From: Thermoclostridium stercorarium subsp. stercorarium DSM 8532
GTDB taxonomy: Bacteria > Bacillota > Clostridia > DSM-8532
Reading direction: 5' to 3'
DNA: 64,000 nt
Assembly (NCBI RefSeq): GCF_000331995.1
Contig: NC_020134.1
Location: 1,153,465 to 1,217,464, forward strand
Under the pieces are notes generated by a model, which saw nothing but the letters and a program-made list of their open reading frames with translations, ran no database searches and was not told the DNA's origin. The position numbers and the translations under genes were made by a program. This document shows, in pieces, positions 1 through 64,000 of the stretch. Position 1 is the first letter of the stretch, and each line of letters begins with the position of its first letter.

Positions 1-713
1 ATTGCCTTTATCGCCGGAAACAGCGCTCCGATGGTTTTTCCTATGCCTGTGGGTGCCTGGATAAACTGTTTTTTGCCGTCCCGTATCGCCCTGTAAACAG
101 CTCCGCTCATTATTCTTTGGCCTTTCCGGAAATCGGGGAACGGAAAGGTCAGTTCCTTTATTGAGACATTACGCAAATGCTGCCAGTCATAGCGCTTTTT
201 AAGCCCGTAGATAAACGGAAAAACAAGGGAATTAAAGAATCTTTCCAGTTCGCCGAAAGTGAGTGTTTCTTCAAAAACGCGGATTTCCCTGCTTTGGCGG
301 TGAAGGTACAAAAGCATTACGCCAATTTTGTCAAGGCCTTTTTCTTTTGCCACGATATAGGCATAGCAGCGTCCCTGCGCCCAGTGGGCTGGGTTATCCG
401 ATTCGTCCAGCGTGTCCAGCGGTTTGTCGGTGGTCTTAATCTCGCAAAGGGTGAAATTTCCGTTTCTTTCGATAAGCCCGTCAAGCCTTCCTGAAATCTG
501 CAGCAGGAAAATGTCATGGGCGAAGGTGGTGGATACGGGTATTTCCTGCCGGTAAATTCCAAAGGGTTCGGTCCGCTGTTTCAGCAGCCCGTGTATGAAC
601 ATATGGCCCTCAATGCCTTCTTTTGCGGAAACAAAAGAAAAAAAGTGCTCCTCGCCGGGGATAGAATATGAAACCAGCTCACGCACCGAAACGTTTATTT
701 TAACAGGTTCCAT
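1..713 (-). CDS. DinG-like helicase with N-terminal nuclease-like domain (3' part missing)
   Basis: The minus-strand reading frame starts at the ATG at 713-711 and runs off the left edge, leaving about 237 residues. Residues ~70-150 look like a Cas4/RecB-type PD-(D/E)XK nuclease fold: ISGRLDGL supplies the Asp, LCEIKTTD the ExK, and a following AHWAQGRCYAY helix matches the QxxxY-type motif. After residue ~200 comes FPFRKGQ-like sequence and then QAPTGIGKT, a Walker A (motif I) of the DinG/XPD superfamily 2 helicases. Such nuclease-helicase fusions act in DNA repair (family knowledge). An SOS-type operator sits on its promoter, which fits an inducible repair role. Helicase motifs II-VI lie outside the window, so activity cannot be judged. 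Confidence 0.8.
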   Translation of the reverse strand, partial: MEPVKINVSVRELVSYSIPGEEHFFSFVSAKEGIEGHMFIHGLLKQRTEPFGIYRQEIPVSTTFAHDIFLLQISGRLDGLIERNGNFTLCEIKTTDKPLDTLDESDNPAHWAQGRCYAYIVAKEKGLDKIGVMLLYLHRQSREIRVFEETLTFGELERFFNSLVFPFIYGLKKRYDWQHLRNVSIKELTFPFPDFRKGQRIMSGAVYRAIRDGKKQFIQAPTGIGKTIGALFPAIKA

Positions 714-742
714 TATGCCTCCAAGAAATCAAAAGGATTTAA

Positions 743-754
743 GAACAAATGTTC
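743..754 (-). promoter_or_regulatory. LexA (SOS) box
   Basis: GAACAAATGTTC is a perfect match to the GAAC-N4-GTTC core of Gram-positive LexA/DinR boxes. It lies immediately downstream of the -10 element and covers the predicted transcription start, a position where bound repressor would block initiation. The match is seen in the sequence; LexA binding is inferred. Confidence 0.72.
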
Positions 755-761
755 ATTTTCT

Positions 762-790
762 ATTGTAACTTATAATGCGCCGGATATCAA
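762..790 (-). promoter_or_regulatory. Sigma-A promoter of the nuclease-helicase gene
   Basis: On the minus strand TTGATA (790-785) and TACAAT (767-762) are separated by exactly 17 bp. The predicted start of transcription is near 755, about 42 nt upstream of the ATG. Confidence 0.7.
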
Positions 791-988
791 TGTCCGATAG
801 GCGGAAAGCCGGAAGATGTGCCGGGCAATATACCGGGGTTCTGATGCCCGAAAAGTCAGAAAAATGAAAGAACCAGACATCGGATTACAAGGGTTATTCA
901 TACATTGAAACGTGCGCCGAGGCAAATGATTCATTACTGCAGGCGGGAAAGCATCCGAACTTTTCGGGTATCCCTGCCAAAGGCATAT

Positions 989-1014
989 AAAAAAGGAGAG
1001 CTGTTTACTCTCCT
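989..1014 (-). terminator. Terminator of the zinc-ribbon gene
   Basis: Read on the minus strand, AGGAGAG and CTCTCCT (1014-1008 and 1000-994) form a 7-bp stem with a 7-nt loop, followed by a T-run opposite the A-run at 989-993. Confidence 0.75.
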
Positions 1015-1019
1015 GTTGC

Positions 1020-1205
1020 TTACCATCTGTTACCGTTATGGCTGTGATTGTTCCTGTTATTTCTCTGAGCTTTTCTTGCCTTTCTGCATGCCGGGCATCT
1101 CTGGGGCTCATTCTCGAAACCTTTTTCCTTGTAGAACGCCTGCTCACCTTCGGTAAAAACAAATTCTGCGCCGCAATCTTTGCAAATTATTGTTTTATCA
1201 GCCAT
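1020..1205 (-). CDS. Small zinc-ribbon protein (61 aa)
   Basis: A 61-residue protein with two CxxC knuckles, ICKDCGAEF near residue 8 and RCPACRKAR near residue 37, spaced as in the probable zinc-ribbon family of small Firmicute proteins. The C-terminus is basic and rich in Asn, His and Arg, suggesting nucleic-acid contact. An AAGGAGG ribosome binding site lies just upstream of the ATG, and a terminator follows the stop codon, so this is a monocistronic gene. The zinc knuckles can be read directly; the biological role is unknown for the family and I assign none. Confidence 0.82.
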   Translation of the reverse strand: MADKTIICKDCGAEFVFTEGEQAFYKEKGFENEPQRCPACRKARKAQRNNRNNHSHNGNRW

Positions 1206-1338
1206 TTTCCAAACCTCCTTAATTATTTTGGATTAAATATTCCCTGACCCGATGATCCAAAATAAATTAAAGAGGCTGGACAATGGGAACGGAACATATT
1301 TAATCCAATTTTTTATCTGAAATGGCTTCAGTAAATTC

Positions 1339-1367
1339 ACTATAACATGGAAACCAGAAAAAAACAA
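1339..1367 (-). promoter_or_regulatory. Candidate promoter of the zinc-ribbon gene
   Basis: On the minus strand TTGTTT (1367-1362) and TATAGT (1344-1339) are 17 bp apart. It would give a leader of about 125 nt containing an imperfect inverted repeat, with arms near 1231-1244 and 1288-1304. Confidence 0.45.
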
Positions 1368-1473
1368 GTGGTAAATTAATAAAAATGATCTGCATGAAAT
1401 CCCAAAATTCAACCCGTATCTAAATTATCCGACATTTGGCGGACTTTGGAAGGAGTATGAACTTTTTCCGGCA

Positions 1474-3036
1474 TTAACCGAGTATTGCCTTAAGATCCTC
1501 CTCTGGGGTTGTAATCGGCCGGATGCCAAACTTATCAACAAGAACGCCAAGGACGTTTGAGGAAAGGAATGCCGGCAGCGAAGGCCCAAGGTAGATGTTT
1601 TTAATGCCCAGGGCGAGCAGCGTCAGGAGAATGCATACCGCCTTCTGCTCATACCATGACAGGACAAGGGTCAAAGGCAGTTCGTTTACCGTGCAGTCGA
1701 AGGCTTTTGCCAAGTCCAGTGCCACCTGTATTGCCGAATAGGCGTCATTACACTGCCCCATGTCCATAATCCTCGGAAGACCGCCTATGGTGCCCAGGTC
1801 AAGATCGTTGAAACGGTATTTCCCGCATGCCAGCGTGAGAATAATCGTGTCTTTCGGGGCTTTTTTTACAAATTCGGTGTAATAGTTTCTTCCGGGTTTT
1901 GCGCCGTCGCATCCGCCAACAAGGAAGAAATGCCTTATAGCACCCGACTTGACCGCGTCAATTACCTTGTCCGCGACGCTCAAAACAGTGTTTCTTGCAA
2001 AACCGGTGGTCAGTACCGAACCGCCGTTAATGCCGGTAAAATGCATGTCCTCGGGATACCCGCCGAGTTCAATGGCTTTTTCAATTACAGGAGTGAAATC
2101 CTTAACGCCGTTTTCTCCTTCGGGTATATGCCTAAGTCCGGGATAACCTACAACCGAGGTGGTAAATACCCTGTCGGCATAAGATGCTTTCGGGGGCATC
2201 AGACAATTTGTAGTAAACAGAAACGCACCGGGAATACCGTCAAACTCTTTCTGCTGATTTTGCCATGCAGTACCGAAATTACCCTTCAGATGCGGATATT
2301 TCTTAAGTTCCGGATAAGCATGGGCCGGAAGCATTTCGCCGTGAGTGTAGATATTGATGCCCTTTCCTTCGGTCTGTTCCAGAAGCTGTTTCAGATCATG
2401 CAAATCATGGCCTGATACTACTATAAACGGGCCTTTTTCCACATTGGTTGTAACCTTCGTCGGAACGGGATGACCGTAAGCCGATGTATTGGCTTCGTCA
2501 AGCAGAGCCATGCATTGGAGATTTATGTTTCCAAATTCCATAAGCAGATCCAGCCATTCCTCAACGGTATGATCCTCGCCTATGGTCTTCATCCCTTTAA
2601 AGAACCAGTTCATTACTTCTTCGTTTTCTTTACCAAGCACGTGGGCGTGGTAAGCATATGCCGCCATTCCGCGGATGCCCAGAAGCAGTGTGGAACGGAA
2701 AGAAACGATGTCGACATTGCCGTTCCATAAATCCCGCATGTTGAAGTTTTCGGCGCCGCCGAGCCTGTTTTTTTCTTTCTCGACTTCTTCAATGAGCTCA
2801 TTTATCCTTTTTTCGTCAAAATTCACATTCGTAACAGTGGCAAAAAGCGATTTAATCATAAGGACGGCGGTGTCTCTGCCGGGGGATTTTCCGCCTGCGG
2901 CGCGTGCAAGGCCTATCAATGCACAGGTAAGTTTATCCTGAGCAATGGCAACTTCGGGTTTTTTGCCGCACACACCTGTTTTTACACATCCTTTTCCGCC
3001 TGCGGTCTGTTCACACTGAAAACAGAACATTGACAT
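1474..3036 (-). CDS. hcp: Hybrid cluster protein (hydroxylamine/NO reductase)
   Basis: A 520-residue hybrid cluster protein (prismane protein), matching the family in length and motifs. The N-terminal cysteine cluster MFCFQCEQTAGGKGC plus GVCGKK holds the [4Fe-4S] cluster. Hybrid-cluster ligands are visible downstream: THGEMLPAH, TTNCLMPP, GGCDGAKPGR, LACGKYRF and SWYEQKA. The family reduces hydroxylamine and, in current work, nitric oxide in nitrosative-stress defence in anaerobes. I chose the ATG at 3036 because AAGGAGGAAATATCT precedes it; an upstream in-frame ATG at 3093 has no ribosome site and falls on the predicted -10 element. It is divergent from a Crp/Fnr regulator gene, a usual arrangement for hcp. 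Confidence 0.97.
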   Translation of the reverse strand: MSMFCFQCEQTAGGKGCVKTGVCGKKPEVAIAQDKLTCALIGLARAAGGKSPGRDTAVLMIKSLFATVTNVNFDEKRINELIEEVEKEKNRLGGAENFNMRDLWNGNVDIVSFRSTLLLGIRGMAAYAYHAHVLGKENEEVMNWFFKGMKTIGEDHTVEEWLDLLMEFGNINLQCMALLDEANTSAYGHPVPTKVTTNVEKGPFIVVSGHDLHDLKQLLEQTEGKGINIYTHGEMLPAHAYPELKKYPHLKGNFGTAWQNQQKEFDGIPGAFLFTTNCLMPPKASYADRVFTTSVVGYPGLRHIPEGENGVKDFTPVIEKAIELGGYPEDMHFTGINGGSVLTTGFARNTVLSVADKVIDAVKSGAIRHFFLVGGCDGAKPGRNYYTEFVKKAPKDTIILTLACGKYRFNDLDLGTIGGLPRIMDMGQCNDAYSAIQVALDLAKAFDCTVNELPLTLVLSWYEQKAVCILLTLLALGIKNIYLGPSLPAFLSSNVLGVLVDKFGIRPITTPEEDLKAILG

Positions 3037-3091
3037 AGATATTTCCTCCTTTATTGAATGAATTTTAAATATTGCTTGATTTACGCGTTTC

Positions 3092-3097
3092 ATTGTA
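3092..3097 (-). promoter_or_regulatory. -10 element of the hcp promoter
   Basis: TACAAT on the minus strand. The position 17 bp upstream reads CCGATT, a poor -35, as expected for an activator-dependent promoter. The predicted start of transcription is 3085. Confidence 0.5.
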
Positions 3098-3119
3098 ATA
3101 TATTTAAAGAAACAAATCG

Positions 3120-3133
3120 GTAGCCGTGGCTAC
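3120..3133. promoter_or_regulatory. Palindromic Crp/Fnr-type operator between hcp and its regulator
   Basis: GTAGCC-GT-GGCTAC is a perfect 6-bp inverted repeat with a 2-bp centre. Its centre (3126.5) lies 41.5 bp upstream of the hcp start predicted from the -10 at 3097-3092. That is the class II activator position. It also lies 8 bp before the start codon of the regulator gene, where binding could give autorepression. The palindrome and distance are observed; the binding protein is inferred. Confidence 0.62.
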
Positions 3134-3141
3134 AAAATGAG

Positions 3142-3843
3142 GTGGTTGTTATAAAAAACAAATGGGAGGATGTACTGGCAAGTTCGCTGTTATTTTCGGA
3201 TATTGAAAAGGAAGACATAGGTAAAATGCTTGCATGTTTGAATCCGAAGGAAGAGTCTTTCGTCCGGGGTGAGTTTGTCGCACAGGCAGGACAGCCGATG
3301 AGAGGCTTGGGGCTGCTTGTGGACGGGAGTCTGTCGGTAATTAAGGAGAGTGTAAACGGGAACAGAATAATAATGAATATACTGAAACCCGGCGACCTGT
3401 TTGGTGAAATGGCGGTTTTTTCGAACAAAAAGATATGGCCCGCAAGCATTTCAGCATTGGTTCTTTCAACCGTTCTTTTCATTTCCCCGGACAAAATAGT
3501 GGGAAGATGTTCAAATGCCTGTTCGTTTCATAAGCAGCTGACGATGAATATGCTGAAAATACTGTCGGAAAAGGCCATGCACCTGAACAGAAAGGTTGAG
3601 TATATGTCCATTCGCGGAATGCGGGAAAAGCTCTGTACGTTTTTCTGGGAGCTGTCCAGGGAGCAGGGCAGTTTATTGATAAAAATACCGATGAAACGTA
3701 ACGAAATGGCCGACTTTTTAAACATTTCAAGGCCGTCTATGTCAAGGGAAATGGGAAGAATGCGCGATGAAGGAATTATTGACTTTCACCTGTCAACGGT
3801 GAAAATTCTGGATCCTGAAAAACTGGCGGAATATGTCCGGTAA
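3142..3843 (+). CDS. Crp/Fnr-family transcription regulator (HcpR-like)
   Basis: A 233-residue protein with a cyclic-nucleotide-binding-like beta-barrel (residues ~15-130, including the GDLFGEMAVFS motif) and a C-terminal Crp-type helix-turn-helix (residues ~165-225: IPMKRNEMADFLNISRPSMSREMGRMRDEG). No Fnr-type N-terminal cysteine cluster is present. Being divergent from hcp, with a palindrome between them, it most likely controls hcp in response to nitrosative or redox stress, as HcpR does in other anaerobes (inference). The start is uncertain: the GTG at 3142 opens the frame but sits inside the AGGTGG ribosome-site-like sequence, and no in-frame ATG follows soon. Confidence 0.85.
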   Translation: MVVIKNKWEDVLASSLLFSDIEKEDIGKMLACLNPKEESFVRGEFVAQAGQPMRGLGLLVDGSLSVIKESVNGNRIIMNILKPGDLFGEMAVFSNKKIWPASISALVLSTVLFISPDKIVGRCSNACSFHKQLTMNMLKILSEKAMHLNRKVEYMSIRGMREKLCTFFWELSREQGSLLIKIPMKRNEMADFLNISRPSMSREMGRMRDEGIIDFHLSTVKILDPEKLAEYVR

Positions 3844-3979
3844 ATTGGCAGACCGAACTGCGGCAATAACCTCAGTTGTTTAAAGACAGCCTTATTGTGG
3901 AAATACATAAAAAAGACGGGTATAATTATTGTAATAATCATCTTTTTATGGGATGTAACGTGAAACGGAGAGGATTGCT

Positions 3980-5698
3980 ATGAAAAACATACCATTATAT
4001 GAGGTAAGGCCGATTTCCACGCTAAAGGACATGCTTGAAAGCAGTGCCAGGTTATACGCGGATAAGGCTGCTTTTCTTGTTAAAACAGAAGAAGGTGGTT
4101 CATACAAGCCGATAACCTTTGAACAGTATTTGAACGACGTGAATGCACTGGGGACGGCGTTAATCAGTCTTGGACTTTCAGGCAAGAGAGTGGCGATTAT
4201 CAGTGAAAACCGCTATGAATGGACTGTGGCCTACCTGGCTGTAGTGAACGGCACGGGGGTAGTGGTACCTTTGGACAAGGATTTACCCGCAGCTGAAATA
4301 AAAAATCTGCTTCTCCGTTCAAAGGCCGATGCAGTGTTTTATTCCGGCGCCAAAAAAAATGAAGTGGAAACTATAGCCAGTGAATTGCCGAATCTGCAAT
4401 ATCTGATTTCTCTTGACGATACCCAGTCAAACGGCAGGATTGTGTCCTACAAATCGCTGATGGAAAAAGGTTTTGAACTGGTTAACGGCGGGGACAGAAG
4501 ATTTATAGACGCGAAAGTGGACAGGGAAGGCATGAGTATTCTTCTGTTTACGTCCGGAACCACTGACAAAGCCAAAGCGGTTATGCTTTCACATAAAAAT
4601 GTCTGTTCTAATCTTATGGATATGTGCTCCATGCTGTATATAGACCATAATGACGTTTTTCTACTTATTCTCCCGCTGCATCATACCTATGCATGTACAT
4701 GCGGATTTCTGTGCCAGATATACCGCGGTTCCACGATTGCATTCTGTGAAGGGTTAAGGCATATCGTTAAAAACCTTAAGGAGTCAAAAACCACAGTCCT
4801 GCTGGCTGTGCCTCTTATACTTGAATCCATGTACAAGCGCATATGGGACCATGCGGCAAAGGATCCGAAACTTCTCAGAAAACTGAAACTCGGGCTGAAA
4901 ATCAGCAAAATACTAAAGTCAATAGGAATTGACATTAGAAAAAAACTTTTCAAGCCTATTCACGATAACTTCGGCGGTTCGTTAAGGCTTTTCATAAGCG
5001 GCGGCGCGGCAATTGATCCCAAAGTGGTACAGGGCTTTCAGGATTTCGGTATTCACTGCGTTCAGGGTTACGGTTTAACCGAATGCTCGCCGATTATTGC
5101 ACTGAACCGGGATGTGGATTACAGGAACAATGCGGCGGGCCTTCCTCTTCCTAACGTCAGGGTTAAAATTCATAACCCGAATGAGGAAGGAATAGGGGAA
5201 ATAGTTGCCAAAGGACCGAATATAATGCTTGGATATTATGAGGATGAAAAACTTACAAAAGAAACGATAGTTGACGGATGGTTCCATACGGGTGACCTGG
5301 GTTATATTGATGAGGACGGTTTTCTGTATATTACGGGCAGAAAAAAGAACGTTATAGTCACAAAAAACGGTAAAAATATTTATCCCGAAGAAATTGAAAC
5401 CCTTTTGAACCGAAGTCCGTTTATAGCCGAATGCGTGGTTTACGGAAGAGAGAGTGATTCCGACGGAGATATTGAAGTGGCCGCTGAAATATATCCTGAC
5501 ATGGAAAAGGTAAAAGAAGAGCTTGGAACCGAAAATCCCGACGAAGAACAGGTACGTAAACTCATAGAGGAAGAGGTTCATAAGGTAAACAGGACGCTGG
5601 TGCTTTATAAGTATGTCCGACATATAACAATAAGGGATACCGAATTCGAAAAAACCACTTCAAAGAAAATTAAAAGGAAATACGACAGCAAAAAATAA
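3980..5698 (+). CDS. Long-chain acyl-CoA synthetase / AMP-forming ligase
   Basis: A 572-residue ANL-superfamily enzyme that activates a carboxylic acid to acyl-AMP and then acyl-CoA. Visible motifs are the P-loop ILLFTSGTTDKAKAVMLSH, the A5 motif GYGLTECSP, and the A7-A8 region GWFHTGDLGYIDEDG and ITGRKKNVIVTKNGKNIYPEE. A catalytic Lys is likely in the C-terminal TTSKKIKRKY segment. No signal peptide or membrane helix is seen, so it is probably cytoplasmic. The fatty-acid preference is from overall resemblance to FadD-like proteins, not from a diagnostic residue. It is monocistronic, bounded by a strong terminator. The P-loop glycine pattern TSGTTDKAK replaces the common TSGTTGxPK, a minor deviation. 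Confidence 0.9.
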   Translation: MKNIPLYEVRPISTLKDMLESSARLYADKAAFLVKTEEGGSYKPITFEQYLNDVNALGTALISLGLSGKRVAIISENRYEWTVAYLAVVNGTGVVVPLDKDLPAAEIKNLLLRSKADAVFYSGAKKNEVETIASELPNLQYLISLDDTQSNGRIVSYKSLMEKGFELVNGGDRRFIDAKVDREGMSILLFTSGTTDKAKAVMLSHKNVCSNLMDMCSMLYIDHNDVFLLILPLHHTYACTCGFLCQIYRGSTIAFCEGLRHIVKNLKESKTTVLLAVPLILESMYKRIWDHAAKDPKLLRKLKLGLKISKILKSIGIDIRKKLFKPIHDNFGGSLRLFISGGAAIDPKVVQGFQDFGIHCVQGYGLTECSPIIALNRDVDYRNNAAGLPLPNVRVKIHNPNEEGIGEIVAKGPNIMLGYYEDEKLTKETIVDGWFHTGDLGYIDEDGFLYITGRKKNVIVTKNGKNIYPEEIETLLNRSPFIAECVVYGRESDSDGDIEVAAEIYPDMEKVKEELGTENPDEEQVRKLIEEEVHKVNRTLVLYKYVRHITIRDTEFEKTTSKKIKRKYDSKK

Positions 5699-5714
5699 AG
5701 CGACAGAAAAACAT

Positions 5715-5760
5715 ACCCCCGAAAGACCGAACCAAAATCCGGCAGTCGGGGGTGTTTTTT
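5715..5760. terminator. Bidirectional terminator between the acyl-CoA synthetase gene and ychF
   Basis: ACCCCCGA (5715-5722) pairs with TCGGGGGT (5746-5753). A T-run follows on the plus strand (5755-5760) and an A-rich run precedes it (5706-5711), so it can stop both convergent genes. Confidence 0.85.
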
Positions 5761-5784
5761 ATGCAGGTTAAATACAGTAAATAC

Positions 5785-6879
5785 TTATACATTAAACCTG
5801 AACAGCGTTACGTCTCCGTCCTGCATCACATAATCCTTTCCTTCGGAACGGACAAGGCCCATTTCTTTCGCTGCGGTGTAAGAACCCGCTTTTATCAGAT
5901 CCTCATACGCTACAACTTCGGCACGGATAAAGCCCCGCTCAAAGTCGCTGTGGATTTTGCCCGCGGCCTGCGGTGCTTTCGTCCCTTTCTTAATTGTCCA
6001 CGCCCGCACTTCTGTTTCGCCTGCCGTTAAGAAGCTTATCAGGCCCAAAAGTTTGTAACTTGCCTTTATCAAACGATCAAGCCCGGATTCTCCAATGCCC
6101 AGCTCGGAAAGAAAGGCTTTTTTTTCACTGTCATCCAGCTGGGCAATTTCTTCTTCAATTCTGGCACAGATGGTTATAACCTCTGCTTTTTCCTTTGCTG
6201 CATATGCCTTAAGCTCTCTGACATAGGGATTGGCATCGGGGTTTTTTATGTCATCTTCGGATATATTGGCGCAGTACAGCATGGGTTTCGCCGTTAGAAG
6301 AAACAGCTGTTCGGCGTATTTTTCCCATTCCTCGTCGATTTTCATTGTACGGACGGGCTGATTGGATTCAAGGTGTTGTTTAATGCTTTCAAGAAACTCA
6401 AGCTCTTCCTGATATTTTTTCTCGCCTGATTTGGCCTGTTTTTTTACTTTGTCCATCCGCCTTTCCAGAACCTCCAGATCGGCAAAGATCAGTTCCAGGT
6501 TAATTGTTTCAATATCCCGTACAGGGCCAATGGAACCGTCGACATGTACTATATTCGGATCCTCAAAACATCTTACCACGTGAACGATGGCATCGACTTC
6601 GCGAATATGGGACAGAAACTTGTTTCCAAGCCCTTCACCCTTGCTTGCGCCTTTTACCAGCCCTGCAATGTCCACAAATTCTATCGTGGCGGGGGTTACC
6701 TTTTTGGGCTTATACATTTCGGCCAGTTTGTCAAGGCGCTCATCAGGCACGTTTACAACTCCTATATTGGGATCTATTGTACAAAAGGGATAATTGGCGC
6801 ATTCAGCGCCTGCCTTTGTAATTGCATTAAACAGCGTGCTTTTTCCGACGTTTGGAAGCCCTACTATTCCAAGTTTCAT
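5785..6879 (-). CDS. ychF: Ribosome-binding ATPase YchF (OLA1 family)
   Basis: A 364-residue P-loop NTPase of the Obg-related YchF/OLA1 family. It has GLPNVGKST (G1, residues 7-15), [16 protein letters not shown] (G3), and YCANISED where GTPases carry NKxD; the N-x-x-E form is the known reason the family prefers ATP. A coiled-coil insert lies around residues 125-200 and a TGS domain at the C-terminus ([31 protein letters not shown]). The start has an AGGAAG ribosome site and a sigma-A promoter upstream. Members bind ribosomes and are linked to stress and leaderless-mRNA translation in other bacteria; no local operon refines this. Confidence 0.97.
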
Positions 6880-6925
6880 TTTATTCTTCCTTTCGTAATG
6901 TTTGGATATTTAGCTCTAAGAAGGT

Positions 6926-6954
6926 ATTATAACGAATATGATCTGTTTTGTTAA
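6926..6954 (-). promoter_or_regulatory. Sigma-A promoter of ychF
   Basis: Minus strand TTAACA (6954-6949), a 17-bp spacer, and TATAAT (6931-6926). Confidence 0.7.
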
Positions 6955-6971
6955 GAATAAAATCCGAACTT

Positions 6972-8774
6972 TTATTTTATTCTCACTCCGTAAATTTTTT
7001 TAGCGTAAGTTCCCACAACCACCATATCGTTGTATACCGCCGGCGACGCTTCAACGTTTTCGCCCACCGATACGGAATACAGTATCTTCCCGTCGGAAGG
7101 ATCCATAAGATGCATCATACCTGCAAAATCACAAAAAATCATATAGGTTTTTCCGTCAGCGGACAAAAAGTCCACAGGGGAACTCCAGCTGTAATTTTCA
7201 AGTTTTCTAACCCACACTTCCTCCCCTGTTTTTTTGTCAAGAGCCACCATTTTCCCGCTTTTCCAGTCGGTTGTCTTGCAAATGCTGAAAATTACTATAT
7301 CTGAAATGTCGTTTTTTCCTATTACGGGTGTTGACAGTAACCCTCCGTTGACTCCGGACTGATAGAGGCATTTATAGGATTTTTCCCATATCAGCTCTCC
7401 TGTCAGTGCGTTGAACTTGCGGAGCTGGCAGTCGATATATGCCGGCTGCTGTTTCCCGGCCGCCCGTAAGTCCACTTCATTGCCTGTGTACAGGAAAACT
7501 CCGGCTTCGGTTTCTTCAATTACCAGTGTGGCATCGGTGTCGTCTTCCAGGTTTGCTATCCATACGGGTTCGAGGGTGTTAATGTCGATGCACTGTAAAA
7601 GCCCGCCATTGTCAGCAAGGTACAGGTAATTTTTATAAAACGCCGGCGAATTCTCGAAACCGATGTTCTGATGAAAAACACCTTTGTATCTGTATTTGGT
7701 TATTTCGGGATTTACTGAAAGTTCGCCGGTTTGTCTGTTGAAATACGTATTCATTTTAATTCTGTATAAAATTCCGTTTTCGCCCGGCTGAATCAAAGTA
7801 TCTGTTTCCTTGTGCAGAAGAGGGGACGGATCAAAAGCTCCCCAAAGCCGGAAAGCCTCGGGAGTTGTTCCGGTGATTGAAAAAAGTTCGGTCTGATCAA
7901 TAAGGCTGAATATTCTGAATTTATGATGACCGAATTTTTCACCGTTCTGATTTAATCCCTGTCCTGTGTAGAGAATGGGATATCCTCTCGGATCTATCAT
8001 TCCCGTCCCCTTTGTGGAAAAACCTATATATATCGGGTCCCTTGTGGGTTGGCCGTTTTCAAGATTCAAAAAATATATGTTTCCGTCGAGGGTTGGATAT
8101 ATTACTTCCACAAGATCGGTGTTTTTATATTCAGGCTTTATATTCATTAATTTTCTGATGTCCTCATCCCAATGAACAATTAGCGGCTGCCCCGTCCATC
8201 CGACACCCGGCCAGTATGAGCCATTTGCGCTTACCGAGCCTATATCCTTTATCCATACAATTTCAAGTTTTTTTTCGATAACGTTTCTTGTGCCGTAGGC
8301 GGCGCTGTTACGGTAATGATTCCCGCGGAAAGTGGTGATTCCTTCAACATCGGTGTAATTTTCATCGGAACCGAAATAAATTCCGGGATTTTCAACATCA
8401 GAAATTACAATGTCGTAGCCATAAAAGTGCCAGTATTTCAGAACAGTATCACCAAATTTTTTCTCTTTGGCGTATTCCGTGAAAGCATTGCTTCCGTCGT
8501 ATATGGGAGGAATTTCGGGATTTACGTCTCTAGGATCAATATCATTAAAGTTGTATTCGGGAGTTACCGTTTTAATTGTAAAATCGGCGGATGATGTTTT
8601 TTCTGCCTGTGCTTCGGCAAGTGATTTTTGGTCATTAGCGCCGGAAGGCGCTGATGTAATGCCGTTGCCGTTTGTATTTGTATCCGGCCGTTCTTTCGAT
8701 GTCAAAACAAGCGATAGGATTGCTGTGATTATCAAAATAAATAAAATGAGTATTTTTTTGATTATAACTTTCAT
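6972..8774 (-). CDS. Membrane-anchored PQQ-type beta-propeller protein (BamB-like repeats)
   Basis: About 600 residues. An uncleaved-looking hydrophobic N-terminal segment (KKILILFILIITAILSLVL, residues ~6-24) without a lipobox cysteine is followed by a low-complexity linker rich in Asn, Ser and Ala. The rest is a repeat protein with PQQ-propeller signatures such as VYPTLDGNIYFLNLENG, LVALDKKTGEEVWVRKL and HLMDPSDGKILYSVSVG. It is probably an extracellular beta-propeller tethered to the membrane. Databases often label these as outer-membrane assembly factor BamB, which cannot apply to a Gram-positive cell. The start was put at the ATG at 8774 because AGAAGG lies 7-8 nt before it; the ATG at 8792 overlaps its own putative ribosome site. 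It is divergent from the next gene. The ligand or partner is unknown. Confidence 0.85.
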   Translation of the reverse strand: MKVIIKKILILFILIITAILSLVLTSKERPDTNTNGNGITSAPSGANDQKSLAEAQAEKTSSADFTIKTVTPEYNFNDIDPRDVNPEIPPIYDGSNAFTEYAKEKKFGDTVLKYWHFYGYDIVISDVENPGIYFGSDENYTDVEGITTFRGNHYRNSAAYGTRNVIEKKLEIVWIKDIGSVSANGSYWPGVGWTGQPLIVHWDEDIRKLMNIKPEYKNTDLVEVIYPTLDGNIYFLNLENGQPTRDPIYIGFSTKGTGMIDPRGYPILYTGQGLNQNGEKFGHHKFRIFSLIDQTELFSITGTTPEAFRLWGAFDPSPLLHKETDTLIQPGENGILYRIKMNTYFNRQTGELSVNPEITKYRYKGVFHQNIGFENSPAFYKNYLYLADNGGLLQCIDINTLEPVWIANLEDDTDATLVIEETEAGVFLYTGNEVDLRAAGKQQPAYIDCQLRKFNALTGELIWEKSYKCLYQSGVNGGLLSTPVIGKNDISDIVIFSICKTTDWKSGKMVALDKKTGEEVWVRKLENYSWSSPVDFLSADGKTYMIFCDFAGMMHLMDPSDGKILYSVSVGENVEASPAVYNDMVVVGTYAKKIYGVRIK

Positions 8775-9196
8775 ATGAATACCTTCTTTCATCCTTTGGG
8801 ATAATTTTTGACGAATTTATAATTATCCCCATGAATGGTCTTTTTTATTCGTTACCGATCACATGGCTTATTTTGAATTTGTTTTTTGGAAAATGTAATT
8901 GATTTCATATATCGGAATTCTGTCTGATGTTTACGTGGAAATATTATTTTTTTTTGGTTTGTTGTTCAGGCTTCAATTGACAGGGGTTTTGCTTTATAGT
9001 AATATTATACATGTGATTTGGCAATTTAATCTATTTCTTTGTTCAATTTGTACAAAAAAGAAGAAAGGGGCTTGTATAATTTGTAAAACTGATTTTTAAG
9101 ACTGTAGTATGAATATATAGGCATATGTTTTTATATGCCTGTATATTTATATATAAAGGTTTAGGGGACAAGCTCAAAATTCAGGGGGTGCCAGTT
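8775..9196. other. AT-rich divergent intergenic region
   Basis: 422 bp between the propeller gene and the next membrane-anchored gene. It contains one strong plus-strand promoter (8977-9005). The frame at 8899-9099 has no ribosome site, spans the promoter, and is not considered coding. No further structure was recognised. Confidence 0.6.
8977..9005 (+). promoter_or_regulatory. Sigma-A promoter, near consensus
   Basis: TTGACA (8977-8982), a 17-bp spacer, TAATAT (9000-9005). It would give a leader of about 185 nt before the start codon at 9197. Confidence 0.7.
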
Positions 9197-10879
9197 ATGT
9201 TATTAAAAAAATGGTGGTTTTATGTTATCGTGGCGGTTGTTTTAATTATTCTGGCTGTGCCGCTGTCGATAATAATAAGGCTGAACAGCTCGGCCTATGA
9301 CGATTTGAGTTTCACCTATGTGCACTACGATGATCTGCTGAGTGAAATCGCCAAAAAACATTTATACTATGACGCATCAACCAGAACAGTGGAAATTGAA
9401 ATCAACCAGGATTTAATCAATTCCCTCATCAAGGATCAGTTGGAACAAACCGATTTAGGTCTCCCCGACAAATTAAAAATTCAGGAAGTTGTTTTCAAAA
9501 CAGCCGATCAGCGCCTCTACATAAATGCAAAATACGGCTCAATCAATCTCCCGGTCAGTGCCCAAATAAATATTGAACCCACCGATATGGGAATTACAAT
9601 TTCAGCAAGTGAATTGAATTTAGGCAATAAAAAGGCTCCGAAATTTATCACAAAACGCATTCCGTCCGAACTGTTAACATATACAATCAACTTTTCAGAT
9701 CTCGGTGTTCCTAAGATATTTACCGTAAAAGAAATCAAATACAGTACAGGTAATTTAAATGCCTTTATCCAGCTTGACGTTGATGCAATTAAGGAACTGG
9801 CGAAGGACTATGTCGATGATCTTGAAGTGGAGATAAACGGATTCAGACGCACCGCCTCACCCTTTATAGCGACTTTTATAGACAGGGCTCTTGCGGAAGG
9901 GCTCCTTTCGGCCGACAATGTTGAAAAATATGTGGAAGATCTCCTCAGTAACGAAGAGCTTGTCAACAGCGCGATTAAATTTGCATTCGCCCCCAATCTG
10001 GACAAATACGCAAAAGGTATAGAAAAGTATCGCCAGGCGATAGTCAAATGGGCAGAGCCTATTCAGACTATAAAACTTGACGGCACGATTGATGAAATTG
10101 TTTTAAGCATAATTGAAAACGATAAACTGCATGATATGCTTACGTGGTTTATTCCTGCCACTACACTGTCGGAATACGTGGATACGGCGAGTACATATTA
10201 CACCATTTACAAAAGGGCCGAGGTCTCATTGAACGGCCTCAGCGCCGCCATCCAGAGCGGCGATATTGAAAGGGCAATAAAACTGCTAATTGCCGACAGG
10301 GATTTGTATCGGGCCCTTACACTGGTGGCATCAAGGGAATCGGTTGACTATTATCTTGGTTCGGTTAAAAATTACTATAACATGTATGTCGATCTCACGA
10401 AGTCTTTGACAGAGCTTTTAAATTCCATACCTGATGAGGAGATTACCAAGTATGTGAATGAAGCGGTAAAATATGCATATGAAGTGGAAAACGGTCAGCA
10501 GTATGTCCTTGATATATTGGAGGATGTTGACACCGATTATATTCAGGAACTGGTTTATCACCTTGAAAAGGATGAATATATCCAGGAACAGCTTGAAATG
10601 GTGGATCAGGAATCCTATGATACCTTTATGGCGTATGTGGATGATCTTGATACAATAAAGGCCGATCTTACGGAAGCAGTCAGAAATGCCGATGTTGAAG
10701 CCGTAAAAGAAGGGGCGGATATTCTCAAAGATATAAATGACGATATGGTATATGTCATTGAGCTGTTAAGGGATAAGGAATACGAAAAGGCCGGAAATGC
10801 GATTAACAAAATACGTTTTGACCGGGCCGAAGAATTTATCCGGAAACAGTCCCAGAAAATAAGCGCTTCGCCAAGCTGA
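9197..10879 (+). CDS. Membrane-anchored protein of unknown function (560 aa)
   Basis: I do not recognise this protein with certainty. It begins with one membrane helix (residues ~6-28, KWWFYVIVAVVLIILAVPLSIII), so the rest is probably extracellular. Residues ~45-210 are beta-rich with the pattern VEIEINQDLINSLIKDQL followed by strands such as RLYINAKYGSINLPVSAQI, resembling lipid-binding YpmS/LmeA-like beta domains in outline only. Residues ~210-560 are predominantly alpha-helical, acidic and repetitive (VEAVKEGADILKDINDDM), possibly helical bundles. I chose the ATG at 9197 because AGGGGGTG lies 6 nt upstream; the longer frame from 9125 has no such site. A strong terminator follows, so it is monocistronic. 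Its neighbour is divergent and also surface-anchored. Confidence 0.8.
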   Translation: MLLKKWWFYVIVAVVLIILAVPLSIIIRLNSSAYDDLSFTYVHYDDLLSEIAKKHLYYDASTRTVEIEINQDLINSLIKDQLEQTDLGLPDKLKIQEVVFKTADQRLYINAKYGSINLPVSAQINIEPTDMGITISASELNLGNKKAPKFITKRIPSELLTYTINFSDLGVPKIFTVKEIKYSTGNLNAFIQLDVDAIKELAKDYVDDLEVEINGFRRTASPFIATFIDRALAEGLLSADNVEKYVEDLLSNEELVNSAIKFAFAPNLDKYAKGIEKYRQAIVKWAEPIQTIKLDGTIDEIVLSIIENDKLHDMLTWFIPATTLSEYVDTASTYYTIYKRAEVSLNGLSAAIQSGDIERAIKLLIADRDLYRALTLVASRESVDYYLGSVKNYYNMYVDLTKSLTELLNSIPDEEITKYVNEAVKYAYEVENGQQYVLDILEDVDTDYIQELVYHLEKDEYIQEQLEMVDQESYDTFMAYVDDLDTIKADLTEAVRNADVEAVKEGADILKDINDDMVYVIELLRDKEYEKAGNAINKIRFDRAEEFIRKQSQKISASPS

Positions 10880-10890
10880 TTCGCGGACAA

Positions 10891-10920
10891 AACCGGCACG
10901 CTGTGTTGCCGGTTTTTTTT
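10891..10920 (+). terminator. Intrinsic terminator
   Basis: AACCGGCA (10891-10898) pairs with TGCCGGTT (10907-10914), followed by an uninterrupted T-run to 10920. Confidence 0.92.
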
Positions 10921-10985
10921 GGAAGCAAAAAGCTATAACATCCGTAATATACTGCCCGTTAAAACAAACATCCGGCCGCCCTGTC

Positions 10986-11014
10986 TTGTATACGTGAAAC
11001 TGTTATGCTATAAT
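10986..11014 (+). promoter_or_regulatory. Sigma-A promoter of pheST
   Basis: TTGTAT (10986-10991), a 17-bp spacer, TATAAT (11009-11014), about 35 bp before the T-box leader begins. Confidence 0.75.
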
Positions 11015-11049
11015 AAACTCCAAATATTTATAAAGCGCGCGTAAAATAC

Positions 11050-11347
11050 GATGAAGGAGTCAAGTAGCCTGTTCCCGCTTTAACCAGAGAGGGGGTGCCG
11101 CTGGCTGGAAGCATCCCTTTAAATGGAGCAGTGCGAATTTCCCTCCGGAGTAGCTTCTTGAACCTGCGGCGGGGGAATTTTTACCGTATGGGCGAAGCTG
11201 CAGTAAATTCCTTCCGTTCCTGCATGAAGTAGAGAACGCCGGCTCCCACCGTTAAATGGGTAAGAGTGTACACGGGCGAATCCGTGTAAATATAGGTGGT
11301 ACCGCGGAGTGATCCAATGCTTCGTCCTATTTTCGGACGAAGCATTT
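11050..11347 (+). ncRNA. T-box leader of pheST (Phe specifier)
   Basis: A full T-box riboswitch. Stem I includes the AGAGAG bulge region (~11083-11095) and the GGAG element on its 3' side. The antiterminator carries the canonical TGGTACCGCG at 11297-11306. The terminator is AATGCTTCGTCC (11316-11327) with GGACGAAGCATT (11335-11346) and a short T-run. At the foot of stem I, opposite GTCAAG (11057-11062 region), lies TTC at 11155-11157, a phenylalanine codon in the specifier position. It fits the downstream genes: uncharged tRNA-Phe should promote antitermination. Motifs are observed; the specifier assignment is by eye. Confidence 0.93.
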
Positions 11348-11405
11348 TTGATTTTGGTTGAAAATATTTATGATTGTTCTAAAAACATTTGAAAGGGGAG
11401 AAAGC

Positions 11406-12425
11406 ATGAAGGAACAACTTCAGGCAATTGCCAGAGAGGCAATGGAAAAGCTGGAAAGTGTCAGGGATGTTAAAACCCTTGAAGAAATAAGAGTGTTGTT
11501 TTTGGGAAAAAAAGGGAAACTGACAGGCATTTTAAAAGGAATGGGGACCCTTCCTGCAGATGAAAGGCCCGTTGTAGGCCAGCTGGTGAATGAAATACGG
11601 GAACAGCTGGAGGATAACATAGCAAAAATCAAAAACAGGCTTTTGCAGGAAGAAAGAGAAAGAAAAATGCTCAGGGAAACCATTGACGTGACAATGCCGG
11701 GGACTTTACACCCGATGGGGAAAAAGCATCCGTTAACTCAGGTACTGGACGAAATCAAGGAAGTTTTCCTCGGAATGGGTTATGAAATTGCCGAGGGCCC
11801 TGAGGTGGAACTGGATTATTACAACTTCGAAGCGCTTAACATTCCGAAAAACCATCCCGCCAGGGATACGCAGGATTCGTTTTATATCAATGAAAATGTA
11901 GTGCTTAGGACACAAACGTCGCCTGTACAAATTAGGGTTATGGAAAACAAAAAGCCGCCTATAAAAATTATCTGTCCCGGAAGGGTTTACCGTTCTGATC
12001 AGGTTGACGCAACCCACTCTCCTATTTTCCATCAGGTGGAAGGCCTTGTAGTTGACAAGGGCGTAACGATGGGGGATTTGATTGGAACACTGCAGGTATT
12101 TGCTAAAAGCCTGTTCGGTGAAAATACAAAAATCCGCTTAAGGCCCCATCATTTCCCATTCACCGAGCCAAGTGCCGAGGTGGATGTATCGTGCTGGTCC
12201 TGCGGAGGAAAGGGATGCAGGGTTTGTAAAAACGAAGGGTGGATAGAGATACTCGGAGCAGGTATGGTACACCCGAAGGTATTGGAGATTTGCGGTATTG
12301 ATCCGAAGGTTTACAGCGGCTTTGCTTTCGGCCTTGGCGTTGAAAGGACGGCGATGGGTCGCTTCAATATTGACGATATGAGGCTTTTATATGAAAATGA
12401 CATGCGTTTCCTTAAACAATTCTAA
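11406..12425 (+). CDS. pheS: Phenylalanine-tRNA ligase alpha subunit
   Basis: A 339-residue class II aminoacyl-tRNA synthetase subunit that carries the active site of the (alpha-beta)2 enzyme charging tRNA-Phe. An N-terminal coiled coil (~1-85) is followed by the catalytic domain: motif 2 is [19 protein letters not shown] and motif 3 is [14 protein letters not shown] Cys-rich insert, [12 protein letters not shown] (residues ~262-273), could bind zinc, as in some bacterial PheS. The start is the ATG at 11406 preceded by AAGGGGAG. pheT follows after 37 bp in the same transcript. Expression is under the upstream Phe T-box. Confidence 0.98.
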
Positions 12426-12462
12426 TGTTTAAATTAACGCAACAATGGGAGGGGATTACGAA

Positions 12463-14841
12463 ATGAAAGCGCCAATTTCCTGGTTGAAGGATTTTGCTGA
12501 TATAAATGTGGACGCAAAGGAACTTGCTGAGAAGATGACCCTTTCGGGCAGCAAGGTGGAAGCTGTGGAAGATTTGGGAAAATCTTTTGATAATGTGGTT
12601 GTGGGGAAAATTATATCACTGGAAAAACACCCCAACGCAGACCGGCTGAGAATTGCCCGGGTAGATATCGGAAAAGAAGTGATTCAGGTAGTTACCGGGG
12701 CGCCGAATGTAAAGGAAGGGGATTATATTCCCGTTGCCCTGGTGGGGGCGCATCTTCCCGGCGGAGAAATAAAGGCTACAAAGCTCAGAGGTGTTGAGTC
12801 CAACGGAATGATGTGTTCAATTGAGGAACTTAATTTAACCCGTGAATTTTTACCCGACGCGCCTGAGGACGGGGTTTATGTGTTTCACAATAACCCGGAA
12901 GTGGGCAGGGACGTCAGGGAAGTATTTGGCCTTGAACCTGTTTTGGATTTCGAAATAACTTCAAACCGTCCCGATTGTTTGAGTATCGTAGGGCTTGCAA
13001 GGGAAGCGGCGGTAACATTGTCAACCGGGTTTAAGGAGCCTGAGATTACAGTAAAGGAAGAGGGCGTGGGGAAGGCTGAGGATTTCATTTCGGTTGAGAT
13101 AAGAAATCCTGAGCTTTGCAGCCGCTATGCTGCAAGGGTTGTAACCGACGTGAAAATCGGGCCGTCTCCCGAATGGATGCAAAGGCGGCTGGCATTGGCA
13201 GGAATGAGACCGATAAACAATATTGTCGATATAACGAACTACGTAATGCTCGAAATGGGTCAGCCAATGCACGCTTTTGACCTTAAATGCCTTGACGGCG
13301 GGAAGATAATAGTCAGAACGGCAAAAGACGGCGAAGTAATTACCACTCTTGACGGTCAGGAACGCCGGCTGGATTCTTCAATGCTTGTCATAGCCGATGA
13401 AAACAAGCCTGTGGCTTTGGCAGGGGTCATGGGCGGAGAGAATTCCGAAATCACCAACGAAACAAAAATGATTTTGCTTGAATCCGCCAATTTTAACGGA
13501 ACCTCTGTCAGGCTTACCAGTAAAAAGGTCGGGCTCAGAAGCGAAGCGTCAAGCCGTTTTGAAAAAGGCCTGGATCCTGAAAATGTTATACCCGCTCTTA
13601 ACCGCTGTGCACAGCTTATTGAAGAGCTGGGAGCGGGCAGGGTTGTTCCCGGCATAGTGGACTGCTATCCTGTTAAGCCTGAAAAAGTGGAAATTGAGCT
13701 TAATGACGTTGAAATAAACAATCTCCTCGGAACCAACATTGACAGGGAATGGATGCTGGACCTGTTCGAAAGGCTTGGGTTTGGCGTAGACAGAAACACA
13801 GGGAAATTAACAGTTCCGTCCTTCCGCGCCGATATACGCCTTCAGGCCGATTTGGCGGAGGAAGTGGCGCGCTTTTACGATTATAACCGTATTACGCCCA
13901 CATTGCTTAAGGGAAAAGAATCAACCGTCGGGAGAAAAACCTACAGCCAGAAGATGGAAGACCTGATTATGCAGGTAATGCTGGCGTATGGATTATACGA
14001 GACGTACACGTTTTCCTTTACCAGTCCGAAAGTTTGGGACAAACTGAGGCTTCCAAAGGATCACGAGCTGAGAAACGCCGTTGTTATAAAAAATCCTCTT
14101 GGTGAAGATTTCAGCGTTATGAGAACCACCACCATTCCCGATATGCTGGACGTGATAAGGACAAATTACAACCGCAAGGTTGAGGAGGGCCGTTTCTTTG
14201 AGATATCTTATGTATACAGACCTTTGCAGGAAGGTCTGCTTCCCGAGGAAAAAAAGGTGCTTACAATAGGCCTTTACGGCAATACCGACTTTTATTATCT
14301 CAAAGGAATTGTTGAACAGTTGTTAGTTCAGATGAATATTAAGAACGCGGATTTTTCTCCTGAAAAAAATCATCCTGCTTTCCATCCTGGCAGATGCGCA
14401 AGGGTATCCGTCGGACAGACAACAATAGGCTATATCGGTGAAATACATCCCGAAGTGGCCGATAATTTTGAATGCCCGCACAGGACATACATCGGCGTGC
14501 TGGAGATAAAACCGATGATAGAAAACTCAAGTATGGCAAAAGAATACAGGGGACTTCCGAAATATCCGGCTGTGTTAAGGGATATTGCGTTGGTGGTAAA
14601 GGACGAGATTCCTGTAAAGGATATTGAGGAAGCAGTCAGGAAGTTCGGCGGAAAACTCCTTGAAGAAATAAAACTTTTTGATGTGTACAGGGGAGAACAG
14701 GTTCCCGAAGGGATGAAGAGCGTGGCTTATACCCTTACTTTCCGTTCCCCTGAAAGGACGCTGAATGACGACGAGATTAACGGAATAATGGAAGAAATAA
14801 TTAACGGGCTGAAAAAGGATTTGGGTGCAACATTAAGGTAA
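12463..14841 (+). CDS. pheT: Phenylalanine-tRNA ligase beta subunit
   Basis: A 792-residue beta subunit, normal for the long bacterial form. Domain order: N-terminal part; EMAP-like tRNA-binding domain (~40-150, LEKHPNADRLRIARVDIG); B3/B4 editing region (~210-400) that hydrolyses Tyr-tRNA-Phe; B5 domain (~410-480); catalytic-like core; and C-terminal FDX-ACB domain (~700-792, LPKYPAVLRDIALVVKDEIP) that binds the anticodon stem. The ATG at 12463 is preceded by GGGAGGGG; the frame extends six codons further up without a better site. It is co-transcribed with pheS and ends in a hairpin shared with convergent tmcAL. Confidence 0.98.
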   Translation: MKAPISWLKDFADINVDAKELAEKMTLSGSKVEAVEDLGKSFDNVVVGKIISLEKHPNADRLRIARVDIGKEVIQVVTGAPNVKEGDYIPVALVGAHLPGGEIKATKLRGVESNGMMCSIEELNLTREFLPDAPEDGVYVFHNNPEVGRDVREVFGLEPVLDFEITSNRPDCLSIVGLAREAAVTLSTGFKEPEITVKEEGVGKAEDFISVEIRNPELCSRYAARVVTDVKIGPSPEWMQRRLALAGMRPINNIVDITNYVMLEMGQPMHAFDLKCLDGGKIIVRTAKDGEVITTLDGQERRLDSSMLVIADENKPVALAGVMGGENSEITNETKMILLESANFNGTSVRLTSKKVGLRSEASSRFEKGLDPENVIPALNRCAQLIEELGAGRVVPGIVDCYPVKPEKVEIELNDVEINNLLGTNIDREWMLDLFERLGFGVDRNTGKLTVPSFRADIRLQADLAEEVARFYDYNRITPTLLKGKESTVGRKTYSQKMEDLIMQVMLAYGLYETYTFSFTSPKVWDKLRLPKDHELRNAVVIKNPLGEDFSVMRTTTIPDMLDVIRTNYNRKVEEGRFFEISYVYRPLQEGLLPEEKKVLTIGLYGNTDFYYLKGIVEQLLVQMNIKNADFSPEKNHPAFHPGRCARVSVGQTTIGYIGEIHPEVADNFECPHRTYIGVLEIKPMIENSSMAKEYRGLPKYPAVLRDIALVVKDEIPVKDIEEAVRKFGGKLLEEIKLFDVYRGEQVPEGMKSVAYTLTFRSPERTLNDDEINGIMEEIINGLKKDLGATLR

Positions 14842-14853
14842 AATAACCAGAAG

Positions 14854-14878
14854 GAGGCGGGGCAATCCCGCCTCTTTT
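14854..14878. terminator. Terminator between convergent pheT and tmcAL
   Basis: GAGGCGGG (14854-14861) pairs with CCCGCCTC (14867-14874), followed by TTTT. The stop codon of tmcAL is only a few bases away. Confidence 0.82.
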
Positions 14879-14881
14879 CAA

Positions 14882-16123
14882 TTAATCGGTTTTTACTATA
14901 GGTGTGGTAAAGTCCTGATCACCCATTCTTTGTCCGGGATCGGGAAATGCCAATACATATGAATTGGTTGCTTTTATATCGTATTCAAACATTAACTTGG
15001 AAGCCCCCGAGAGCTGGTCTCTGTAATTTGCCACCTTTGTTATCAGGGGGACTTTTGCCTCTTTCCGAATCCTTGCAAGAAGTTCCCGGCCTTTGCTGTT
15101 AAATCCCAGTACCCTGAGGTAACCGCAACGGTCGTCGCTGACAAAACTTTTAAGCTGATTTTTTGTGACTCCCCACAACAGGTTGGCGGTAATTCTCCTT
15201 ATACGGGTGGAAGGATACCTGCTTGTTGCGACCATATCGATTAATTCACTGAGCGTACCCGACCGGAGGGAACAGGAGATTAGCCTGTTTTCAAGACCTT
15301 CGGTGACATCGGGAACATTGCGCAGTTCCTCCGGGCTCATCGTGCGCAGCCTGTGGAGAACTATTTCAGAAAAGGCGTCGGCAAAAACAGGTCCTCTCCT
15401 GCCGGTTATCTCAGCTTGAAGTATCTTAAAGGTAAAATCGGGCAGATTGTGCGATAATACGGGATCTGTTATAGCGCCCCCGTCCTGTAAAAATTTCCGG
15501 ACTGCGGTGGCGCTGGAGAAGGAGGAAAGCATTTCGGTGCTCAGATATGCCGCGCCAACCCTTTTTACCGTTACAGGCTGCATGTCGCTTTTCAGCCTTT
15601 TCAGTGCCTTAATGTATTCTATTGCAAGGATATTGTTTGAATGGGACATAATGTTTCCGGGTAAATCATTGATAATGGAAAGAATTGCCTTTTCGCGGGA
15701 CAAAGGAAAGGAATATCCCTCGTTTAAGTATTTTTTAAGCAGTTTTCGGTATTCATCGGGTTCTTCGTGCAATATCGAAGCAATCCTTTTTAACGGCTCA
15801 AGTTCGCCCTGTTCGCTGCCAAAGCTGAGAAAATCCACAACACCGGTATTATGAAGGGTCCGGACAGCTCCGTACGCGAAAATCTCGGCTGAAGCGCATG
15901 CAAAAACTACGGGCAGCTCCAGTACGAGGTCTATGCCTGCGTTAAGTGCCATTCTCGTTCTTGCCCATTTGTCAACAATGGCAGGCTCGCCACGCTGGAC
16001 AAAATTCCCGCTCATTACGCAAAGGGTATGGGTGGCGCCGGTTTTTTCAATTGAGGTTTTAATATGATAAACATGCCCCATATGCAGGGGATTATATTCC
16101 GAAATTATACCGAGAACCTTCAT
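14882..16123 (-). CDS. tmcAL: tRNA(Met) cytidine acetate ligase
   Basis: A 413-residue nucleotidyltransferase-fold protein of the YlbM/TmcAL family. It uses acetate and ATP to form N4-acetylcytidine at the wobble position of elongator tRNA-Met (established for the Bacillus subtilis enzyme). The N-terminal motif LGIISEYNPLHMGHVYHI contains the HxGH signature, and LPVVFACASAEIFAYGAV and SHSNNILAIEYIKAL are family-typical. I chose the ATG at 16123 because AGAGGATGG lies just upstream; an in-frame ATG at 16168 adds 15 unlikely residues. It is convergent with pheT and divergent from the leuA T-box leader. Confidence 0.94.
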   Translation of the reverse strand: MKVLGIISEYNPLHMGHVYHIKTSIEKTGATHTLCVMSGNFVQRGEPAIVDKWARTRMALNAGIDLVLELPVVFACASAEIFAYGAVRTLHNTGVVDFLSFGSEQGELEPLKRIASILHEEPDEYRKLLKKYLNEGYSFPLSREKAILSIINDLPGNIMSHSNNILAIEYIKALKRLKSDMQPVTVKRVGAAYLSTEMLSSFSSATAVRKFLQDGGAITDPVLSHNLPDFTFKILQAEITGRRGPVFADAFSEIVLHRLRTMSPEELRNVPDVTEGLENRLISCSLRSGTLSELIDMVATSRYPSTRIRRITANLLWGVTKNQLKSFVSDDRCGYLRVLGFNSKGRELLARIRKEAKVPLITKVANYRDQLSGASKLMFEYDIKATNSYVLAFPDPGQRMGDQDFTTPIVKTD

Positions 16124-16236
16124 ATATCCATCCTCTGAAAGTTTCAGTCCGGAAAAGCTCTGTACCATAAATTATAACCGGTCAAAGGGGGAAGAACAAC
16201 ATTTTGTTTACAGCTCACTGCAGCAAAAAAAATGTC

Positions 16237-16265
16237 TTGACATACGTTCTTTTCCATAGTAATAT
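16237..16265 (+). promoter_or_regulatory. Sigma-A promoter of the leuA leader
   Basis: TTGACA (16237-16242), a 17-bp spacer, TAATAT (16260-16265), about 15-20 nt before the T-box structure. Confidence 0.78.
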
Positions 16266-16481
16266 ATTGCTAAATAATCGTTAAAGACGATGAAGGGGAG
16301 TAGTAGATACCCGGAACCTTTCAGAGAGCTGTTGGCCGGTGCGAAACAGCAGGGGAACGGTATTGAACTGGCCCCGGAGTTGCCGTCTGAAATCAGAGTA
16401 GGACAGGACGAAAGCCCATCGTTATCTGGGCAGGATATCGGTAGAACGCACCTGTATCTGGAAAAAGAGTGGTTAATTGAT

Positions 16482-16510
16482 CCTTCGTCTCTTTTGGCGA
16501 AGGTTTTTTT
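16482..16510 (+). terminator. First (upstream) terminator inside the leuA T-box leader
   Basis: CCTTCG (16482-16487) pairs with CGAAGG (16498-16503) with a 10-nt loop, followed by seven T residues (16504-16510). Confidence 0.75.
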
Positions 16511-16609
16511 ATAAAACGGAAAAACAAATAAAAGGCAGGGTGCATCTGCCGGTCTCCGGACGAGTGTATTCCGATAAGGAATAAAGAAGAGTGGTACCGC
16601 GGGAGAAGA

Positions 16610-16649
16610 AACCTTCCGTCTCTTTGGCAAAAGAGGCGGAAGGTTTTTT
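16610..16649 (+). terminator. Regulated T-box terminator of leuA
   Basis: A 15-bp stem (16610-16624 with 16631-16645, one G-T pair) ends in a T-run. Its 5' arm follows the TGGTACCGCG antiterminator element, the expected mutually exclusive layout. Confidence 0.9.
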
Positions 16650-16692
16650 AGTTATAGAACTGTAAAGATTATAAAAAAAGGAGGTAACAAAA

Positions 16693-18360
16693 ATGAACTG
16701 GAGAAAATACAGAAAATTTCCGGCCTTTGTCTTTAAGGAAAGAACATGGCCTGACAGGACCATTGAAAAAGCCCCGATATGGTGCAGTGTTGATCTTAGG
16801 GACGGAAACCAGGCCTTGCCCGACCCGATGAATGTTGAAAAGAAACTTAAGATGTTCAATCTTCTTAAAAAGATAGGGTTTAAGGAAATAGAAGTTGCTT
16901 TTCCTTCTGCTTCGAATACTGAATTCCGCTTTGTACGGAAGCTTATTGAAGAAGGGTATCTGGATGATGATACCGTAATCCAGGTTTTGACCCAATCAAG
17001 GGAACATCTGATCAGAAAAACCTTTGAATCCCTTAAAGGAGCGAAACAGGCCATAGTACACCTGTATAATTCAACTTCGGAACAGCAGCGCCGCATCGTT
17101 TTCAAAAAAGACAAACCCGATATCATAAAGATTGCCGTTGACGGGACAAAGCTGGTTAAACAGCTGAGCCAAGAATGCGATACAGATATCAGATTTGAAT
17201 ATTCTCCTGAAAGCTTTACCGGTACAGAAATGGACTTTGCGCTTGAAATATGCGAACGGGTATTGGAAGTATGGCAGCCCACTCCCGAAAAGAAAGCCAT
17301 AATCAATCTTCCTGCCACGGTTGAGCTGACAACACCGAATGTTTATGCCGATCAGATTGAATGGTTTTGCAACAAAATAAGTTGCAGGGACAGTGTTATA
17401 ATAAGCGTTCATACGCACAATGACCGCGGAACCGGAGTTGCTGCAACCGAACTGGCCTTGCTTGCCGGAGCCGACAGGGTGGAAGGCACGCTTTTCGGTA
17501 ACGGGGAAAGGACAGGAAACCTTGACATCATAACCGTTGCGTTAAATATGTTCTCCCAAGGCATAGATCCCGGCCTCGACATATCTGACATAAATTCAAT
17601 AATAAAGGTTTATGAGGAATGCACCAATCTTAAGGTGCATGAAAGACACCCATATGCCGGTAAACTGGTGTTTACCGCATTTTCAGGGTCGCACCAGGAC
17701 GCAATCAACAAAGGTTTCAGGTATTTGAGGGAAGAAAAGCCCGAATACTGGGATGTTCCGTATCTCCCAATAGACCCTACAGACATAGGAAGGCAGTATG
17801 AAGCCATTATCAGGATTAACAGCCAGTCAGGCAAAGGCGGTGTGGCATTCATTATGGAACACGAATTCGGATACATACTGCCTAAGGAAATGCATCCTGA
17901 ATTCGGGGAAATGATCAAGCAGAAATCCGACGAGGCCGGAAGAGAACTGTCGCCTGACGAAGTTATGGAAGTGTTCAGCGAAAACTATTTGAATGTCACA
18001 GGACCGTATAAACTGATAGGCTACCACGTTGAAACAAGGGACGGTACCGTAATCGTAAATGCAAGAATATACAAGGATAATGAGTTTTTGGAAATATCAG
18101 GGAAAGGGAACGGACCAATTTCGGCTTTCTTTGATGCGCTGAAAAATATCAGCGGAGATCTCCCGTTCCGGTTTGAAGCCTATTCAGAGCATGCTCTTTC
18201 AAGCGGTGCGGATGCCGAAGCCGTAGCATATATACAATTGGCAAACGGCGGAGGAAAGAGTATTTTTGGCGTGGGAAAGGACAGGAACACCACTACTGCC
18301 TCCTTTGAGGCGATAATTTGCGCGCTGAACAGGGCTGCGGCAGAGAATAAACATGTATAA
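16693..18360 (+). CDS. leuA: 2-isopropylmalate synthase (long, yeast-type form)
   Basis: A 555-residue enzyme of the LeuA type 2 class, condensing acetyl-CoA with 2-oxoisovalerate in the first committed step of leucine synthesis. The TIM-barrel catalytic domain carries CSVDLRDGNQAL (catalytic Arg and metal-binding Asp) and SVHTHNDRGTG (HxH metal ligands). The C-terminal LeuA dimer regulatory domain occupies roughly 420-555 (VNARIYKDNEFLEISGKGNGPISAF), where leucine feedback normally acts. The ATG follows AAAGGAGG. It stands alone, with no leuBCD alongside, and is controlled by the T-box leader. Confidence 0.96.
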   Translation: MNWRKYRKFPAFVFKERTWPDRTIEKAPIWCSVDLRDGNQALPDPMNVEKKLKMFNLLKKIGFKEIEVAFPSASNTEFRFVRKLIEEGYLDDDTVIQVLTQSREHLIRKTFESLKGAKQAIVHLYNSTSEQQRRIVFKKDKPDIIKIAVDGTKLVKQLSQECDTDIRFEYSPESFTGTEMDFALEICERVLEVWQPTPEKKAIINLPATVELTTPNVYADQIEWFCNKISCRDSVIISVHTHNDRGTGVAATELALLAGADRVEGTLFGNGERTGNLDIITVALNMFSQGIDPGLDISDINSIIKVYEECTNLKVHERHPYAGKLVFTAFSGSHQDAINKGFRYLREEKPEYWDVPYLPIDPTDIGRQYEAIIRINSQSGKGGVAFIMEHEFGYILPKEMHPEFGEMIKQKSDEAGRELSPDEVMEVFSENYLNVTGPYKLIGYHVETRDGTVIVNARIYKDNEFLEISGKGNGPISAFFDALKNISGDLPFRFEAYSEHALSSGADAEAVAYIQLANGGGKSIFGVGKDRNTTTASFEAIICALNRAAAENKHV

Positions 18361-18390
18361 GACCGATGTTGTAAATCGAGCATCGGCCTT
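18361..18390 (+). terminator. Weak terminator-like hairpin after leuA
   Basis: CCGATG (18363-18368) pairs with CATCGG (18381-18386). Only a short, interrupted T tract follows, so termination strength is doubtful. Confidence 0.45.
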
Positions 18391-18425
18391 AATTTAACCG
18401 AAAATGTCCGGTATTCGGTAAAAAT

Positions 18426-18454
18426 TTGATAAAATCCCCCAAAAGTTTTATAAT
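18426..18454 (+). promoter_or_regulatory. Promoter of the first vanY-type gene
   Basis: TTGATA (18426-18431), a 17-bp spacer, TATAAT (18449-18454). It lies inside an 11-bp perfect inverted repeat whose second arm covers the ribosome binding site. Confidence 0.65.
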
Positions 18455-18480
18455 GGTTATAAAAGAAGCTGGGGGATTTT
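18431..18480. repeat. Inverted repeat spanning promoter and ribosome site of vanY gene 1
   Basis: AAAATCCCCCA (18431-18441) and TGGGGGATTTT (18470-18480) are perfect reverse complements separated by 28 bp. The -10 element falls between them, and the right arm contains the GGGGG ribosome site 4 nt before ATG 18484. Confidence 0.7.
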
Positions 18481-18483
18481 GTC

Positions 18484-19524
18484 ATGGGGGTCGGTCACAA
18501 AAGAAGAAAAATCAGAAACATTATAAAATTGAACATATTCCTGTTCATAATTCTGATTATATGCGTATTTTTCTATTACCGGAATGAAACCGGTCCGAAG
18601 GCTGCAGGTGGATTCAGTGATCCTTTAATGAGAGAGGCTTCACAGATGGAAAAAAGTTCAGCGGATGATTTCCTGAACGGTCGTGGAATTCTGCCGGCAG
18701 ATAGCGGGCAGTCCAAAGCCGTTGCGGGAGATGTTTACGGAGAAAAGCCGGCTGAAAGCCTTGAATTGGCTTTATATACGGAATTGCCGTATTTTATTGA
18801 AGAAAATGCCGGAAGGTATACTGATTTTAAAAAGCGGTATCCTGACTATTCTTATGAAAAAATTATTACATACGTAAATATCGGTCTTGACCGTGAATTT
18901 TATGAAAATGTCAGTGTTGTTGATGATGCTGACAGCATAACCGTATTGGTGAACAAATATAAAAAACTGCCCGACGATTTTGAGCCTGAACTGGTTCAGG
19001 TGGAACAGTCCATGTGTGCGCCTACCGTGGGCCCCCAGTACCTCCGCAGGGAGGCTTATGAAGCGTTTGTCAAAATGCGCGAAGACGCCAAGCAGTTAGG
19101 CCTGAATATCACGGTTTGCAGTGGTTACAGGAGTATCAGAACGCAGGAACTGATCTGGAATGATGCCCTGAAAAGAGGCCGTACCCTTGAAGATGTTGAC
19201 AGTTCCATAGCAAGAGCCGGGCACAGTGAGCATCATACCGGTCTTGCAATAGATGTAATAACTGCTGAATATGATGTGGAAAAAACCAAAGAATTTGAAT
19301 GGTACAGCCAAAATGCCTATAAATACGGTTTTATAATCCGATATCCGAAGGATAAGGAACATATAACCGGATACAAATATGAACCGTGGCATTTAAGGTA
19401 TGTGGGACCTGAAATTGCAAAAGAGATTTATGAAAAAGACATAACTTTTGATGAATATTACGTTCAGGTAATTCAGCCGGGAAAAAGCAACGGCACGGGA
19501 CGTGGAAACCGCTGTTGCTTTTAA
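18484..19524 (+). CDS. Membrane-anchored M15B peptidase (VanY-like D,D-carboxypeptidase)
   Basis: 346 residues. A basic N-terminus and one membrane helix (~14-33, KLNIFLFIILIICVFFYY) place the rest outside the cell. A variable linker runs to ~85, and the C-terminal peptidase M15B domain spans ~160-330. Zinc and catalytic motifs are complete: SGYRSIRTQELIW, SEHHTGLAIDV (HxxxxxxD), and EPWHLRYVG (final zinc His). The domain between, SLYTELPYFIEENAGRYTDFKKRYPDYSYEKIITYVNIGLD, is shared with the next gene. Substrates are expected to be the D-Ala-D-Ala ends of peptidoglycan precursors (family knowledge). There are no vanHAX-type resistance genes nearby, so a wall-maturation role is likelier than resistance (inference). 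Confidence 0.93.
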   Translation: MGVGHKRRKIRNIIKLNIFLFIILIICVFFYYRNETGPKAAGGFSDPLMREASQMEKSSADDFLNGRGILPADSGQSKAVAGDVYGEKPAESLELALYTELPYFIEENAGRYTDFKKRYPDYSYEKIITYVNIGLDREFYENVSVVDDADSITVLVNKYKKLPDDFEPELVQVEQSMCAPTVGPQYLRREAYEAFVKMREDAKQLGLNITVCSGYRSIRTQELIWNDALKRGRTLEDVDSSIARAGHSEHHTGLAIDVITAEYDVEKTKEFEWYSQNAYKYGFIIRYPKDKEHITGYKYEPWHLRYVGPEIAKEIYEKDITFDEYYVQVIQPGKSNGTGRGNRCCF

Positions 19525-19622
19525 GGTCAATTCTTGAAAACATTGCGTCAGCGGAGCAAGCCTTTTTCATGCGGGTTTCTTAGTTTTGACATTACTGCCG
19601 TTATTATTCCGCATGGCATAAT

Positions 19623-19666
19623 AAAATTCCCGAATCGGTCCATAATATTAACGGTTCGGGGATTTT
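19623..19666. repeat. Inverted repeat before vanY gene 2, matching that of gene 1
   Basis: AAAATTCCCGAATCGGT (19623-19639) and ACGGTTCGGGGATTTT (19651-19666) are near-perfect reverse complements. The right arm again ends GGGGATTTT and supplies the ribosome site just before ATG 19670, as in the upstream paralogue. Confidence 0.68.
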
Positions 19667-19669
19667 GTT

Positions 19670-20680
19670 ATGGAAGCGGGAAATACTGGGAAAAGGCTCT
19701 ATAAAATCGTACAAATAGCGCTGATTTTTCTTTTAACGGCGGCTGTGTGCGGAATTGTTAAGGAGAATAGAGGCAGCGGCGATGCAAAAAACGAAGGGAA
19801 TTCACGGAATTATGGCCAAAATGCTGCCGTTCCGGATAAACGGGAAAAAACAAACCCTCCGGCGGTTCCGTCTGGCGAACAGTTAACGGCATGCAGTGAG
19901 CTGTCTTTATATTCGGGCTTGCCTTATTTTATTGAGGAATATTCCGAGAGGTATATTGATTATAAGCGGAAAAATCCCGATTTGCCTTATGAAAAAGTCA
20001 TTACCTACGTAAACATCGGATTGGATTATGACTTTTACGAAAATGTTCATGTTGTTGAAGACGGGCATGAAATAACCGTACTGGTGAACAAGTATAACAA
20101 GCTCGATGATGATTTTACCCCCGAACTTACTCAGCTTGATCAGTCGGTTTGTGTTCCTGGCAGAGGCCCGCAATACCTTCGCAGGGAGGCCTGTGAGGCC
20201 TTTGTTAAGATGCACAGTGATGCGAAAAAGCTGGGATTGAATATTACCGCATATGGCACGTACAGAAGCATTAAGAAGCAGCACGAAATTTGGAATAACG
20301 CCGTGAAAAGCGGGCGCACCGTTGAAGAAGTTGACAGTCTGAATGCGAGGGGCGGGCACAGTGAGCATCACACCGGTCTGGCGGTGGACGTGATAATAAA
20401 CGATTACGCCGTGGAACAGACCGAAGAATTCAAATGGTACAGCGAGAATGCCCATAAATACGGCTTCATTATAAGGTATCCGAAGGGGAAGGAGCATATA
20501 ACCGGATACAAATATGAACCGTGGCATTTAAGGTATGTAGGGCCTGAAATTGCGAAAGAAGTTTATGAAAAAGGCATCACTTATGATGAGTATTATGTGC
20601 AGGCAATTCAACCGGCAAAAAATAAAAACATTGTAAATTGCAATATTAAATGCAACACCTATAGTGGAAATCATCCATAA
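19670..20680 (+). CDS. Second VanY-like M15B peptidase, C-terminus replaced by IS sequence
   Basis: 336 residues, clearly a paralogue of the preceding protein: same N-terminal membrane helix, same SLYSGLPYFIEE...YEKVITYVNIGLD region, and complete motifs TYRSIKKQHEIWN, SEHHTGLAVDV and EPWHLRYVG. Residues from about 323 onward (CNIKCNTYSGNHP) are encoded inside the terminal repeat of the IS30-family element. Joining the sequence beyond the element (22018 on) would restore a tail KNKNITKQNKNIIDKNQSH ending near 22076. The catalytic domain ends well before the junction, so the enzyme is probably active. Tandem duplication and later divergence are inferred. It may share function with its neighbour. 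Confidence 0.92.
   Translation: MEAGNTGKRLYKIVQIALIFLLTAAVCGIVKENRGSGDAKNEGNSRNYGQNAAVPDKREKTNPPAVPSGEQLTACSELSLYSGLPYFIEEYSERYIDYKRKNPDLPYEKVITYVNIGLDYDFYENVHVVEDGHEITVLVNKYNKLDDDFTPELTQLDQSVCVPGRGPQYLRREACEAFVKMHSDAKKLGLNITAYGTYRSIKKQHEIWNNAVKSGRTVEEVDSLNARGGHSEHHTGLAVDVIINDYAVEQTEEFKWYSENAHKYGFIIRYPKGKEHITGYKYEPWHLRYVGPEIAKEVYEKGITYDEYYVQAIQPAKNKNIVNCNIKCNTYSGNHP
20619..20632. repeat. Left copy of flanking direct repeat of the IS element
   Basis: AAAATAAAAACATT, identical to 22018-22031. It lies 5 bp outside the left terminal repeat. Confidence 0.65.
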
Positions 20681-20711
20681 TTTTAGGTGTTAAAGTACAA
20701 CATCATCTTTT

Positions 20712-20833
20712 AGCCCTTCTTAACTACTATCTTGAGCGAGTGCAGAGGGTAGTCAAGGGTTATCGATAGATAAGACAAAGTCTTTACCCTTGACTACCCT
20801 CAAATGAGCTTTAAAATATCTTGGATGAAGGGC

Positions 20834-20834
<1 letters not shown>
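20712..20834. repeat. Nested inverted repeats at the transposase 3' end
   Basis: A perfect 16-bp pair, GAGGGTAGTCAAGGGT (20745-20760) and ACCCTTGACTACCCTC (20786-20801), sits inside an outer 8-bp pair AGCCCTTC (20712-20719) and GAAGGGCT (20827-20834). The outer right arm touches the transposase stop codon. There is no clear T-run, so it is not a classic intrinsic terminator. Confidence 0.8.
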
Positions 20835-21943
<1,109 letters not shown>

Positions 21944-22017
21944 TCATACATGATTTCTCACTATGGTTGTCAATTATTTATTTCATTTTACTGTTGCATT
22001 TAATTTTACAACGAACC

Positions 22018-22031
22018 AAAATAAAAACATT
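22018..22031. repeat. Right copy of flanking direct repeat of the IS element
   Basis: AAAATAAAAACATT, identical to 20619-20632. It lies 6 bp outside the right terminal repeat. Confidence 0.65.
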
Positions 22032-22053
22032 ACAAAACAGAATAAAAATATTA

Positions 22054-22082
22054 TTGACAAAAATCAAAGCCATTAGTATAAT
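22054..22082 (+). promoter_or_regulatory. Consensus sigma-A promoter of the tRNA pair
   Basis: TTGACA (22054-22059), a 17-bp spacer, TATAAT (22077-22082): both hexamers are exact consensus, as expected for stable RNA. It lies 43 bp from the IS element. Confidence 0.88.
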
Positions 22083-22116
22083 GAAAGAGTCGCTTGAATA
22101 CGGAGCAATAAAAAAT

Positions 22117-22190
22117 GCGGGTGTAGTTCAATGGTAGAATACCAGCCTTCCAAGCTGGCCGTGTGGGTTCGATTCCCATCACCCGCTCCA
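22117..22190 (+). tRNA. tRNA-Gly (anticodon TCC)
   Basis: 74 nt including an encoded CCA. The acceptor arm is GCGGGTG/CACCCGC; the anticodon stem CCAGC/GCTGG encloses the loop CTTCCAA with anticodon TCC; the T arm contains GGTTCGATTCC. Confidence 0.95.
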
Positions 22191-22193
22191 TTT

Positions 22194-22270
<77 letters not shown>

Positions 22271-22278
22271 GTTAGAGA

Positions 22279-22327
22279 GGATTGTCGGAATAAAAAGAAC
22301 GTTGGAATATGGCAATCCTTTTTTTAT
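22279..22327 (+). terminator. Terminator after the tRNA genes
   Basis: GGATTG (22279-22284) pairs with CAATCC (22313-22318), followed by a run of T residues. Confidence 0.75.
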
Positions 22328-22985
22328 TTCCATAAATTCTTAATCAGCTGGTATTGTTAAGTCGATACAAAACAAACATGGATTCTGTTCAACCGTGTTG
22401 AATACAAAAACAGAGTTAAAATACCAAAAAAGTTGATGAAAGCCTGGGAAAGCTTTTATGCTAATTCACAGAAGCGGGTTTTTGTGTAAAAAAGTATAGC
22501 GACATTTCGGTAAGCCTATTTCAGAGTTAGGCGTTAAGACAAACTGAATGGCTGTTTTGTATACGATAAGCATAGGTATGTATTTCAGATATTCGTGTAT
22601 TTCGGCAACAGTTTGAAATCGTTTTTGCGCGGACGCAGGCCGAGATAGCTGGGAAATTTATAAAGCTACGTCCAAAGGGAAAGTTATTATAAGGAATCAT
22701 AATCAGTATCTGATTGTCTAAAAGAAGGAACTTTATAAAAAAATTGCCGAAAAAGAAAACCAAAGAGGGCAAAAAATGTCCCATAAAATATTCCGATGTC
22801 TGATACCGGTGAAATACAGAATACACTGGCAGAAATAAGACTTTATTAATTAAAAACTTATGAATAATCCGCTGTTAAAATTGAAAAAATAGAATTACTT
22901 CAGGTTAATGCCTTACTCCGCGAAAAGTTAAAATTTGTATCGGACGGGTGTTGTACATAAAACATGTGAATTTTAACAAAAACAT
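22328..22985. other. Gene-poor stretch, possibly decayed
   Basis: About 650 bp between the tRNA terminator and the rimP promoter. All six frames are broken repeatedly and no frame has a ribosome site. Short readable pieces such as MKAWESFYANSQKRVFV (plus strand, ~22435-22489) hint at a decayed protein gene, perhaps mobile, but no family could be recognised. I call no gene here. Confidence 0.5.
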
Positions 22986-23014
22986 TTGCATTGATAAGTG
23001 TTCCATGATATAAT
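22986..23014 (+). promoter_or_regulatory. Sigma-A promoter of the rimP-nusA-infB operon
   Basis: TTGCAT (22986-22991), a 17-bp spacer, TATAAT (23009-23014), giving a leader of about 240 nt. Confidence 0.7.
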
Positions 23015-23050
23015 GAATTTAGCTAATTAACGTAGTTTGGCAGGTGACAG

Positions 23051-23077
23051 TAAAGAGTGGGTATTTCCCACTCTTTA
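23051..23077 (+). promoter_or_regulatory. Strong hairpin in the rimP operon leader
   Basis: TAAAGAGTGGG (23051-23061) and CCCACTCTTTA (23067-23077) form an 11-bp perfect stem with a 5-nt loop. It begins about 30 nt after the predicted transcript start. No long T-run follows, so it is a leader element of unknown action rather than a simple terminator. Confidence 0.7.
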
Positions 23078-23258
23078 AGTTTTAATTTGAGACTGTTGGC
23101 TGTGTTTTGATGCATGAAACTGCGATTTTGTTACGGGTACTGAAAACATGGACGGAACATTTATGCTTCATCGGGATTTGACTATGTCAAATCCTTTATC
23201 ATAAAGGCGGTAAATTTGTTGTGGGTTGTTGATTTAGCATATTTCACGGAGGTAAAAA

Positions 23259-23723
23259 ATGACAAGAAAAGAGATAGTGGAAACAGTCAGGAATATAGCC
23301 GAACCGATTGTGGAAGAGCTGGGACTTGAACTGGTGGATGTGGAATTTGTTCGTGAAGGCAGGGACTGGTATCTCAGAGTATATATCGATAAAGATGGCG
23401 GAGTTACACTGGATGACTGTGAAGCGGTAAGCCAACCGTTGAGTGATAAACTGGATGAGGTGGATCCCATTGAGCAGTCATATCTGCTTGAGGTTTCGTC
23501 ACCGGGTGCGGAAAGGCCTTTTAAGACAGCAAGGGATTTTGAAAAGGCAATGGGCGAATATGTAATGGCTAAGCTTTATAAAGCCGTAAACGGCAAAAAG
23601 ACGGTGGAAGGAATTCTGGAAGGGTATGACGGAGAAACCGTGACAATACTGACTGATGAAGACAAAAGGGAAATATATAGACTGAAGGATATATCAAAAA
23701 TAAACAGAATTATTAAGTTATAA
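23259..23723 (+). CDS. rimP: Ribosome maturation factor RimP
   Basis: 154 residues, the usual length. The N-terminal domain (~1-80: LGLELVDVEFVREGRDWYLRVYIDKDGGVTLDDCE) and C-terminal SH3-like domain (~85-154) match RimP, which assists 30S subunit maturation at a late step. GGAGG lies 8 nt before the ATG. It is first gene of the conserved nusA-infB operon, with nusA 46 bp downstream. Confidence 0.97.
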   Translation: MTRKEIVETVRNIAEPIVEELGLELVDVEFVREGRDWYLRVYIDKDGGVTLDDCEAVSQPLSDKLDEVDPIEQSYLLEVSSPGAERPFKTARDFEKAMGEYVMAKLYKAVNGKKTVEGILEGYDGETVTILTDEDKREIYRLKDISKINRIIKL

Positions 23724-23769
23724 AGATTGAAATGACCGGTAATGGTTTAATAATGGGGAGGCATAAGAA

Positions 23770-24903
23770 ATGAGTGCTGAATTAATTCATGCATTGGAAC
23801 AAATTGAGAAGGAAAAGGGAATTGGCAAAGAAGTACTTATTGATGCCATTGAGGCGGCTTTAATTACGGCATATAAACGCAATTTCGGTTCAGCGATGAA
23901 TGTTGAGGTTTATATTGACAGGCTTACGGGAGACGTCCGCGTGTTTGCCCTTAAGAATATTGTTGAGAAGGTAAAGGATCCGGCGACAGAGCTTTCATTG
24001 GAACAGGCAAAACAGTTCGGACCTGATTTTGAAATCGGCGACGTGGTGGAGGTTGAAGTTACGCCGCGCAAATTCGGAAGAATTGCGGCACAGACCGCAA
24101 AACAGGTTGTTATGCAGCGCATACGCGAAGCGGAGCGTGGGCTCATATATGAAGAATTCTCCAACAAGGAAGATGATATTGTATCAGGAGTAGTTACCAG
24201 GTTTGAAAGAAAGAACATAATTGTCGACCTGGGACGAGCTGAAGCAATACTTCCGCCCAGCGAGCAAATTCCGGGCGAAGTGTTGAATGTTCATGACAGA
24301 ATTAAGGCATATGTCCTTAATGTTAAAAAAACGAACAAAAACCCGCAGATTTTTATTTCAAGAACTCATCCAGGCCTTGTAAAACGCCTTTTAGAGCTTG
24401 AAGTTCCTGAAATACATGACGGTACGGTAGAGATTAAGACCATTGCCCGTGAACCGGGTTCCAGAACAAAAGTTGCCATATATTCCAAGAATGAAAACGT
24501 GGATCCTGTCGGAGCATGTGTCGGACAGAAAGGCAGCCGCATTAGGGCCATTGTGGAAGAGCTTAGGGGAGAAATGATAGATATTATAAGATGGAGCAAT
24601 GTGCCCGAAGAATACATTGCCAGCAGCCTGAGCCCGGCAAAAGTACTCCGTGTCGACATTGACGAAGAAAACAAGGTTGCAAGGGTTATTGTTCCGGACT
24701 TCCAGCTTTCTCTTGCAATTGGCAAGGAAAGTCAGAATGCAAGGCTGGCGGCGAAACTTACGGGCTGGAAAATAGACATAAAGAGTGAATCACAGTTAAG
24801 GGCGCAGATAGAACAGCAGTTGTTTGAAAAACCAAAAACCGGCGATGAAAAAGAATCAGCCGATGAAAGTCTTTTTGTTGATGAGACCGAAGACAAAGAA
24901 TGA
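23770..24903 (+). CDS. nusA: Transcription termination/antitermination factor NusA
   Basis: 377 residues, the shorter Firmicute form with no C-terminal acidic repeats. The N-terminal RNA-polymerase-binding domain (~1-130) is followed by an S1 domain (~135-200: VSGVVTRFERKNIIVDLGRAEAILP) and two KH domains (~235-345), including VGACVGQKGSRIRAIVEEL and FQLSLAIGKESQNARLAAKLTGWKIDI. The tail (~346-377) is acidic. It modulates pausing, termination and antitermination by RNA polymerase. AATGGGGAGG precedes the ATG. Operon neighbours are rimP and ylxR. Confidence 0.98.
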   Translation: MSAELIHALEQIEKEKGIGKEVLIDAIEAALITAYKRNFGSAMNVEVYIDRLTGDVRVFALKNIVEKVKDPATELSLEQAKQFGPDFEIGDVVEVEVTPRKFGRIAAQTAKQVVMQRIREAERGLIYEEFSNKEDDIVSGVVTRFERKNIIVDLGRAEAILPPSEQIPGEVLNVHDRIKAYVLNVKKTNKNPQIFISRTHPGLVKRLLELEVPEIHDGTVEIKTIAREPGSRTKVAIYSKNENVDPVGACVGQKGSRIRAIVEELRGEMIDIIRWSNVPEEYIASSLSPAKVLRVDIDEENKVARVIVPDFQLSLAIGKESQNARLAAKLTGWKIDIKSESQLRAQIEQQLFEKPKTGDEKESADESLFVDETEDKE

Positions 24904-24959
24904 AAAACAATGGAACGAAGTAGTTCCAGACCGATGGAAAACGACCGTTAAGGCAGGTG

Positions 24960-25253
24960 ATGGAACCGGTGAAGGCAAAGAAAATCCCTATGCGGCGGTG
25001 TGTGGCATGTCATCAGATGAAGGATAAAAGAGAATTAATACGTGTGGTGAAGAGCCCAGAAGGCGAAATATTTATTGATCCGACAGGCAAAAAAAACGGC
25101 CGTGGGGCTTATCTGTGCAAGGATCCTGCATGCATAGCCAAAGCGCGCAAGGCAAAATCGTTGAACAGGGAATTTAAGTCAGAAATTCCCGTTGAAATAT
25201 ATGAACAGTTGCAGGAACAGCTGAACAGTTTGGAGGGGAATAGTGGCGGATAA
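24960..25253 (+). CDS. ylxR: YlxR-family protein
   Basis: 97 residues of the YlxR (DUF448) family, nucleic-acid-binding proteins encoded between nusA and infB. Characteristic motif PMRRCVACHQMKDKRELIRVV, with the paired Cys of RRCVAC, then DPTGKKNGRGAYLCKDPACIAKA. I take the ATG at 24960; the GTG one codon before it overlaps. AAGG at 24950-24953 gives acceptable spacing. It overlaps the next gene by 11 bp, indicating translational coupling. The function is not firmly known. Confidence 0.93.
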   Translation: MEPVKAKKIPMRRCVACHQMKDKRELIRVVKSPEGEIFIDPTGKKNGRGAYLCKDPACIAKARKAKSLNREFKSEIPVEIYEQLQEQLNSLEGNSGG

Positions 25254-25569
25254 TATTTATAATTTTTTGGGTCTTGCTATGAAAGCCGGAAAGTTGGTTT
25301 CCGGTGAATTGGGCTGTGAAAAGGCCATAAAAAGCGGTAAAGCTTCGTTGGTAATTGTTGCTGAGGATGCTTCCGCAAACACAAAAAAGAAGTTTATGGA
25401 TTCCTGCGGATTTTACCGTATTTCTTTTTGCGTTTTCGGCGAAAAGGAAAAATTGGGTAAATTCCTTGGAAAGGGTGTGCGTTCTGTAATCGCAGTAACG
25501 GATAAGAATTTTTCCGGCAGGTTAATCCGACTGATCGAAGAAACCAAACAAAGCACGGGGGTGGGCTGA
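25243..25569 (+). CDS. ylxQ: L7Ae-like ribosomal protein YlxQ
   Basis: 108 residues of the L7Ae/L30e/S12e fold, known as YlxQ when located before infB. Family features are FLGLAMKAGKLVSGELGCEKAIKSGKASLVIVAEDAS, the usual RNA kink-turn-binding surface, and the C-terminal VTDKNFSGRLIRLIEE. It starts with GTG at 25243 within the end of ylxR, with GGAGGGG upstream. The stop codon abuts the TTG start of infB. A kink-turn RNA-binding role is from the family. Confidence 0.92.
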   Translation: MADNIYNFLGLAMKAGKLVSGELGCEKAIKSGKASLVIVAEDASANTKKKFMDSCGFYRISFCVFGEKEKLGKFLGKGVRSVIAVTDKNFSGRLIRLIEETKQSTGVG

Positions 25570-28500
25570 TTGAGTAAAAGAGTGTTTGAACTGGCCAAGG
25601 AATTGAATACTACCAGCAAAAGGTTGATGGAAAAACTGGAAGAGATAAACATAAAGGTCAAAAGCCATATGAGTTTGCTGGATGACGAACAGCTGGAACG
25701 GCTGTATGAGCATATAGGCGTTGTGAACAGAGACCGTATTTCCGGCTCTGATGAAGGAAGCAGTACCGAGCGTACCGATCAGCCAGAACAACCGGGAAGT
25801 CAGCTTGTCAGAAGAACAATTCCGCGAATCATCAGGAAAACCGAAATTATTATTCATGATGAAAATGAAGAAAACGATGTTAATAAAGACAAACAACAAA
25901 ATAAAAAAGGCACAAGAAGTTATGTTCGTACTTCGAGCAGTACAGACGGATTAAGGGCAGGGCTGAAGCGTGAGGAAGATGTTCTGATTACTTCAATACG
26001 AAAGCATAAAGCCGAACAGGAAGAAACAAAGAAAACGGAAGTTGCCTCGAAACAAAGCACAAGTGCCGAAGAAAAGGGAAATGAAGAGACAAAGGCCGCG
26101 CACACTGTGTCTGAAAACGCCCCGGACGACGGACAGAAAACCGAAAGAACTATCAGAAGACCTGTTGACAGCATATTAAGTATAAAGAAAGTTTCGTCGA
26201 AAAAAGAGTGGGAGAGGCGAAAAGCCGGTGAAACCGATAAAGCTGAGGATAAAGCAGCCGTGGCTTCGGCTGAACAGAAGGAACAGACAGTGGAAACTGT
26301 CGCCGAAGACAAAAAGGCTGATAATATAAAAACTGAAAAAGAAATTATTACAGAAAGCAATCAGAAGGAGGCAATTTCTGCGGGGGCAGAACAAAAAGAG
26401 GGACATATGCAAGCTGGAACATTTAAAGATATGAAAAAAACAGGTAAAGAAGAAACAAAAGAACTGAAATCTGAAAAGAAAGCCGTTGCGGAGAAGGAGC
26501 AGGTATCTGCTGAAGGAGCGGGGAAAGCAGAGACCGTTACCGGTGAGGCTGCAGTCAAAGCCGGAAAGGAAGAAAGAAAGGATATTCCCGGCCAGGTTTC
26601 GGTTCAGGCCAGAGATGCCGAAAAAGATAAAGATAAAAAAGTCGAATCTGTGAAAAATACAGAAAAGGATGGTATGAAAGTTCAGGATAAGGCAAAGAAT
26701 AAAAAACACCATAAACATGGTGATAAACAGGCCGAAAGTGCAGCGCGTGACGGTAAGGAGAAAAAGCATGACTTTGCCGAAAAACAAAAGGGCACGAATA
26801 AGAATCTTGTTATACCGAAAGCTGCAGTGGCACCTGGGCAGCCTGAAGAAAAGAACAATCTGAGAAGTGAAAGACGTTCGTCTACAATTCGCGATTTGGA
26901 AAAGGGGATAAAGCGAGAGGCAAAGAAAGAGAAGGAAGAGTCGAAGAGGGATATTAAGTCTGCCTTGGGTGCAGGAATAAAAGGGAAGACCAAATACAAA
27001 AAGCATATTCATGTGGGGCACATGGCAAGCGTGTCCGACATGTATTCCGACGATTATATACTTGAAGAATTCTATGAAGAAAAAATTAAGGTAAAGAAGG
27101 AAAAAACGAAGAAAAAGGAAAAAGAGGTTCCTCAAAAACAGGAGAAGGAAGTTGCTCAAAAACCGGCAGTTACAGAAGTTACGATACCGGAAACCATTAC
27201 GGTCAAGAGTTTTGCTGAAACCATAAAGAAGTCGGTAGCCGAAGTAATCAAGAAACTGATGAGTCTTGGCGTTATGGCTACGATGAACCAGGAAATCGAT
27301 TTTGACACTGCCGCGATTGTTGGTGAAGAATTCGGAATAAAGGTTAACAAAGAAGCCGTTGTAAACATTGAAGACATCCTTTTTGATGATGATGAGGAGG
27401 ACAAGGAAGAAGAACTTGTTGAAAGAGCCCCGGTTGTTGTGGTTATGGGGCATGTTGACCACGGTAAGACGTCGCTGCTTGATGCAATACGGAAAACCAA
27501 CGTGGCAAGCAGAGAGGCCGGCGGAATTACCCAGCATATAGGCGCATACAAGGTTAATGTAAATGGAAGAAGCATAACTTTCCTTGATACGCCAGGTCAC
27601 GAAGCGTTCACCGCAATGAGAGCGCGTGGTGCGCAGGCAACGGATATTGCCATTCTTGTTGTCGCAGCCGATGACGGGGTAATGCCGCAGACCATTGAAG
27701 CTATTAATCATGCCAAAGCGGCCAATGTAAGTATTGTTGTGGCTATAAACAAAATGGATAAACCTGAAGCAAATCCCGAAAAAGTAAAGCAGCAGCTTGC
27801 GGAGCACGGTCTGCTGGTAGAGGAATGGGGCGGCGATATTGTTGCCGTGCCTGTTTCGGCAAAAACGGGACAAAATATTGACCTGCTGCTTGAGATGGTA
27901 CTGCTGACCGCGGATATGCTTGAGCTTAAGGCAAATCCGAACAGACGGGCAAAAGGTATTATAATTGAGGCAAAACTGGACAAGGGCCGCGGGCCTGTTG
28001 CCACAGTCCTGATACAGAGAGGTACGTTGCACACCGGCGATGCCGTCATCTCAGGCACGGCGTTCGGGCATGTCCGTGCGATGGTTGATGAAAACGGCAA
28101 CAGGGTTGATGCGGCAGGACCTTCCACTCCCGTTGAGATAATCGGACTGGATGAGGTGCCGGAAGCAGGAGAGGTTTTGTATGCAGTTGCGGATGAAAAA
28201 CTTGCAAAGGAACTGGTGGAAAAACGCAGAGCCGAGCAGCGTGAAAAAGCAATAGGTTCCGCAAAACCCGTTGTTTCCCTTGAGGATTTGTTCAACAGAA
28301 TCCAGCAGGGAGACATGAAGGAACTTAATCTTATTGTAAAAGCCGATGTACAGGGCTCTGTTGAAGCATTGAAACAGTCATTTGAGAAACTGAGCAACGA
28401 CGAAGTTAAAGTTCAGGTTATACATGGCGGTGTAGGAACCATCAATGAAGCCGACGTTACATTAGCAAGTGTTTCCCATGCAATTATTATAGGCTTCAAT

Positions 28501-28926
28501 GTAAGGCCTCCGCAGAATGTCGTTGAAGCCGCCAAAGATGCGGGTGTGGACATACGCCTTTACAGAGTGATTTATGATGCGATAAATGACGTAGAAAAAG
28601 CAATGAAAGGGCTTCTTGAACCTGAATACAAGGAAGTTGTCGACGGGCATGTGGAAATTCGCAAGATCTTTAAGGTCTCCAGTGTTGGAACCATTGGCGG
28701 TGGATATGTACTGGACGGCAAGATCAGCCGTAATTCCGATGTCAGGGTTGTGCGCAACGGCATTGTGGTTTATGAAGGAAAACTGGCTTCTCTGAAGAGA
28801 TTTAAGGACGACGTGCGTGAAGTTACGCAGGGCTATGAATGTGGTCTGCTAATCGATAAGTTCAATGACATTAAAGAGGGGGACATTATAGAAGCGTTCA
28901 GAATGGTTGAAGTGGAGAGAGTATAA
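25570..28926 (+). CDS. infB: Translation initiation factor IF-2 with long N-terminal extension
   Basis: 1118 residues, longer than the roughly 700-950 of most Firmicute IF-2 proteins. The first IF2_N module (~1-52, [22 protein letters not shown]) is followed by about 480 residues rich in Lys, Glu, Ala and Gln, with no stable fold evident. A second IF2_N module (~540-590) and the GTPase domain follow (GHVDHGKT from residue 627; DTPGH; NKMD). Domains II-IV complete the C-terminus. It delivers initiator tRNA to the 30S subunit. The TTG start follows GGGGGTGGGC and abuts ylxQ. The extra length lies entirely in the disordered linker. Confidence 0.98.
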
Positions 28927-28959
28927 CTTTCGTTTAATAAACAGGCGAAAGATGGTGAT

Positions 28960-29313
28960 ATGATGGAAAGGACAGACAGAATATCGGTTGAAATTCAGAA
29001 AGAAGTATCCGATATTATCAGGAACAGCATAAAGGATCCGCGAATACCCGAAATGATATCCGTTACCCGGGTTGAAGTTACCAAGGATCTCCGCTATGCA
29101 AAGGTTTATATCAGTATTTACGGCAGCGAGGAAGAAAAGAAAAATGCAATGACGGCACTGAAAGGCGCTGCGGGGTTTGTAAGACGTGAAATAGGGCAGA
29201 GAATACAGCTCAGGTATACTCCAGAAATAGTTTTTAAAGAGGATAATTCCATTGAACAGGGGTTATATATAAGTAAACTGATTGACGAAATCATGCATTC
29301 AGAAAAAGAATGA
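28960..29313 (+). CDS. rbfA: 30S ribosome-binding factor RbfA
   Basis: 117 residues. The KH-like fold is recognisable from DRISVEIQKEVSDIIRNSIKDPR at the N-terminus and VEVTKDLRYAKVYISIYG in the middle. RbfA binds the 16S rRNA 5' region during 30S maturation and cold adaptation. Two adjacent ATG codons (28960, 28963) are possible; the ribosome site AAGATGG is weak. It lies 33 bp after infB and overlaps the upstream part of the nrnA frame. Confidence 0.96.
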   Translation: MMERTDRISVEIQKEVSDIIRNSIKDPRIPEMISVTRVEVTKDLRYAKVYISIYGSEEEKKNAMTALKGAAGFVRREIGQRIQLRYTPEIVFKEDNSIEQGLYISKLIDEIMHSEKE

Positions 29314-29326
29314 AGGGATTGAGATT

Positions 29327-30271
29327 TTGAAGAATTTGATAAATATTATTCAAAATTCTTCCAAGGTAGCAATAGTGACCCATACTTCGGCAGACGGCGA
29401 TGCCCTGGGATCTTCCTTTGGCATTGCCCTCGCCTTGGAAGGTATGGGTAAAAAAGTGTCGGTTTTTCTTGAAGAACCCGTGCCTAAAATGCTTAATTTC
29501 CTTCCCGGGCAGCATCTGGTTGCAGAATACAAGGGCGAATTTCATGACCTTTGCATATGCGTAGATACGAGTGACATGAAAAGGCTTGGCGAACGGGCTG
29601 AGATTTATTCAAACGCAGCAAGGAAAATAACCATTGATCATCACACAACCAACAATATGCAGGCAGACGGGCTGTGGATTGATGAAAGTGCCGCAGCAAC
29701 CGGTGAAATGATTTATAAGCTAATTAAGGCGTTGAATGTGGATATAAGCCGGGATATAGCCATTAACCTTTACACGGCGATAGTGACCGATACCGGAGGT
29801 TTCAGATACAGTAACACCACTCCGGAAAGTCACTTAATTGCCGCTGATTTACTGTCGAGAAACGTTCCGTTTACCGACATTATAAAAAAGGTTTTTGATA
29901 CGGTGTCTTATTCCAAAATGGTTTTGATGAAAAAAACCCTTGATAATTTAACTTTGCATTTTGACGGCAAGGTTGCCGTTTCATATCTTCTGTATGATGA
30001 CATAAAATCGGTGGACGCACAGACCGACGATTTTGAAGGTCTGGTGAATGTGGGCCGTAATCTGGAAGGCGTGGAAGTATCCCTGTTTCTCCGGGAGGAG
30101 CAGCCCGGGGTTTTCAAAGGCAGTCTCAGGGCTAACGAATATGTTGATGTGGCACAGATAGCTTCTGTTTTTTCAGGCGGGGGTCATAAACGGGCGGCTG
30201 GATTTTCCATGGCAGGCGGGCTTGAAGAGACGATGGAAAAAGTTTTGTCGGAGATAGGAAAGGTGCTGTAA
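29327..30271 (+). CDS. nrnA: Bifunctional oligoribonuclease / PAP phosphatase (NrnA, DHH family)
   Basis: 314 residues of the DHH/DHHA1 superfamily. Metal-binding motifs are THTSADGDALGSS (DxD), CVDTSD, ITIDHHTTNN (the DHH itself) and IVTDTGGFRYSN; the C-terminal DHHA1 part ends in the glycine motif FSGGGHKRAAGFSM. The family degrades short oligoribonucleotides, including c-di-nucleotide breakdown products, and dephosphorylates pAp. I chose TTG 29327 because AAGGG lies about 9 nt upstream; the frame opens at ATG 29282 inside rbfA, giving a non-conserved extension. Its stop codon directly abuts truB. Confidence 0.93.
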   Translation: MKNLINIIQNSSKVAIVTHTSADGDALGSSFGIALALEGMGKKVSVFLEEPVPKMLNFLPGQHLVAEYKGEFHDLCICVDTSDMKRLGERAEIYSNAARKITIDHHTTNNMQADGLWIDESAAATGEMIYKLIKALNVDISRDIAINLYTAIVTDTGGFRYSNTTPESHLIAADLLSRNVPFTDIIKKVFDTVSYSKMVLMKKTLDNLTLHFDGKVAVSYLLYDDIKSVDAQTDDFEGLVNVGRNLEGVEVSLFLREEQPGVFKGSLRANEYVDVAQIASVFSGGGHKRAAGFSMAGGLEETMEKVLSEIGKVL

Positions 30272-31183
30272 ATGAACGGGATACTGCTGGTTATAAAGCC
30301 GCCGGGTATGACGTCCTTCGATGTGGTGGCCTATTTAAGGAAAATTTTGAAGGTAAAGAAGATCGGTCATGCGGGGACATTGGATCCCTCGGCGGGCGGT
30401 CTTCTTCCTGTTTGTTTGGGAAAAGCCACAAAAGCCATTGAACGTTTTTTGAATTTTGACAAATCCTATCGTGCCGAAATGGTACTGGGAGTGGTTACCG
30501 ATACCCAGGACGCCGAGGGAAGGGTATTGGAAAAAAAAGATGTAACGTTGGATGATACCGCCATTATTGAAGCAGTGAATTCATTTAAAGGAAAGTACGG
30601 GCAGATTCCGCCGATGTATTCGGCGATAAAGGTCAACGGACGGAAATTGTATGATCTTGCACGGCAGGGGATTGAAATACAGCGGGAACCCCGGCAGGTT
30701 GAAATTTCTGAAATTAAAGTAATCGATATAAAGCGGCGGGATGGCGTTGTGGCTGTGAGATTTGACGTGGACTGTTCAAAGGGTACGTATGTCAGGACTC
30801 TGTGCCATGATATAGGTCAGAGGCTCGGATGCGGCGCACATATGTCCTTTCTGATACGCACAAGGGTTGGGCCTTTTCCGTTAACCGAAGGAATAACCCT
30901 TGAAGAAATAAATGACAGGCTGGAGAAAGGAACCCTGTCATCTGTTATCAGGCCGGTGGATATTTTATTTAACGATTATAACCGTGTGGTTGTTGAAGGA
31001 AGAGCATTGCCGGGATTTTTGAACGGTGCGCCTGTTGTTCTGCACAAATTTACAACGCTGAAGAATAACGAAGCGGTAAGGGTATACGCGGAAACGGGAG
31101 CATTCCTCGGACTGGGCAGAATTCTGGTTCGTGGGAATAAAATGATTTTGCGGCCTGACAAACTCTTTGTATCCGGTGTGTAA
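30272..31183 (+). CDS. truB: tRNA pseudouridine(55) synthase
   Basis: 303 residues. It makes the universal pseudouridine 55 in tRNA T loops. The N-terminal motif LLVIKPPGMTSFDVV and the catalytic motif GHAGTLDPSAGGLLPVCLGKATK (catalytic Asp in TLDP) are intact; a C-terminal PUA-like region covers ~240-303. Its ATG directly follows the nrnA stop; a ribosome site AAAGGTG lies inside nrnA. The end overlaps or nearly touches the ribF frame. Confidence 0.97.
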   Translation: MNGILLVIKPPGMTSFDVVAYLRKILKVKKIGHAGTLDPSAGGLLPVCLGKATKAIERFLNFDKSYRAEMVLGVVTDTQDAEGRVLEKKDVTLDDTAIIEAVNSFKGKYGQIPPMYSAIKVNGRKLYDLARQGIEIQREPRQVEISEIKVIDIKRRDGVVAVRFDVDCSKGTYVRTLCHDIGQRLGCGAHMSFLIRTRVGPFPLTEGITLEEINDRLEKGTLSSVIRPVDILFNDYNRVVVEGRALPGFLNGAPVVLHKFTTLKNNEAVRVYAETGAFLGLGRILVRGNKMILRPDKLFVSGV

Positions 31184-31232
31184 AGATCGGGTGCTGAAGT
31201 TTTTGTTTGTCATAAAAAGGAAGGGACAGTTG

Positions 31233-32171
31233 GTGGAAGTATTCGAAAATGAGTTCAGCATTACAGACTCGAAATACTGCGGTGTAGGGCTTGGAAATTT
31301 TGACGGCCTTCACCGCGGGCACATGGCTCTTATAAATACCTTGCTTGATGAATGCAGGATTAGTGATTTGCACTCGGTTGTATATACTTTTAAAAAACAT
31401 CCCGAACACATTTTAAGAAAAGAACTTCTAACACCGCTGATAATGACTACCGAGCACAAAGTGCGGCTGCTGGAAAAAACCGGGCTGGAGTTTTTGGTTT
31501 TTCAGGAGTTTGATGAAGAATTTTCAAGAATTTCGCCGAGGGAATTTGTCGAAGAAATACTTGTAAACAAACTCAAAGCGAGGCTTGTCGTAGTTGGTTT
31601 TAATTACCGCTTTGGATATATGGGAAAGGGTGACTGTGAACTTTTAAAAGAGCTCGGGCAGGAATACGGCTTTAAAGTTATTGTGATACCTCCGGTAAAG
31701 ATTGGCAATGAAGTTGTAAGCAGCACCGCCATAAGAAAGTATGTAATTGAGGGACAGATGGAAAAAGCAAATGAGTTTCTTGGAAGGTTTTTTTCCATTT
31801 CCGGAAAGGTTGTAACCGGGAAAGGAATAGGAAATACAATGGGGTTTCCGACTGCAAACATTGATCCCGAAAAATTCCTTGTAACACCGGCAGAGGGTGT
31901 GTATGTAACCCGTACATTATATCAGGGGAAATGGTACGACAGTGTAACAAATGTGGGCAAATGCCCTACTGTAAGAAGTGATGGCGCGACGACGATAGAA
32001 ACTCATATGATTGATTTTACGGGTGAACTGTACGGAGAGGACATTGAAGTGTCTTTCATCAAAAGGCTGAGGGGTGAAAAGCTGTTCAAAAACCGCGAGG
32101 AGTTAATTAACCAAATCAGGACTGACATAGAAAATGCGAAAATGTATAAAAAACACCTTTGTCTGGGATAA
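31233..32171 (+). CDS. ribF: Bifunctional riboflavin kinase / FAD synthetase
   Basis: About 312 residues. The N-terminal FMN adenylyltransferase domain (~1-180) has LGNFDGLHRGH, with the HxGH-like nucleotidyltransferase motif, GFNYRFGYMGKGD and VSSTAIRKYV. The C-terminal riboflavin kinase domain (~185-312) has VVTGKGIGNTMGFPTANI. It converts riboflavin to FMN and FAD. The start is GTG 31233 or TTG 31230 after AAGGGA. In many Firmicutes rpsO follows ribF; here a penicillin-binding protein gene does, so the operon ends differently. Confidence 0.95.
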   Translation: MEVFENEFSITDSKYCGVGLGNFDGLHRGHMALINTLLDECRISDLHSVVYTFKKHPEHILRKELLTPLIMTTEHKVRLLEKTGLEFLVFQEFDEEFSRISPREFVEEILVNKLKARLVVVGFNYRFGYMGKGDCELLKELGQEYGFKVIVIPPVKIGNEVVSSTAIRKYVIEGQMEKANEFLGRFFSISGKVVTGKGIGNTMGFPTANIDPEKFLVTPAEGVYVTRTLYQGKWYDSVTNVGKCPTVRSDGATTIETHMIDFTGELYGEDIEVSFIKRLRGEKLFKNREELINQIRTDIENAKMYKKHLCLG

Positions 32172-32211
32172 TTCAAAAAGATTTAAAAATTCAGACAAGG
32201 GTGTTTTAATT

Positions 32212-33873
32212 ATGCGCAAGGGAAGAGTCAGGCTGGTTTTGTACATTATCACCGCTCTGATGGCGTGTCTTGTTTACAGGTTATATCAGATTCAGGTTGA
32301 ACAATATGAAGTTTTTTCTTCGGCGGCATTCAGGCAGCGAAGCCGTATGACGCCGGTTTATCATGAAAGAGGGCAGATTTTCGACAGAAACATGATACCG
32401 TTTACCGACCGGACTACCGAATACGTTGCCGTGCTTCAGCCTGCAATATTTCCGCGTGACCGGAAAGTTTGGGAAACGGTGGCTGATGCTTTGAAGACCA
32501 GTATTGAGGATTTTACCAATTTTTCAATATACAATGCTTCACCGGTGATATACCGTATTGATGAAGGCGCAGCCAGGATGTTTATCGAAAATCCGGTAAA
32601 GGGAGTTTCAATTGTGGAACGGAAAGTCAGAACCGATAAATCTATGCCTGCGGCGCATATTGTAGGATATACCGATGAAACCGGAACTCAGGGAATGTCT
32701 GGGGTTGAAAAAGCCTATCAGCATATTCTCAGGTCGGATAACGCTGTTTATGCTGTTGCGACAACAGATGCGAGATACCAGTATCTCGAAGAATACGGAT
32801 ACAGGCTCATGGAAAGCAGGGCTGATGAACCGCTAAGTGTTAAACTCACCCTTGATTATCATATGCAGAAACTGGCCGAGGAAGTAATGGACAGGATGAT
32901 GGTTTCGGGCGCCGTTGTGGTGATAGACGTGTTAACCGGCGACATACTGGTTCTTGCCAGCAGGCCGGGATTTAACCCCGCGAATATTTCCGAATATCTC
33001 AACGATGAAAGGCAGCCCCTTTTTAACAGGGCAATAGCCGGTTATACGCCGGGATCCATTTTTAAAATAATAACTACCGCAGCCGCCCTTGAAGAAAATT
33101 TCGATCCCGAGGTTACTTTTGACTGCCCCGGATTTATCCGGGTTGGTGAACAGGTTTTCAAATGCTGGAATTATGAAGACGGAGGCCACGGCATACTGAA
33201 TTTGACGGAAAGTTTTGCCCAGTCGTGTAACAGTTATTTCATACATCTTGGAATTCAGCTTGGTGCGGAAAAGATGCTTGATATGGCTAAAAAATTCGGC
33301 CTTGGAAGCACCACCGGAATCAGTGAGCAGTTGATTCCCGAATATGAGGGAATGCTCCCTGATATAAACGAGTTAATCGGAGACGGTAATATCGCAAACC
33401 TTGCAATGGGACAGGGGAAAATACTCGTCACGCCGGTACAGGCAGCGGGTATGGCGGCAATTATAGCCAATGGCGGTATCCGCCATACCTTTAATATAGT
33501 GGACAGCATTGTCAACAGCGAGGGTGAAATAGTCAGGGATATGAAAAAAAGGGAATGGAAACGGGTAATTTCGAGGGAGACGGCAACAGCCCTTATGAAG
33601 ATGATGGAAGCCACAGTGGAATACGGAACGGGTAAGCGTGCGGATATATGGGGGTACGGCGGTTCTGCAGGGAAAACCGGAAGTGCCGAAACGGGAATGT
33701 TTGATGATGAACGACAGATTATTCATGCATGGTTTACCGGATATTTTCCTTATGCTGAACCGAAATACGCCATGTGTGTTTTTGTGGAGGACGGAACGGG
33801 AGGGGGCACTTCCGCGGCCCCTGTATTTGCGGAAATTGCCGCAAGAATTATGGAATGGGAGGAGAGCAGATAA
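32212..33873 (+). CDS. Class B penicillin-binding protein (transpeptidase)
   Basis: 553 residues. One N-terminal membrane helix (~6-25, VRLVLYIITALMACLVYRLY) is followed by a pedestal/dimerisation domain (~40-200, beginning RGQIFDRN) and a transpeptidase domain (~225-550). The active-site motifs are PGSIFK (Ser 282, Lys 285), SCN and KTGSAE. Class B enzymes cross-link peptidoglycan; the division, elongation or sporulation type cannot be told from sequence alone. There is no PASTA domain. The ATG at 32212 follows AAGGGTG; the frame reaches up to 32134 inside ribF without a site. It begins 40 bp after ribF, and PspC and LiaF-like genes follow. Confidence 0.94.
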   Translation: MRKGRVRLVLYIITALMACLVYRLYQIQVEQYEVFSSAAFRQRSRMTPVYHERGQIFDRNMIPFTDRTTEYVAVLQPAIFPRDRKVWETVADALKTSIEDFTNFSIYNASPVIYRIDEGAARMFIENPVKGVSIVERKVRTDKSMPAAHIVGYTDETGTQGMSGVEKAYQHILRSDNAVYAVATTDARYQYLEEYGYRLMESRADEPLSVKLTLDYHMQKLAEEVMDRMMVSGAVVVIDVLTGDILVLASRPGFNPANISEYLNDERQPLFNRAIAGYTPGSIFKIITTAAALEENFDPEVTFDCPGFIRVGEQVFKCWNYEDGGHGILNLTESFAQSCNSYFIHLGIQLGAEKMLDMAKKFGLGSTTGISEQLIPEYEGMLPDINELIGDGNIANLAMGQGKILVTPVQAAGMAAIIANGGIRHTFNIVDSIVNSEGEIVRDMKKREWKRVISRETATALMKMMEATVEYGTGKRADIWGYGGSAGKTGSAETGMFDDERQIIHAWFTGYFPYAEPKYAMCVFVEDGTGGGTSAAPVFAEIAARIMEWEESR

Positions 33874-33945
33874 AATTATCAGACAAAATGAAAAGCCTAT
33901 CGTATTTGTTGGTGTAAGGAGATCATTGGTGAGGTGATTGACCGT

Positions 33946-34362
33946 ATGCAAAAAAGATTATACCGCAGCACCCGCGACAGGGTTTTCGGAGGTGTGTGCT
34001 CCGGGCTGGCTGAATATGCCCAGGTCGACAAGGGCCTGTTAAGATTTCTGACTGCAGTAGCTATCATTGCTACCGGTGTTTTCCCCGGATTAATCTTATA
34101 TATATTGTGCGTTCTGATTATTCCGACAGAAGACGCAGTTTTCAAGGATAAAATGTATAATAACGGAGAACAGACACCACACTACTCGGCTTCGAATCCG
34201 GAAAACGCCCGTTTGGTTATCGGCGTGGCGCTTATTCTGATTGGGCTTTTTGCCCTTGCAAGACTTATCTTCAAATGGATAGACTACCGTTACATCATTC
34301 CTCCGGCACTGGTAATAATCGGCGCGATACTGGTATACAAAAGCAGGGGGCACTCTGAATGA
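33946..34362 (+). CDS. PspC-domain membrane protein
   Basis: 138 residues. The PspC domain (residues ~3-62) starts KRLYRSTRDRVFGGVCSGLAEYAQVDKG and has a membrane helix LTAVAIIATGVFPGLILYILCVLIIP. A second hydrophobic region (~85-130) is LVIGVALILIGLFALARLIF plus YIIPPALVIIGAILVY, resembling LiaI/LiaF-type membrane segments. PspC proteins belong to envelope-stress systems. The ATG at 33946 follows GAGGTG; the in-frame GTG at 33934 lies within that site. It overlaps the next gene by 4 bp (ATGA), so they are coupled. Confidence 0.9.
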   Translation: MQKRLYRSTRDRVFGGVCSGLAEYAQVDKGLLRFLTAVAIIATGVFPGLILYILCVLIIPTEDAVFKDKMYNNGEQTPHYSASNPENARLVIGVALILIGLFALARLIFKWIDYRYIIPPALVIIGAILVYKSRGHSE

Positions 34363-35261
34363 AAAGAAAAAGTACCGTGGGGTTGGTTCTGATTTTTATT
34401 GGCATTATATGGATTATGGATTTGGTGGGCGTTATGGAGTTGGATTGGACCAAAGCGCTTAGAACGCTTTGGCCTGTTATTTTTATTGCGGCAGGCATAT
34501 CGCTTCTGTTCGATAGGAACAGGTTCATTTCAATTTTGGCGTGGATTCTGGTATTTGTGGTATTTATAGGATTTTGCATTATCGATGAGGTTGAAAAGGA
34601 TTTTGAGTTTGAGAAGGACAAATCGGATTTTAAATATGTGGAAGCAGATATAGTACCGGCAGCGGACGAAATATTTTTAGACGGAGCAACTGAGGAAGGA
34701 AAGCTCATTATTGAGCTGGAAACCGCCAAAGTAAATATTGAGGATGGACACGGCGAATTACTGGCCAAACTGGATACCGATATTCCAAATCTTGAGCAGC
34801 AGTTTGCCGAAGGAAAACAGGCCGTTCTGAGATACATGCACCGGGAAACTGAAAAAAGCAACATAGCCGGAAATTTTACGCTGTGGATTAATCACGACAT
34901 ACCATGGGAAATGGACACAACGTTGTCGGTAGTTGACGGGAAACTAAATCTCAGTAAAATTCCTGTAAAAAAGTTGAATCTTAAATTGGGAGTGGGAGAT
35001 CTTGACCTTATAATCGGGGACAGACAGGAACATATGACAGTAAATATTCAGGCAGGAGCTACAGATCTTGACATATACATTCCTGAAAATGCAGGATTAA
35101 TGGTTAAATCGGGAAGACTTTTATCCAACATTTCATTTCATAATATAAACATGGTAAATAAAGATGATGTGTACATTTCCGATAATTATGATGAAGCAAC
35201 TCAGAAAATAGAGATGCAAATCCAGTCTGCAGTCAGCACAATTGAAATCTTTGCACAATAG
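34359..35261 (+). CDS. LiaF-like membrane protein with beta-helical C-terminal domain
   Basis: 300 residues. Three hydrophobic segments (~5-22, ~38-52, ~57-76) with the pattern LIFIGIIWIMDLVGV...LWPVIFIAAGISLLF resemble LiaI/LiaF-type proteins. A charged linker rich in Asp and Glu follows (~77-105). Residues ~110-300 form a beta-rich domain with the repeated shape LNLKLGVGDLDLIIGDRQEHMTVNIQ and GATDLDIYIPENAGLMVK, as in the toast-rack/cell-wall-active-antibiotic-response domains. It is coupled to the PspC gene. A role in envelope-stress sensing is inferred; no LiaRS kinase pair is nearby. spo0A lies 165 bp downstream under its own promoter. Confidence 0.85.
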   Translation: MKRKSTVGLVLIFIGIIWIMDLVGVMELDWTKALRTLWPVIFIAAGISLLFDRNRFISILAWILVFVVFIGFCIIDEVEKDFEFEKDKSDFKYVEADIVPAADEIFLDGATEEGKLIIELETAKVNIEDGHGELLAKLDTDIPNLEQQFAEGKQAVLRYMHRETEKSNIAGNFTLWINHDIPWEMDTTLSVVDGKLNLSKIPVKKLNLKLGVGDLDLIIGDRQEHMTVNIQAGATDLDIYIPENAGLMVKSGRLLSNISFHNINMVNKDDVYISDNYDEATQKIEMQIQSAVSTIEIFAQ

Positions 35262-35365
35262 TATATTTTCCCTCTTATTTCCTGTAAACCGAAAAAATAA
35301 ATGTCTATAAAGCTTGAATTTAAGCGCATTTGCAAAAAACGGGTTAGTACGAATTGGAAAAAACC

Positions 35366-35394
35366 TTGCAACATGATAAAATTGGAAATATAAT
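35366..35394 (+). promoter_or_regulatory. Sigma-A-type promoter of spo0A
   Basis: TTGCAA (35366-35371), a 17-bp spacer, TATAAT (35389-35394). I see no clear Spo0A box (TGTCGAA) nearby and no convincing sigma-H promoter. Confidence 0.62.
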
Positions 35395-35426
35395 GTTTTT
35401 AGATTTCAAAGAAGGAGGTTTTTTCC

Positions 35427-36224
35427 GTGGCGTATCCAATCCGTGTATTAGTTGCTGACGACAATGTGGAATTTGGTGAAATTGTATGTGATTACCTATC
35501 AAATTATGATGATTTGGAGGTAGTAGGGCGGGCAGAGGACGGTTTGGAAGCAATAAAACTGATAGATGAAACCAACCCGAATATTGTTATTTTGGACATT
35601 ATTATGCCTCATATGGACGGATTGGCAGTATTGGAACACTACCATAAAGCTCCCTCTTCTACCAAGCCCAAATTCATTATTCTGTCAGCAGTGGGACAGG
35701 ACAAAATAACACAGCAGGCGGTTAATCTCGGGGCAGAATATTATATCGTAAAGCCTTTTGATCTGGAAATCCTGGTTGAAAGAATCAGACAACTGGGAAA
35801 AGGGGATAATTTGGTCAGCCGTCCTGAAACAGCGCCGAAGCCACCCAAACAGCAGCAGTCAGCAAAGCCTGTCAGCCTGGAAAGCCGTGTCACCCAAATA
35901 ATGCGGGATGTAGGAGTACCCGCTCATATTAAAGGGTATCAGTATATGCGAGATGCAGTACTTCTGGTTGTTGATGATATGGAAATGATAAGTTCTGTTA
36001 CAAAAAGACTGTATCCTGAGCTTGCCAAAAGGTATAAAACCACTCCAAGCCGGGTTGAACGTGCCATCAGGCATGCTATTGAAGTTGCATGGACCAGAGG
36101 TCAGGTGGAGACTATACATGAACTGTTTGGATACACAATAAACACAAAAAAAGGCAAACCTACAAACTCTGAATTTATAGCAATGATCGCAGACAAGCTG
36201 CGTCTTGAAAATAAAGTGAGCTAA
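35427..36224 (+). CDS. spo0A: Sporulation response regulator Spo0A
   Basis: 265 residues. The receiver domain (~1-125) carries acidic D11/D12, phospho-acceptor D57 in [12 protein letters not shown], and K109 in YYIVKPFD. A Pro/Gln-rich linker (~133-150) leads to the Spo0A C-terminal DNA-binding domain (~155-265), with [19 protein letters not shown] and [18 protein letters not shown]. It is the master regulator of sporulation entry, activated by phosphorylation from kinases. It starts with GTG at 35427 after GAAGGAGG. Many Clostridia encode spoIVB just upstream; that gene is absent here and a LiaF-like gene takes the place. A terminator follows. Confidence 0.98.
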
Positions 36225-36256
36225 ATTGAAAATATAACGCATAAATTGTAAAATTT

Positions 36257-36289
36257 AAGGTATCAGAGCAGCTCTGATACCTTTTTTTT
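36257..36289 (+). terminator. Terminator after spo0A
   Basis: AAGGTATCAGAG (36257-36268) pairs with CTCTGATACCTT (36272-36283) with a tight loop, followed by T residues to 36289. The T-run runs into the GGAGG of the next gene. Confidence 0.9.
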
Positions 36290-36302
36290 GGAGGTAATTT
36301 TT

Positions 36303-36866
36303 ATGATTTTGCAGCAGGCTTTAGCTCAGTCGCACGAATACGCAAAAAAGGTTGTGAGGGAAGGTGACACCGTAATTGACGCCACCTGCGGTAACGGTCA
36401 TGACACTTTGTTTCTCGCCGGACTGGTGGGAGATTCAGGAAAAGTGTATGCTTTTGATATTCAGAAGGAAGCGTTGGGGATCACACGGAAAAGACTTCTG
36501 GAAAACGGGATGCTTCACAGATGTTTTTTAATTCCTGACGGGCATCAGAACATGCACCGTTATGTTAACCAACCCGTTAAGCTTGTTTTGTTCAACCTTG
36601 GGTACAGGCCCGGCGGTGACCATTCAATATGCACCAGAGGGGAGACAACCATAAAAGCCGTCGAAACAGCCCTTAATCTGCTGGTGGTTCACGGCCTTAT
36701 TGTTTTGGTCATATATCACGGCGGAGATACGGGTTTTGAAGAACGGGATTATCTGCTGAAAGCGCTTCCTGATTTAAATCCCAAAAAAGCTGCAGTTATG
36801 ATGACAAGTTTCATTAATCTTCCGAATAATCCGCCTATTCTCGTATGTATTGAAAAATTGGGCTAA
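36303..36866 (+). CDS. mnmM: tRNA (mnm5s2U34) methyltransferase MnmM (YtqB family)
   Basis: 187 residues of the YtqB/rRNA_methylase family. The SAM-binding motif is DTVIDATCGNGHDTLFLAGLV, followed by the acidic loop AFDIQKEAL; the FNLGYRPGGDHSICTRGETT motif is diagnostic of the family. In Bacillus subtilis this enzyme was identified as MnmM, which methylates nm5s2U to mnm5s2U at tRNA wobble position 34. The start ATG 36303 follows GGAGGT; the TTG at 36288 lies in the site itself. The gene sits immediately after the spo0A terminator, so its own promoter or readthrough is needed. Confidence 0.87.
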   Translation: MILQQALAQSHEYAKKVVREGDTVIDATCGNGHDTLFLAGLVGDSGKVYAFDIQKEALGITRKRLLENGMLHRCFLIPDGHQNMHRYVNQPVKLVLFNLGYRPGGDHSICTRGETTIKAVETALNLLVVHGLIVLVIYHGGDTGFEERDYLLKALPDLNPKKAAVMMTSFINLPNNPPILVCIEKLG

Positions 36867-36951
36867 GACAGCGGTTACGTGTTAAAAAAACAGGGTAAAA
36901 AATAAATAAACATAATTGTTAAAATTTTAGCAAAAACTTGGCTTTATTTTA

Positions 36952-36980
36952 TTGAAAAGATTGTTCAATTACGTTATAAT
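36952..36980 (+). promoter_or_regulatory. Promoter of the carboxyltransferase operon
   Basis: TTGAAA (36952-36957), a 17-bp spacer, TATAAT (36975-36980), giving an AT-rich leader of about 105 nt. Confidence 0.72.
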
Positions 36981-37092
36981 TCTTAGTAATTGTTGTTAAT
37001 AATGCTGTTATTAGTGGTGATACTGAATGATAATTTAATATAAATGGCGTTTTATGATGAACAATTCTAAATAATCATGAGGTGGGTTAATA

Positions 37093-38643
37093 ATGGCTAC
37101 AATGGACAAGATTAACGACCTTTATGCCAGGAGACAGAAAGCTTTGCTCGGCGGCGGTGAGGAACGTATCAAGAAGCAGCATGAATCGGGCAAAAAAACC
37201 GCCAGGGAAAGAATTCAGATGTTACTGGATCCTGACAGTTTTGTTGAAATCGATGCCTTTGTAGAAACTCGCAGCATCGAATTCGACATGCCAAAGAAAA
37301 AGGCATTGGGAGATGGCGTCGTTACCGGATACGGTACGATAGACGGGCGTTTGGTGTTCGTTTCGGCTCAGGATTTCACCGTAATAGGCGGTTCACTGGG
37401 CGAAATGCATGCGAAAAAAATAACGAAAGTCATGGATATGGCCATGAAAATGGGTGCGCCGTTTATCAGCATTAATGATTCAGGCGGCGCGAGGATCGAG
37501 GAAGGAATTGATGCTCTTAGCGGTTTTGGTGAGATATTCTACAGAAACACCCTTGCTTCAGGCGTAATACCCCAGATATCGGTCATAATGGGTCCATGTG
37601 CTGGCGGAGCGGTATATTCCCCGGCCATTACCGATTTTATCTTCATGGTGGATAAAACCAGCCATATGTTTATAACCGGACCTCAAGTAATAAAGCCGGT
37701 AACCGGTGAGGATGTGACCCTTGAGGAACTCGGCGGGGCCGAAACCCATAATACATTAAGCGGCGTGGCTCACTTCAAATGTGCAAACGAAGAGGAATGC
37801 ATGAAGCAAATCAGACGTCTTATAGGTTTTCTACCCGACAATAACCTTTCAGACAGCGAACTTGTCAATACAAACGATGATGTTAACCGTATAATTCCGG
37901 AACTGAATTCCGTTATTCCCGATGATGCAAATAAACCATATGACATGAAGCAAATCATACTTTCGGTTGTTGACAATGCCGATTTCCTTGAAGTGCAGGA
38001 AGGCTTTGCAAGGAATATAATTGTTGGTTTCGGCCGCATTAACGGCAGAACGGTGGGAATAATTGCAAATCAGCCGCAGGTTAATGCAGGAGCGCTGGAC
38101 GTGGATTCGTCAGACAAAGCGGCCAGGTTTGTAAGATTCTGTGACGCGTTCAATATTCCCATTGTTACATTTACCGATGTTCCGGGGTATTTGCCCGGTG
38201 TTAAGCAGGAACACAGCGGAATCATCCGTCACGGTGCAAAACTTTTATATGCTTTCTCAGAAGCCACCGTACCGAAAATAAATGTTATTGTCCGCAAGGC
38301 ATACGGTGGGGCGTATATTGCGATGAACAGCAAACATCTTGGCGCTGATATTGTATTTGCATGGCCCACTGCCGAAATAGCGGTTATGGGTCCTGAAGGC
38401 GCTGCAAACATTATTTTTAAGAAAGAAATCGGTCAGGCCGATGATCCGATAAAATTCCGCGCTGAAAAAATTCAGGAATACAGGGATAAGTTCTCAAATC
38501 CGTATATAGCCGCAGCAAGAGGCTATGTAGATGATGTGATTGAACCGGCCAGGACAAGAATACACATTGCTTCTGCCCTCGAAATGCTCGTTGGCAAGAG
38601 GGAAACAAGGCCGGCAAAGAAACATGGAAATATTCCTCTGTAA
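37093..38643 (+). CDS. Acyl-CoA carboxyltransferase subunit (MmdA / PccB / 12S type)
   Basis: 516 residues of the propionyl/methylmalonyl-CoA carboxyltransferase family with crotonase-fold N and C halves. Characteristic sequences are [19 protein letters not shown]-type [41 protein letters not shown], and [26 protein letters not shown] in the C-terminal half. It transfers a carboxyl group between biotin and an acyl-CoA. AGGTGGG precedes the ATG. It forms an operon with the biotin carrier and the 5S/OadA-type subunit. No biotin carboxylase gene is nearby, which points to transcarboxylase or decarboxylase rather than carboxylase use. The acyl-CoA substrate cannot be told. Confidence 0.92.
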
Positions 38644-38717
38644 AACAATATTCTGTACCGCCGAATGACAAACGACATTAAGAAAATGTTAATCTGAGAA
38701 TTATGGAGGTATATAAT

Positions 38718-39140
38718 ATGAGGAAGTTTATTGTAACCGTTAACGGACATCAATATGAAGTAGAAGTTGAAGAAGTAGGTGCAGTACAGCCTGCGGCACC
38801 TGTTACGCCCGTTGTGACGCCTGCCGCTCAGGCAGCTCCCGCTCCGGCACAGGCTGCTGCAACCGAAGCACCGAAGGCTGAAGCCCCGAAACCGGCTCCG
38901 GCACCGGCGGCATCGGCACCTGCAGGCGCGGTTAAAGTAAACGCCCCAATCCCGGGAACCATTCTTGACATTAAGGTTAATCCGGGCGACAGGGTAAAAC
39001 GCGGCGATATTCTGCTTATTCTGGAAGCAATGAAGATGGAAAACGAAATTCTGGCGCCGCAGGACGGTACTGTAGCTGCAATACATGTTTCCAAGGGAAC
39101 AACTGTTAACAGTGGTGATCTGCTCGTATCGTTAAACTGA
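38718..39140 (+). CDS. Biotin carrier protein (1.3S / gamma type)
   Basis: 140 residues. An N-terminal segment MRKFIVTVNGHQYEVEVEEV leads into an Ala/Pro-rich flexible linker (~22-70) and a biotinyl domain (~72-140), with the biotinylation motif EAMKMEN (Lys 106). It carries carboxyl groups between the two carboxyltransferase subunits. GGAGG lies about 10 nt before ATG 38718; an in-frame ATG at 38703 lies upstream of that site. The gap to the previous gene is 74 bp and to the next 75 bp, consistent with one operon. Confidence 0.94.
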   Translation: MRKFIVTVNGHQYEVEVEEVGAVQPAAPVTPVVTPAAQAAPAPAQAAATEAPKAEAPKPAPAPAASAPAGAVKVNAPIPGTILDIKVNPGDRVKRGDILLILEAMKMENEILAPQDGTVAAIHVSKGTTVNSGDLLVSLN

Positions 39141-39215
39141 CAGGATAACCTGTTTGGGCGGAATTTGGCGGTTGCCACGCGAGTTCAACAAAACCGGTAA
39201 AGGAGGCTTAAAGCC

Positions 39216-40610
39216 ATGGGAATAAAAATAACTGAAACCGTTCTCAGGGACGCGCACCAGTCGTTGATAGCCACGAGAATGAAAACTGAAGACATGCTTC
39301 CGATAATTGAAAAAATGGACAAAGTGGGTTATCATTCTTTGGAATGCTGGGGCGGCGCAACCTTTGATGCGTGTCTTCGTTTCCTGAATGAGGATCCCTG
39401 GGAGAGGCTCAGAAAAATAAGAGACAAGGCAAAGAACACAAAACTCCAGATGCTTCTGCGCGGGCAGAATCTTCTGGGATATAAACACTACGCCGACGAC
39501 GTGGTTGAATATTTCGTTCAGAAAGCGGTTGCCAACGGTATTGATATTATCCGCATATTTGATGCATTAAACGACCCGAGAAACGTTGAAGTGGCAATAA
39601 AGGCAACCAAGAAGGAAGGCGGCCATGCACAGGCGGCTGTGTGCTATACTATAAGTCCTTTTCACAGTCTTGAACAGTTTGTAAAGGACGCAAAGAAGTT
39701 GGTTGAAATGGGTGCCGACTCAATATGTATTAAGGATATGGCCGGACTTTTGACGCCATACAATGCTTATGAGCTTGTAAAAGCCCTGAAGGAAAACGTA
39801 AAGGTCCCGATTCAGCTGCATACCCACTATACCAGCGGAGTTGCTTCAATGACATACCTGAAAGCCATTGAGGCAGGATGTGATGTGGTAGACTGCGCCA
39901 TTTCGCCGATGTCAATGGGAACAAGCCAGCCACCCACCGAAGCAATTGTGGCAACGCTGCAGGGAACGCCTTATGATACCGGGTATGATTTGAAATTGCT
40001 GTCGGAGATTGCCGATTATTTCCGTCCGCTGAGGGAAAAGTATCTAAAATCGGGGCTGCTGGATACCAAGGTTCTCGGTGTGGATATCAACACGCTGCTG
40101 TATCAGGTACCCGGTGGTATGCTTTCGAACCTTGTTTCGCAGCTCAAACAGTTCGGCAAGGAGGACAAATTTGAAGAAGTTCTTGCGGAAGTGCCGAGGG
40201 TACGCGAAGATTTGGGATATCCGCCGCTGGTTACACCCACAAGCCAGATTGTCGGAACTCAGGCCGTTATGAATGTTATTTCAGGCGAACGTTACAAGAT
40301 GGTTCCGAAAGAAACCAAAGCGCTTGTTAAGGGCGAATATGGGAAAACCCCTGCACCGATAAAGGAAGAAATCATTAAAAAGATTATAGGCGATGAAAAG
40401 AGGATTACATGCCGTCCTGCCGATCTGCTCGAGCCCGAACTGGATAAGATCAGGGACGAAATGAAAGAGTACCTTGAACAGGATGAAGACGTGCTGACCT
40501 ATGCACTGTTCCCGCAGGTTGCAAAGAAATTCTTTGAATACAGAAAGGCTGCAAAATATAAGATAGATCCCGACATGGTGAATTATGAGGAAAGAGTTCA
40601 TCCGGTTTAA
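39216..40610 (+). CDS. Oxaloacetate/pyruvate carboxyltransferase subunit (OadA / 5S / PycB type)
   Basis: 464 residues of the HMGL-like TIM-barrel carboxyltransferase domain with a C-terminal PycB/OADA region. Motifs are TETVLRDAHQSLIATRM (metal-binding Asp), LECWGGATFDACLRFL, CIKDMAGLLTP and LHTHYTSGVASM (HxH metal ligands). The domain moves carboxyl between oxaloacetate/pyruvate and biotin. It ends near residue 464 without a fused biotinyl domain, which is supplied by the separate carrier gene. No OadB-type membrane beta subunit is present, so this is likely a soluble transcarboxylase-like complex with the two upstream genes (inference). Confidence 0.93.
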   Translation: MGIKITETVLRDAHQSLIATRMKTEDMLPIIEKMDKVGYHSLECWGGATFDACLRFLNEDPWERLRKIRDKAKNTKLQMLLRGQNLLGYKHYADDVVEYFVQKAVANGIDIIRIFDALNDPRNVEVAIKATKKEGGHAQAAVCYTISPFHSLEQFVKDAKKLVEMGADSICIKDMAGLLTPYNAYELVKALKENVKVPIQLHTHYTSGVASMTYLKAIEAGCDVVDCAISPMSMGTSQPPTEAIVATLQGTPYDTGYDLKLLSEIADYFRPLREKYLKSGLLDTKVLGVDINTLLYQVPGGMLSNLVSQLKQFGKEDKFEEVLAEVPRVREDLGYPPLVTPTSQIVGTQAVMNVISGERYKMVPKETKALVKGEYGKTPAPIKEEIIKKIIGDEKRITCRPADLLEPELDKIRDEMKEYLEQDEDVLTYALFPQVAKKFFEYRKAAKYKIDPDMVNYEERVHPV

Positions 40611-40652
40611 GGTCTGCGGCAGTGGCCGATTGCGTGAAAGAGAGTAGTATAT

Positions 40653-40676
40653 AAGAGGCGGTTTACCGCCTCTTTT
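40653..40676 (+). terminator. Terminator of the carboxyltransferase operon
   Basis: AAGAGGCGG (40653-40661) pairs with CCGCCTCTT (40666-40674) around a TTTA loop, followed by TT. Confidence 0.85.
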
Positions 40677-40730
40677 GTATAATTGCCGGAAAGGTTGAAA
40701 TAATTTTCAGCGAACAGGGAGGAAATATTC

Positions 40731-42083
40731 ATGATCAGATTTGATTATAAAAAAGCCGAAGGTTTTATTCACGAGCATGAAATAGAATATTTGAAGCCTA
40801 TGGTCGAGACTGCCCATACCATGCTGCATCAAAAATCGGGCCCCGGAAATGATTTTCTTGGATGGCTTGAACTGCCTGTTTCCTATGATACGTCTGAATT
40901 TTCCCGTATAAAGGAAGCTGCGGAACGTATCAGAAACAATTCCGATGTTTTCATTGTAATCGGCATAGGGGGTTCTTACCTTGGCGCAAGAGCGGCTATA
41001 GAAGCGCTTGCCCATTCGTTTCACAATCTCCTTCCGAAAGAGAAAAGGAAAGCCCCGCAGATTTTCTTTGCAGGCAATCAGATAAGCTCCACTTACCTTG
41101 CCGAACTTTTGGACATTATAGACGGAAAAGACATATCCGTTAATGTGATATCAAAGTCGGGGACAACAACCGAACCCGCCATTGCTTTCAGGATTCTTAA
41201 GGATTATATGGAGAAAAAATACGGAAAAGCCGAGGCAAGAACCAGGATATATGCCACTACCGACAAAGCCAGGGGAGCGTTAAAAACCATGGCGGATACC
41301 GAGGGGTATGAAACCTTTGTTATACCTGACGATGTCGGGGGCCGCTTTTCGGTATTGACTGCCGTGGGGCTTCTTCCGATAGCCGTTGCCGGAATTGATA
41401 TCGACAGCATGATGGAAGGTGCCCGTGCAGGCTATGAAGAATACAGAAAGCCTTATGAAGAAAATCCTGCGTATTTGTATGCAGCCTGCAGGAACATATT
41501 ATATCGGAAGATGAAAACCATAGAAATAATGGTGAATTATGAACCTTCGCTTCACTATGTAACCGAGTGGTGGAAGCAGCTTTTCGGAGAAAGTGAGGGA
41601 AAAGATGGCAGAGGGATATTTCCTGCCGGCGTTGATTTTACAACCGATTTGCATTCCATGGGGCAATATATCCAGGACGGTCTGAGGAATATATTTGAAA
41701 CCGTTCTGAATGTTGAAAAGCCGAGAAAGGAAATATTTATCACCAAAGACGAAAAGGATCTTGACGGATTGAATTATATTTCAGATAAAAGTCTTGACTA
41801 TGTGAACCGGAAGGCTATGGAGGGAACAATTCTGGCCCACCATGACGGCGGAGTTCCCAGCCTGGTTGTAAATATACCTGAAATGACACCGTATTACTTT
41901 GGACAGATGGTTTATTTCTTTGAAAAAGCCTGCGGGATAAGCGGCTATCTTCTGGGAGTGAATCCTTTTGATCAGCCCGGCGTGGAAGCATACAAGAAAA
42001 ACATGTTTGCTCTGCTGGGAAAACCGGGCTATGAGCAGGAAATGAAACGGCTTGAAAAGCGGTTGCAAGGCGGGCAGAGATAA
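40731..42083 (+). CDS. pgi: Glucose-6-phosphate isomerase
   Basis: 450 residues, the compact bacterial form. Sugar-phosphate-binding motifs are [13 protein letters not shown] and [14 protein letters not shown]; the PGI signature [18 protein letters not shown] and the C-terminal [17 protein letters not shown] (catalytic Lys) are intact. It interconverts glucose-6-phosphate and fructose-6-phosphate in glycolysis. GGGAGG precedes the ATG. It stands alone between two terminators. Confidence 0.98.
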
Positions 42084-42090
42084 TTTTTTG

Positions 42091-42126
42091 AAAGTCAGGT
42101 AAATACTGAATTTTACCTGACTTTTT
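42091..42126 (+). terminator. Terminator of pgi
   Basis: AAAGTCAGGTAAA (42091-42103) pairs with TTTACCTGACTTT (42112-42124) with an 8-nt loop; T residues follow. Confidence 0.9.
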
Positions 42127-42159
42127 CATTAAGAATGGGTATAATTTTCAAACATGGTA

Positions 42160-42189
42160 TTGATCATTACCAAAAATTTGATCTATAAT
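42160..42189 (+). promoter_or_regulatory. Candidate promoter of the histidine kinase gene
   Basis: TTGATC (42160-42165), an 18-bp spacer, TATAAT (42184-42189). The leader of about 145 nt contains a small hairpin AGGCG/CGCCT (42306-42319) followed by TTTT, a possible attenuator. Confidence 0.5.
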
Positions 42190-42339
42190 ACAATCATTAA
42201 ATGTTTTCTTTGATTAATATTTGCATAACTAAGTTTATTTGCCTGAAATGATATGTCACATCCTGCAAGTGTAATAAATTTTAGAGAGAAAGCATATAAT
42301 TTCAGAGGCGAATGCGCCTTTTTATAAGGGGGTTCTTTT

Positions 42340-43266
42340 GTGAAGGTGAAAGAGAAAGTGGCCACTAATATTTCATATTCAGAATCAGGCAAGAATGTTG
42401 ACAGCAAACAGGGGAATTCACAGAAGAAACCGTTGAATGGGAATTCCGCAAATTTTGAAGAACTTGATGCGGACAAAAATGACTGGATTTTTGCTCTTTC
42501 TCATGAATTAAGAACGCCTCTGAATGTTATTCTGTCCACTATTCAGTTAGCGCAGCTGGGAATGAAAAAATGTGAAGACAGCGAATACAGCAAAGTGAAG
42601 ACAAAATATCTTGAAATTATGAAGCAGAACTGTTACCGCCTCCTTAAAATGGTGAATAATCTTATTGAGATTAACAGGTTGGATTCAGGATTTTTTAACA
42701 TAGATTTGAAAAACGAAGACATTGTTAATATAGTACGGGAAATGACCTTTTCTGTTACAGAATACGCGAAAATAAAGAATATTGACATAGCATTTGAAAG
42801 TAACAAAGATCATCATATCGCAGCAATAGATATTTTTCAGCTCGAACGCATAATGTTAAATCTTCTGTCCAATGCCATAAAATTTACTCCTTCCGGCGGA
42901 AATATTAAAGTCATTCTGAAAGTGGAGGAAAAGGAAATACTAATATCGGTTTCGGATACCGGTCCCGGGATTCCCGAAGAATATGGAAACATGATATTTG
43001 AAAGGTATTGCCAGACAAGCGGGAAAAGTCTGATAGAGAAAAAGGGCAGCGGAATGGGGCTGTATCTGGTGAAGAAACTTTTGGACAAGATGAACGGAAG
43101 GATATGGTTTTGCAACAATGAAGACAAAGGCGCCACTCTGACCTTTTCGCTGCCAAATCTGCAACTGCCCCAGTCGTGTACAGTGAAGGAAGAGCTTTCT
43201 CCCGATTATATAAAAAGCAGGACCGAGTATCTTGAAATAGAATTTTCGGATATTTATGTCATATAA
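42340..43266 (+). CDS. Orphan soluble sensor histidine kinase
   Basis: 308 residues. The HisKA domain carries the phospho-acceptor His 55 in FALSHELRTPLNVI, followed by a HATPase_c domain (~165-275) with N box LLSNAIKF, G1 DTGPGIPEE and G2 GSGMGLYLVKKLLDK. No membrane helix or signal peptide is present, and the ~45 residues before HisKA are too short and polar for a known sensor domain. There is a C-terminal tail of ~35 residues of unknown use. No response regulator gene is adjacent. The start is GTG 42340 after AAGGGGG. Phosphorylating Spo0A, encoded 6 kb upstream, is possible but is only an inference. Confidence 0.88.
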   Translation: MKVKEKVATNISYSESGKNVDSKQGNSQKKPLNGNSANFEELDADKNDWIFALSHELRTPLNVILSTIQLAQLGMKKCEDSEYSKVKTKYLEIMKQNCYRLLKMVNNLIEINRLDSGFFNIDLKNEDIVNIVREMTFSVTEYAKIKNIDIAFESNKDHHIAAIDIFQLERIMLNLLSNAIKFTPSGGNIKVILKVEEKEILISVSDTGPGIPEEYGNMIFERYCQTSGKSLIEKKGSGMGLYLVKKLLDKMNGRIWFCNNEDKGATLTFSLPNLQLPQSCTVKEELSPDYIKSRTEYLEIEFSDIYVI

Positions 43267-43274
43267 ATTTCTGC

Positions 43275-43303
43275 TTGACAACTTCAATTAGTTCGTGTAT
43301 AGT
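43275..43303 (+). promoter_or_regulatory. Sigma-A promoter of infC-rpmI-rplT
   Basis: TTGACA (43275-43280), a 17-bp spacer, TATAGT (43298-43303). Confidence 0.78.
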
Positions 43304-43307
43304 TGAA

Positions 43308-43425
43308 TTGACAACAAAGTAGAAGTGTCCACTTCTCACCCTGTGTCCTGTTGACTTCAGGGTTTAAATCGTAGCAGTATGTTGCTGTGATTTAACGCAG
43401 GTGAAGTGGCTTACCTGCTTTTTTA
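43308..43425 (+). ncRNA. infC-rpmI-rplT leader (L20-type autoregulatory leader)
   Basis: The leader contains AGAAGTG-TC-CACTTCT (43322-43337), a second paired region ACCCTG/CAGGGT (43339-43365), and a terminator GCAGGT/ACCTGC (43397-43418) with a T-run. Placement before infC-rpmI-rplT and the AGAAGTGTCCACTTCT start match the L20 leader of low-GC Firmicutes, where excess L20 causes premature termination. Structure is read by eye; L20 control is by analogy. Confidence 0.78.
43397..43424 (+). terminator. Leader terminator before infC
   Basis: GCAGGT (43397-43402) pairs with ACCTGC (43413-43418), extended by AAG/CTT, followed by TTTTTT. Confidence 0.82.
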
Positions 43426-43504
43426 TTTGTCAAATTTATGTTTAAATTAAAAACTATACTACATACCCTTGAATTAATGGGTTAAAAATACGGAGGTGTT
43501 ATTT

Positions 43505-44026
43505 ATTAAGAAAGATCAGATTCAGGTGAATAGTCAGATCAGGGATAAGGAAGTAAGGTTGATTGATGTTGACGGCACAATGCTGGGAATTATGTCAGCC
43601 AGGGAAGCTCAAATGAAGGCCAATGAAAGGGATTTAGACCTGGTTAAAATTTCACCGAATGCAAATCCCCCTGTCTGCAAGATTATGGATTACGGCAAGT
43701 ATTTGTATGAATTGGCCAAAAAGGAAAAGGAAGCAAAAAAGAAACAGGCCAGTATCTCTGTGAAAGAAATCAGGCTTTCGGCAAAAATTGAAGAGCACGA
43801 CTTTGCGTTTAAAGCAAAAAATGCAATAAAATTTCTTAAAGACGGGGATAAGGTTAAAATATCCATAAGGTTCAGAGGCAGGGAGATGCAATACACCTCC
43901 ATGGCTTATGACGTAATTGACAGGTTTGCCGAAATGATAAAGGAATACGGTAAGATGGAAAATAAGCCTACAATGGACGGCAGAAGCATGTCAGTTACGT
44001 TCGCACCCATTAAGGATAAGCAGTAA
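43505..44026 (+). CDS. infC: Translation initiation factor IF-3 (ATT start)
   Basis: 173 residues. The N-domain (~1-75: VNSQIRDKEVRLIDVDGTMLGIMSAREA, DLVKISPNANPPVCKIMDYGKYLYE) and C-domain (~85-173: SVKEIRLSAKIEEHDFAFKAKNA, KVKISIRFRGREM) are complete. IF-3 prevents subunit association and proofreads initiation codons. The only site with correct spacing from GGAGG (43492-43496) is ATT at 43505; the in-frame GTG at 43496 overlaps the site. A non-canonical ATT start is typical of infC, where IF-3 limits its own synthesis by discriminating against it. Confidence 0.96.
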   Translation: MKKDQIQVNSQIRDKEVRLIDVDGTMLGIMSAREAQMKANERDLDLVKISPNANPPVCKIMDYGKYLYELAKKEKEAKKKQASISVKEIRLSAKIEEHDFAFKAKNAIKFLKDGDKVKISIRFRGREMQYTSMAYDVIDRFAEMIKEYGKMENKPTMDGRSMSVTFAPIKDKQ

Positions 44027-44089
44027 AGGGTATAATTGCAGAGCCTACAATCATGGCAGACTTTATTTATAGCAGAGGAGGTTTTATCC

Positions 44090-44287
44090 ATGCCAAAATT
44101 AAAAACCCATAGTTCTTCGAAAAAAAGGTTCAGAATAACGTCTAACGGTAAGGTAAAACGGAATAAAGCATATAAAAGTCATATTCTTACCAAAAAGTCT
44201 TCAAAGCGGAAGAGAAATCTTCGCAAAGCAACCATTGCTTCGTCCGCAAATACTGCGACAATTAAGGCAATGCTTCCATACAAATGA
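44090..44287 (+). CDS. rpmI: 50S ribosomal protein L35
   Basis: 65 residues: [32 protein letters not shown] is the typical L35 N-terminus. The ATG at 44090 follows AGAGGAGG. It is second gene of the infC-rpmI-rplT operon, 63 bp after infC and 19 bp before rplT. Confidence 0.97.
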
Positions 44288-44306
44288 TTAGAAAGAGGTG
44301 TGAAAT

Positions 44307-44663
44307 ATGGCAAGAGTTAAAGGCGGTGTCAGAACACGGGCAAGGCATAAAAAAATCCTGAAACTTGCTAAAGGTTACTTTGGTGCAAAAAGCAAATTAT
44401 ATAGAGTTGCCAACCAGGCTGTTATGAAGTCCCTGATGTATGCATATCGGGACAGAAGACAAAAGAAAAGAGAATTCAGAAAACTTTGGATAACAAGAAT
44501 AAATGCTGCAGCAAGAAGAAACGGTATTTCATACAGCCGGTTTATGAACGGACTTAAAAAAGCCGGCATTGAACTGAACAGAAAAGTCCTTGCCGATATG
44601 GCTGTGAATGATGCTGAGGCGTTTGCAAAGCTTGTTGAAAAGGCCAAAGAACAGTTAGCGTGA
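44307..44663 (+). CDS. rplT: 50S ribosomal protein L20
   Basis: 118 residues: [38 protein letters not shown], then the helical C-domain [25 protein letters not shown]20 is an early 50S assembly protein and the probable regulator of its own operon through the upstream leader. AGAGGTG precedes the ATG, and a strong terminator follows. Confidence 0.98.
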
Positions 44664-44664
44664 T

Positions 44665-44692
44665 AAAGCGGCTTATTGCCGCTTTTTTTTTA
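44665..44692 (+). terminator. Terminator of the infC operon
   Basis: AAAGCGGC (44665-44672) pairs with GCCGCTTT (44678-44685) around TTATT, followed by a long T-run. Confidence 0.94.
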
Positions 44693-44880
44693 TTCCGAAA
44701 GTTTTTTCATTTTTATTACAAAGTAAACGGAGAGGTACAAATTCATGGAATAAAGAGATATAATTCTCATTGTAAAGAATGCTTTTGATAAAATGTTAAA
44801 AAGGTGAAGAGGATTTTTGTCTGTCTTTTGCGTATATTATTATACGAAAAAACAGGACAAAGGATCGGGGAGCTTAAAAA

Positions 44881-45753
44881 GTGGCAGATATAAGTAATGT
44901 CAGGGAATTTTTTATACTAATCGGGAATTACTTGGGACTGGAGAAACCTTTGGACTTTTTTCTGATGATTATTGATATAGGCATAATTTCATATATTGTG
45001 TACAAGGTTATCCAGCTTGTACGTGAAACCCGCGCAATGCAGTTGGTAAAGGGCATACTGATTATTGTCATCGGCCTTAAAGTAGCCCAGTTAATAGGCC
45101 TTAAAACGGTAGCTTTTATTCTTGAAGGCGCCATATCGTTACTGGGTTTTTCGTTGATTGTCATTTTCCAGCCTGAACTCAGACGAGGACTTGAAAAAAT
45201 AGGTAACAGCGGATTTCAAAATTTGTTGCCGCTGGACTCTGACGAGGATCAACTCAGAACAACGGCTGCGATTGAAGAAATAGTAAAGTGCTGTACACAC
45301 CTCTCACAGGAATATATTGGCGCCCTGATAGTGATTGAAAGAAACACCAAAATAGGTGATGTAATAAATACCGGAACACAAATGGATGCAATAATATCCT
45401 ATGAACTGCTGACAAATATATTCACGCCCAACACGCCCCTGCATGACGGTGCCGTAATAATACGAAACAATAAAATAAAAGCGGCAGGCTGTTACCTGCC
45501 GCTTACTGAAAATACCACACTCAGCAAGGAACTTGGGACAAGGCACAGGGCTGCGCTGGGCATAACCGAGGTTTCTGACGCTATATCAATCGTTGTTTCG
45601 GAAGAATCAGGGAAGATTTCCTATGCTCATAACGGAAACCTTACACGGAACCTTACTCCTGATACCCTGAGAAAGGCGCTGTACCGTTTCCTTATTGACA
45701 AAAACACGAATAAAAAGCGCTTTTGGTTCAGAAAGGTGAAAACCAATGATTAA
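44881..45753 (+). CDS. cdaA: Diadenylate cyclase CdaA
   Basis: 290 residues. Membrane helices cover ~25-46, ~55-70 and ~77-97; the DAC catalytic domain (~120-265) has the DGA motif (189-191, LHDGAVII) and RHR motif (221-223, GTRHRAALG). It makes c-di-AMP from two ATP. It starts with GTG 44881 after CGGGGAGC. It overlaps cdaR by 8 bp, so they are coupled. c-di-AMP controls potassium uptake and osmotic and wall homeostasis (established). Confidence 0.97.
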   Translation: MADISNVREFFILIGNYLGLEKPLDFFLMIIDIGIISYIVYKVIQLVRETRAMQLVKGILIIVIGLKVAQLIGLKTVAFILEGAISLLGFSLIVIFQPELRRGLEKIGNSGFQNLLPLDSDEDQLRTTAAIEEIVKCCTHLSQEYIGALIVIERNTKIGDVINTGTQMDAIISYELLTNIFTPNTPLHDGAVIIRNNKIKAAGCYLPLTENTTLSKELGTRHRAALGITEVSDAISIVVSEESGKISYAHNGNLTRNLTPDTLRKALYRFLIDKNTNKKRFWFRKVKTND

Positions 45754-47086
45754 AATAAAAAATATAAACTTAAACAAGATTGTGGAAAAGGATTCGTTTT
45801 TAAGGGTAATATCGGTACTTATCGGTATTTTGATCTGGTTTATAGTCCTTGATCACCAAAACCCGCTTGTAGAGCGTACAATTTCAATTCCCCTGAGAAC
45901 AAATGTGCAGATACTTGATTCCAGCAATATAAGATTGGTTTCATCAAATATCCCCACCAATGTGGATGTTGTTATAAAAGGAAGGAAACAGCGTGTTGAT
46001 AAGGTTACCGCCAACGACTTTGAAGCATTTCTGGATTTCAGCGGAATTCAGGATACCAGCATCACCGAATTGAGGATAGATCTTCCCAAATATACAGGAG
46101 ATCAGGATATTATTGTTGCCGATGTCAATCCTAAAGTTGTAAAAATAAGGCTGGAAAATATAGTAAGGAAAGAATTTCCCGTTAATGTAAAGTGGGTTGG
46201 TGAACTTCCGGAAGGGTATGAAATTGTAAATGTCAAGTTAAATCCCAACACCGTCATTCTGCAGGATTTGGAAAGCGTGATGGACAGCGTGGAAAGCGTT
46301 GTTGTGTCGGTGGACGTTGAACAGGTGTTGACGGGTGAGACAATAACCAAACGGATAGAGGTGTATAACAGCAACGGCAGGCTTATATCTTCGCTTGACG
46401 GAAGTGTTCAGGTTGCCGTAGATTACAACGTTGCAAAAACTGTACCGGTTTCCACAACTCTTACAGGAGAACCTAAAGATGATTATTATGTTCAGGATTA
46501 TACATTATCCCAGAATACAGTCAAAATTACAGGGAATTATGATGTGCTGAAGAGGATAGAATCCATAGAGGCCGAACAGTTAAGTGTCGAAAACGCAAGT
46601 GAATCCTTTCAGAAAGATTTAAATTTAATTCTTCCTGATAATGTCCAGCTTTATAATAGCCCGCCCTTTGTAACGGCGCATGTGAATATCAGGAAATATT
46701 CGCATAAAATTGTGACCATCCCAAGGTCATCGATAACCATTTTCGGAGGAGATATCAGCGGTCAGACAAAATACAGAATCCTTGAAGACGAGATAACCTT
46801 CAGCGTGAAGGGACCTTCGGAAATACTGGAAACATTGAATGTTAAATCGGTTAAAGGCTTTGTTGATGTTTCGGGCACAACCGAAGGTGTTCAGCCTGTT
46901 ATAGTCCGTATATCCCTTCCGTCCGGAATATATCTTGAAGGGGAAGTTTATGTAAATATTGAAACAGAAAGGGCCACACCCTCACCAACACCTACACCCA
47001 CGCCCGTCCCGGGCAGTGAATCCGAATTATCGCCCACACCTGCTCCAAATTCGGAAGGAACGGGAGAAAGCCCGTCCGGTACATAA
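45746..47086 (+). CDS. cdaR: CdaA regulatory protein CdaR (YbbR repeats)
   Basis: 446 residues. One N-terminal membrane helix (~21-37, LRVISVLIGILIWFIVL) is followed by four YbbR-type repeats of ~80-90 residues (for example NVQILDSSNIRLVSSNIPTNVDVVIKG). The C-terminus (~410-446) is low-complexity Pro/Thr/Ser: TPSPTPTPTPVPGS and SPTPAPNSEG, an extracellular spacer-like tail. CdaR binds and tunes CdaA. The start lies within the end of cdaA. In most Firmicutes glmM follows immediately; here three phosphate genes intervene. Confidence 0.95.
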   Translation: MIKIKNINLNKIVEKDSFLRVISVLIGILIWFIVLDHQNPLVERTISIPLRTNVQILDSSNIRLVSSNIPTNVDVVIKGRKQRVDKVTANDFEAFLDFSGIQDTSITELRIDLPKYTGDQDIIVADVNPKVVKIRLENIVRKEFPVNVKWVGELPEGYEIVNVKLNPNTVILQDLESVMDSVESVVVSVDVEQVLTGETITKRIEVYNSNGRLISSLDGSVQVAVDYNVAKTVPVSTTLTGEPKDDYYVQDYTLSQNTVKITGNYDVLKRIESIEAEQLSVENASESFQKDLNLILPDNVQLYNSPPFVTAHVNIRKYSHKIVTIPRSSITIFGGDISGQTKYRILEDEITFSVKGPSEILETLNVKSVKGFVDVSGTTEGVQPVIVRISLPSGIYLEGEVYVNIETERATPSPTPTPTPVPGSESELSPTPAPNSEGTGESPSGT

Positions 47087-47095
47087 ATTATATAC

Positions 47096-47125
47096 TTGTG
47101 TACCTGAATTTCTTTGTGTTAAAAT
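47096..47125 (+). promoter_or_regulatory. Candidate promoter before the phosphate transport genes
   Basis: TTGTGT (47096-47101), an 18-bp spacer, TAAAAT (47120-47125), just after cdaR. Confidence 0.45.
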
Positions 47126-47155
47126 AGTAACCGATGTCGTTTTTTGGAGGTGCAT

Positions 47156-48883
47156 ATGAATACTGCGGCGGGCATATTGGGCTTTTTGCCCGGTCTGTTG
47201 GGCGGTGTGGCCATTTTTCTGTTCGGCATGAACATGCTAAGTGACGGACTTCAAAAGGTTGCCGGCGAAAAGCTTAAATATATAATAAGTATTCTGACCA
47301 ACAATCCTATCATCGGAATTCTGGTCGGCACTGCCGTATCGGCAGTCATTCAGAGCAGCAGCGCTACAACGGTAATGGTTATCGGGTTTGTCAGCGCAGG
47401 CTTAATGACTCTGAAACAGGCAATAGGAGTTATAATAGGTGCCAATATCGGTACAACAGTAACTGCCTGGCTTGTATCCATAGATATCGGTGAGCTGGCG
47501 TTACCCCTTGCAGGGATAGGTTTTATTCTTTACTTTTTTCCGAAATCAAAAAAAATAAAAAATATAGGATATATAGTTTTTTCGTTCGGGCTCCTCTTTG
47601 TAGGCTTGAATGTAATGAGCGATCAGATGGCTCCCCTTGCGAAGTCTCAGGCTGTGGCAGACACGATGCTAAAGGTAAGCAGTGACAGATTTTTGGGTCT
47701 GTTTATAGGTACGGTATTTACAGCCATAATCCAAAGCAGCAGCGCGGCTATTGCGATTTTACAGAAGCTGGCACTGCAGACGACTGCATCAGGCGAGCCG
47801 CTGATAACACTTCGTGCAGCACTTCCCATTCTTTTCGGAAGCAATATCGGGACAACGGTTACTGCGCTTCTGGCGTCGATAGGCGCAAGTGTAAACGCAA
47901 AAAGGGCTGCATTGACCCATACTATTTTTAATGTGGCAGGCAGTCTGATATTTATTTGTCTTATAAATCCTTATGAGTATATAGTTTCCATATTAATGGG
48001 CGGAAGTATCCAGCCGCATCGGATGGATTTGGCCATAGCCTACTCCCACAGTATATTCAATATTGTAAATGCTGTTCTTTTTGCGCCTTTCATAGATTTG
48101 CTCGCGAGATTGGTTACGCGTGTATACAAAGGAAAAGGTGAGCTTACCGACAGGGTTCTTGTGTATATCGGCGATAAAGTCTCGTCTCCGGCGGTTGCCA
48201 TGGATCTCGCCATGAGGGAAATGGTGAGGATGGGCAGGTTAATTCAGAAAATGATATCCTGCACAAAAACAGTCATACTGGAACAGAAGGAATCGCTGAT
48301 AAAGGATGTCGAGGAAATGGAAGAAACAGTCGATATGCTTCAGAACGAAATATTAAATTACCTTTCAAAAATTATTTCCGAAAATACACTGAGCGAATCG
48401 GAATCAGTAAGATTGACCGGATACATGCGCATAGTTCATGATCTGGAACGAATAGGCGATCATTGCGAAAGTTCGACACTGCTGGGGCAGAATAATATGG
48501 AAAATAAAATTCAGTACTCCGAAAAAGCGTTGGTCGAAATCCGTGAAGCTTTTGAGAAAATTGAACTTATCATGGATCAGACTCTTGTTGCCTTGGAAAA
48601 TAATGATAAAGATTTGGCATTGTCGGTACTGTCTGAAGAAAATAAAATGGATGACATAGAAAAAGTTTTAAGGGAGAGGCATCTGGAACGCCTGAAAAGG
48701 GGTGAATGCAACCCGGTTACGGCTGTAACTTACGTGGAATTAATCCATACGATTGAACGAATGACCGACAACTGCAAAAACATTGCGGAATCGGTCATTG
48801 ATGATATAAATCACCGGCTGGCCGGACACTATGATACCGAAGGCAGAGCTCTGGAATATAAAATGCTTAAAAACATTAATTAA
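47156..48883 (+). CDS. Na/Pi cotransporter family protein with PhoU domain
   Basis: 575 residues. The transport part (~1-310) holds two inverted Na_Pi_cotrans repeats, each with the hallmark QSSSA motif (AVIQSSSATTVMV and AIIQSSSAAIAIL) and GANIGTTVTA/GSNIGTTVTA. About eight to nine membrane segments are visible. The C-terminal half (~340-575) is a cytoplasmic PhoU-like helical domain (MRIVHDLERIGDHCESS and IHTIERMTDNCKNIAESV). It couples phosphate movement to sodium (family knowledge). The ATG at 47156 follows GGAGGTG; the in-frame ATG at 47144 is inside that spacing. Next gene is PiT. Confidence 0.94.
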   Translation: MNTAAGILGFLPGLLGGVAIFLFGMNMLSDGLQKVAGEKLKYIISILTNNPIIGILVGTAVSAVIQSSSATTVMVIGFVSAGLMTLKQAIGVIIGANIGTTVTAWLVSIDIGELALPLAGIGFILYFFPKSKKIKNIGYIVFSFGLLFVGLNVMSDQMAPLAKSQAVADTMLKVSSDRFLGLFIGTVFTAIIQSSSAAIAILQKLALQTTASGEPLITLRAALPILFGSNIGTTVTALLASIGASVNAKRAALTHTIFNVAGSLIFICLINPYEYIVSILMGGSIQPHRMDLAIAYSHSIFNIVNAVLFAPFIDLLARLVTRVYKGKGELTDRVLVYIGDKVSSPAVAMDLAMREMVRMGRLIQKMISCTKTVILEQKESLIKDVEEMEETVDMLQNEILNYLSKIISENTLSESESVRLTGYMRIVHDLERIGDHCESSTLLGQNNMENKIQYSEKALVEIREAFEKIELIMDQTLVALENNDKDLALSVLSEENKMDDIEKVLRERHLERLKRGECNPVTAVTYVELIHTIERMTDNCKNIAESVIDDINHRLAGHYDTEGRALEYKMLKNIN

Positions 48884-48911
48884 ATAAAAACTATATCAGG
48901 AAGGAAAATGA

Positions 48912-49967
48912 ATGGTGGGAATAGAACTTAATGATTTTCTGCAACAGTTTTTCAGCAACCCTGCACTTGCAATAACTGTAATTCTGACTTTGGGAGTTAT
49001 CTTTGTAAACGGCTGGACCGATGCGCCTAACGCAATAGCGACATCTATTTCAACCAGATCAATGGGTCCGAGAGCAGCCATTATTATGGCCGCAATATTT
49101 AACTTTTTCGGCGTGCTTGTAATGACGCTGTTTAATTCAATGGTGGCGCAGACTATTTACAGTATGGTGGATTTCGGTGGAAATCCCCATGATGCGCTTG
49201 TTTCTTTGTGTGCTGCGCTGTTTGCCATTGTATTGTGGGCAACTGCAGCATGGTGGTTTGGTATTCCTACCAGCGAAAGCCATGCTTTGATTGCGGGCAT
49301 AACAGGGGCTGCAATAGCCGTTCAGGGAGGACTGGCAGGGATTAATCCACGGGAATGGGTAAAAGTTATTTACGGCCTGTTCCTTTCCCTGTTTATGGGA
49401 TTCATAATGGGCTGGATAATTGTAAAACTGGTTGAGCTGATTTTCAGGAATTTTAACAGAAGAAAAACGTCGGTATTTTTCCAGTATGCCCAGATTGTCG
49501 GCAGTGCAGGAATGGCATTTATGCACGGCGCGCAGGACGGACAGAAATTCATGGGTGTTTTTCTGCTGGGGGTTTTTTTGGCCCAGGGCAGGACTGATGT
49601 CACCGAATTCGAAATACCCATCTGGCTTATATTCCTATGTTCGGTCGTGATGGCCCTTGGAACTTCCATCGGGGGTTACCGAATAATAAAAGCCGTTGGT
49701 ATGGACATGGTCAAACTGGAAAAATATCAGGGTTTTTCTGCCGATCTGGCATCTTCGTTAAGCCTTTTTATAGCTTCTGTTTTTGGCTTGCCGGTAAGCA
49801 CGACTCACACAAAAACAACTTCAATTATGGGAGTCGGCGCGGCAAAAAGGCTGTCAAATGTCAACTGGGGTGTGGTTAAGGATATGGTAAGTGCATGGGT
49901 GCTTACCTTCCCCGGATGTGGTATAATAGGCTTCCTGATGGCAAAATTATTCATGCTGGTTTTTTAA
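48912..49967 (+). CDS. PiT-family inorganic phosphate transporter
   Basis: 351 residues, a membrane protein with about ten hydrophobic segments. The PiT signatures are GWTDAPNAIATSISTRSM (N-terminal repeat) and GLPVSTTHTKTTSIMGVGAA (C-terminal repeat); HGAQDGQKFMG fits the conserved central loop. Low-affinity phosphate or metal-phosphate uptake is expected. GGAAGG precedes the ATG; a second ATG 4 bp upstream is out of frame. It lies 28 bp after the Na/Pi gene and 78 bp before the PhoU-like partner gene. Confidence 0.95.
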   Translation: MVGIELNDFLQQFFSNPALAITVILTLGVIFVNGWTDAPNAIATSISTRSMGPRAAIIMAAIFNFFGVLVMTLFNSMVAQTIYSMVDFGGNPHDALVSLCAALFAIVLWATAAWWFGIPTSESHALIAGITGAAIAVQGGLAGINPREWVKVIYGLFLSLFMGFIMGWIIVKLVELIFRNFNRRKTSVFFQYAQIVGSAGMAFMHGAQDGQKFMGVFLLGVFLAQGRTDVTEFEIPIWLIFLCSVVMALGTSIGGYRIIKAVGMDMVKLEKYQGFSADLASSLSLFIASVFGLPVSTTHTKTTSIMGVGAAKRLSNVNWGVVKDMVSAWVLTFPGCGIIGFLMAKLFMLVF

Positions 49968-50045
49968 CGGACTGTTTTTTAGTTCGTGACTGTAAGGAAC
50001 AGTGATTATAAAAAGTTAAAAATATTAAAAAAGAGGTATAGGAGT

Positions 50046-50669
50046 ATGGCGAGAAAAAGAGGCGAAGATTATTTTGACACTTTTGTCAGACTTGTTGATC
50101 ATTCCTGTAAAGCGGCAAATTTGTTATATAACATTATGAATGATTTCAATGCTGAAGAACTTCGTGATAAAATGAGCGAGATGCACGAAATTGAACATGG
50201 CGGAGATACCGAAAGGCATGCAATGATCCGCAGGCTTTCACGGGAGTTTATAACGCCAATAGATCGTGAGGACATCATGGCGCTGGCCGATGCAATTGAT
50301 GATGTAACCGACACGATAGAAGATGTCCTGTTGCGCCTGTATATGTTCAATATACGGAGTATCAAGGAGCATGCAAAGCAGATGGCAGAGATTATTGTAA
50401 AATGCTGCAATGCTTTGAAAAAGGCGGTGTCGGAGTTCAGGGATTTTCAAAAATCGAAGGTTTTGCATGACTTAATTGTGGAAGTCAATGTTCTTGAAGA
50501 AGAGGGGGACAGGATTTATACCGACGCAGTTCACCATTTGTATGTTAACAGCAAAAACGTAGTTGAAATAATGGCATGGGATCAAACCTATGATTATCTG
50601 GAAAACTGCTGTGATGCCTGTGAGGAAGTTGCAAACGTGATTGAATACATTATGCTGAAAAATTCCTGA
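50046..50669 (+). CDS. DUF47 / PhoU-like protein partnering PiT
   Basis: 207 residues, the normal length of the TIGR00153 (Pit accessory, DUF47) family. It is all-helical, PhoU-like, with EIEHGGDTERHAMIRRLSREFITPIDREDIMALADAIDDVTDTIED as the central helix-turn region and VLEEEGDRIYTDAVHHLY, each with the acidic metal-binding ExxxD/DxxxD pattern of PhoU. Such proteins are encoded next to PiT and are thought to control it. The ATG at 50046 follows AGGAGT; the frame opens at 49986 without a site. Confidence 0.93.
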   Translation: MARKRGEDYFDTFVRLVDHSCKAANLLYNIMNDFNAEELRDKMSEMHEIEHGGDTERHAMIRRLSREFITPIDREDIMALADAIDDVTDTIEDVLLRLYMFNIRSIKEHAKQMAEIIVKCCNALKKAVSEFRDFQKSKVLHDLIVEVNVLEEEGDRIYTDAVHHLYVNSKNVVEIMAWDQTYDYLENCCDACEEVANVIEYIMLKNS

Positions 50670-50683
50670 AACCGGGAAATTTG

Positions 50684-50713
50684 TTGATAGTGCTGACGGC
50701 ATTGGAGTATAAT
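50684..50713 (+). promoter_or_regulatory. Promoter of glmM
   Basis: TTGATA (50684-50689), an 18-bp spacer, TATAAT (50708-50713). It implies glmM can be expressed apart from the phosphate genes. Confidence 0.6.
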
Positions 50714-50774
50714 GATTGTGGAATTTTTGTGAGAAATTGTTAAAGAGTCTATTTAAGCGTTAGGAGGAATTATT

Positions 50775-52124
50775 TTGGGAAGACTGTTCGGAACTGACGG
50801 GGTAAGAGGTATTGCCAATTCAGAACTGACATGCGAGTTGGCGTATAAACTGGGAAAGGCCGGGGCTTATGTCTTGGCCGAGGAATCGAAAGGTACCCCG
50901 AGAATTGTTATAGGTAAGGATACAAGACGATCGGGTGACATGCTTGAAAAGGCCCTTATCGCAGGGATATGTTCCGCCGGGGCCGAAGCGATATGCCTTG
51001 GTGTGGTTTCAACGCCGGCGGTTGCGTATCTGACACGTCATTACAACGCGGATGCCGGAGTTGTTATATCAGCATCCCATAACCCCGCGGAATTTAACGG
51101 GATTAAGTTCTTTGACAGGCAGGGGTATAAACTGCCTGACAGCGTTGAAGAGAGGATTGAATCCATAATTCTTGACAACAGTGAGGAACTTCCAAATCCT
51201 ACGGGATGTGCAGTTGGACGTGTAACCGAAATAAAAGGAGCAAAAGAGGATTACATATCTTATCTTAAAAATACGGTAAATACATCTTTTGAAGGTTTGA
51301 AAATAGCGCTCGACTGTGCAAACGGTGCAGCGTATGAAACGGCGCCGAGGGTTTTCCGCGAACTGGGAGCCGACGTGATTGTAATAAACAATACCCCTGA
51401 CGGTATGAATATTAATGTAAACTGCGGATCAACCCATATGGAAATGCTGAGGGAAACCGTACTGGCAAACAAATGCGATCTTGGTCTCGCATTTGACGGT
51501 GATGCCGACAGAGTTCTGGCAGTTGATTCTGAAGGAAACTATGTAGACGGCGACAAGATTATGGGTATTATCGGCCTTGAACTCAAAAGGCGGAATAAAC
51601 TGCCCCAAAATACGATTGTTGTCACTGTCATGAGCAATATCGGATTTGACATAATGGCAAAGGAACACGGACTGGTGCTGGAAAAAACAAAAGTGGGCGA
51701 CAGGTATGTGTTGGAGCATATGCTGAAAAACGGATATGCTCTTGGCGGTGAACAATCAGGGCACATTATCATGCTGGATTACAACACTACCGGCGACGGT
51801 CAGCTTACGGCGCTGCAACTGGTTCAGATTGTGAAGAATTCCGGAAAGAGTCTGGCCGAACTGGCTTCGATAATGAAAGTATATCCGCAGGTCCTTAAAA
51901 ACGCACGGGTTAAAAACGAAAACAAAAACAGATTTATGGATGACCCCGAAATTGCTGCAAAATGCAGGGAGCTGGAAAATGCTTTCCATGGCGAAGGCAG
52001 GGTTCTGATACGTCCGTCGGGAACAGAGCCCCTGGTACGGGTAATGATCGAAGGCAGGGATTATGACTATATTTCAAAAAAAGCTGAAGAACTGGCTGAG
52101 TTTATAGAACGGAAGCTGGGATAG
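50775..52124 (+). CDS. glmM: Phosphoglucosamine mutase
   Basis: 449 residues. The active-site phosphoserine loop is [18 protein letters not shown] (Ser 101), the metal-binding loop [14 protein letters not shown], the sugar-binding loop GGEQSGHI, and the phosphate-binding loop [12 protein letters not shown]. It converts glucosamine-6-phosphate to glucosamine-1-phosphate for peptidoglycan precursors. The TTG start follows TTAGGAGG. It usually forms an operon with cdaA-cdaR, where GlmM restrains CdaA; here it has its own promoter. Confidence 0.98.
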
Positions 52125-52186
52125 GAACAATTTAGGTAAAGTTTTAACCGGATGGTTTAACCACACAACTTCAGGGGTGAAGACAG

Positions 52187-52678
52187 GTGAATGTTGAAAT
52201 AAGGGAATATACGAAAGCCGACGTGACGGAAGCCGTTAAAATATGGAACGAGGTTGTTGAAGAAGGCAATGCATTTCCGCAAACCGAGCTTCTTGATGAA
52301 AAAGGCGGGCATGAGTTTTTTTCACGGCAGTCGTTTACGGGTATTGCTTTTGACACCGAAACCGAAGAAATTGTAGGGCTTTACATACTTCATCCCAATA
52401 ACGTCGGCAGGTGCGGGCACATTTGTAATGCGAGCTATGCAGTAAGGAAGGACATGCGTGGAAAAGGAATCGGCGAAAAGCTCGTTCAGCATTGTATGAG
52501 CAAGGCAAAAGAGCTGGGATTCAGAATTTTGCAATTTAATGCGGTGGTTAAGTCAAATCAGAGAGCGCTCCGCTTATACGAAAAATTAGGGTTTGTTAAA
52601 CTTGGAGTTATTCCCGGAGGATTTTTAAATAAAGACGGTACATATGAGGATATTATTCCTCATTACCGTGTATTGTAG
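52187..52678 (+). CDS. GNAT-family N-acetyltransferase
   Basis: 163 residues. The acetyl-CoA-binding motif A is ASYAVRKDMRGKGIGEKLVQHCMSKAKE (R/Q-x-x-G-x-G/A) and motif B is VVKSNQRALRLYEKLGF. A GTG start follows AGGGGTGAAGACAG. The substrate is unknown; the C-terminal GVIPGGFLNKDGTYEDIIPHY resembles phosphinothricin/RimI-like acetyltransferases only loosely. It lies 62 bp after glmM and may be co-transcribed. A terminator follows. Confidence 0.88.
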   Translation: MNVEIREYTKADVTEAVKIWNEVVEEGNAFPQTELLDEKGGHEFFSRQSFTGIAFDTETEEIVGLYILHPNNVGRCGHICNASYAVRKDMRGKGIGEKLVQHCMSKAKELGFRILQFNAVVKSNQRALRLYEKLGFVKLGVIPGGFLNKDGTYEDIIPHYRVL

Positions 52679-52724
52679 TCTGAGTTTATTACAGGCACGG
52701 AATCCAATATAAGTTGTAATGAAG

Positions 52725-52766
52725 TCCCCATTCTACAATCGTTGAGATTTGTAGGTGGGGATTTTT
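52725..52766 (+). terminator. Terminator after the acetyltransferase gene
   Basis: TCCCCA plus CTACAA (52725-52738) pair with TTTGTAG plus TGGGGA (52748-52761) with small mismatches, followed by T residues. Confidence 0.82.
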
Positions 52767-52783
52767 ATTATTTTCGTTAATTG

Positions 52784-52812
52784 TTGACATGAATAAGGTT
52801 ATGTTATATTAT
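52784..52812 (+). promoter_or_regulatory. Promoter of the GH43 genes
   Basis: TTGACA (52784-52789), a 17-bp spacer, TATTAT (52807-52812). Confidence 0.75.
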
Positions 52813-52903
52813 TAAATAGTAATTCATAAAAACCTAAAATATTTTATTATAATATAAAGTAAGTCTATGATTTTTTTACAAACAGATTTGAGGGGGACTT
52901 GCA

Positions 52904-53884
52904 ATGCAGAATTCGAACATAAGAACAACGCCCTATAACAAGCCGCTGTTGGAACAAAGAGCCGATCCGTATATATACAGGCATACTGACGGATATTATT
53001 ATTTTACGGCCTCGGTACCGGAATATGACAGAATTATTTTAAGAAAATCTGAAACAATTAAGGGATTAAGAAATGCGGAAGAACATGTTATATGGAGAAA
53101 ACATGAAAGCGGTGAGATGAGCAAACATATATGGGCTCCGGAAATACACTACATTAATAATTCCTGGTATATTTATTTTGCGGCGGGAAAAGCCGAAAAT
53201 CAGTGGGAGATAAGACCATACGTGCTGGAGTGCAGGGATGCCGATCCTGTTGCGGGTGAGTGGAAGGAACTGGGAAAGATGCAATGTGCCGATGAGGACG
53301 AATTTTCTTTCCGCTCTTTTTCGCTGGACGGGACGGTATTTGAAAACAACGGAAAATATTATTTTGTATGGGCTGAAAAAGTGGGAGTGGGCAGACAGAT
53401 TTCAAATCTGTATATAGCCGAAATGGAAACACCGTGGAAATTAAAGACCGTGCAGGTTATGCTGTCAACCCCTGACTATGACTGGGAGCGGAGAGGATTC
53501 TGGGTGAACGAGGGACCTGCGGTTCTAAAACATGGCGAATACATATTCCTTACCTATTCGGCCAGCGATACCAGCGCCAATTACTGTATGGGAATGCTTT
53601 ATGCAAATAAAAATTCCGATTTACTGGATCCGTTGTCATGGAAGAAGTCCAGGTACCCTGTATTGGCTACCGACAGGGAAAAAGGAATTTTTGGGCCCGG
53701 ACATAACAGCTTTACAAAATCAGAAGACGGCACAAAAGATATAATGTTTTTCCATGCAAGGCAGTATGAAGAAATAATAGGTAATCCTTTATATGATCCC
53801 AACCGTCATACATTAACAATGGAAATCGGCTGGAGTGATGACGGAATGCCTGTTTTTGAGTATCAAAAACAGGTTTATGAATAA
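52904..53884 (+). CDS. Intracellular GH43 glycosidase (likely alpha-L-arabinofuranosidase)
   Basis: 326 residues, a single five-bladed GH43 propeller. The catalytic triad is readable: base Asp in EQRADPYIYRH (residue ~21), the pKa-modulating Asp in SFSLDGTVFEN, and acid Glu in WVNEGPAVLKH. No signal peptide is present, so it should act in the cytoplasm on imported oligosaccharides. GAGGGGG precedes the ATG. The next gene is an exported GH43 endo-arabinanase, which supports an arabino-oligosaccharide substrate; xylosidase activity cannot be excluded from sequence alone. Confidence 0.88.
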   Translation: MQNSNIRTTPYNKPLLEQRADPYIYRHTDGYYYFTASVPEYDRIILRKSETIKGLRNAEEHVIWRKHESGEMSKHIWAPEIHYINNSWYIYFAAGKAENQWEIRPYVLECRDADPVAGEWKELGKMQCADEDEFSFRSFSLDGTVFENNGKYYFVWAEKVGVGRQISNLYIAEMETPWKLKTVQVMLSTPDYDWERRGFWVNEGPAVLKHGEYIFLTYSASDTSANYCMGMLYANKNSDLLDPLSWKKSRYPVLATDREKGIFGPGHNSFTKSEDGTKDIMFFHARQYEEIIGNPLYDPNRHTLTMEIGWSDDGMPVFEYQKQVYE

Positions 53885-53903
53885 ATTAGCGGGGGAGTTG
53901 AAA

Positions 53904-55466
53904 ATGAGGAAAAAAATTATATTCATGCTGGCCGTCGGGGCTTTATTACTGACTGCGGCCTGCGGGAAAAGAACAGCGGGCAATGAAGTCCCGGCCGAAA
54001 CGAAGGATAATCGTGCTCAGCCTACCGGCACTGAAAGTAATGACTCGGATACAGGCGGGATTGTCATCGGAAGGGATGTTAAGTTAACTGCGGACAATCC
54101 GATTAATTACTCCTTTGCCAACGTTTCTGTTCATGATCCGTCAATAGTCGAAGACAACGGCACCTATTACATATTCGGATCCCATCTGGCGGCTGCAAAG
54201 TCAAAAGACCTTATGAACTGGGAATTAATCGGTTCGGGAGTGAACGCCTCCAACCCCATAATTCCCAATGCCCTGGAGGAAATGAGGGAGGCCTTTGAGT
54301 GGTCCAAAACCAACACTTTTTGGGCTCCTGACGTAATACGCTTAAAGAACGGAAAGTATTACATGTATTATTGCACCTGCGAAGGGAGTTCTCCTTTGTC
54401 TGCGCTGGGCGTTGCCGTATCTGACGACATTGAAGGACCGTACAGGGATCTCGGTATTATACTGAAATCGGGGATGGGATATGATATGCCCAGTGAAGAC
54501 GGAAATATGTATAATGCCAATGTGCATCCGAACGTTGTTGATCCATGTCTGTTCTATGACACTGAAGGAAGGCTTTGGATGGTATATGGCTCATATTCCG
54601 GCGGGATTTACATTCTGGAAATGGATCCCGAAACGGGTTTTCCCCTTAATAAGGGATATGGTAAAAAAATATTGGGAGGAAACCACGCACGGATTGAAGG
54701 CCCGTTTGTATTATACAGCCCTGAGACCGGGTATTATTACCTGTTTTTATCCTTCGGAGGTCTTGATTCAAAAGGGGGTTACAATATAAGGGTTGCCCGT
54801 TCGAAAAATCCCGACGGGCCGTATTATGATGCAAGCGGAAATGATATGATAAACTGCAAGGGTGCGCCGGGAACCTTCTTTCATGATCCGTCCATAGAAG
54901 GATATGGTGTCAAGCTGATGGGCGGTCACCGGTTTGCATGGATTGAGGGTGAGCAGTCGAAAATACGTTTTGGGTATCTTTCACCGGGGCATAATTCTGC
55001 GTATTATGATGAGAAGACGGGTAAGTATTTCCTCATCTTTCACACAAGATTTGAAGGCAGGGGCGAAGTCCATGAAGTTCGCGTTCATCAGTTCTTCATA
55101 AACGAGGACGGATGGCCGGTTGTGGCTCCTTACAGGTATACTGGGGAAACATTGGGAACATATACGAAAGAACAGGTAACAGGAATTTATAAATATATAA
55201 ACCATGGAAAATCCATTAACAGAGAGGCGATAGTATCTGAGTTGATTCAACTGAATGAGGATTATACGATTACGGGAGCTGTAAAAGGCACCTGGAAACT
55301 TAAAGACGACGGAAGAAGTGTTGAGATTGTCATCGGTGAAGAGGTCTATAAAGGCGTGTTCGTAATGCAGTGGGATGAATACGGAAAAAAGAATGTTATG
55401 ACTTTTACCGCTCTTTCGGATACAGGCGTTGCGATATGGGGAAGCGGTATTTGGGCCATTGAATAG
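53904..55466 (+). CDS. Lipoprotein GH43 endo-1,5-alpha-L-arabinanase (Abn2 type)
   Basis: 520 residues. The N-terminal lipoprotein signal is KKIIFMLAVGALLLTAACG, with Cys ~21. A Thr/Asn/Asp-rich linker precedes the GH43 catalytic domain (~70-430). Catalytic residues are Asp in SVHDPSIVEDNG, Asp in NVVDPCLFYDTEG and Glu in ARIEGPFVLY. The C-terminal ~100 residues (GTWKLKDDGRSVEIVIGEEVYKG) match the extra beta domain of Bacillus Abn2-type arabinanases. It should cut the arabinan backbone outside the cell. ATG 53904 follows GGGGGAG. It starts 19 bp after the previous gene and ends in a terminator, so the two GH43 genes form one unit. Confidence 0.92.
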   Translation: MRKKIIFMLAVGALLLTAACGKRTAGNEVPAETKDNRAQPTGTESNDSDTGGIVIGRDVKLTADNPINYSFANVSVHDPSIVEDNGTYYIFGSHLAAAKSKDLMNWELIGSGVNASNPIIPNALEEMREAFEWSKTNTFWAPDVIRLKNGKYYMYYCTCEGSSPLSALGVAVSDDIEGPYRDLGIILKSGMGYDMPSEDGNMYNANVHPNVVDPCLFYDTEGRLWMVYGSYSGGIYILEMDPETGFPLNKGYGKKILGGNHARIEGPFVLYSPETGYYYLFLSFGGLDSKGGYNIRVARSKNPDGPYYDASGNDMINCKGAPGTFFHDPSIEGYGVKLMGGHRFAWIEGEQSKIRFGYLSPGHNSAYYDEKTGKYFLIFHTRFEGRGEVHEVRVHQFFINEDGWPVVAPYRYTGETLGTYTKEQVTGIYKYINHGKSINREAIVSELIQLNEDYTITGAVKGTWKLKDDGRSVEIVIGEEVYKGVFVMQWDEYGKKNVMTFTALSDTGVAIWGSGIWAIE

Positions 55467-55469
55467 TTT

Positions 55470-55497
55470 GCCGGATCATTTCTGATCCGGCTTTTTT
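55470..55497 (+). terminator. Terminator of the GH43 pair
   Basis: GCCGGATCA (55470-55478) pairs with TGATCCGGC (55483-55491) around TTTC, followed by six T residues. Confidence 0.93.
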
Positions 55498-55561
55498 AAT
55501 TTTTTTGGTATTTTATAATCAATAGCTTGATTTTCTATAAAAATCAGTTAAACTCCAACAG

Positions 55562-55586
55562 TGGAAATAATTATCATGTATTTCCA
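55562..55586. promoter_or_regulatory. Inverted repeat upstream of the ABC operon promoter
   Basis: TGGAAATA (55562-55569) and TATTTCCA (55579-55586) are perfect reverse complements 9 bp apart, ending 22 bp before the -35 element. It is a possible activator site; no regulator gene is adjacent. Confidence 0.45.
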
Positions 55587-55608
55587 TGGGAATATTGCCA
55601 AAATTATA

Positions 55609-55637
55609 TTGACTTAGCATAGAATGTTGTGTATAAT
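55609..55637 (+). promoter_or_regulatory. Promoter of the sugar ABC operon
   Basis: TTGACT (55609-55614), a 17-bp spacer, TATAAT (55632-55637), leaving an AT-rich leader of ~95 nt. Confidence 0.75.
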
Positions 55638-55736
55638 CTATATAGATATTTCATAAATTTATAAATTATTTTATATTATATTTAATTTTTAAATTTAATA
55701 AAATATTTATAGTTAAAATGTATTGGTGGGGATACC

Positions 55737-58700
55737 ATGGCATTTCAAATCCGAAAAGGTTTATCCGCCGTTTTATTAGTTACCGCCATGCTGACAACCA
55801 TGGGCACCACATCAACTGATTGCGTTTCTTCAGGTTCAGCGTTTCCCGATACTTCCGACATAAGCAGAACTGATTATTTAAATAAAATCACTGCAGAAAA
55901 TTATTCATTCATAAGCAGCCGATATACGGCGGCCATGTATTCCGGAGACGTTATAGAAATTCCTGTGAATAATTCCTATATTGCTGAATTATCAGGTGGA
56001 AAACTTGTTTCGGATAATAAAGGATACAGAAATGATGTTATTGAGCTGTCACGGGGAGAATGTGCCCTGTTTTCGGTAAATGTGCCTGAAACTGCGTTGT
56101 ATTGGATAAGCTTTGACTATTATCCCAGTTCTGATTCAATTCTGCCGGTAAAGGCTTCGCTGTCGGTTAACGGCAGGATACCGTTTTATGAGGCGCAAAA
56201 CCTGGTATTTGAGAGCACCTGGATTGATAAAAAGGAAAAATCCTATGACAGATATGGCAACGAAATTGTCTCATCCCCTGAAAAACTGCCACGCTGGGAA
56301 AAAAAGTTTGTTATGGACGGAAGCTACCGTTATTCCGCCCCGTTCGCCTTTGAGCTGAAAAAAGGGGAAAACATAATTGAATTAAACATCACCGAAGGTG
56401 CTATGCTTTTAGGAAACATTTACCTTAGCGGTGAAACCAAAATTCCCGATTATTCAAAACAGGAGGCGATGGACGGAGACAGAATTATAATTATTGAAGC
56501 AGAGAGAATTGATTACAGAAATGATTCTTCAATCCGCGCCACATGCGAGTTTAATACTGCTTTGACGCCTTATGATGCGTCAAAAAAGGTGTTGAATGTA
56601 ATAGACGCCGCGTCTTTTAAAGACGCAGGCCAGACCGTTTCATATGAATTTCTTATAGATGAGCCGGGATGTTATTATATGGGTTTTGTATACAGGCAGA
56701 GCGACAAGACAGATTTCCCCGTGTTTCTGGATATCAGGATAGACGGGGAAATTCCAAACAGGCTATTGAAATCCTATCCGTTTAAATATACGAAAGATTA
56801 TACGAATTTAACACTGACTGATAATGACGGAGAGCCTGTGGCTTTGTATTTGGACAAAGGCAGACATACCATTTCGCTGACAATTAGTATAGACAATATA
56901 AGGCATGCTCTGGAAACAACCGAAAGAATTATTTCGGGTATCAACGACCTGGCGCTGGAAATTACAAAGGTAGCAGGTAGAAATAAGGATAAATACAGGG
57001 ATCTGGATTTGGTAAACTACATTCCCGATGTCCGGGAAAGGCTCCTGACATGGGCGGATGAGCTGGACGGACTGAGAAATGATTTGAGGAAGCACAACCC
57101 GAAAGTAAAAGAAATAGGTGCTTTATCCTATGCAAAAATAGCTGCGGAAAGTTTACGAAGACTTGCAAGGGAACCAAACAGAATCCCATACAGAATTGAT
57201 GAACTTGCGCAAAGCACTAATTCCGCCGTTCAGTACCTGGCTAACTTTATTGACATATTAAAGGATAACCGCCTGGCAATTGATAAAATATACATATATC
57301 AGAAGAACGCAAAACTTCCGGAAGGTATTGGTTTCTTTAAAAGCATTTATCTGAGTATTGCAAGGTTTTTCTCTTCTTTTGCCGATCAGGCGTATTCGGC
57401 CTCCAACAAGGACGAAAGCCACCTGCAGGTCTGGGTTAACCGCTCCAGGCAACATGTGGAGCTGCTTCAGAAAATGATTGATGAAAGTTTTACTCCAAAA
57501 ACCGGAATTAAAGTCGATGTCTCAATTATGCCCGATCAGGGGAAGCTTATTATGGCAAATGCAGCGGGCGACGCTCCCGATGTGGCGCAGTCGGTAAACT
57601 ATTCGGTACCTTTCGAACTGGCTATAAGAGGCGCGTTGAAGGATATAACCGAATTCGGGGATTTCAGGGAAGTTCTGACAAGGTTTGCAGACGGACTGCA
57701 TATCCCTGCGATGATAGGCGATGGAATTTATGCCGTGCCTGAAACCATCAATTTCTGGGTATTGTTTTACAGAACCGACATACTGGAAAAACTGGGGCTG
57801 GAGATACCCGAAACGGTTGAAGATGTAAAACGGATGCTTCCCGAACTTCAGATACGCGGCATGAATTTTTACTATCCCACGGCGGGCATGGGTTCGTTCA
57901 AGAATTTTCACGGAACCACTCCTTTGATTTTCCAATACGGCGGCAGTCTTTATGGAAGAACTGCAGACAATACGGCTTTGAACAGTGAAAGGACTGTTCA
58001 GGGGTTTACCGAACTTACGGAGCTTTTTACAATTTATAATCTTCCCGTGGAAGTGCCAAGTTTTTATCAGCGATTCAGAAACGGCAGCCTGCCTATAGGA
58101 ATAGCCGAGTATGGGATGTATAACCTTCTTATAAACGCCGCGCCGGAGATAGCCGGCAATTGGGATATCGCAGTTGTTCCGGGAATAGTTAATGAAAACG
58201 GCGAAATTGTAAGGTATACGTCGGGCGGTGCTGAAAGCTGTGTTATTTTCAGAAGCACTGAGGAAAGGGAAAAAATGGCGTGGGAGTATATAAAATGGTG
58301 GACGTCAAAAGAGGTGCAGGTGGAGTACGGGCAGACGCTTCAAATAACCTACGGGCCTGAATACATATGGAATACCGCCAATCTTGAAGCATTTGCCGAA
58401 CTTCCGTGGGACGCAAAACATAAAGCCGTTATAATAGAACAGACAAAATGGGTACTGGAAGCGCCAAGGCTTCCAGGAAGCTATATGACCGAAAGGGAAC
58501 TGAGCAACGCTTTCAACGCCGTTGTAGTGGACGGAAGGGACCTGAGAATTACGCTTAATACCGCCGTGAAAAGGATTAACAGGGAGACCGAAAGAAAGCT
58601 GAAAGAATTTGGGTATATGTCCCATGACGGAAAAATGATAAAGGAATATGAAGTACCTACACTCGAAAAAGTACGCCGGATATTATATGGTGAAAATTAG
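55737..58700 (+). CDS. Large extracellular solute-binding protein with N-terminal carbohydrate-binding-like domains
   Basis: 987 residues, about twice the usual size of a sugar-binding protein. An N-terminal export signal (~7-25, GLSAVLLVTAMLTTMG) has a Cys at ~29 but TSTDC is a poor lipobox. Two beta-sandwich, CBM-like modules follow: ~70-230 (ECALFSVNVPETALYWISFDYY) and ~250-400 (IIIIEAERIDYRND, then FLIDEPGCYYMGFVYRQ). A helical segment covers ~400-560. The C-terminal part (~570-985) is a family 1 binding protein: GIKVDVSIMPDQGKLIMANAAGDAPDV, GIYAVPETINFWVLFYRTDILEKLG and WEYIKWWTSKEVQVEYG. GGTGGGG precedes the ATG. It is followed 4 bp later by permease genes, so it should deliver sugar to them. 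Confidence 0.9.
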   Translation: MAFQIRKGLSAVLLVTAMLTTMGTTSTDCVSSGSAFPDTSDISRTDYLNKITAENYSFISSRYTAAMYSGDVIEIPVNNSYIAELSGGKLVSDNKGYRNDVIELSRGECALFSVNVPETALYWISFDYYPSSDSILPVKASLSVNGRIPFYEAQNLVFESTWIDKKEKSYDRYGNEIVSSPEKLPRWEKKFVMDGSYRYSAPFAFELKKGENIIELNITEGAMLLGNIYLSGETKIPDYSKQEAMDGDRIIIIEAERIDYRNDSSIRATCEFNTALTPYDASKKVLNVIDAASFKDAGQTVSYEFLIDEPGCYYMGFVYRQSDKTDFPVFLDIRIDGEIPNRLLKSYPFKYTKDYTNLTLTDNDGEPVALYLDKGRHTISLTISIDNIRHALETTERIISGINDLALEITKVAGRNKDKYRDLDLVNYIPDVRERLLTWADELDGLRNDLRKHNPKVKEIGALSYAKIAAESLRRLAREPNRIPYRIDELAQSTNSAVQYLANFIDILKDNRLAIDKIYIYQKNAKLPEGIGFFKSIYLSIARFFSSFADQAYSASNKDESHLQVWVNRSRQHVELLQKMIDESFTPKTGIKVDVSIMPDQGKLIMANAAGDAPDVAQSVNYSVPFELAIRGALKDITEFGDFREVLTRFADGLHIPAMIGDGIYAVPETINFWVLFYRTDILEKLGLEIPETVEDVKRMLPELQIRGMNFYYPTAGMGSFKNFHGTTPLIFQYGGSLYGRTADNTALNSERTVQGFTELTELFTIYNLPVEVPSFYQRFRNGSLPIGIAEYGMYNLLINAAPEIAGNWDIAVVPGIVNENGEIVRYTSGGAESCVIFRSTEEREKMAWEYIKWWTSKEVQVEYGQTLQITYGPEYIWNTANLEAFAELPWDAKHKAVIIEQTKWVLEAPRLPGSYMTERELSNAFNAVVVDGRDLRITLNTAVKRINRETERKLKEFGYMSHDGKMIKEYEVPTLEKVRRILYGEN

Positions 58701-58703
58701 GGG

Positions 58704-59624
58704 ATGAAAGCGTTGAAAACGGGAAAAAAGCTTTCAAGCAGGGAAAACAACCTTAACGCTTATGTTTTTCTGGCTCCGTACTTACTGCTGTTCCTTGTCT
58801 TTATCCTGATCCCGATTGCGATGGCAATAATGCTGTCGGTAACTAATTTTAACACCCTTGAATTTCCTGACTTTGTCGGACTGATGAATTATGTGAATTT
58901 AGTGACACAGGATGAAATTTTCATGCAGTATGTATTGCCAAATACAATAACCTACGCGCTTATAGTGGGGCCGGGAGGGTATATATTGTCGTTCCTGGTG
59001 GCATGGGCACTTTCCCAGCTGCCAAAAGTTCCGCGGACGATACTTGCCCTTGTATTCTATTCGCCGTCAATTACCTCAGGGGTGGCGATGAATGTGCTGT
59101 GGAGGATTTTGTTCAGCGGGGATCAGGCCGGATATATCAATGCGTGGCTGATTCGGCTCGGAATAATTACAGAACCTGTACAATGGCTTACCGACAAAAG
59201 ATATCTGCTTACGATAATGATTATAGTTGCGTTATGGAGCAGCATGGGCGTGGGTTTTCTTGCAATTCTCGCAGGAATCCTGAACCAGGACGAAACTCTG
59301 TACGAAGCTGCCGCAATTGACGGGGTAAAAAACCGCTTCCAGGAAGTCATATATATTACGATACCCGCAATGAAACCTCAAATGCTGTTTGCGGCGGTGA
59401 TGTCTATAGTAAACACTTTCCAGAACGGTATGATAGGCGTTCAGCTTTCGGGGGCAAATCCAACACCGGGATATGCCGGACAGCTGGTGGTGAATCATAT
59501 TGAAGACTATGGCTTTATCCGTTACGAAATGGGATACGCGTCTGCGGTTTCAGTGGTTTTGCTGCTGACGGTATATGTTTTTTCAAGAGTTTCAAAAAGG
59601 CTGTTTTCCGAAAGGGAATATTAA
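58704..59624 (+). CDS. Sugar ABC transporter permease (MalF/LplB type)
   Basis: 306 residues with six membrane segments, beginning [25 protein letters not shown]. The EAA loop, where the ATPase docks, is [27 protein letters not shown]. The start codon lies 4 bp after the binding-protein stop. It pairs with the next permease. The polysaccharide-uptake class of systems (LplB/YtcP-like) has this form; the exact substrate is unknown. Confidence 0.95.
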
Positions 59625-59641
59625 CGGGGCGGGTGGTCGGA

Positions 59642-60514
59642 ATGGCAAGGTACCGGAAAAATTATATAAATCCTAAAAGGTTCGACAGAAGCCAGATAAA
59701 AATTATGCTGATTCTTTTGCCGCTGGCTCTGTTCATGCTTCTCCCGATAGTTTTTATATTCTGCCATGCCTTCAAGCCAATGGATGAGCTGTTTGCTTAT
59801 CCTCCAAGGTTTTTTGTCATAAGGCCTACACTTGATAATTTTTATAAACTGTTTAGAACTACGTCAACGTCAGCAATTCCCATCGGCAGGTATGTATTTA
59901 ATACATTTCTGGTAACACTGACAACGGTGACCGGTTCCGTATTTATTTCCACCCTCGCGGCTTTCGCGTTATCAAAACTGAGGTTTAAGGGCAAGGTAAC
60001 CCTTATGGAAATAAACAACGCGGCATTGATGTTTGTACCTGTTTCGGTTATGATACCGAGGTACCTGATAATAAATGCCCTTGGATTAATTGATACGTAT
60101 TTTGCGCTCATTTTACCCTTAATGGCAATGCCGGTATGCTTGTTCCTGATAAAGCAGTTTACCGACCAGGTTCCCGATTCGCTGATTGAAGCGGCGTATA
60201 TTGAAGGAGCTGGTGATTTTACCGTATACCGGAGAATTATCCTTCCACTAATAAAACCGGCCGTGGCAACGGGTGCCATTCTTTCATTCCAGCAGGTATG
60301 GGGAGATGTAATGAGTTCGTCCTATTACATTTCCAATGAGACCTTAAGAACACTTCCTTTTTATATGAATACACTGACGGGTGCCGGGAATGTAATTGCC
60401 GGACAGGGAATGGCTGCGGCTGCAGGCCTTGTTATGTTCGTGCCAAATCTGGCGCTGTTTGTCATCCTGCAGAGCAATGTCATGAACACAATGGCGCATT
60501 CGGGGCTGAAGTAA
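59642..60514 (+). CDS. Sugar ABC transporter permease (MalG type)
   Basis: 290 residues, six membrane segments, with the EAA loop LIEAAYIEGAGDFTVYRRIILPLIKP. The start ATG 59642 follows GGGGCGGGTGG; a GTG at 59633 is in frame but lies inside that site. It is the second half of the transmembrane pair. No ATP-binding subunit follows, so a shared MsmX-like ATPase elsewhere in the genome is presumed, as in Bacillus oligosaccharide systems. Confidence 0.95.
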   Translation: MARYRKNYINPKRFDRSQIKIMLILLPLALFMLLPIVFIFCHAFKPMDELFAYPPRFFVIRPTLDNFYKLFRTTSTSAIPIGRYVFNTFLVTLTTVTGSVFISTLAAFALSKLRFKGKVTLMEINNAALMFVPVSVMIPRYLIINALGLIDTYFALILPLMAMPVCLFLIKQFTDQVPDSLIEAAYIEGAGDFTVYRRIILPLIKPAVATGAILSFQQVWGDVMSSSYYISNETLRTLPFYMNTLTGAGNVIAGQGMAAAAGLVMFVPNLALFVILQSNVMNTMAHSGLK

Positions 60515-60535
60515 TCGGGATATGGGGGTTTACTC

Positions 60536-62602
60536 GTGAAAAGGTTTGAAAGAAGGCTTTTGCCCAAATTAATGGCGGGTTTAATCACCTTTGCATCGGC
60601 CTTTTGGCTTAATGGGCTGTATGTGATGGCGGATATTCCGTATAAGACTTTTACGCTGGACGGGTATGGAAGGGTTGTGGAAACCCAGTCGGCGTACATA
60701 CCTGTTAAAACCATAAACAAAGTCGGTGAACATTCCTTCAGAAACGCATCGGATATGAAGATAACAGCCGACGGGGAGATTTATATAGCCGATACCGGCG
60801 GAAAAAGAATACTTGTAACCGACATCGACGGGAATTTGCTGGAAATATACGGGGAAGGGGTGCTTAATGAGCCAACGGGTATTTTCGTAACTGATGACAA
60901 GTATTTGTATGTGGCGGACAAAGGCGCGCAGAAAGTTATTGTCATGGATCGGGCCGGAAAAGTGGTCAACGAATACGCCAAACCCGATCATCCCCTTTAT
61001 GGAAAAGGTGTTGAGTTTAAACCGCAGAAACTTGTGGTGGACGCAAAAGGGATAATGTATATCATCTGCGAAGGAAATACCAACGGCATTGTTCAGATTA
61101 GTCCCGCTGGCGGCGGAACCTTTCTTGGATACTACGGAACCAATCTGACTTCGGTTACTTTCCTTGATATTTTCAGACGGGCAATACTTACAGAGGAACA
61201 GCTTGCAAAACTCCCCAAAAATCTTCCGAAAACCCCAAAGAATTTGTTTATTGATAAAAAAGGCCTTATATATACCGTTACCCAGGGTGGTTCGGAGGAC
61301 AATACCGGCCTTAGAAAACTGAATGTGGCAGGAAAAAACCTTATACAGGCGGTTTATGTGGATCCCCTTCCGTCAGCCGTTTCGGTGGGAAACTATGAGA
61401 ACATTTATGTTGTTTCTGAACAGGGATATGTATACGAATACAACAAGGACGGCAGTTTACTTTTCATATTCGGCGGAAAGGATTCGGGGCGCCTGAGGAT
61501 AGGGCTTTTTCAGAAAGCCGTCGCGGTTGACGTGGACAAAAATGACAATGTGTTTGTGCTTGACCAGGAGAAGAACGAAATCCAGGTTTTTAAACCCACC
61601 GAATTCACAAATCTGGTGCATGAAGCACTGTACCTGTACCAGTCGGGGAAATATAACGAGAGTATGCTGCCGTTACAGGAAGTACTCAGAATGAACAGCC
61701 TTTTCGATTACGCAAACCAGGCCATCGGGCAGGCATATCTTCAGGAAGGAAATTATTCGGAAGCAATGAGATATTTCAGAATGGCGAAAGACACCGCAGG
61801 GTATTCCGATGCTTACTGGGAAGTGCGCAATATCTGGCTTCAGAATAATCTTGTTACGATATTGCTGGTTTTGGTGTTAATCGGGGCATTATGGAAACTG
61901 GTTAAATCAATTCGGGAAAAGTACGGACTGTTCAGCCGTGCAGCAGCCGCAGCGGTCTCATTTAAAAACAGGCCGCTGGTATCAAGGCTTAATTACACAT
62001 GGTATTTCATCAGGCATCCGATAGACGGATGCTATGGCATAAAAATGGAAAACAAGGCCTCGTACCTGTGCGCAAATATACTTTTAACGCTGTTTATAAT
62101 CGTATTTTTGATAGATAAATACGCAACAGGCTTTATAGTAAAAACAATACCCGACGGGAGGTATAAGATTTTCTCGGATATCGGCGGAATTATAGCTTTT
62201 TTCCTGCTGCTGACCGCCTGTTCATACCTTGTCTGCGCCATCAATGACGGAGAAGCCACTTTCAGGCAGCTGTATGCGGCATATGCATACTCCCTCGGGC
62301 CGTATCTTGTTATAAAGATTTTAGTTGTGCTGTTAAGCAATGTGATAACTTATAATGAAATATTTCTGGTGGAATTTTCCAACTTTTTTCTCTATTTGTG
62401 GATTTCAGTCCTGCTTTTTATAGCGGTTAAAGAGATAAACGGTTATTCGGTAAAAGAGACGGTTAAGGTGATACTTTTGACCGCATTCTTTGCTCTGATA
62501 GTGGTGCTTCTTATCTTCATCATGTATGTGCTGACCACTCAGGTGTACGACTTTATCGAGGCGATAATCGGAGAGGCGGTGTATCGGTTTGAGAAGTCGT
62601 AA
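60536..62602 (+). CDS. NHL-propeller / TPR / Yip1-like membrane protein
   Basis: 688 residues of unusual architecture. An N-terminal signal-type helix (~11-30) is followed by an NHL-repeat propeller (~50-365): IYIADTGGKRILVTDIDGNLL, LYVADKGAQKVIVMDRAGKVV and VFVLDQEKNEIQVFKP. A TPR-like pair follows (~370-430: LVHEALYLYQSGKYNESMLPLQEVLRMN, AIGQAYLQEGNYSEAMRYFRMA), then a helix (~440-460). The C-terminal third (~510-680) has about five membrane helices, as in Yip1-type domains. The propeller is predicted outside the cell. GTG 60536 follows TGGGGGT. It is encoded in the sugar ABC operon; its job is unknown, and a surface scaffold or sensor for the importer is a guess. Confidence 0.88.
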   Translation: MKRFERRLLPKLMAGLITFASAFWLNGLYVMADIPYKTFTLDGYGRVVETQSAYIPVKTINKVGEHSFRNASDMKITADGEIYIADTGGKRILVTDIDGNLLEIYGEGVLNEPTGIFVTDDKYLYVADKGAQKVIVMDRAGKVVNEYAKPDHPLYGKGVEFKPQKLVVDAKGIMYIICEGNTNGIVQISPAGGGTFLGYYGTNLTSVTFLDIFRRAILTEEQLAKLPKNLPKTPKNLFIDKKGLIYTVTQGGSEDNTGLRKLNVAGKNLIQAVYVDPLPSAVSVGNYENIYVVSEQGYVYEYNKDGSLLFIFGGKDSGRLRIGLFQKAVAVDVDKNDNVFVLDQEKNEIQVFKPTEFTNLVHEALYLYQSGKYNESMLPLQEVLRMNSLFDYANQAIGQAYLQEGNYSEAMRYFRMAKDTAGYSDAYWEVRNIWLQNNLVTILLVLVLIGALWKLVKSIREKYGLFSRAAAAAVSFKNRPLVSRLNYTWYFIRHPIDGCYGIKMENKASYLCANILLTLFIIVFLIDKYATGFIVKTIPDGRYKIFSDIGGIIAFFLLLTACSYLVCAINDGEATFRQLYAAYAYSLGPYLVIKILVVLLSNVITYNEIFLVEFSNFFLYLWISVLLFIAVKEINGYSVKETVKVILLTAFFALIVVLLIFIMYVLTTQVYDFIEAIIGEAVYRFEKS

Positions 62603-62606
62603 AAAT

Positions 62607-64000
62607 ATGGTGCGCAAAATATTGTCCATTTTCCTTCCTGTTTTTCTGTCGGTTGTTATAAACCCAAAAGTTTCGGCATATCCGGCACAGAATGAAAAGC
62701 TCGGTCTTAAATACCGGGCAGTAATGGACGACAAACTTCCTGACGGAGTGATTTTTACTGAGCCTTCAAAAAATATAAAGGGGCATAAACTTGTTGCTGA
62801 AAGCGATAATTACCAGCTGTATTTTAAAGAGGATTCACTGTCGGTTATCGTAAGGGACAAAACAACGGGCGCGATAATGGAATCGGTTGTGGAAGGAGAT
62901 GTCCGTGGCAATGCCATTGCAGGATGGCAGAGTTTTTTAAAGTCGGGAATTGTTCTGAAACTTATAAAAGGAATTAACCTGAACCATGTAGTGGTCGGAG
63001 CAGACGAGGCTGAAAGGGATGTGAAATTAACCGGCGACGGTTTCTATGCGAAACTTTACTATGAAGAATACGGCATTGGTTTTGACGTTCATGTTTCACT
63101 TTCAGAGGATCAGCTGATTGTTGAAATTCCCAACCGGTCAATCGTTGAAGACAAAGATGAGTATAAAATAGGGGAAATATATGTTTATCCTTTTCTCGGG
63201 CATACGCATATGGGGGACAGATCGGGTTATATGCTGGTGCCCGACGGCAACGGCGCCATGATATATCTTAACGACAAGAACCGAAGATTTTCCTCGAATT
63301 ATTCTCAATATGTATATGGCAGAAATATAGGCATTGATGAACCTTATGCCCTGTCACTACTTATGAACAGGTACCAGTCGGTTAATGAAGCAGAAAATAT
63401 TATGGCACCGGTGTTTGGAATGGTACATACCGATTCAGAAATGGGGTACCTGGGAATTATAGAGAGCGGAGATTACAGCGCCAAAATAGAAGCTTATCCC
63501 AATGGTGCGTATACCGATTATAACTGGATCTGTTCGAAATTTATCCTGAGGCAGATTTATATCCAGCCCACAGGGAAAAGGGAAGGGCATGTTATTGCCA
63601 GGCAAGAGAGGCGAAATGAATTTGACATCCGCGTAAGGTACTGTTTTGTTTCGGGTGAATATGCGAATTACACAGGTTTGGCGCTGAAATACCGCGATTT
63701 TCTTCTGAAACACGGAATCGTCGTTCCCAGACATGACAATTTCAGGATTCGCCTGGATTTTCTCGGCATTGATAAAGAAAACTGGCTGATTTTCAAGCGG
63801 AATGTAACGATGACGACGGTGAACAATATAAAAGAGATTTACAAAGAACTGAAAGATGCCGGCGTAACCGATATAATTTCGGTTTACAAGGGGTGGCAGA
63901 AGGACGGGATAAATGCGCTGCCCATAGAAAAATACGCTGCCGACGGTGACATAGGGGGAAATGGAAAACTTACTGCACTGATTAGGGAATGTGAAAGCTC
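62607..64000 (+). CDS. DUF5696-like exported protein (3' end beyond the window)
   Basis: At least 464 residues are visible; the frame is open at the right edge. A signal-peptide-like start (MVRKILSIFLPVFLSVVINPKVSA, shown as hydrophobic core SIFLPVFLSVV) is followed by a beta-rich region (~55-250: LVAESDNYQLYFKEDSLSVIVRDKTTGAIM), then sequence resembling a glycosidase-like barrel (LDFLGIDKENWLIFKRNVTMTTVNNIKEIYKELKDAGVTDIISVYKGWQ). I assign it to the DUF5696 family from memory of such proteins next to sugar ABC operons. An in-frame TTG at 62589 is an alternative start overlapping the previous gene by 14 bp. Catalytic function is unproven. Confidence 0.75.
   Translation, partial: MVRKILSIFLPVFLSVVINPKVSAYPAQNEKLGLKYRAVMDDKLPDGVIFTEPSKNIKGHKLVAESDNYQLYFKEDSLSVIVRDKTTGAIMESVVEGDVRGNAIAGWQSFLKSGIVLKLIKGINLNHVVVGADEAERDVKLTGDGFYAKLYYEEYGIGFDVHVSLSEDQLIVEIPNRSIVEDKDEYKIGEIYVYPFLGHTHMGDRSGYMLVPDGNGAMIYLNDKNRRFSSNYSQYVYGRNIGIDEPYALSLLMNRYQSVNEAENIMAPVFGMVHTDSEMGYLGIIESGDYSAKIEAYPNGAYTDYNWICSKFILRQIYIQPTGKREGHVIARQERRNEFDIRVRYCFVSGEYANYTGLALKYRDFLLKHGIVVPRHDNFRIRLDFLGIDKENWLIFKRNVTMTTVNNIKEIYKELKDAGVTDIISVYKGWQKDGINALPIEKYAADGDIGGNGKLTALIRECES

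Follow-up and report, generated by a model that had tools for sequence, protein, structure and literature searches.

A probable arabinan uptake module with two ABC importers and two constant partner proteins in Thermoclostridium stercorarium

Gene content of the locus

The window, a stretch of 64,000 nucleotides from Thermoclostridium stercorarium subsp. stercorarium DSM 8532, ends in two GH43 genes and the first genes of a transport operon. All genes named in an earlier note on this DNA are present where that note had placed them. The features are as follows:

52784..52812 (+): promoter-like TTGACA-17-TATTAT 5' of the GH43 pair (by consensus alone, 11 of 12 positions match)
52904..53884 (+): cytoplasmic GH43 enzyme, probably Arf43C (PF04616, 231 bits; no hydrophobic segment)
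53904..55466 (+): predicted surface lipoprotein endo-1,5-alpha-L-arabinanase, probably Abn43A (GH43 139 bits, GH43_C 106 bits)
55470..55491 (+): intrinsic terminator-like site, 9-pair stem with 6 G-C, then TTTTTT
55609..55637 (+): promoter-like TTGACT-17-TATAAT of the transport operon (by consensus alone, 11 of 12 positions match)
55737..58700 (+): SBP1, binding protein of 987 aa in the xloE position (SBP_bac_1 84.9 bits at 575-861)
58704..59624 (+): P1, CUT1-type permease in the xloF position (BPD_transp_1 25.5 bits, cut-off 26.4; UgpA-like; EAA motif)
59633..60514 (+): P2, CUT1-type permease in the xloG position (BPD_transp_1 58.9 bits; EAA motif)
60536..62602 (+): NHL propeller-TPR-TM-Yip1 membrane protein (Yip1 43.9 bits, NHL 38.7 bits; TPR below cut-off)
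62589..63998 (+): DUF5696 protein, codons 1-470 of 755 (326.7 bits on the in-window part; gene ends at G000:C1:1218320)

The tight run of five transport genes described earlier exists, but as a set it is incomplete: it is the first part of an eight-gene operon, SBP1-P1-P2-(NHL-TPR-Yip1)-DUF5696-P3-P4-SBP2, truncated by the window end and found entire and on one strand in the window's genome (locus L004). The full DUF5696 gene (L004:13054-15321) encodes 755 aa and scores 601 bits across the whole family model. P3, P4 and SBP2 follow it with overlaps of 4, 13 and 41 bases, P3 and P4 being identified by similarity to relatives. A LacI gene is located after the operon.

The arabinan genes do adjoin the ABC operon, as the earlier note had it, but the two do not appear to be joined in transcription. 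The two GH43 genes and the transport genes appear to form adjoining transcription units, because a terminator-like and a promoter-like site intervene at 55470-55637, which disfavours a single operon running from the GH43 genes into the transporter. Counts of such sites in the region are near shuffle level (11 terminator-like sites versus 10.2 in shuffles, 37 promoter-like sites versus 27.0), so that the case depends on the strength and position of these two; the terminator-like site is among the strongest. Comparison of the two upstream regions gave no common regulator site, only a few palindromes and AT-rich words.

The cytoplasmic location claimed for the first GH43 enzyme agrees with its lack of a hydrophobic segment, and export of the endo-arabinanase is supported by a lipobox-like LTAAC. 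The listed ORF of the latter begins at 53835, but the ATG at 53904 has a ribosome-binding-like stretch just ahead of it; its score against the NCBIfam model AbnB (722.8 bits) lies slightly under the cut-off of 750. The first product is probably Arf43C, the alpha-L-arabinofuranosidase of Clostridium stercorarium, an identity taken from gene order without sequence comparison, and the second probably Abn43A. Table 3 of PMC6106730 gives activities on arabinan of 0.82 U/mg for Arf43C and 79.5 U/mg for Abn43A.

Importer and membrane proteins

SBP1 is about twice the usual size of a binding protein, with some 550 residues preceding the SBP domain. No Pfam model matches this N-terminal part in the window protein; CBM6, CBM35 and GH115_C matches occur only in relatives and mostly below cut-off, with a single one above it (L112, GH115_C 30.2 bits). 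The AlphaFold model of SBP1 (mean pLDDT 65, pTM 0.51) resembles MalE-type binding proteins, and the 50 matches listed in the fold search are binding-protein domains. The N-terminal part probably comprises CBM-like sandwiches and a helical stretch, followed by the MalE-like SBP domain. The lipobox pattern is present in none of 20 SBP1 sequences.

All four permeases carry the EAA motif, so each set has the composition of a CUT1 importer, a binding protein with two EAA-loop permeases; P1, just below the Pfam cut-off, matches UgpA. Among the operon proteins scanned there is no ATPase, and OB_MalK has one match in the genome (C1:2875407-2875574). We propose that both importers would borrow a MalK/MsmK-type ATPase encoded elsewhere. 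In its binding protein, paired EAA permeases and lack of an ATPase gene the operon resembles CUT1 importers served by a common MsmK/MsmX ATPase; unlike them, it encodes a second permease pair and a second binding protein, has an unusually large SBP1 and includes two accessory proteins that are constantly present.

The hydrophobic segments of the NHL-TPR-Yip1 protein start at residue 433 (21 sequences aligned), and the protein seems to cross the membrane, with a basic loop on the inner side. The propeller, TPR and DUF5696 parts are predicted to lie at the cell surface. As propellers and TPRs serve for binding, this topology would also suit a sensor in which NHL-TPR-Yip1 and DUF5696 report surface glycan and set expression or importer activity rather than capture glycan. 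This seems very improbable, as domain scans found no signalling output domain in either protein and separate regulators lie nearby, namely the LacI gene here and, according to PMC8579813, XynR and AraR in Anaerocellum bescii.

Co-occurrence and gene order

Strong DUF5696 matches (E<1e-100) occur in 28 of 299 genomes of the phylum. The NHL-Yip1 profile finds the same 28 genomes plus G282, where the match is confined to profile positions 9-193 of 681; no genome has a strong DUF5696 without NHL-Yip1. Nine further genomes with weak partial DUF5696 matches (18.2-26.5 bits, above the Pfam cut-off in G333 and G355), all without an NHL-Yip1 match, were not counted. Co-occurrence of the pair elsewhere, which the earlier note had set beforehand as the test of its proposal, is therefore nearly complete.

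Gene order was compared for loci of 18 out of those 28 genomes and proved conserved in many families. NHL/Yip1 lies directly 5' of DUF5696 in 60/60 loci with enough contig (three of 63 are cut on the upstream side), and P3-P4 directly 3' of it in 62/63, the remaining locus running into the end of its contig. Co-occurrence and fixed order together rule out chance neighbours. The almost constant pairing implies that NHL-TPR-Yip1 and DUF5696 are probably working parts of the importer; a physical complex does not follow from conserved gene order. SBP1-P1-P2 is missing directly upstream in seven of the 60 loci and moved in one, so the pair may serve P3-P4 only.

Fold and putative catalytic positions of DUF5696

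The model of the L037 orthologue has a GH129 protein as its best Foldseek match (8rzk, E 9.2e-26) and superposes on GH129 5opq with Z 23.0 and rmsd 4.2 over 547 residues. The model is of middling quality (mean pLDDT 68.9), its catalytic half being the weakest. DUF5696 can thus be assigned a fold, that of GH129, on the strength of this prediction. The 50 matches listed alongside 5opq include GH129, many barrels of the alpha-amylase type, a Flavonifractor galactosaminidase, a PL26 lyase and one GH36. The likeness to the GH129 enzymes NagBb of Bifidobacterium bifidum and ZgGH129 of Zobellia galactanivorans extends over L037 residues 75-763 in fold, and in the first part also to profile-level sequence similarity, whereas in the catalytic half DUF5696 loses the sequence signal and shows no conserved catalytic pair.

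Profile comparison with solved GH129 enzymes is significant (5opq 2.8e-14, 5wzn 7.6e-9), but the main match ends at position 491 of 762, and a C-terminal stretch adds 8.4 bits. Searched by itself, the second half gives no significant GH129 match (E 0.44, covering 57 C-terminal positions), and aligning it to solved GH129 proteins gave no useful match. The Pfam GH129 model PF11308 was tried as an alignment anchor for catalytic residues; it had 0 matches in the 299 phylum genomes, controls likewise 0, and was hence uninformative.

In 71 aligned members (of 110 matches, after removal of duplicates and short ORFs) the barrel contains no strictly invariant acidic residue. One position (L004 E650, before the last strand) is acidic in 70/71 and was taken as structural. 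At the putative beta-4 position 24/71 have D, the mannan copy of the window's genome included, and at the putative beta-5 position 31/71 have E or D, both positions resting on sequence alignment and strand order rather than superposition on GH129 residues. The arabinan clade has G at beta-4 (D in the mannan copy) and E, Q or D at beta-5.

DUF5696 could be an active extracellular GH129-like glycosidase that trims side chains or ends of oligosaccharides at the importer mouth, with NHL-Yip1 as its anchor. The fold, the significant profile matches and the acidic residues at beta-4 and beta-5 speak for activity, as does the GH129 label in the A. bescii locus in PMC8579813; PMC4867992 has a Paenibacillus O199 GH129 protein, which may be a DUF5696, together with GH130 and CBM35 proteins during growth on crystalline cellulose only. 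The missing signal in the catalytic half, the lack of an invariant barrel acid and the residues of the arabinan clade weigh against it, as does PF11308, for which no match is listed in four members at E up to 10, a search in which HMMER filters hide weak matches. We regard such activity as rather unlikely here; given the beta-4 D, the beta-5 E/D and the acidic E650 position, some DUF5696 clades could be enzymes. For the arabinan clade capture is a better fit than processing, since a conserved catalytic pair seems to be absent from the GH-like barrel, and DUF5696 is most likely a non-catalytic, GH129-derived holder or guide of glycan. Calling such proteins GH129 may overstate their activity as enzymes.

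The xylan locus of Anaerocellum bescii

PMC8579813 describes the operon of the xylan degradation locus (XDL) of A. bescii (Caldicellulosiruptor) as xloEFG-X-GH129-axoFGE-xynF..., induced ~4- to 100-fold on xylan, with XynR and AraR as regulators and with the common ATPase MsmK needed for growth on oligo- and polysaccharides. Our A. bescii locus L119 has the same eight genes in the same order as the window module, and the XynR operator given in PMC12285236 lies at L119:1706-1725, which identifies the copy. By position, X is NHL-TPR-Yip1 and GH129 is DUF5696. The module is thus not wholly new, as this copy was already published. The two loci differ in their enzymes (xylan enzymes in XDL; two GH43 enzymes, one of them an arabinanase, in the window) and share 29-49% protein identity, SBP2 aligning over 48 residues only.

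The earlier note had seen no known part in uptake for the two accessory proteins. As far as the accessible text of the XDL papers goes, two transporters are named and no role is given to X or GH129; both proteins, by position, nevertheless belong to a published xylan-induced uptake locus. A literature search, with subscription titles mostly outside it, found no paper on the generality of the module or on its two partners (10.1128/aem.01302-22 may describe X and GH129), nor DUF5696 by name, nor NHL repeat, Yip1 and extracellular solute-binding protein together.

Subfamilies and adjoining hydrolases

DUF5696 subfamilies follow the adjoining hydrolase: arabinan in the window, mannan in the next copy of the same genome, xylan in A. 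bescii. On a DUF5696 tree with 29 labelled loci in six neighbour classes the labels require five changes, the minimum possible (500 label shuffles: mean 13.0, smallest 8), with L057 (GH9 and a GH10-like match) labelled GH9, and L064 (GH10, 91 bits) and L066 (GH130, 115 bits) left unlabelled. Adding these two weaker labels (31 loci) again gives five changes (shuffles: mean 14.6, smallest 11), and with xylan as the label of L057 the count is also five, one above the minimum of four. Because similarity to the window protein was used to fetch arabinan-clade loci, this clade is over-represented; with similarity-fetched loci removed (17 loci) five changes remain (shuffles: mean 8.6, smallest 6). The tree contains neither L059, which duplicates L037, nor L055, which is too short, and 30 to 31 of its 60 rows are unlabelled. 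An arabinan-type GH43 or GH51 match occurs in the fetched flank of 15 of 20 arabinan-clade loci and is lacking in five, and many loci have no recognisable adjoining hydrolase among those searched for.

Gene by gene, the arabinan (L004) and mannan (L005) copies of the window's genome share 28-46% identity, and L004 and the arabinan copy of an Anaerolineaceae-labelled MAG 43-72%. Between arabinan and mannan copies divergence is greatest in DUF5696 (28% over 648 residues) and SBP2 (28% over 213) and smallest in P1 (46%). This pattern suits a substrate-facing part better than the improbable alternative that the two genes aid assembly of the four permease subunits, one as a membrane factor of Yip1 type and the other as its chaperone-like partner, without ever touching sugar, an alternative to which the strict P3-P4 linkage, kept even without upstream SBP1-P1-P2, would point.

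Proposed function

The window would carry an arabinan-specific copy of a conserved uptake module, in which two CUT1 importers with an ATPase encoded elsewhere work with two constant partners. We put this reading at slightly better than even (about 0.55); it builds on gene set, order, co-occurrence, fold and hydrolase-tracking subfamilies, with surface docking, non-catalytic role and substrate as its predicted parts. Most likely, the module is a surface glycan-handling platform for two importers with one common ATPase. The surface lipoprotein arabinanase would cut arabinan, and released chains would be held by SBP1, with its CBM-like domains ahead of the MalE-like domain, and by the DUF5696 barrel. 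NHL-TPR-Yip1, in the membrane with propeller and TPR outward, may dock both beside the permeases, a role proposed because SBP1 and DUF5696 as a rule have no lipobox. Oligo-arabinosides would then be imported and their breakdown completed by the cytoplasmic GH43 enzyme.

SusC/SusD are glycan capture systems of Bacteroidetes. The resemblance, by analogy only, lies in surface proteins that accompany an endo-acting hydrolase and precede an importer; the window system is ABC-driven, and the operon proteins scanned with Pfam gave no match to a TonB-dependent receptor, SusC-like or SusD-like protein. As a tentative extension, NHL-TPR-Yip1 and DUF5696 might form a membrane-anchored glycan-receiving platform serving two ABC importers, with a retired GH129-type glycosidase as holder, a functional counterpart in Bacillota of SusCD capture, re-used by subfamily change for arabinan, mannan and xylan, and probably also for beta-glucan and galactan. 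To our knowledge, retention and hand-over of long oligosaccharides at the surface of Gram-positive plant-fibre degraders are poorly understood compared with Bacteroidetes. The pair, in 28 of the 299 sampled genomes and at a fixed operon place in the loci examined, offers a defined, testable set.

For an uncharacterised copy, the subfamily offers a guess at the substrate. The window's genome also carries a decayed module copy beside xylan enzymes and so provides, with its arabinan and mannan copies, built-in comparisons. A Paenibacillus plasmid copy adjoins flavin oxidoreductases, not hydrolases, so not every copy of the module need serve polysaccharide.

Organization of the arabinan-side locus

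The transport genes of the arabinan-side locus (L004) constitute a CUT1 import variant with two accessory proteins, NHL-TPR-Yip1 (NHL-Yip1 for short) and DUF5696. The window (G000:C1:1153465-1217464, on one 2,974,379-base contig) has its 3' end within a gene; followed past this end, the gene order is SBP1, P1, P2, NHL-TPR-Yip1, DUF5696, P3, P4 and SBP2, with SBP for binding proteins and P1-P4 for CUT1-type permeases. Gaps of 3, 8 and 21 bases separate the genes from SBP1 to NHL-TPR-Yip1, while those from NHL-TPR-Yip1 to SBP2 overlap by 14, 4, 13 and 41 bases. A cytoplasmic GH43 gene and a predicted lipoprotein endo-arabinanase gene are located 5' of the operon. A terminator-like stem ends this pair, and the transport operon possesses a separate promoter-like site. 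The genes named in the earlier note are real, and the set proves larger than described there and general, i.e. an eight-gene module present in many loci. Two T-box leaders (window positions 11042-11332 and 16281-16626) have no relation to the transport module.

Copies in the same genome and their enzymes

The genome contains two further copies:

L005:365-13433 (G000:C1:1223364-1236432), second copy, complete, mannan-side, starting about 1.5 kb past SBP2 of the window copy
L006:5487-13681 (G000:C1:739486-747680), third copy, decayed, xylan-side, adjoining intact GH10 and double GH43-CBM6 genes

In L005, NHL and Yip1 are two genes, and GH26-CBM35 and GH130 genes, which point to mannan, lie 3' of the module. 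A LacI-type regulator gene lies 3' of the window operon, between L004 and L005. L006 is in pieces: the reading frames of SBP1, DUF5696 and P3 are interrupted, and a search for P2 in this copy found none.

From gene order, we infer that the GH43 gene and endo-arabinanase of the window are Arf43C (AGC68110) and Abn43A (AGC68111) of Thermoclostridium (Clostridium) stercorarium, a fibre-degrading thermophile, and the GH26 gene of L005 Man26A (AGC68130; PMC6106730). The gene count from the GH43 pair to the GH26 gene gives the number AGC68130, provided that the intervening genes carry consecutive numbers. Table 3 of PMC6106730 lists 79.5 U/mg for Abn43A and 0.82 U/mg for Arf43C, both on arabinan, and 39.9 to 216 U/mg for Man26A on mannans. 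The gene pair next to L006, GH10 and double GH43-CBM6, is consistent with Xyn10B and Axh43A (AGC67715, AGC67716).

The OB_MalK (MsmK/UgpC-type) ATPase has a single match in this genome (G000:C1:2875407-2875574), so its CUT1 importers probably have this ATPase in common.

Co-occurrence and gene order

Co-occurrence of NHL-TPR-Yip1 and DUF5696 elsewhere, which the earlier note named as a test of a joint surface assembly for polysaccharide capture or processing, is borne out: both are present in the same 28 of 299 phylum genomes, with NHL-Yip1 partial in one more. The Pfam DUF5696 search of these genomes yields 37 at E<=0.001, 30 that pass the cut-off and 28 at full strength (E<1e-100), the next best match having E 2.2e-6. 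The NHL-Yip1 profile (E<=1e-30) finds 29 genomes, those 28 and G282, where the match is restricted to profile positions 9-193 of 681; this tally covers 17 of 210 genera, and kinship inflates the co-occurrence count. Strong DUF5696 without NHL-Yip1 occurs in none of the 299. Among 61 genomes (60 near relatives and the genome itself), searched with the DUF5696 profile only, 26 have a match at E<=0.001. The association of NHL-Yip1 and DUF5696 is more than chance.

Gene order was counted in 63 distinct loci, three of them cut upstream of DUF5696. Immediately 5' of DUF5696, all 60 uncut loci have NHL, either as one gene or with Yip1 as a gene of its own; P3-P4 are directly 3' in 62 of 63, the remaining one meeting a contig end. 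The permease pair lies 5' of NHL in 50/60 loci (including L068, cut after one permease); of the other ten, two are cut by contig ends, L122 has the pair moved downstream, and seven lack a permease pair directly upstream. These seven form one clade on the DUF5696 tree (L066, L108-L111, L115, L116) with longer DUF5696 (~950-990 aa) and SBP1-P1-P2 not directly upstream, so that NHL-Yip1 and DUF5696 accompany P3-P4 only (P3-P4 unseen in L115, contig end). SBP2 directly follows P4 in 41/63 loci (including L047 despite a spurious short ORF), does not directly follow in 15 (several of these have an SBP2-like gene ahead of SBP1), and is cut in seven. The kept order marks NHL-Yip1, DUF5696, P3 and P4 as the tightest core.

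Neighbouring enzymes and DUF5696 subfamilies

The DUF5696 tree has 60 rows, about half of them without label, and 29 loci labelled by neighbour class (arabinan 15, mannan 7, GH16 3, xylan 2, GH9 1, GH35 1); branch support comes from SH-aLRT alone, and a number of long branches are uncertain. The 29 loci require five changes, the minimum for six classes; 500 label shuffles averaged 13.0 and never gave fewer than 8. Five changes remain when the weaker labels L064 and L066 are added (31 loci; shuffles averaging 14.6), and also when similarity-fetched loci are omitted (17 loci; shuffles averaging 8.6, the smallest being 6). Between L004 and L005, P1 is the most similar (46% identity), and DUF5696 (28%, 648 residues aligned) and SBP2 (28%, 213 residues aligned) are the least. 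This marked divergence of DUF5696 within a single genome is consistent with a substrate-facing position of the protein.

Probable surface placement of NHL-TPR-Yip1

NHL-TPR-Yip1 begins with an N-terminal signal-like segment, then an NHL propeller and TPR-like repeats whose matches fall below the Pfam thresholds. Next come a hydrophobic segment at residues 433-451, a basic region and several more hydrophobic segments with the Yip1 match. Propeller and TPR part are likely outside and Yip1 within the membrane, judging from sequence; certain genomes encode Yip1 separately. A search for a simple lipobox pattern gave matches in 0/20 SBP1, 17/19 L004-like SBP2, 0/1 L005 SBP2 and 3/20 DUF5696 sequences. 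Membrane layout and lipobox counts together suggest that NHL-TPR-Yip1 may serve in docking. Within the reach of comparative evidence, the predicted surface assembly of NHL-TPR-Yip1 and DUF5696 is supported.

Fold and putative active site of DUF5696

The AlphaFold model of a 77% identical orthologue (L037; mean pLDDT 68.9, pTM 0.70) has GH129 as its top structure matches. A sequence search with an alignment of 21 diverse members likewise finds GH129 enzymes (5opq, 2.8e-14; 5wzn, 7.6e-9). The main sequence match spans the N-terminal sandwich and first barrel strands and ends at 437 of the 5opq sequence, ahead of the catalytic-residue region (D486 of ZgGH129, from Zobellia galactanivorans, is named in the 8rzk title). 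A further 8.4 bits come from a short stretch near the C terminus, and the second half searched alone gives no significant GH129 match. None of the D or E residues of the barrel is strictly conserved across 71 members; at E650 (L004 numbering), ahead of the final strand, 70 have an acidic residue (E or D), and the putative beta-4 position is D in 24. In the arabinan clade this beta-4 position is G, and the residue just before it is S, A, G or N. The GH129 match lost in the second half, the lack of an invariant barrel acid and the G at beta-4 favour, short of proof, a non-catalytic DUF5696 in the window's clade. For this clade, capture is the more likely predicted role than processing.

Published counterparts

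In G222, the XynR operator of the A. bescii xylan degradation locus (published in PMC12285236) is located 150 bases 5' of SBP1, and its copy is therefore taken as Athe_0174 onward. In the operon xloEFG-X-GH129-axoFGE of this locus (Rodionov et al. 2021, PMC8579813), X corresponds by position to NHL-TPR-Yip1 and GH129 to DUF5696. Both proteins, previously considered uncharacterised and without known part in uptake, are thus already inside a published, substrate-induced uptake locus; the literature searched yielded no function for either, and the two merit experiments. In Paenibacillus O199, GH129, GH130 and CBM35 proteins are reported as detected exclusively in cultures growing on crystalline cellulose (PMC4867992), a set resembling the combination of the mannan copy if that GH129 is a DUF5696.

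Copies in other genomes

G002, of the same genus, possesses an arabinan-type (L059) and a mannan-type (L060) copy. Plasmid copies in Paenibacillus cellulosilyticus and Butyrivibrio fibrisolvens show the same gene run, independently, in the NCBI annotation. The Paenibacillus plasmid copy, L131 (NZ_CP054609.1 79372-105444), has LLM-class flavin oxidoreductases and a ugpC ATPase gene as neighbours, not glycoside hydrolases. Genome G157 contains five SBP2-like ORFs past P4 (L107:10525-18000), an unusual multiplication of binding proteins. An Omp85/POTRA gene near the module at L121:15274-17088 suggests that the module occurs in a two-membrane (diderm) relative too. In Lachnospiraceae, large proteins are encoded directly 3' of the arabinan module at L046:13893-15884 (663 aa) and L052:16134-19094 (986 aa); without Pfam match at E 1e-5, both are candidates for new surface proteins.
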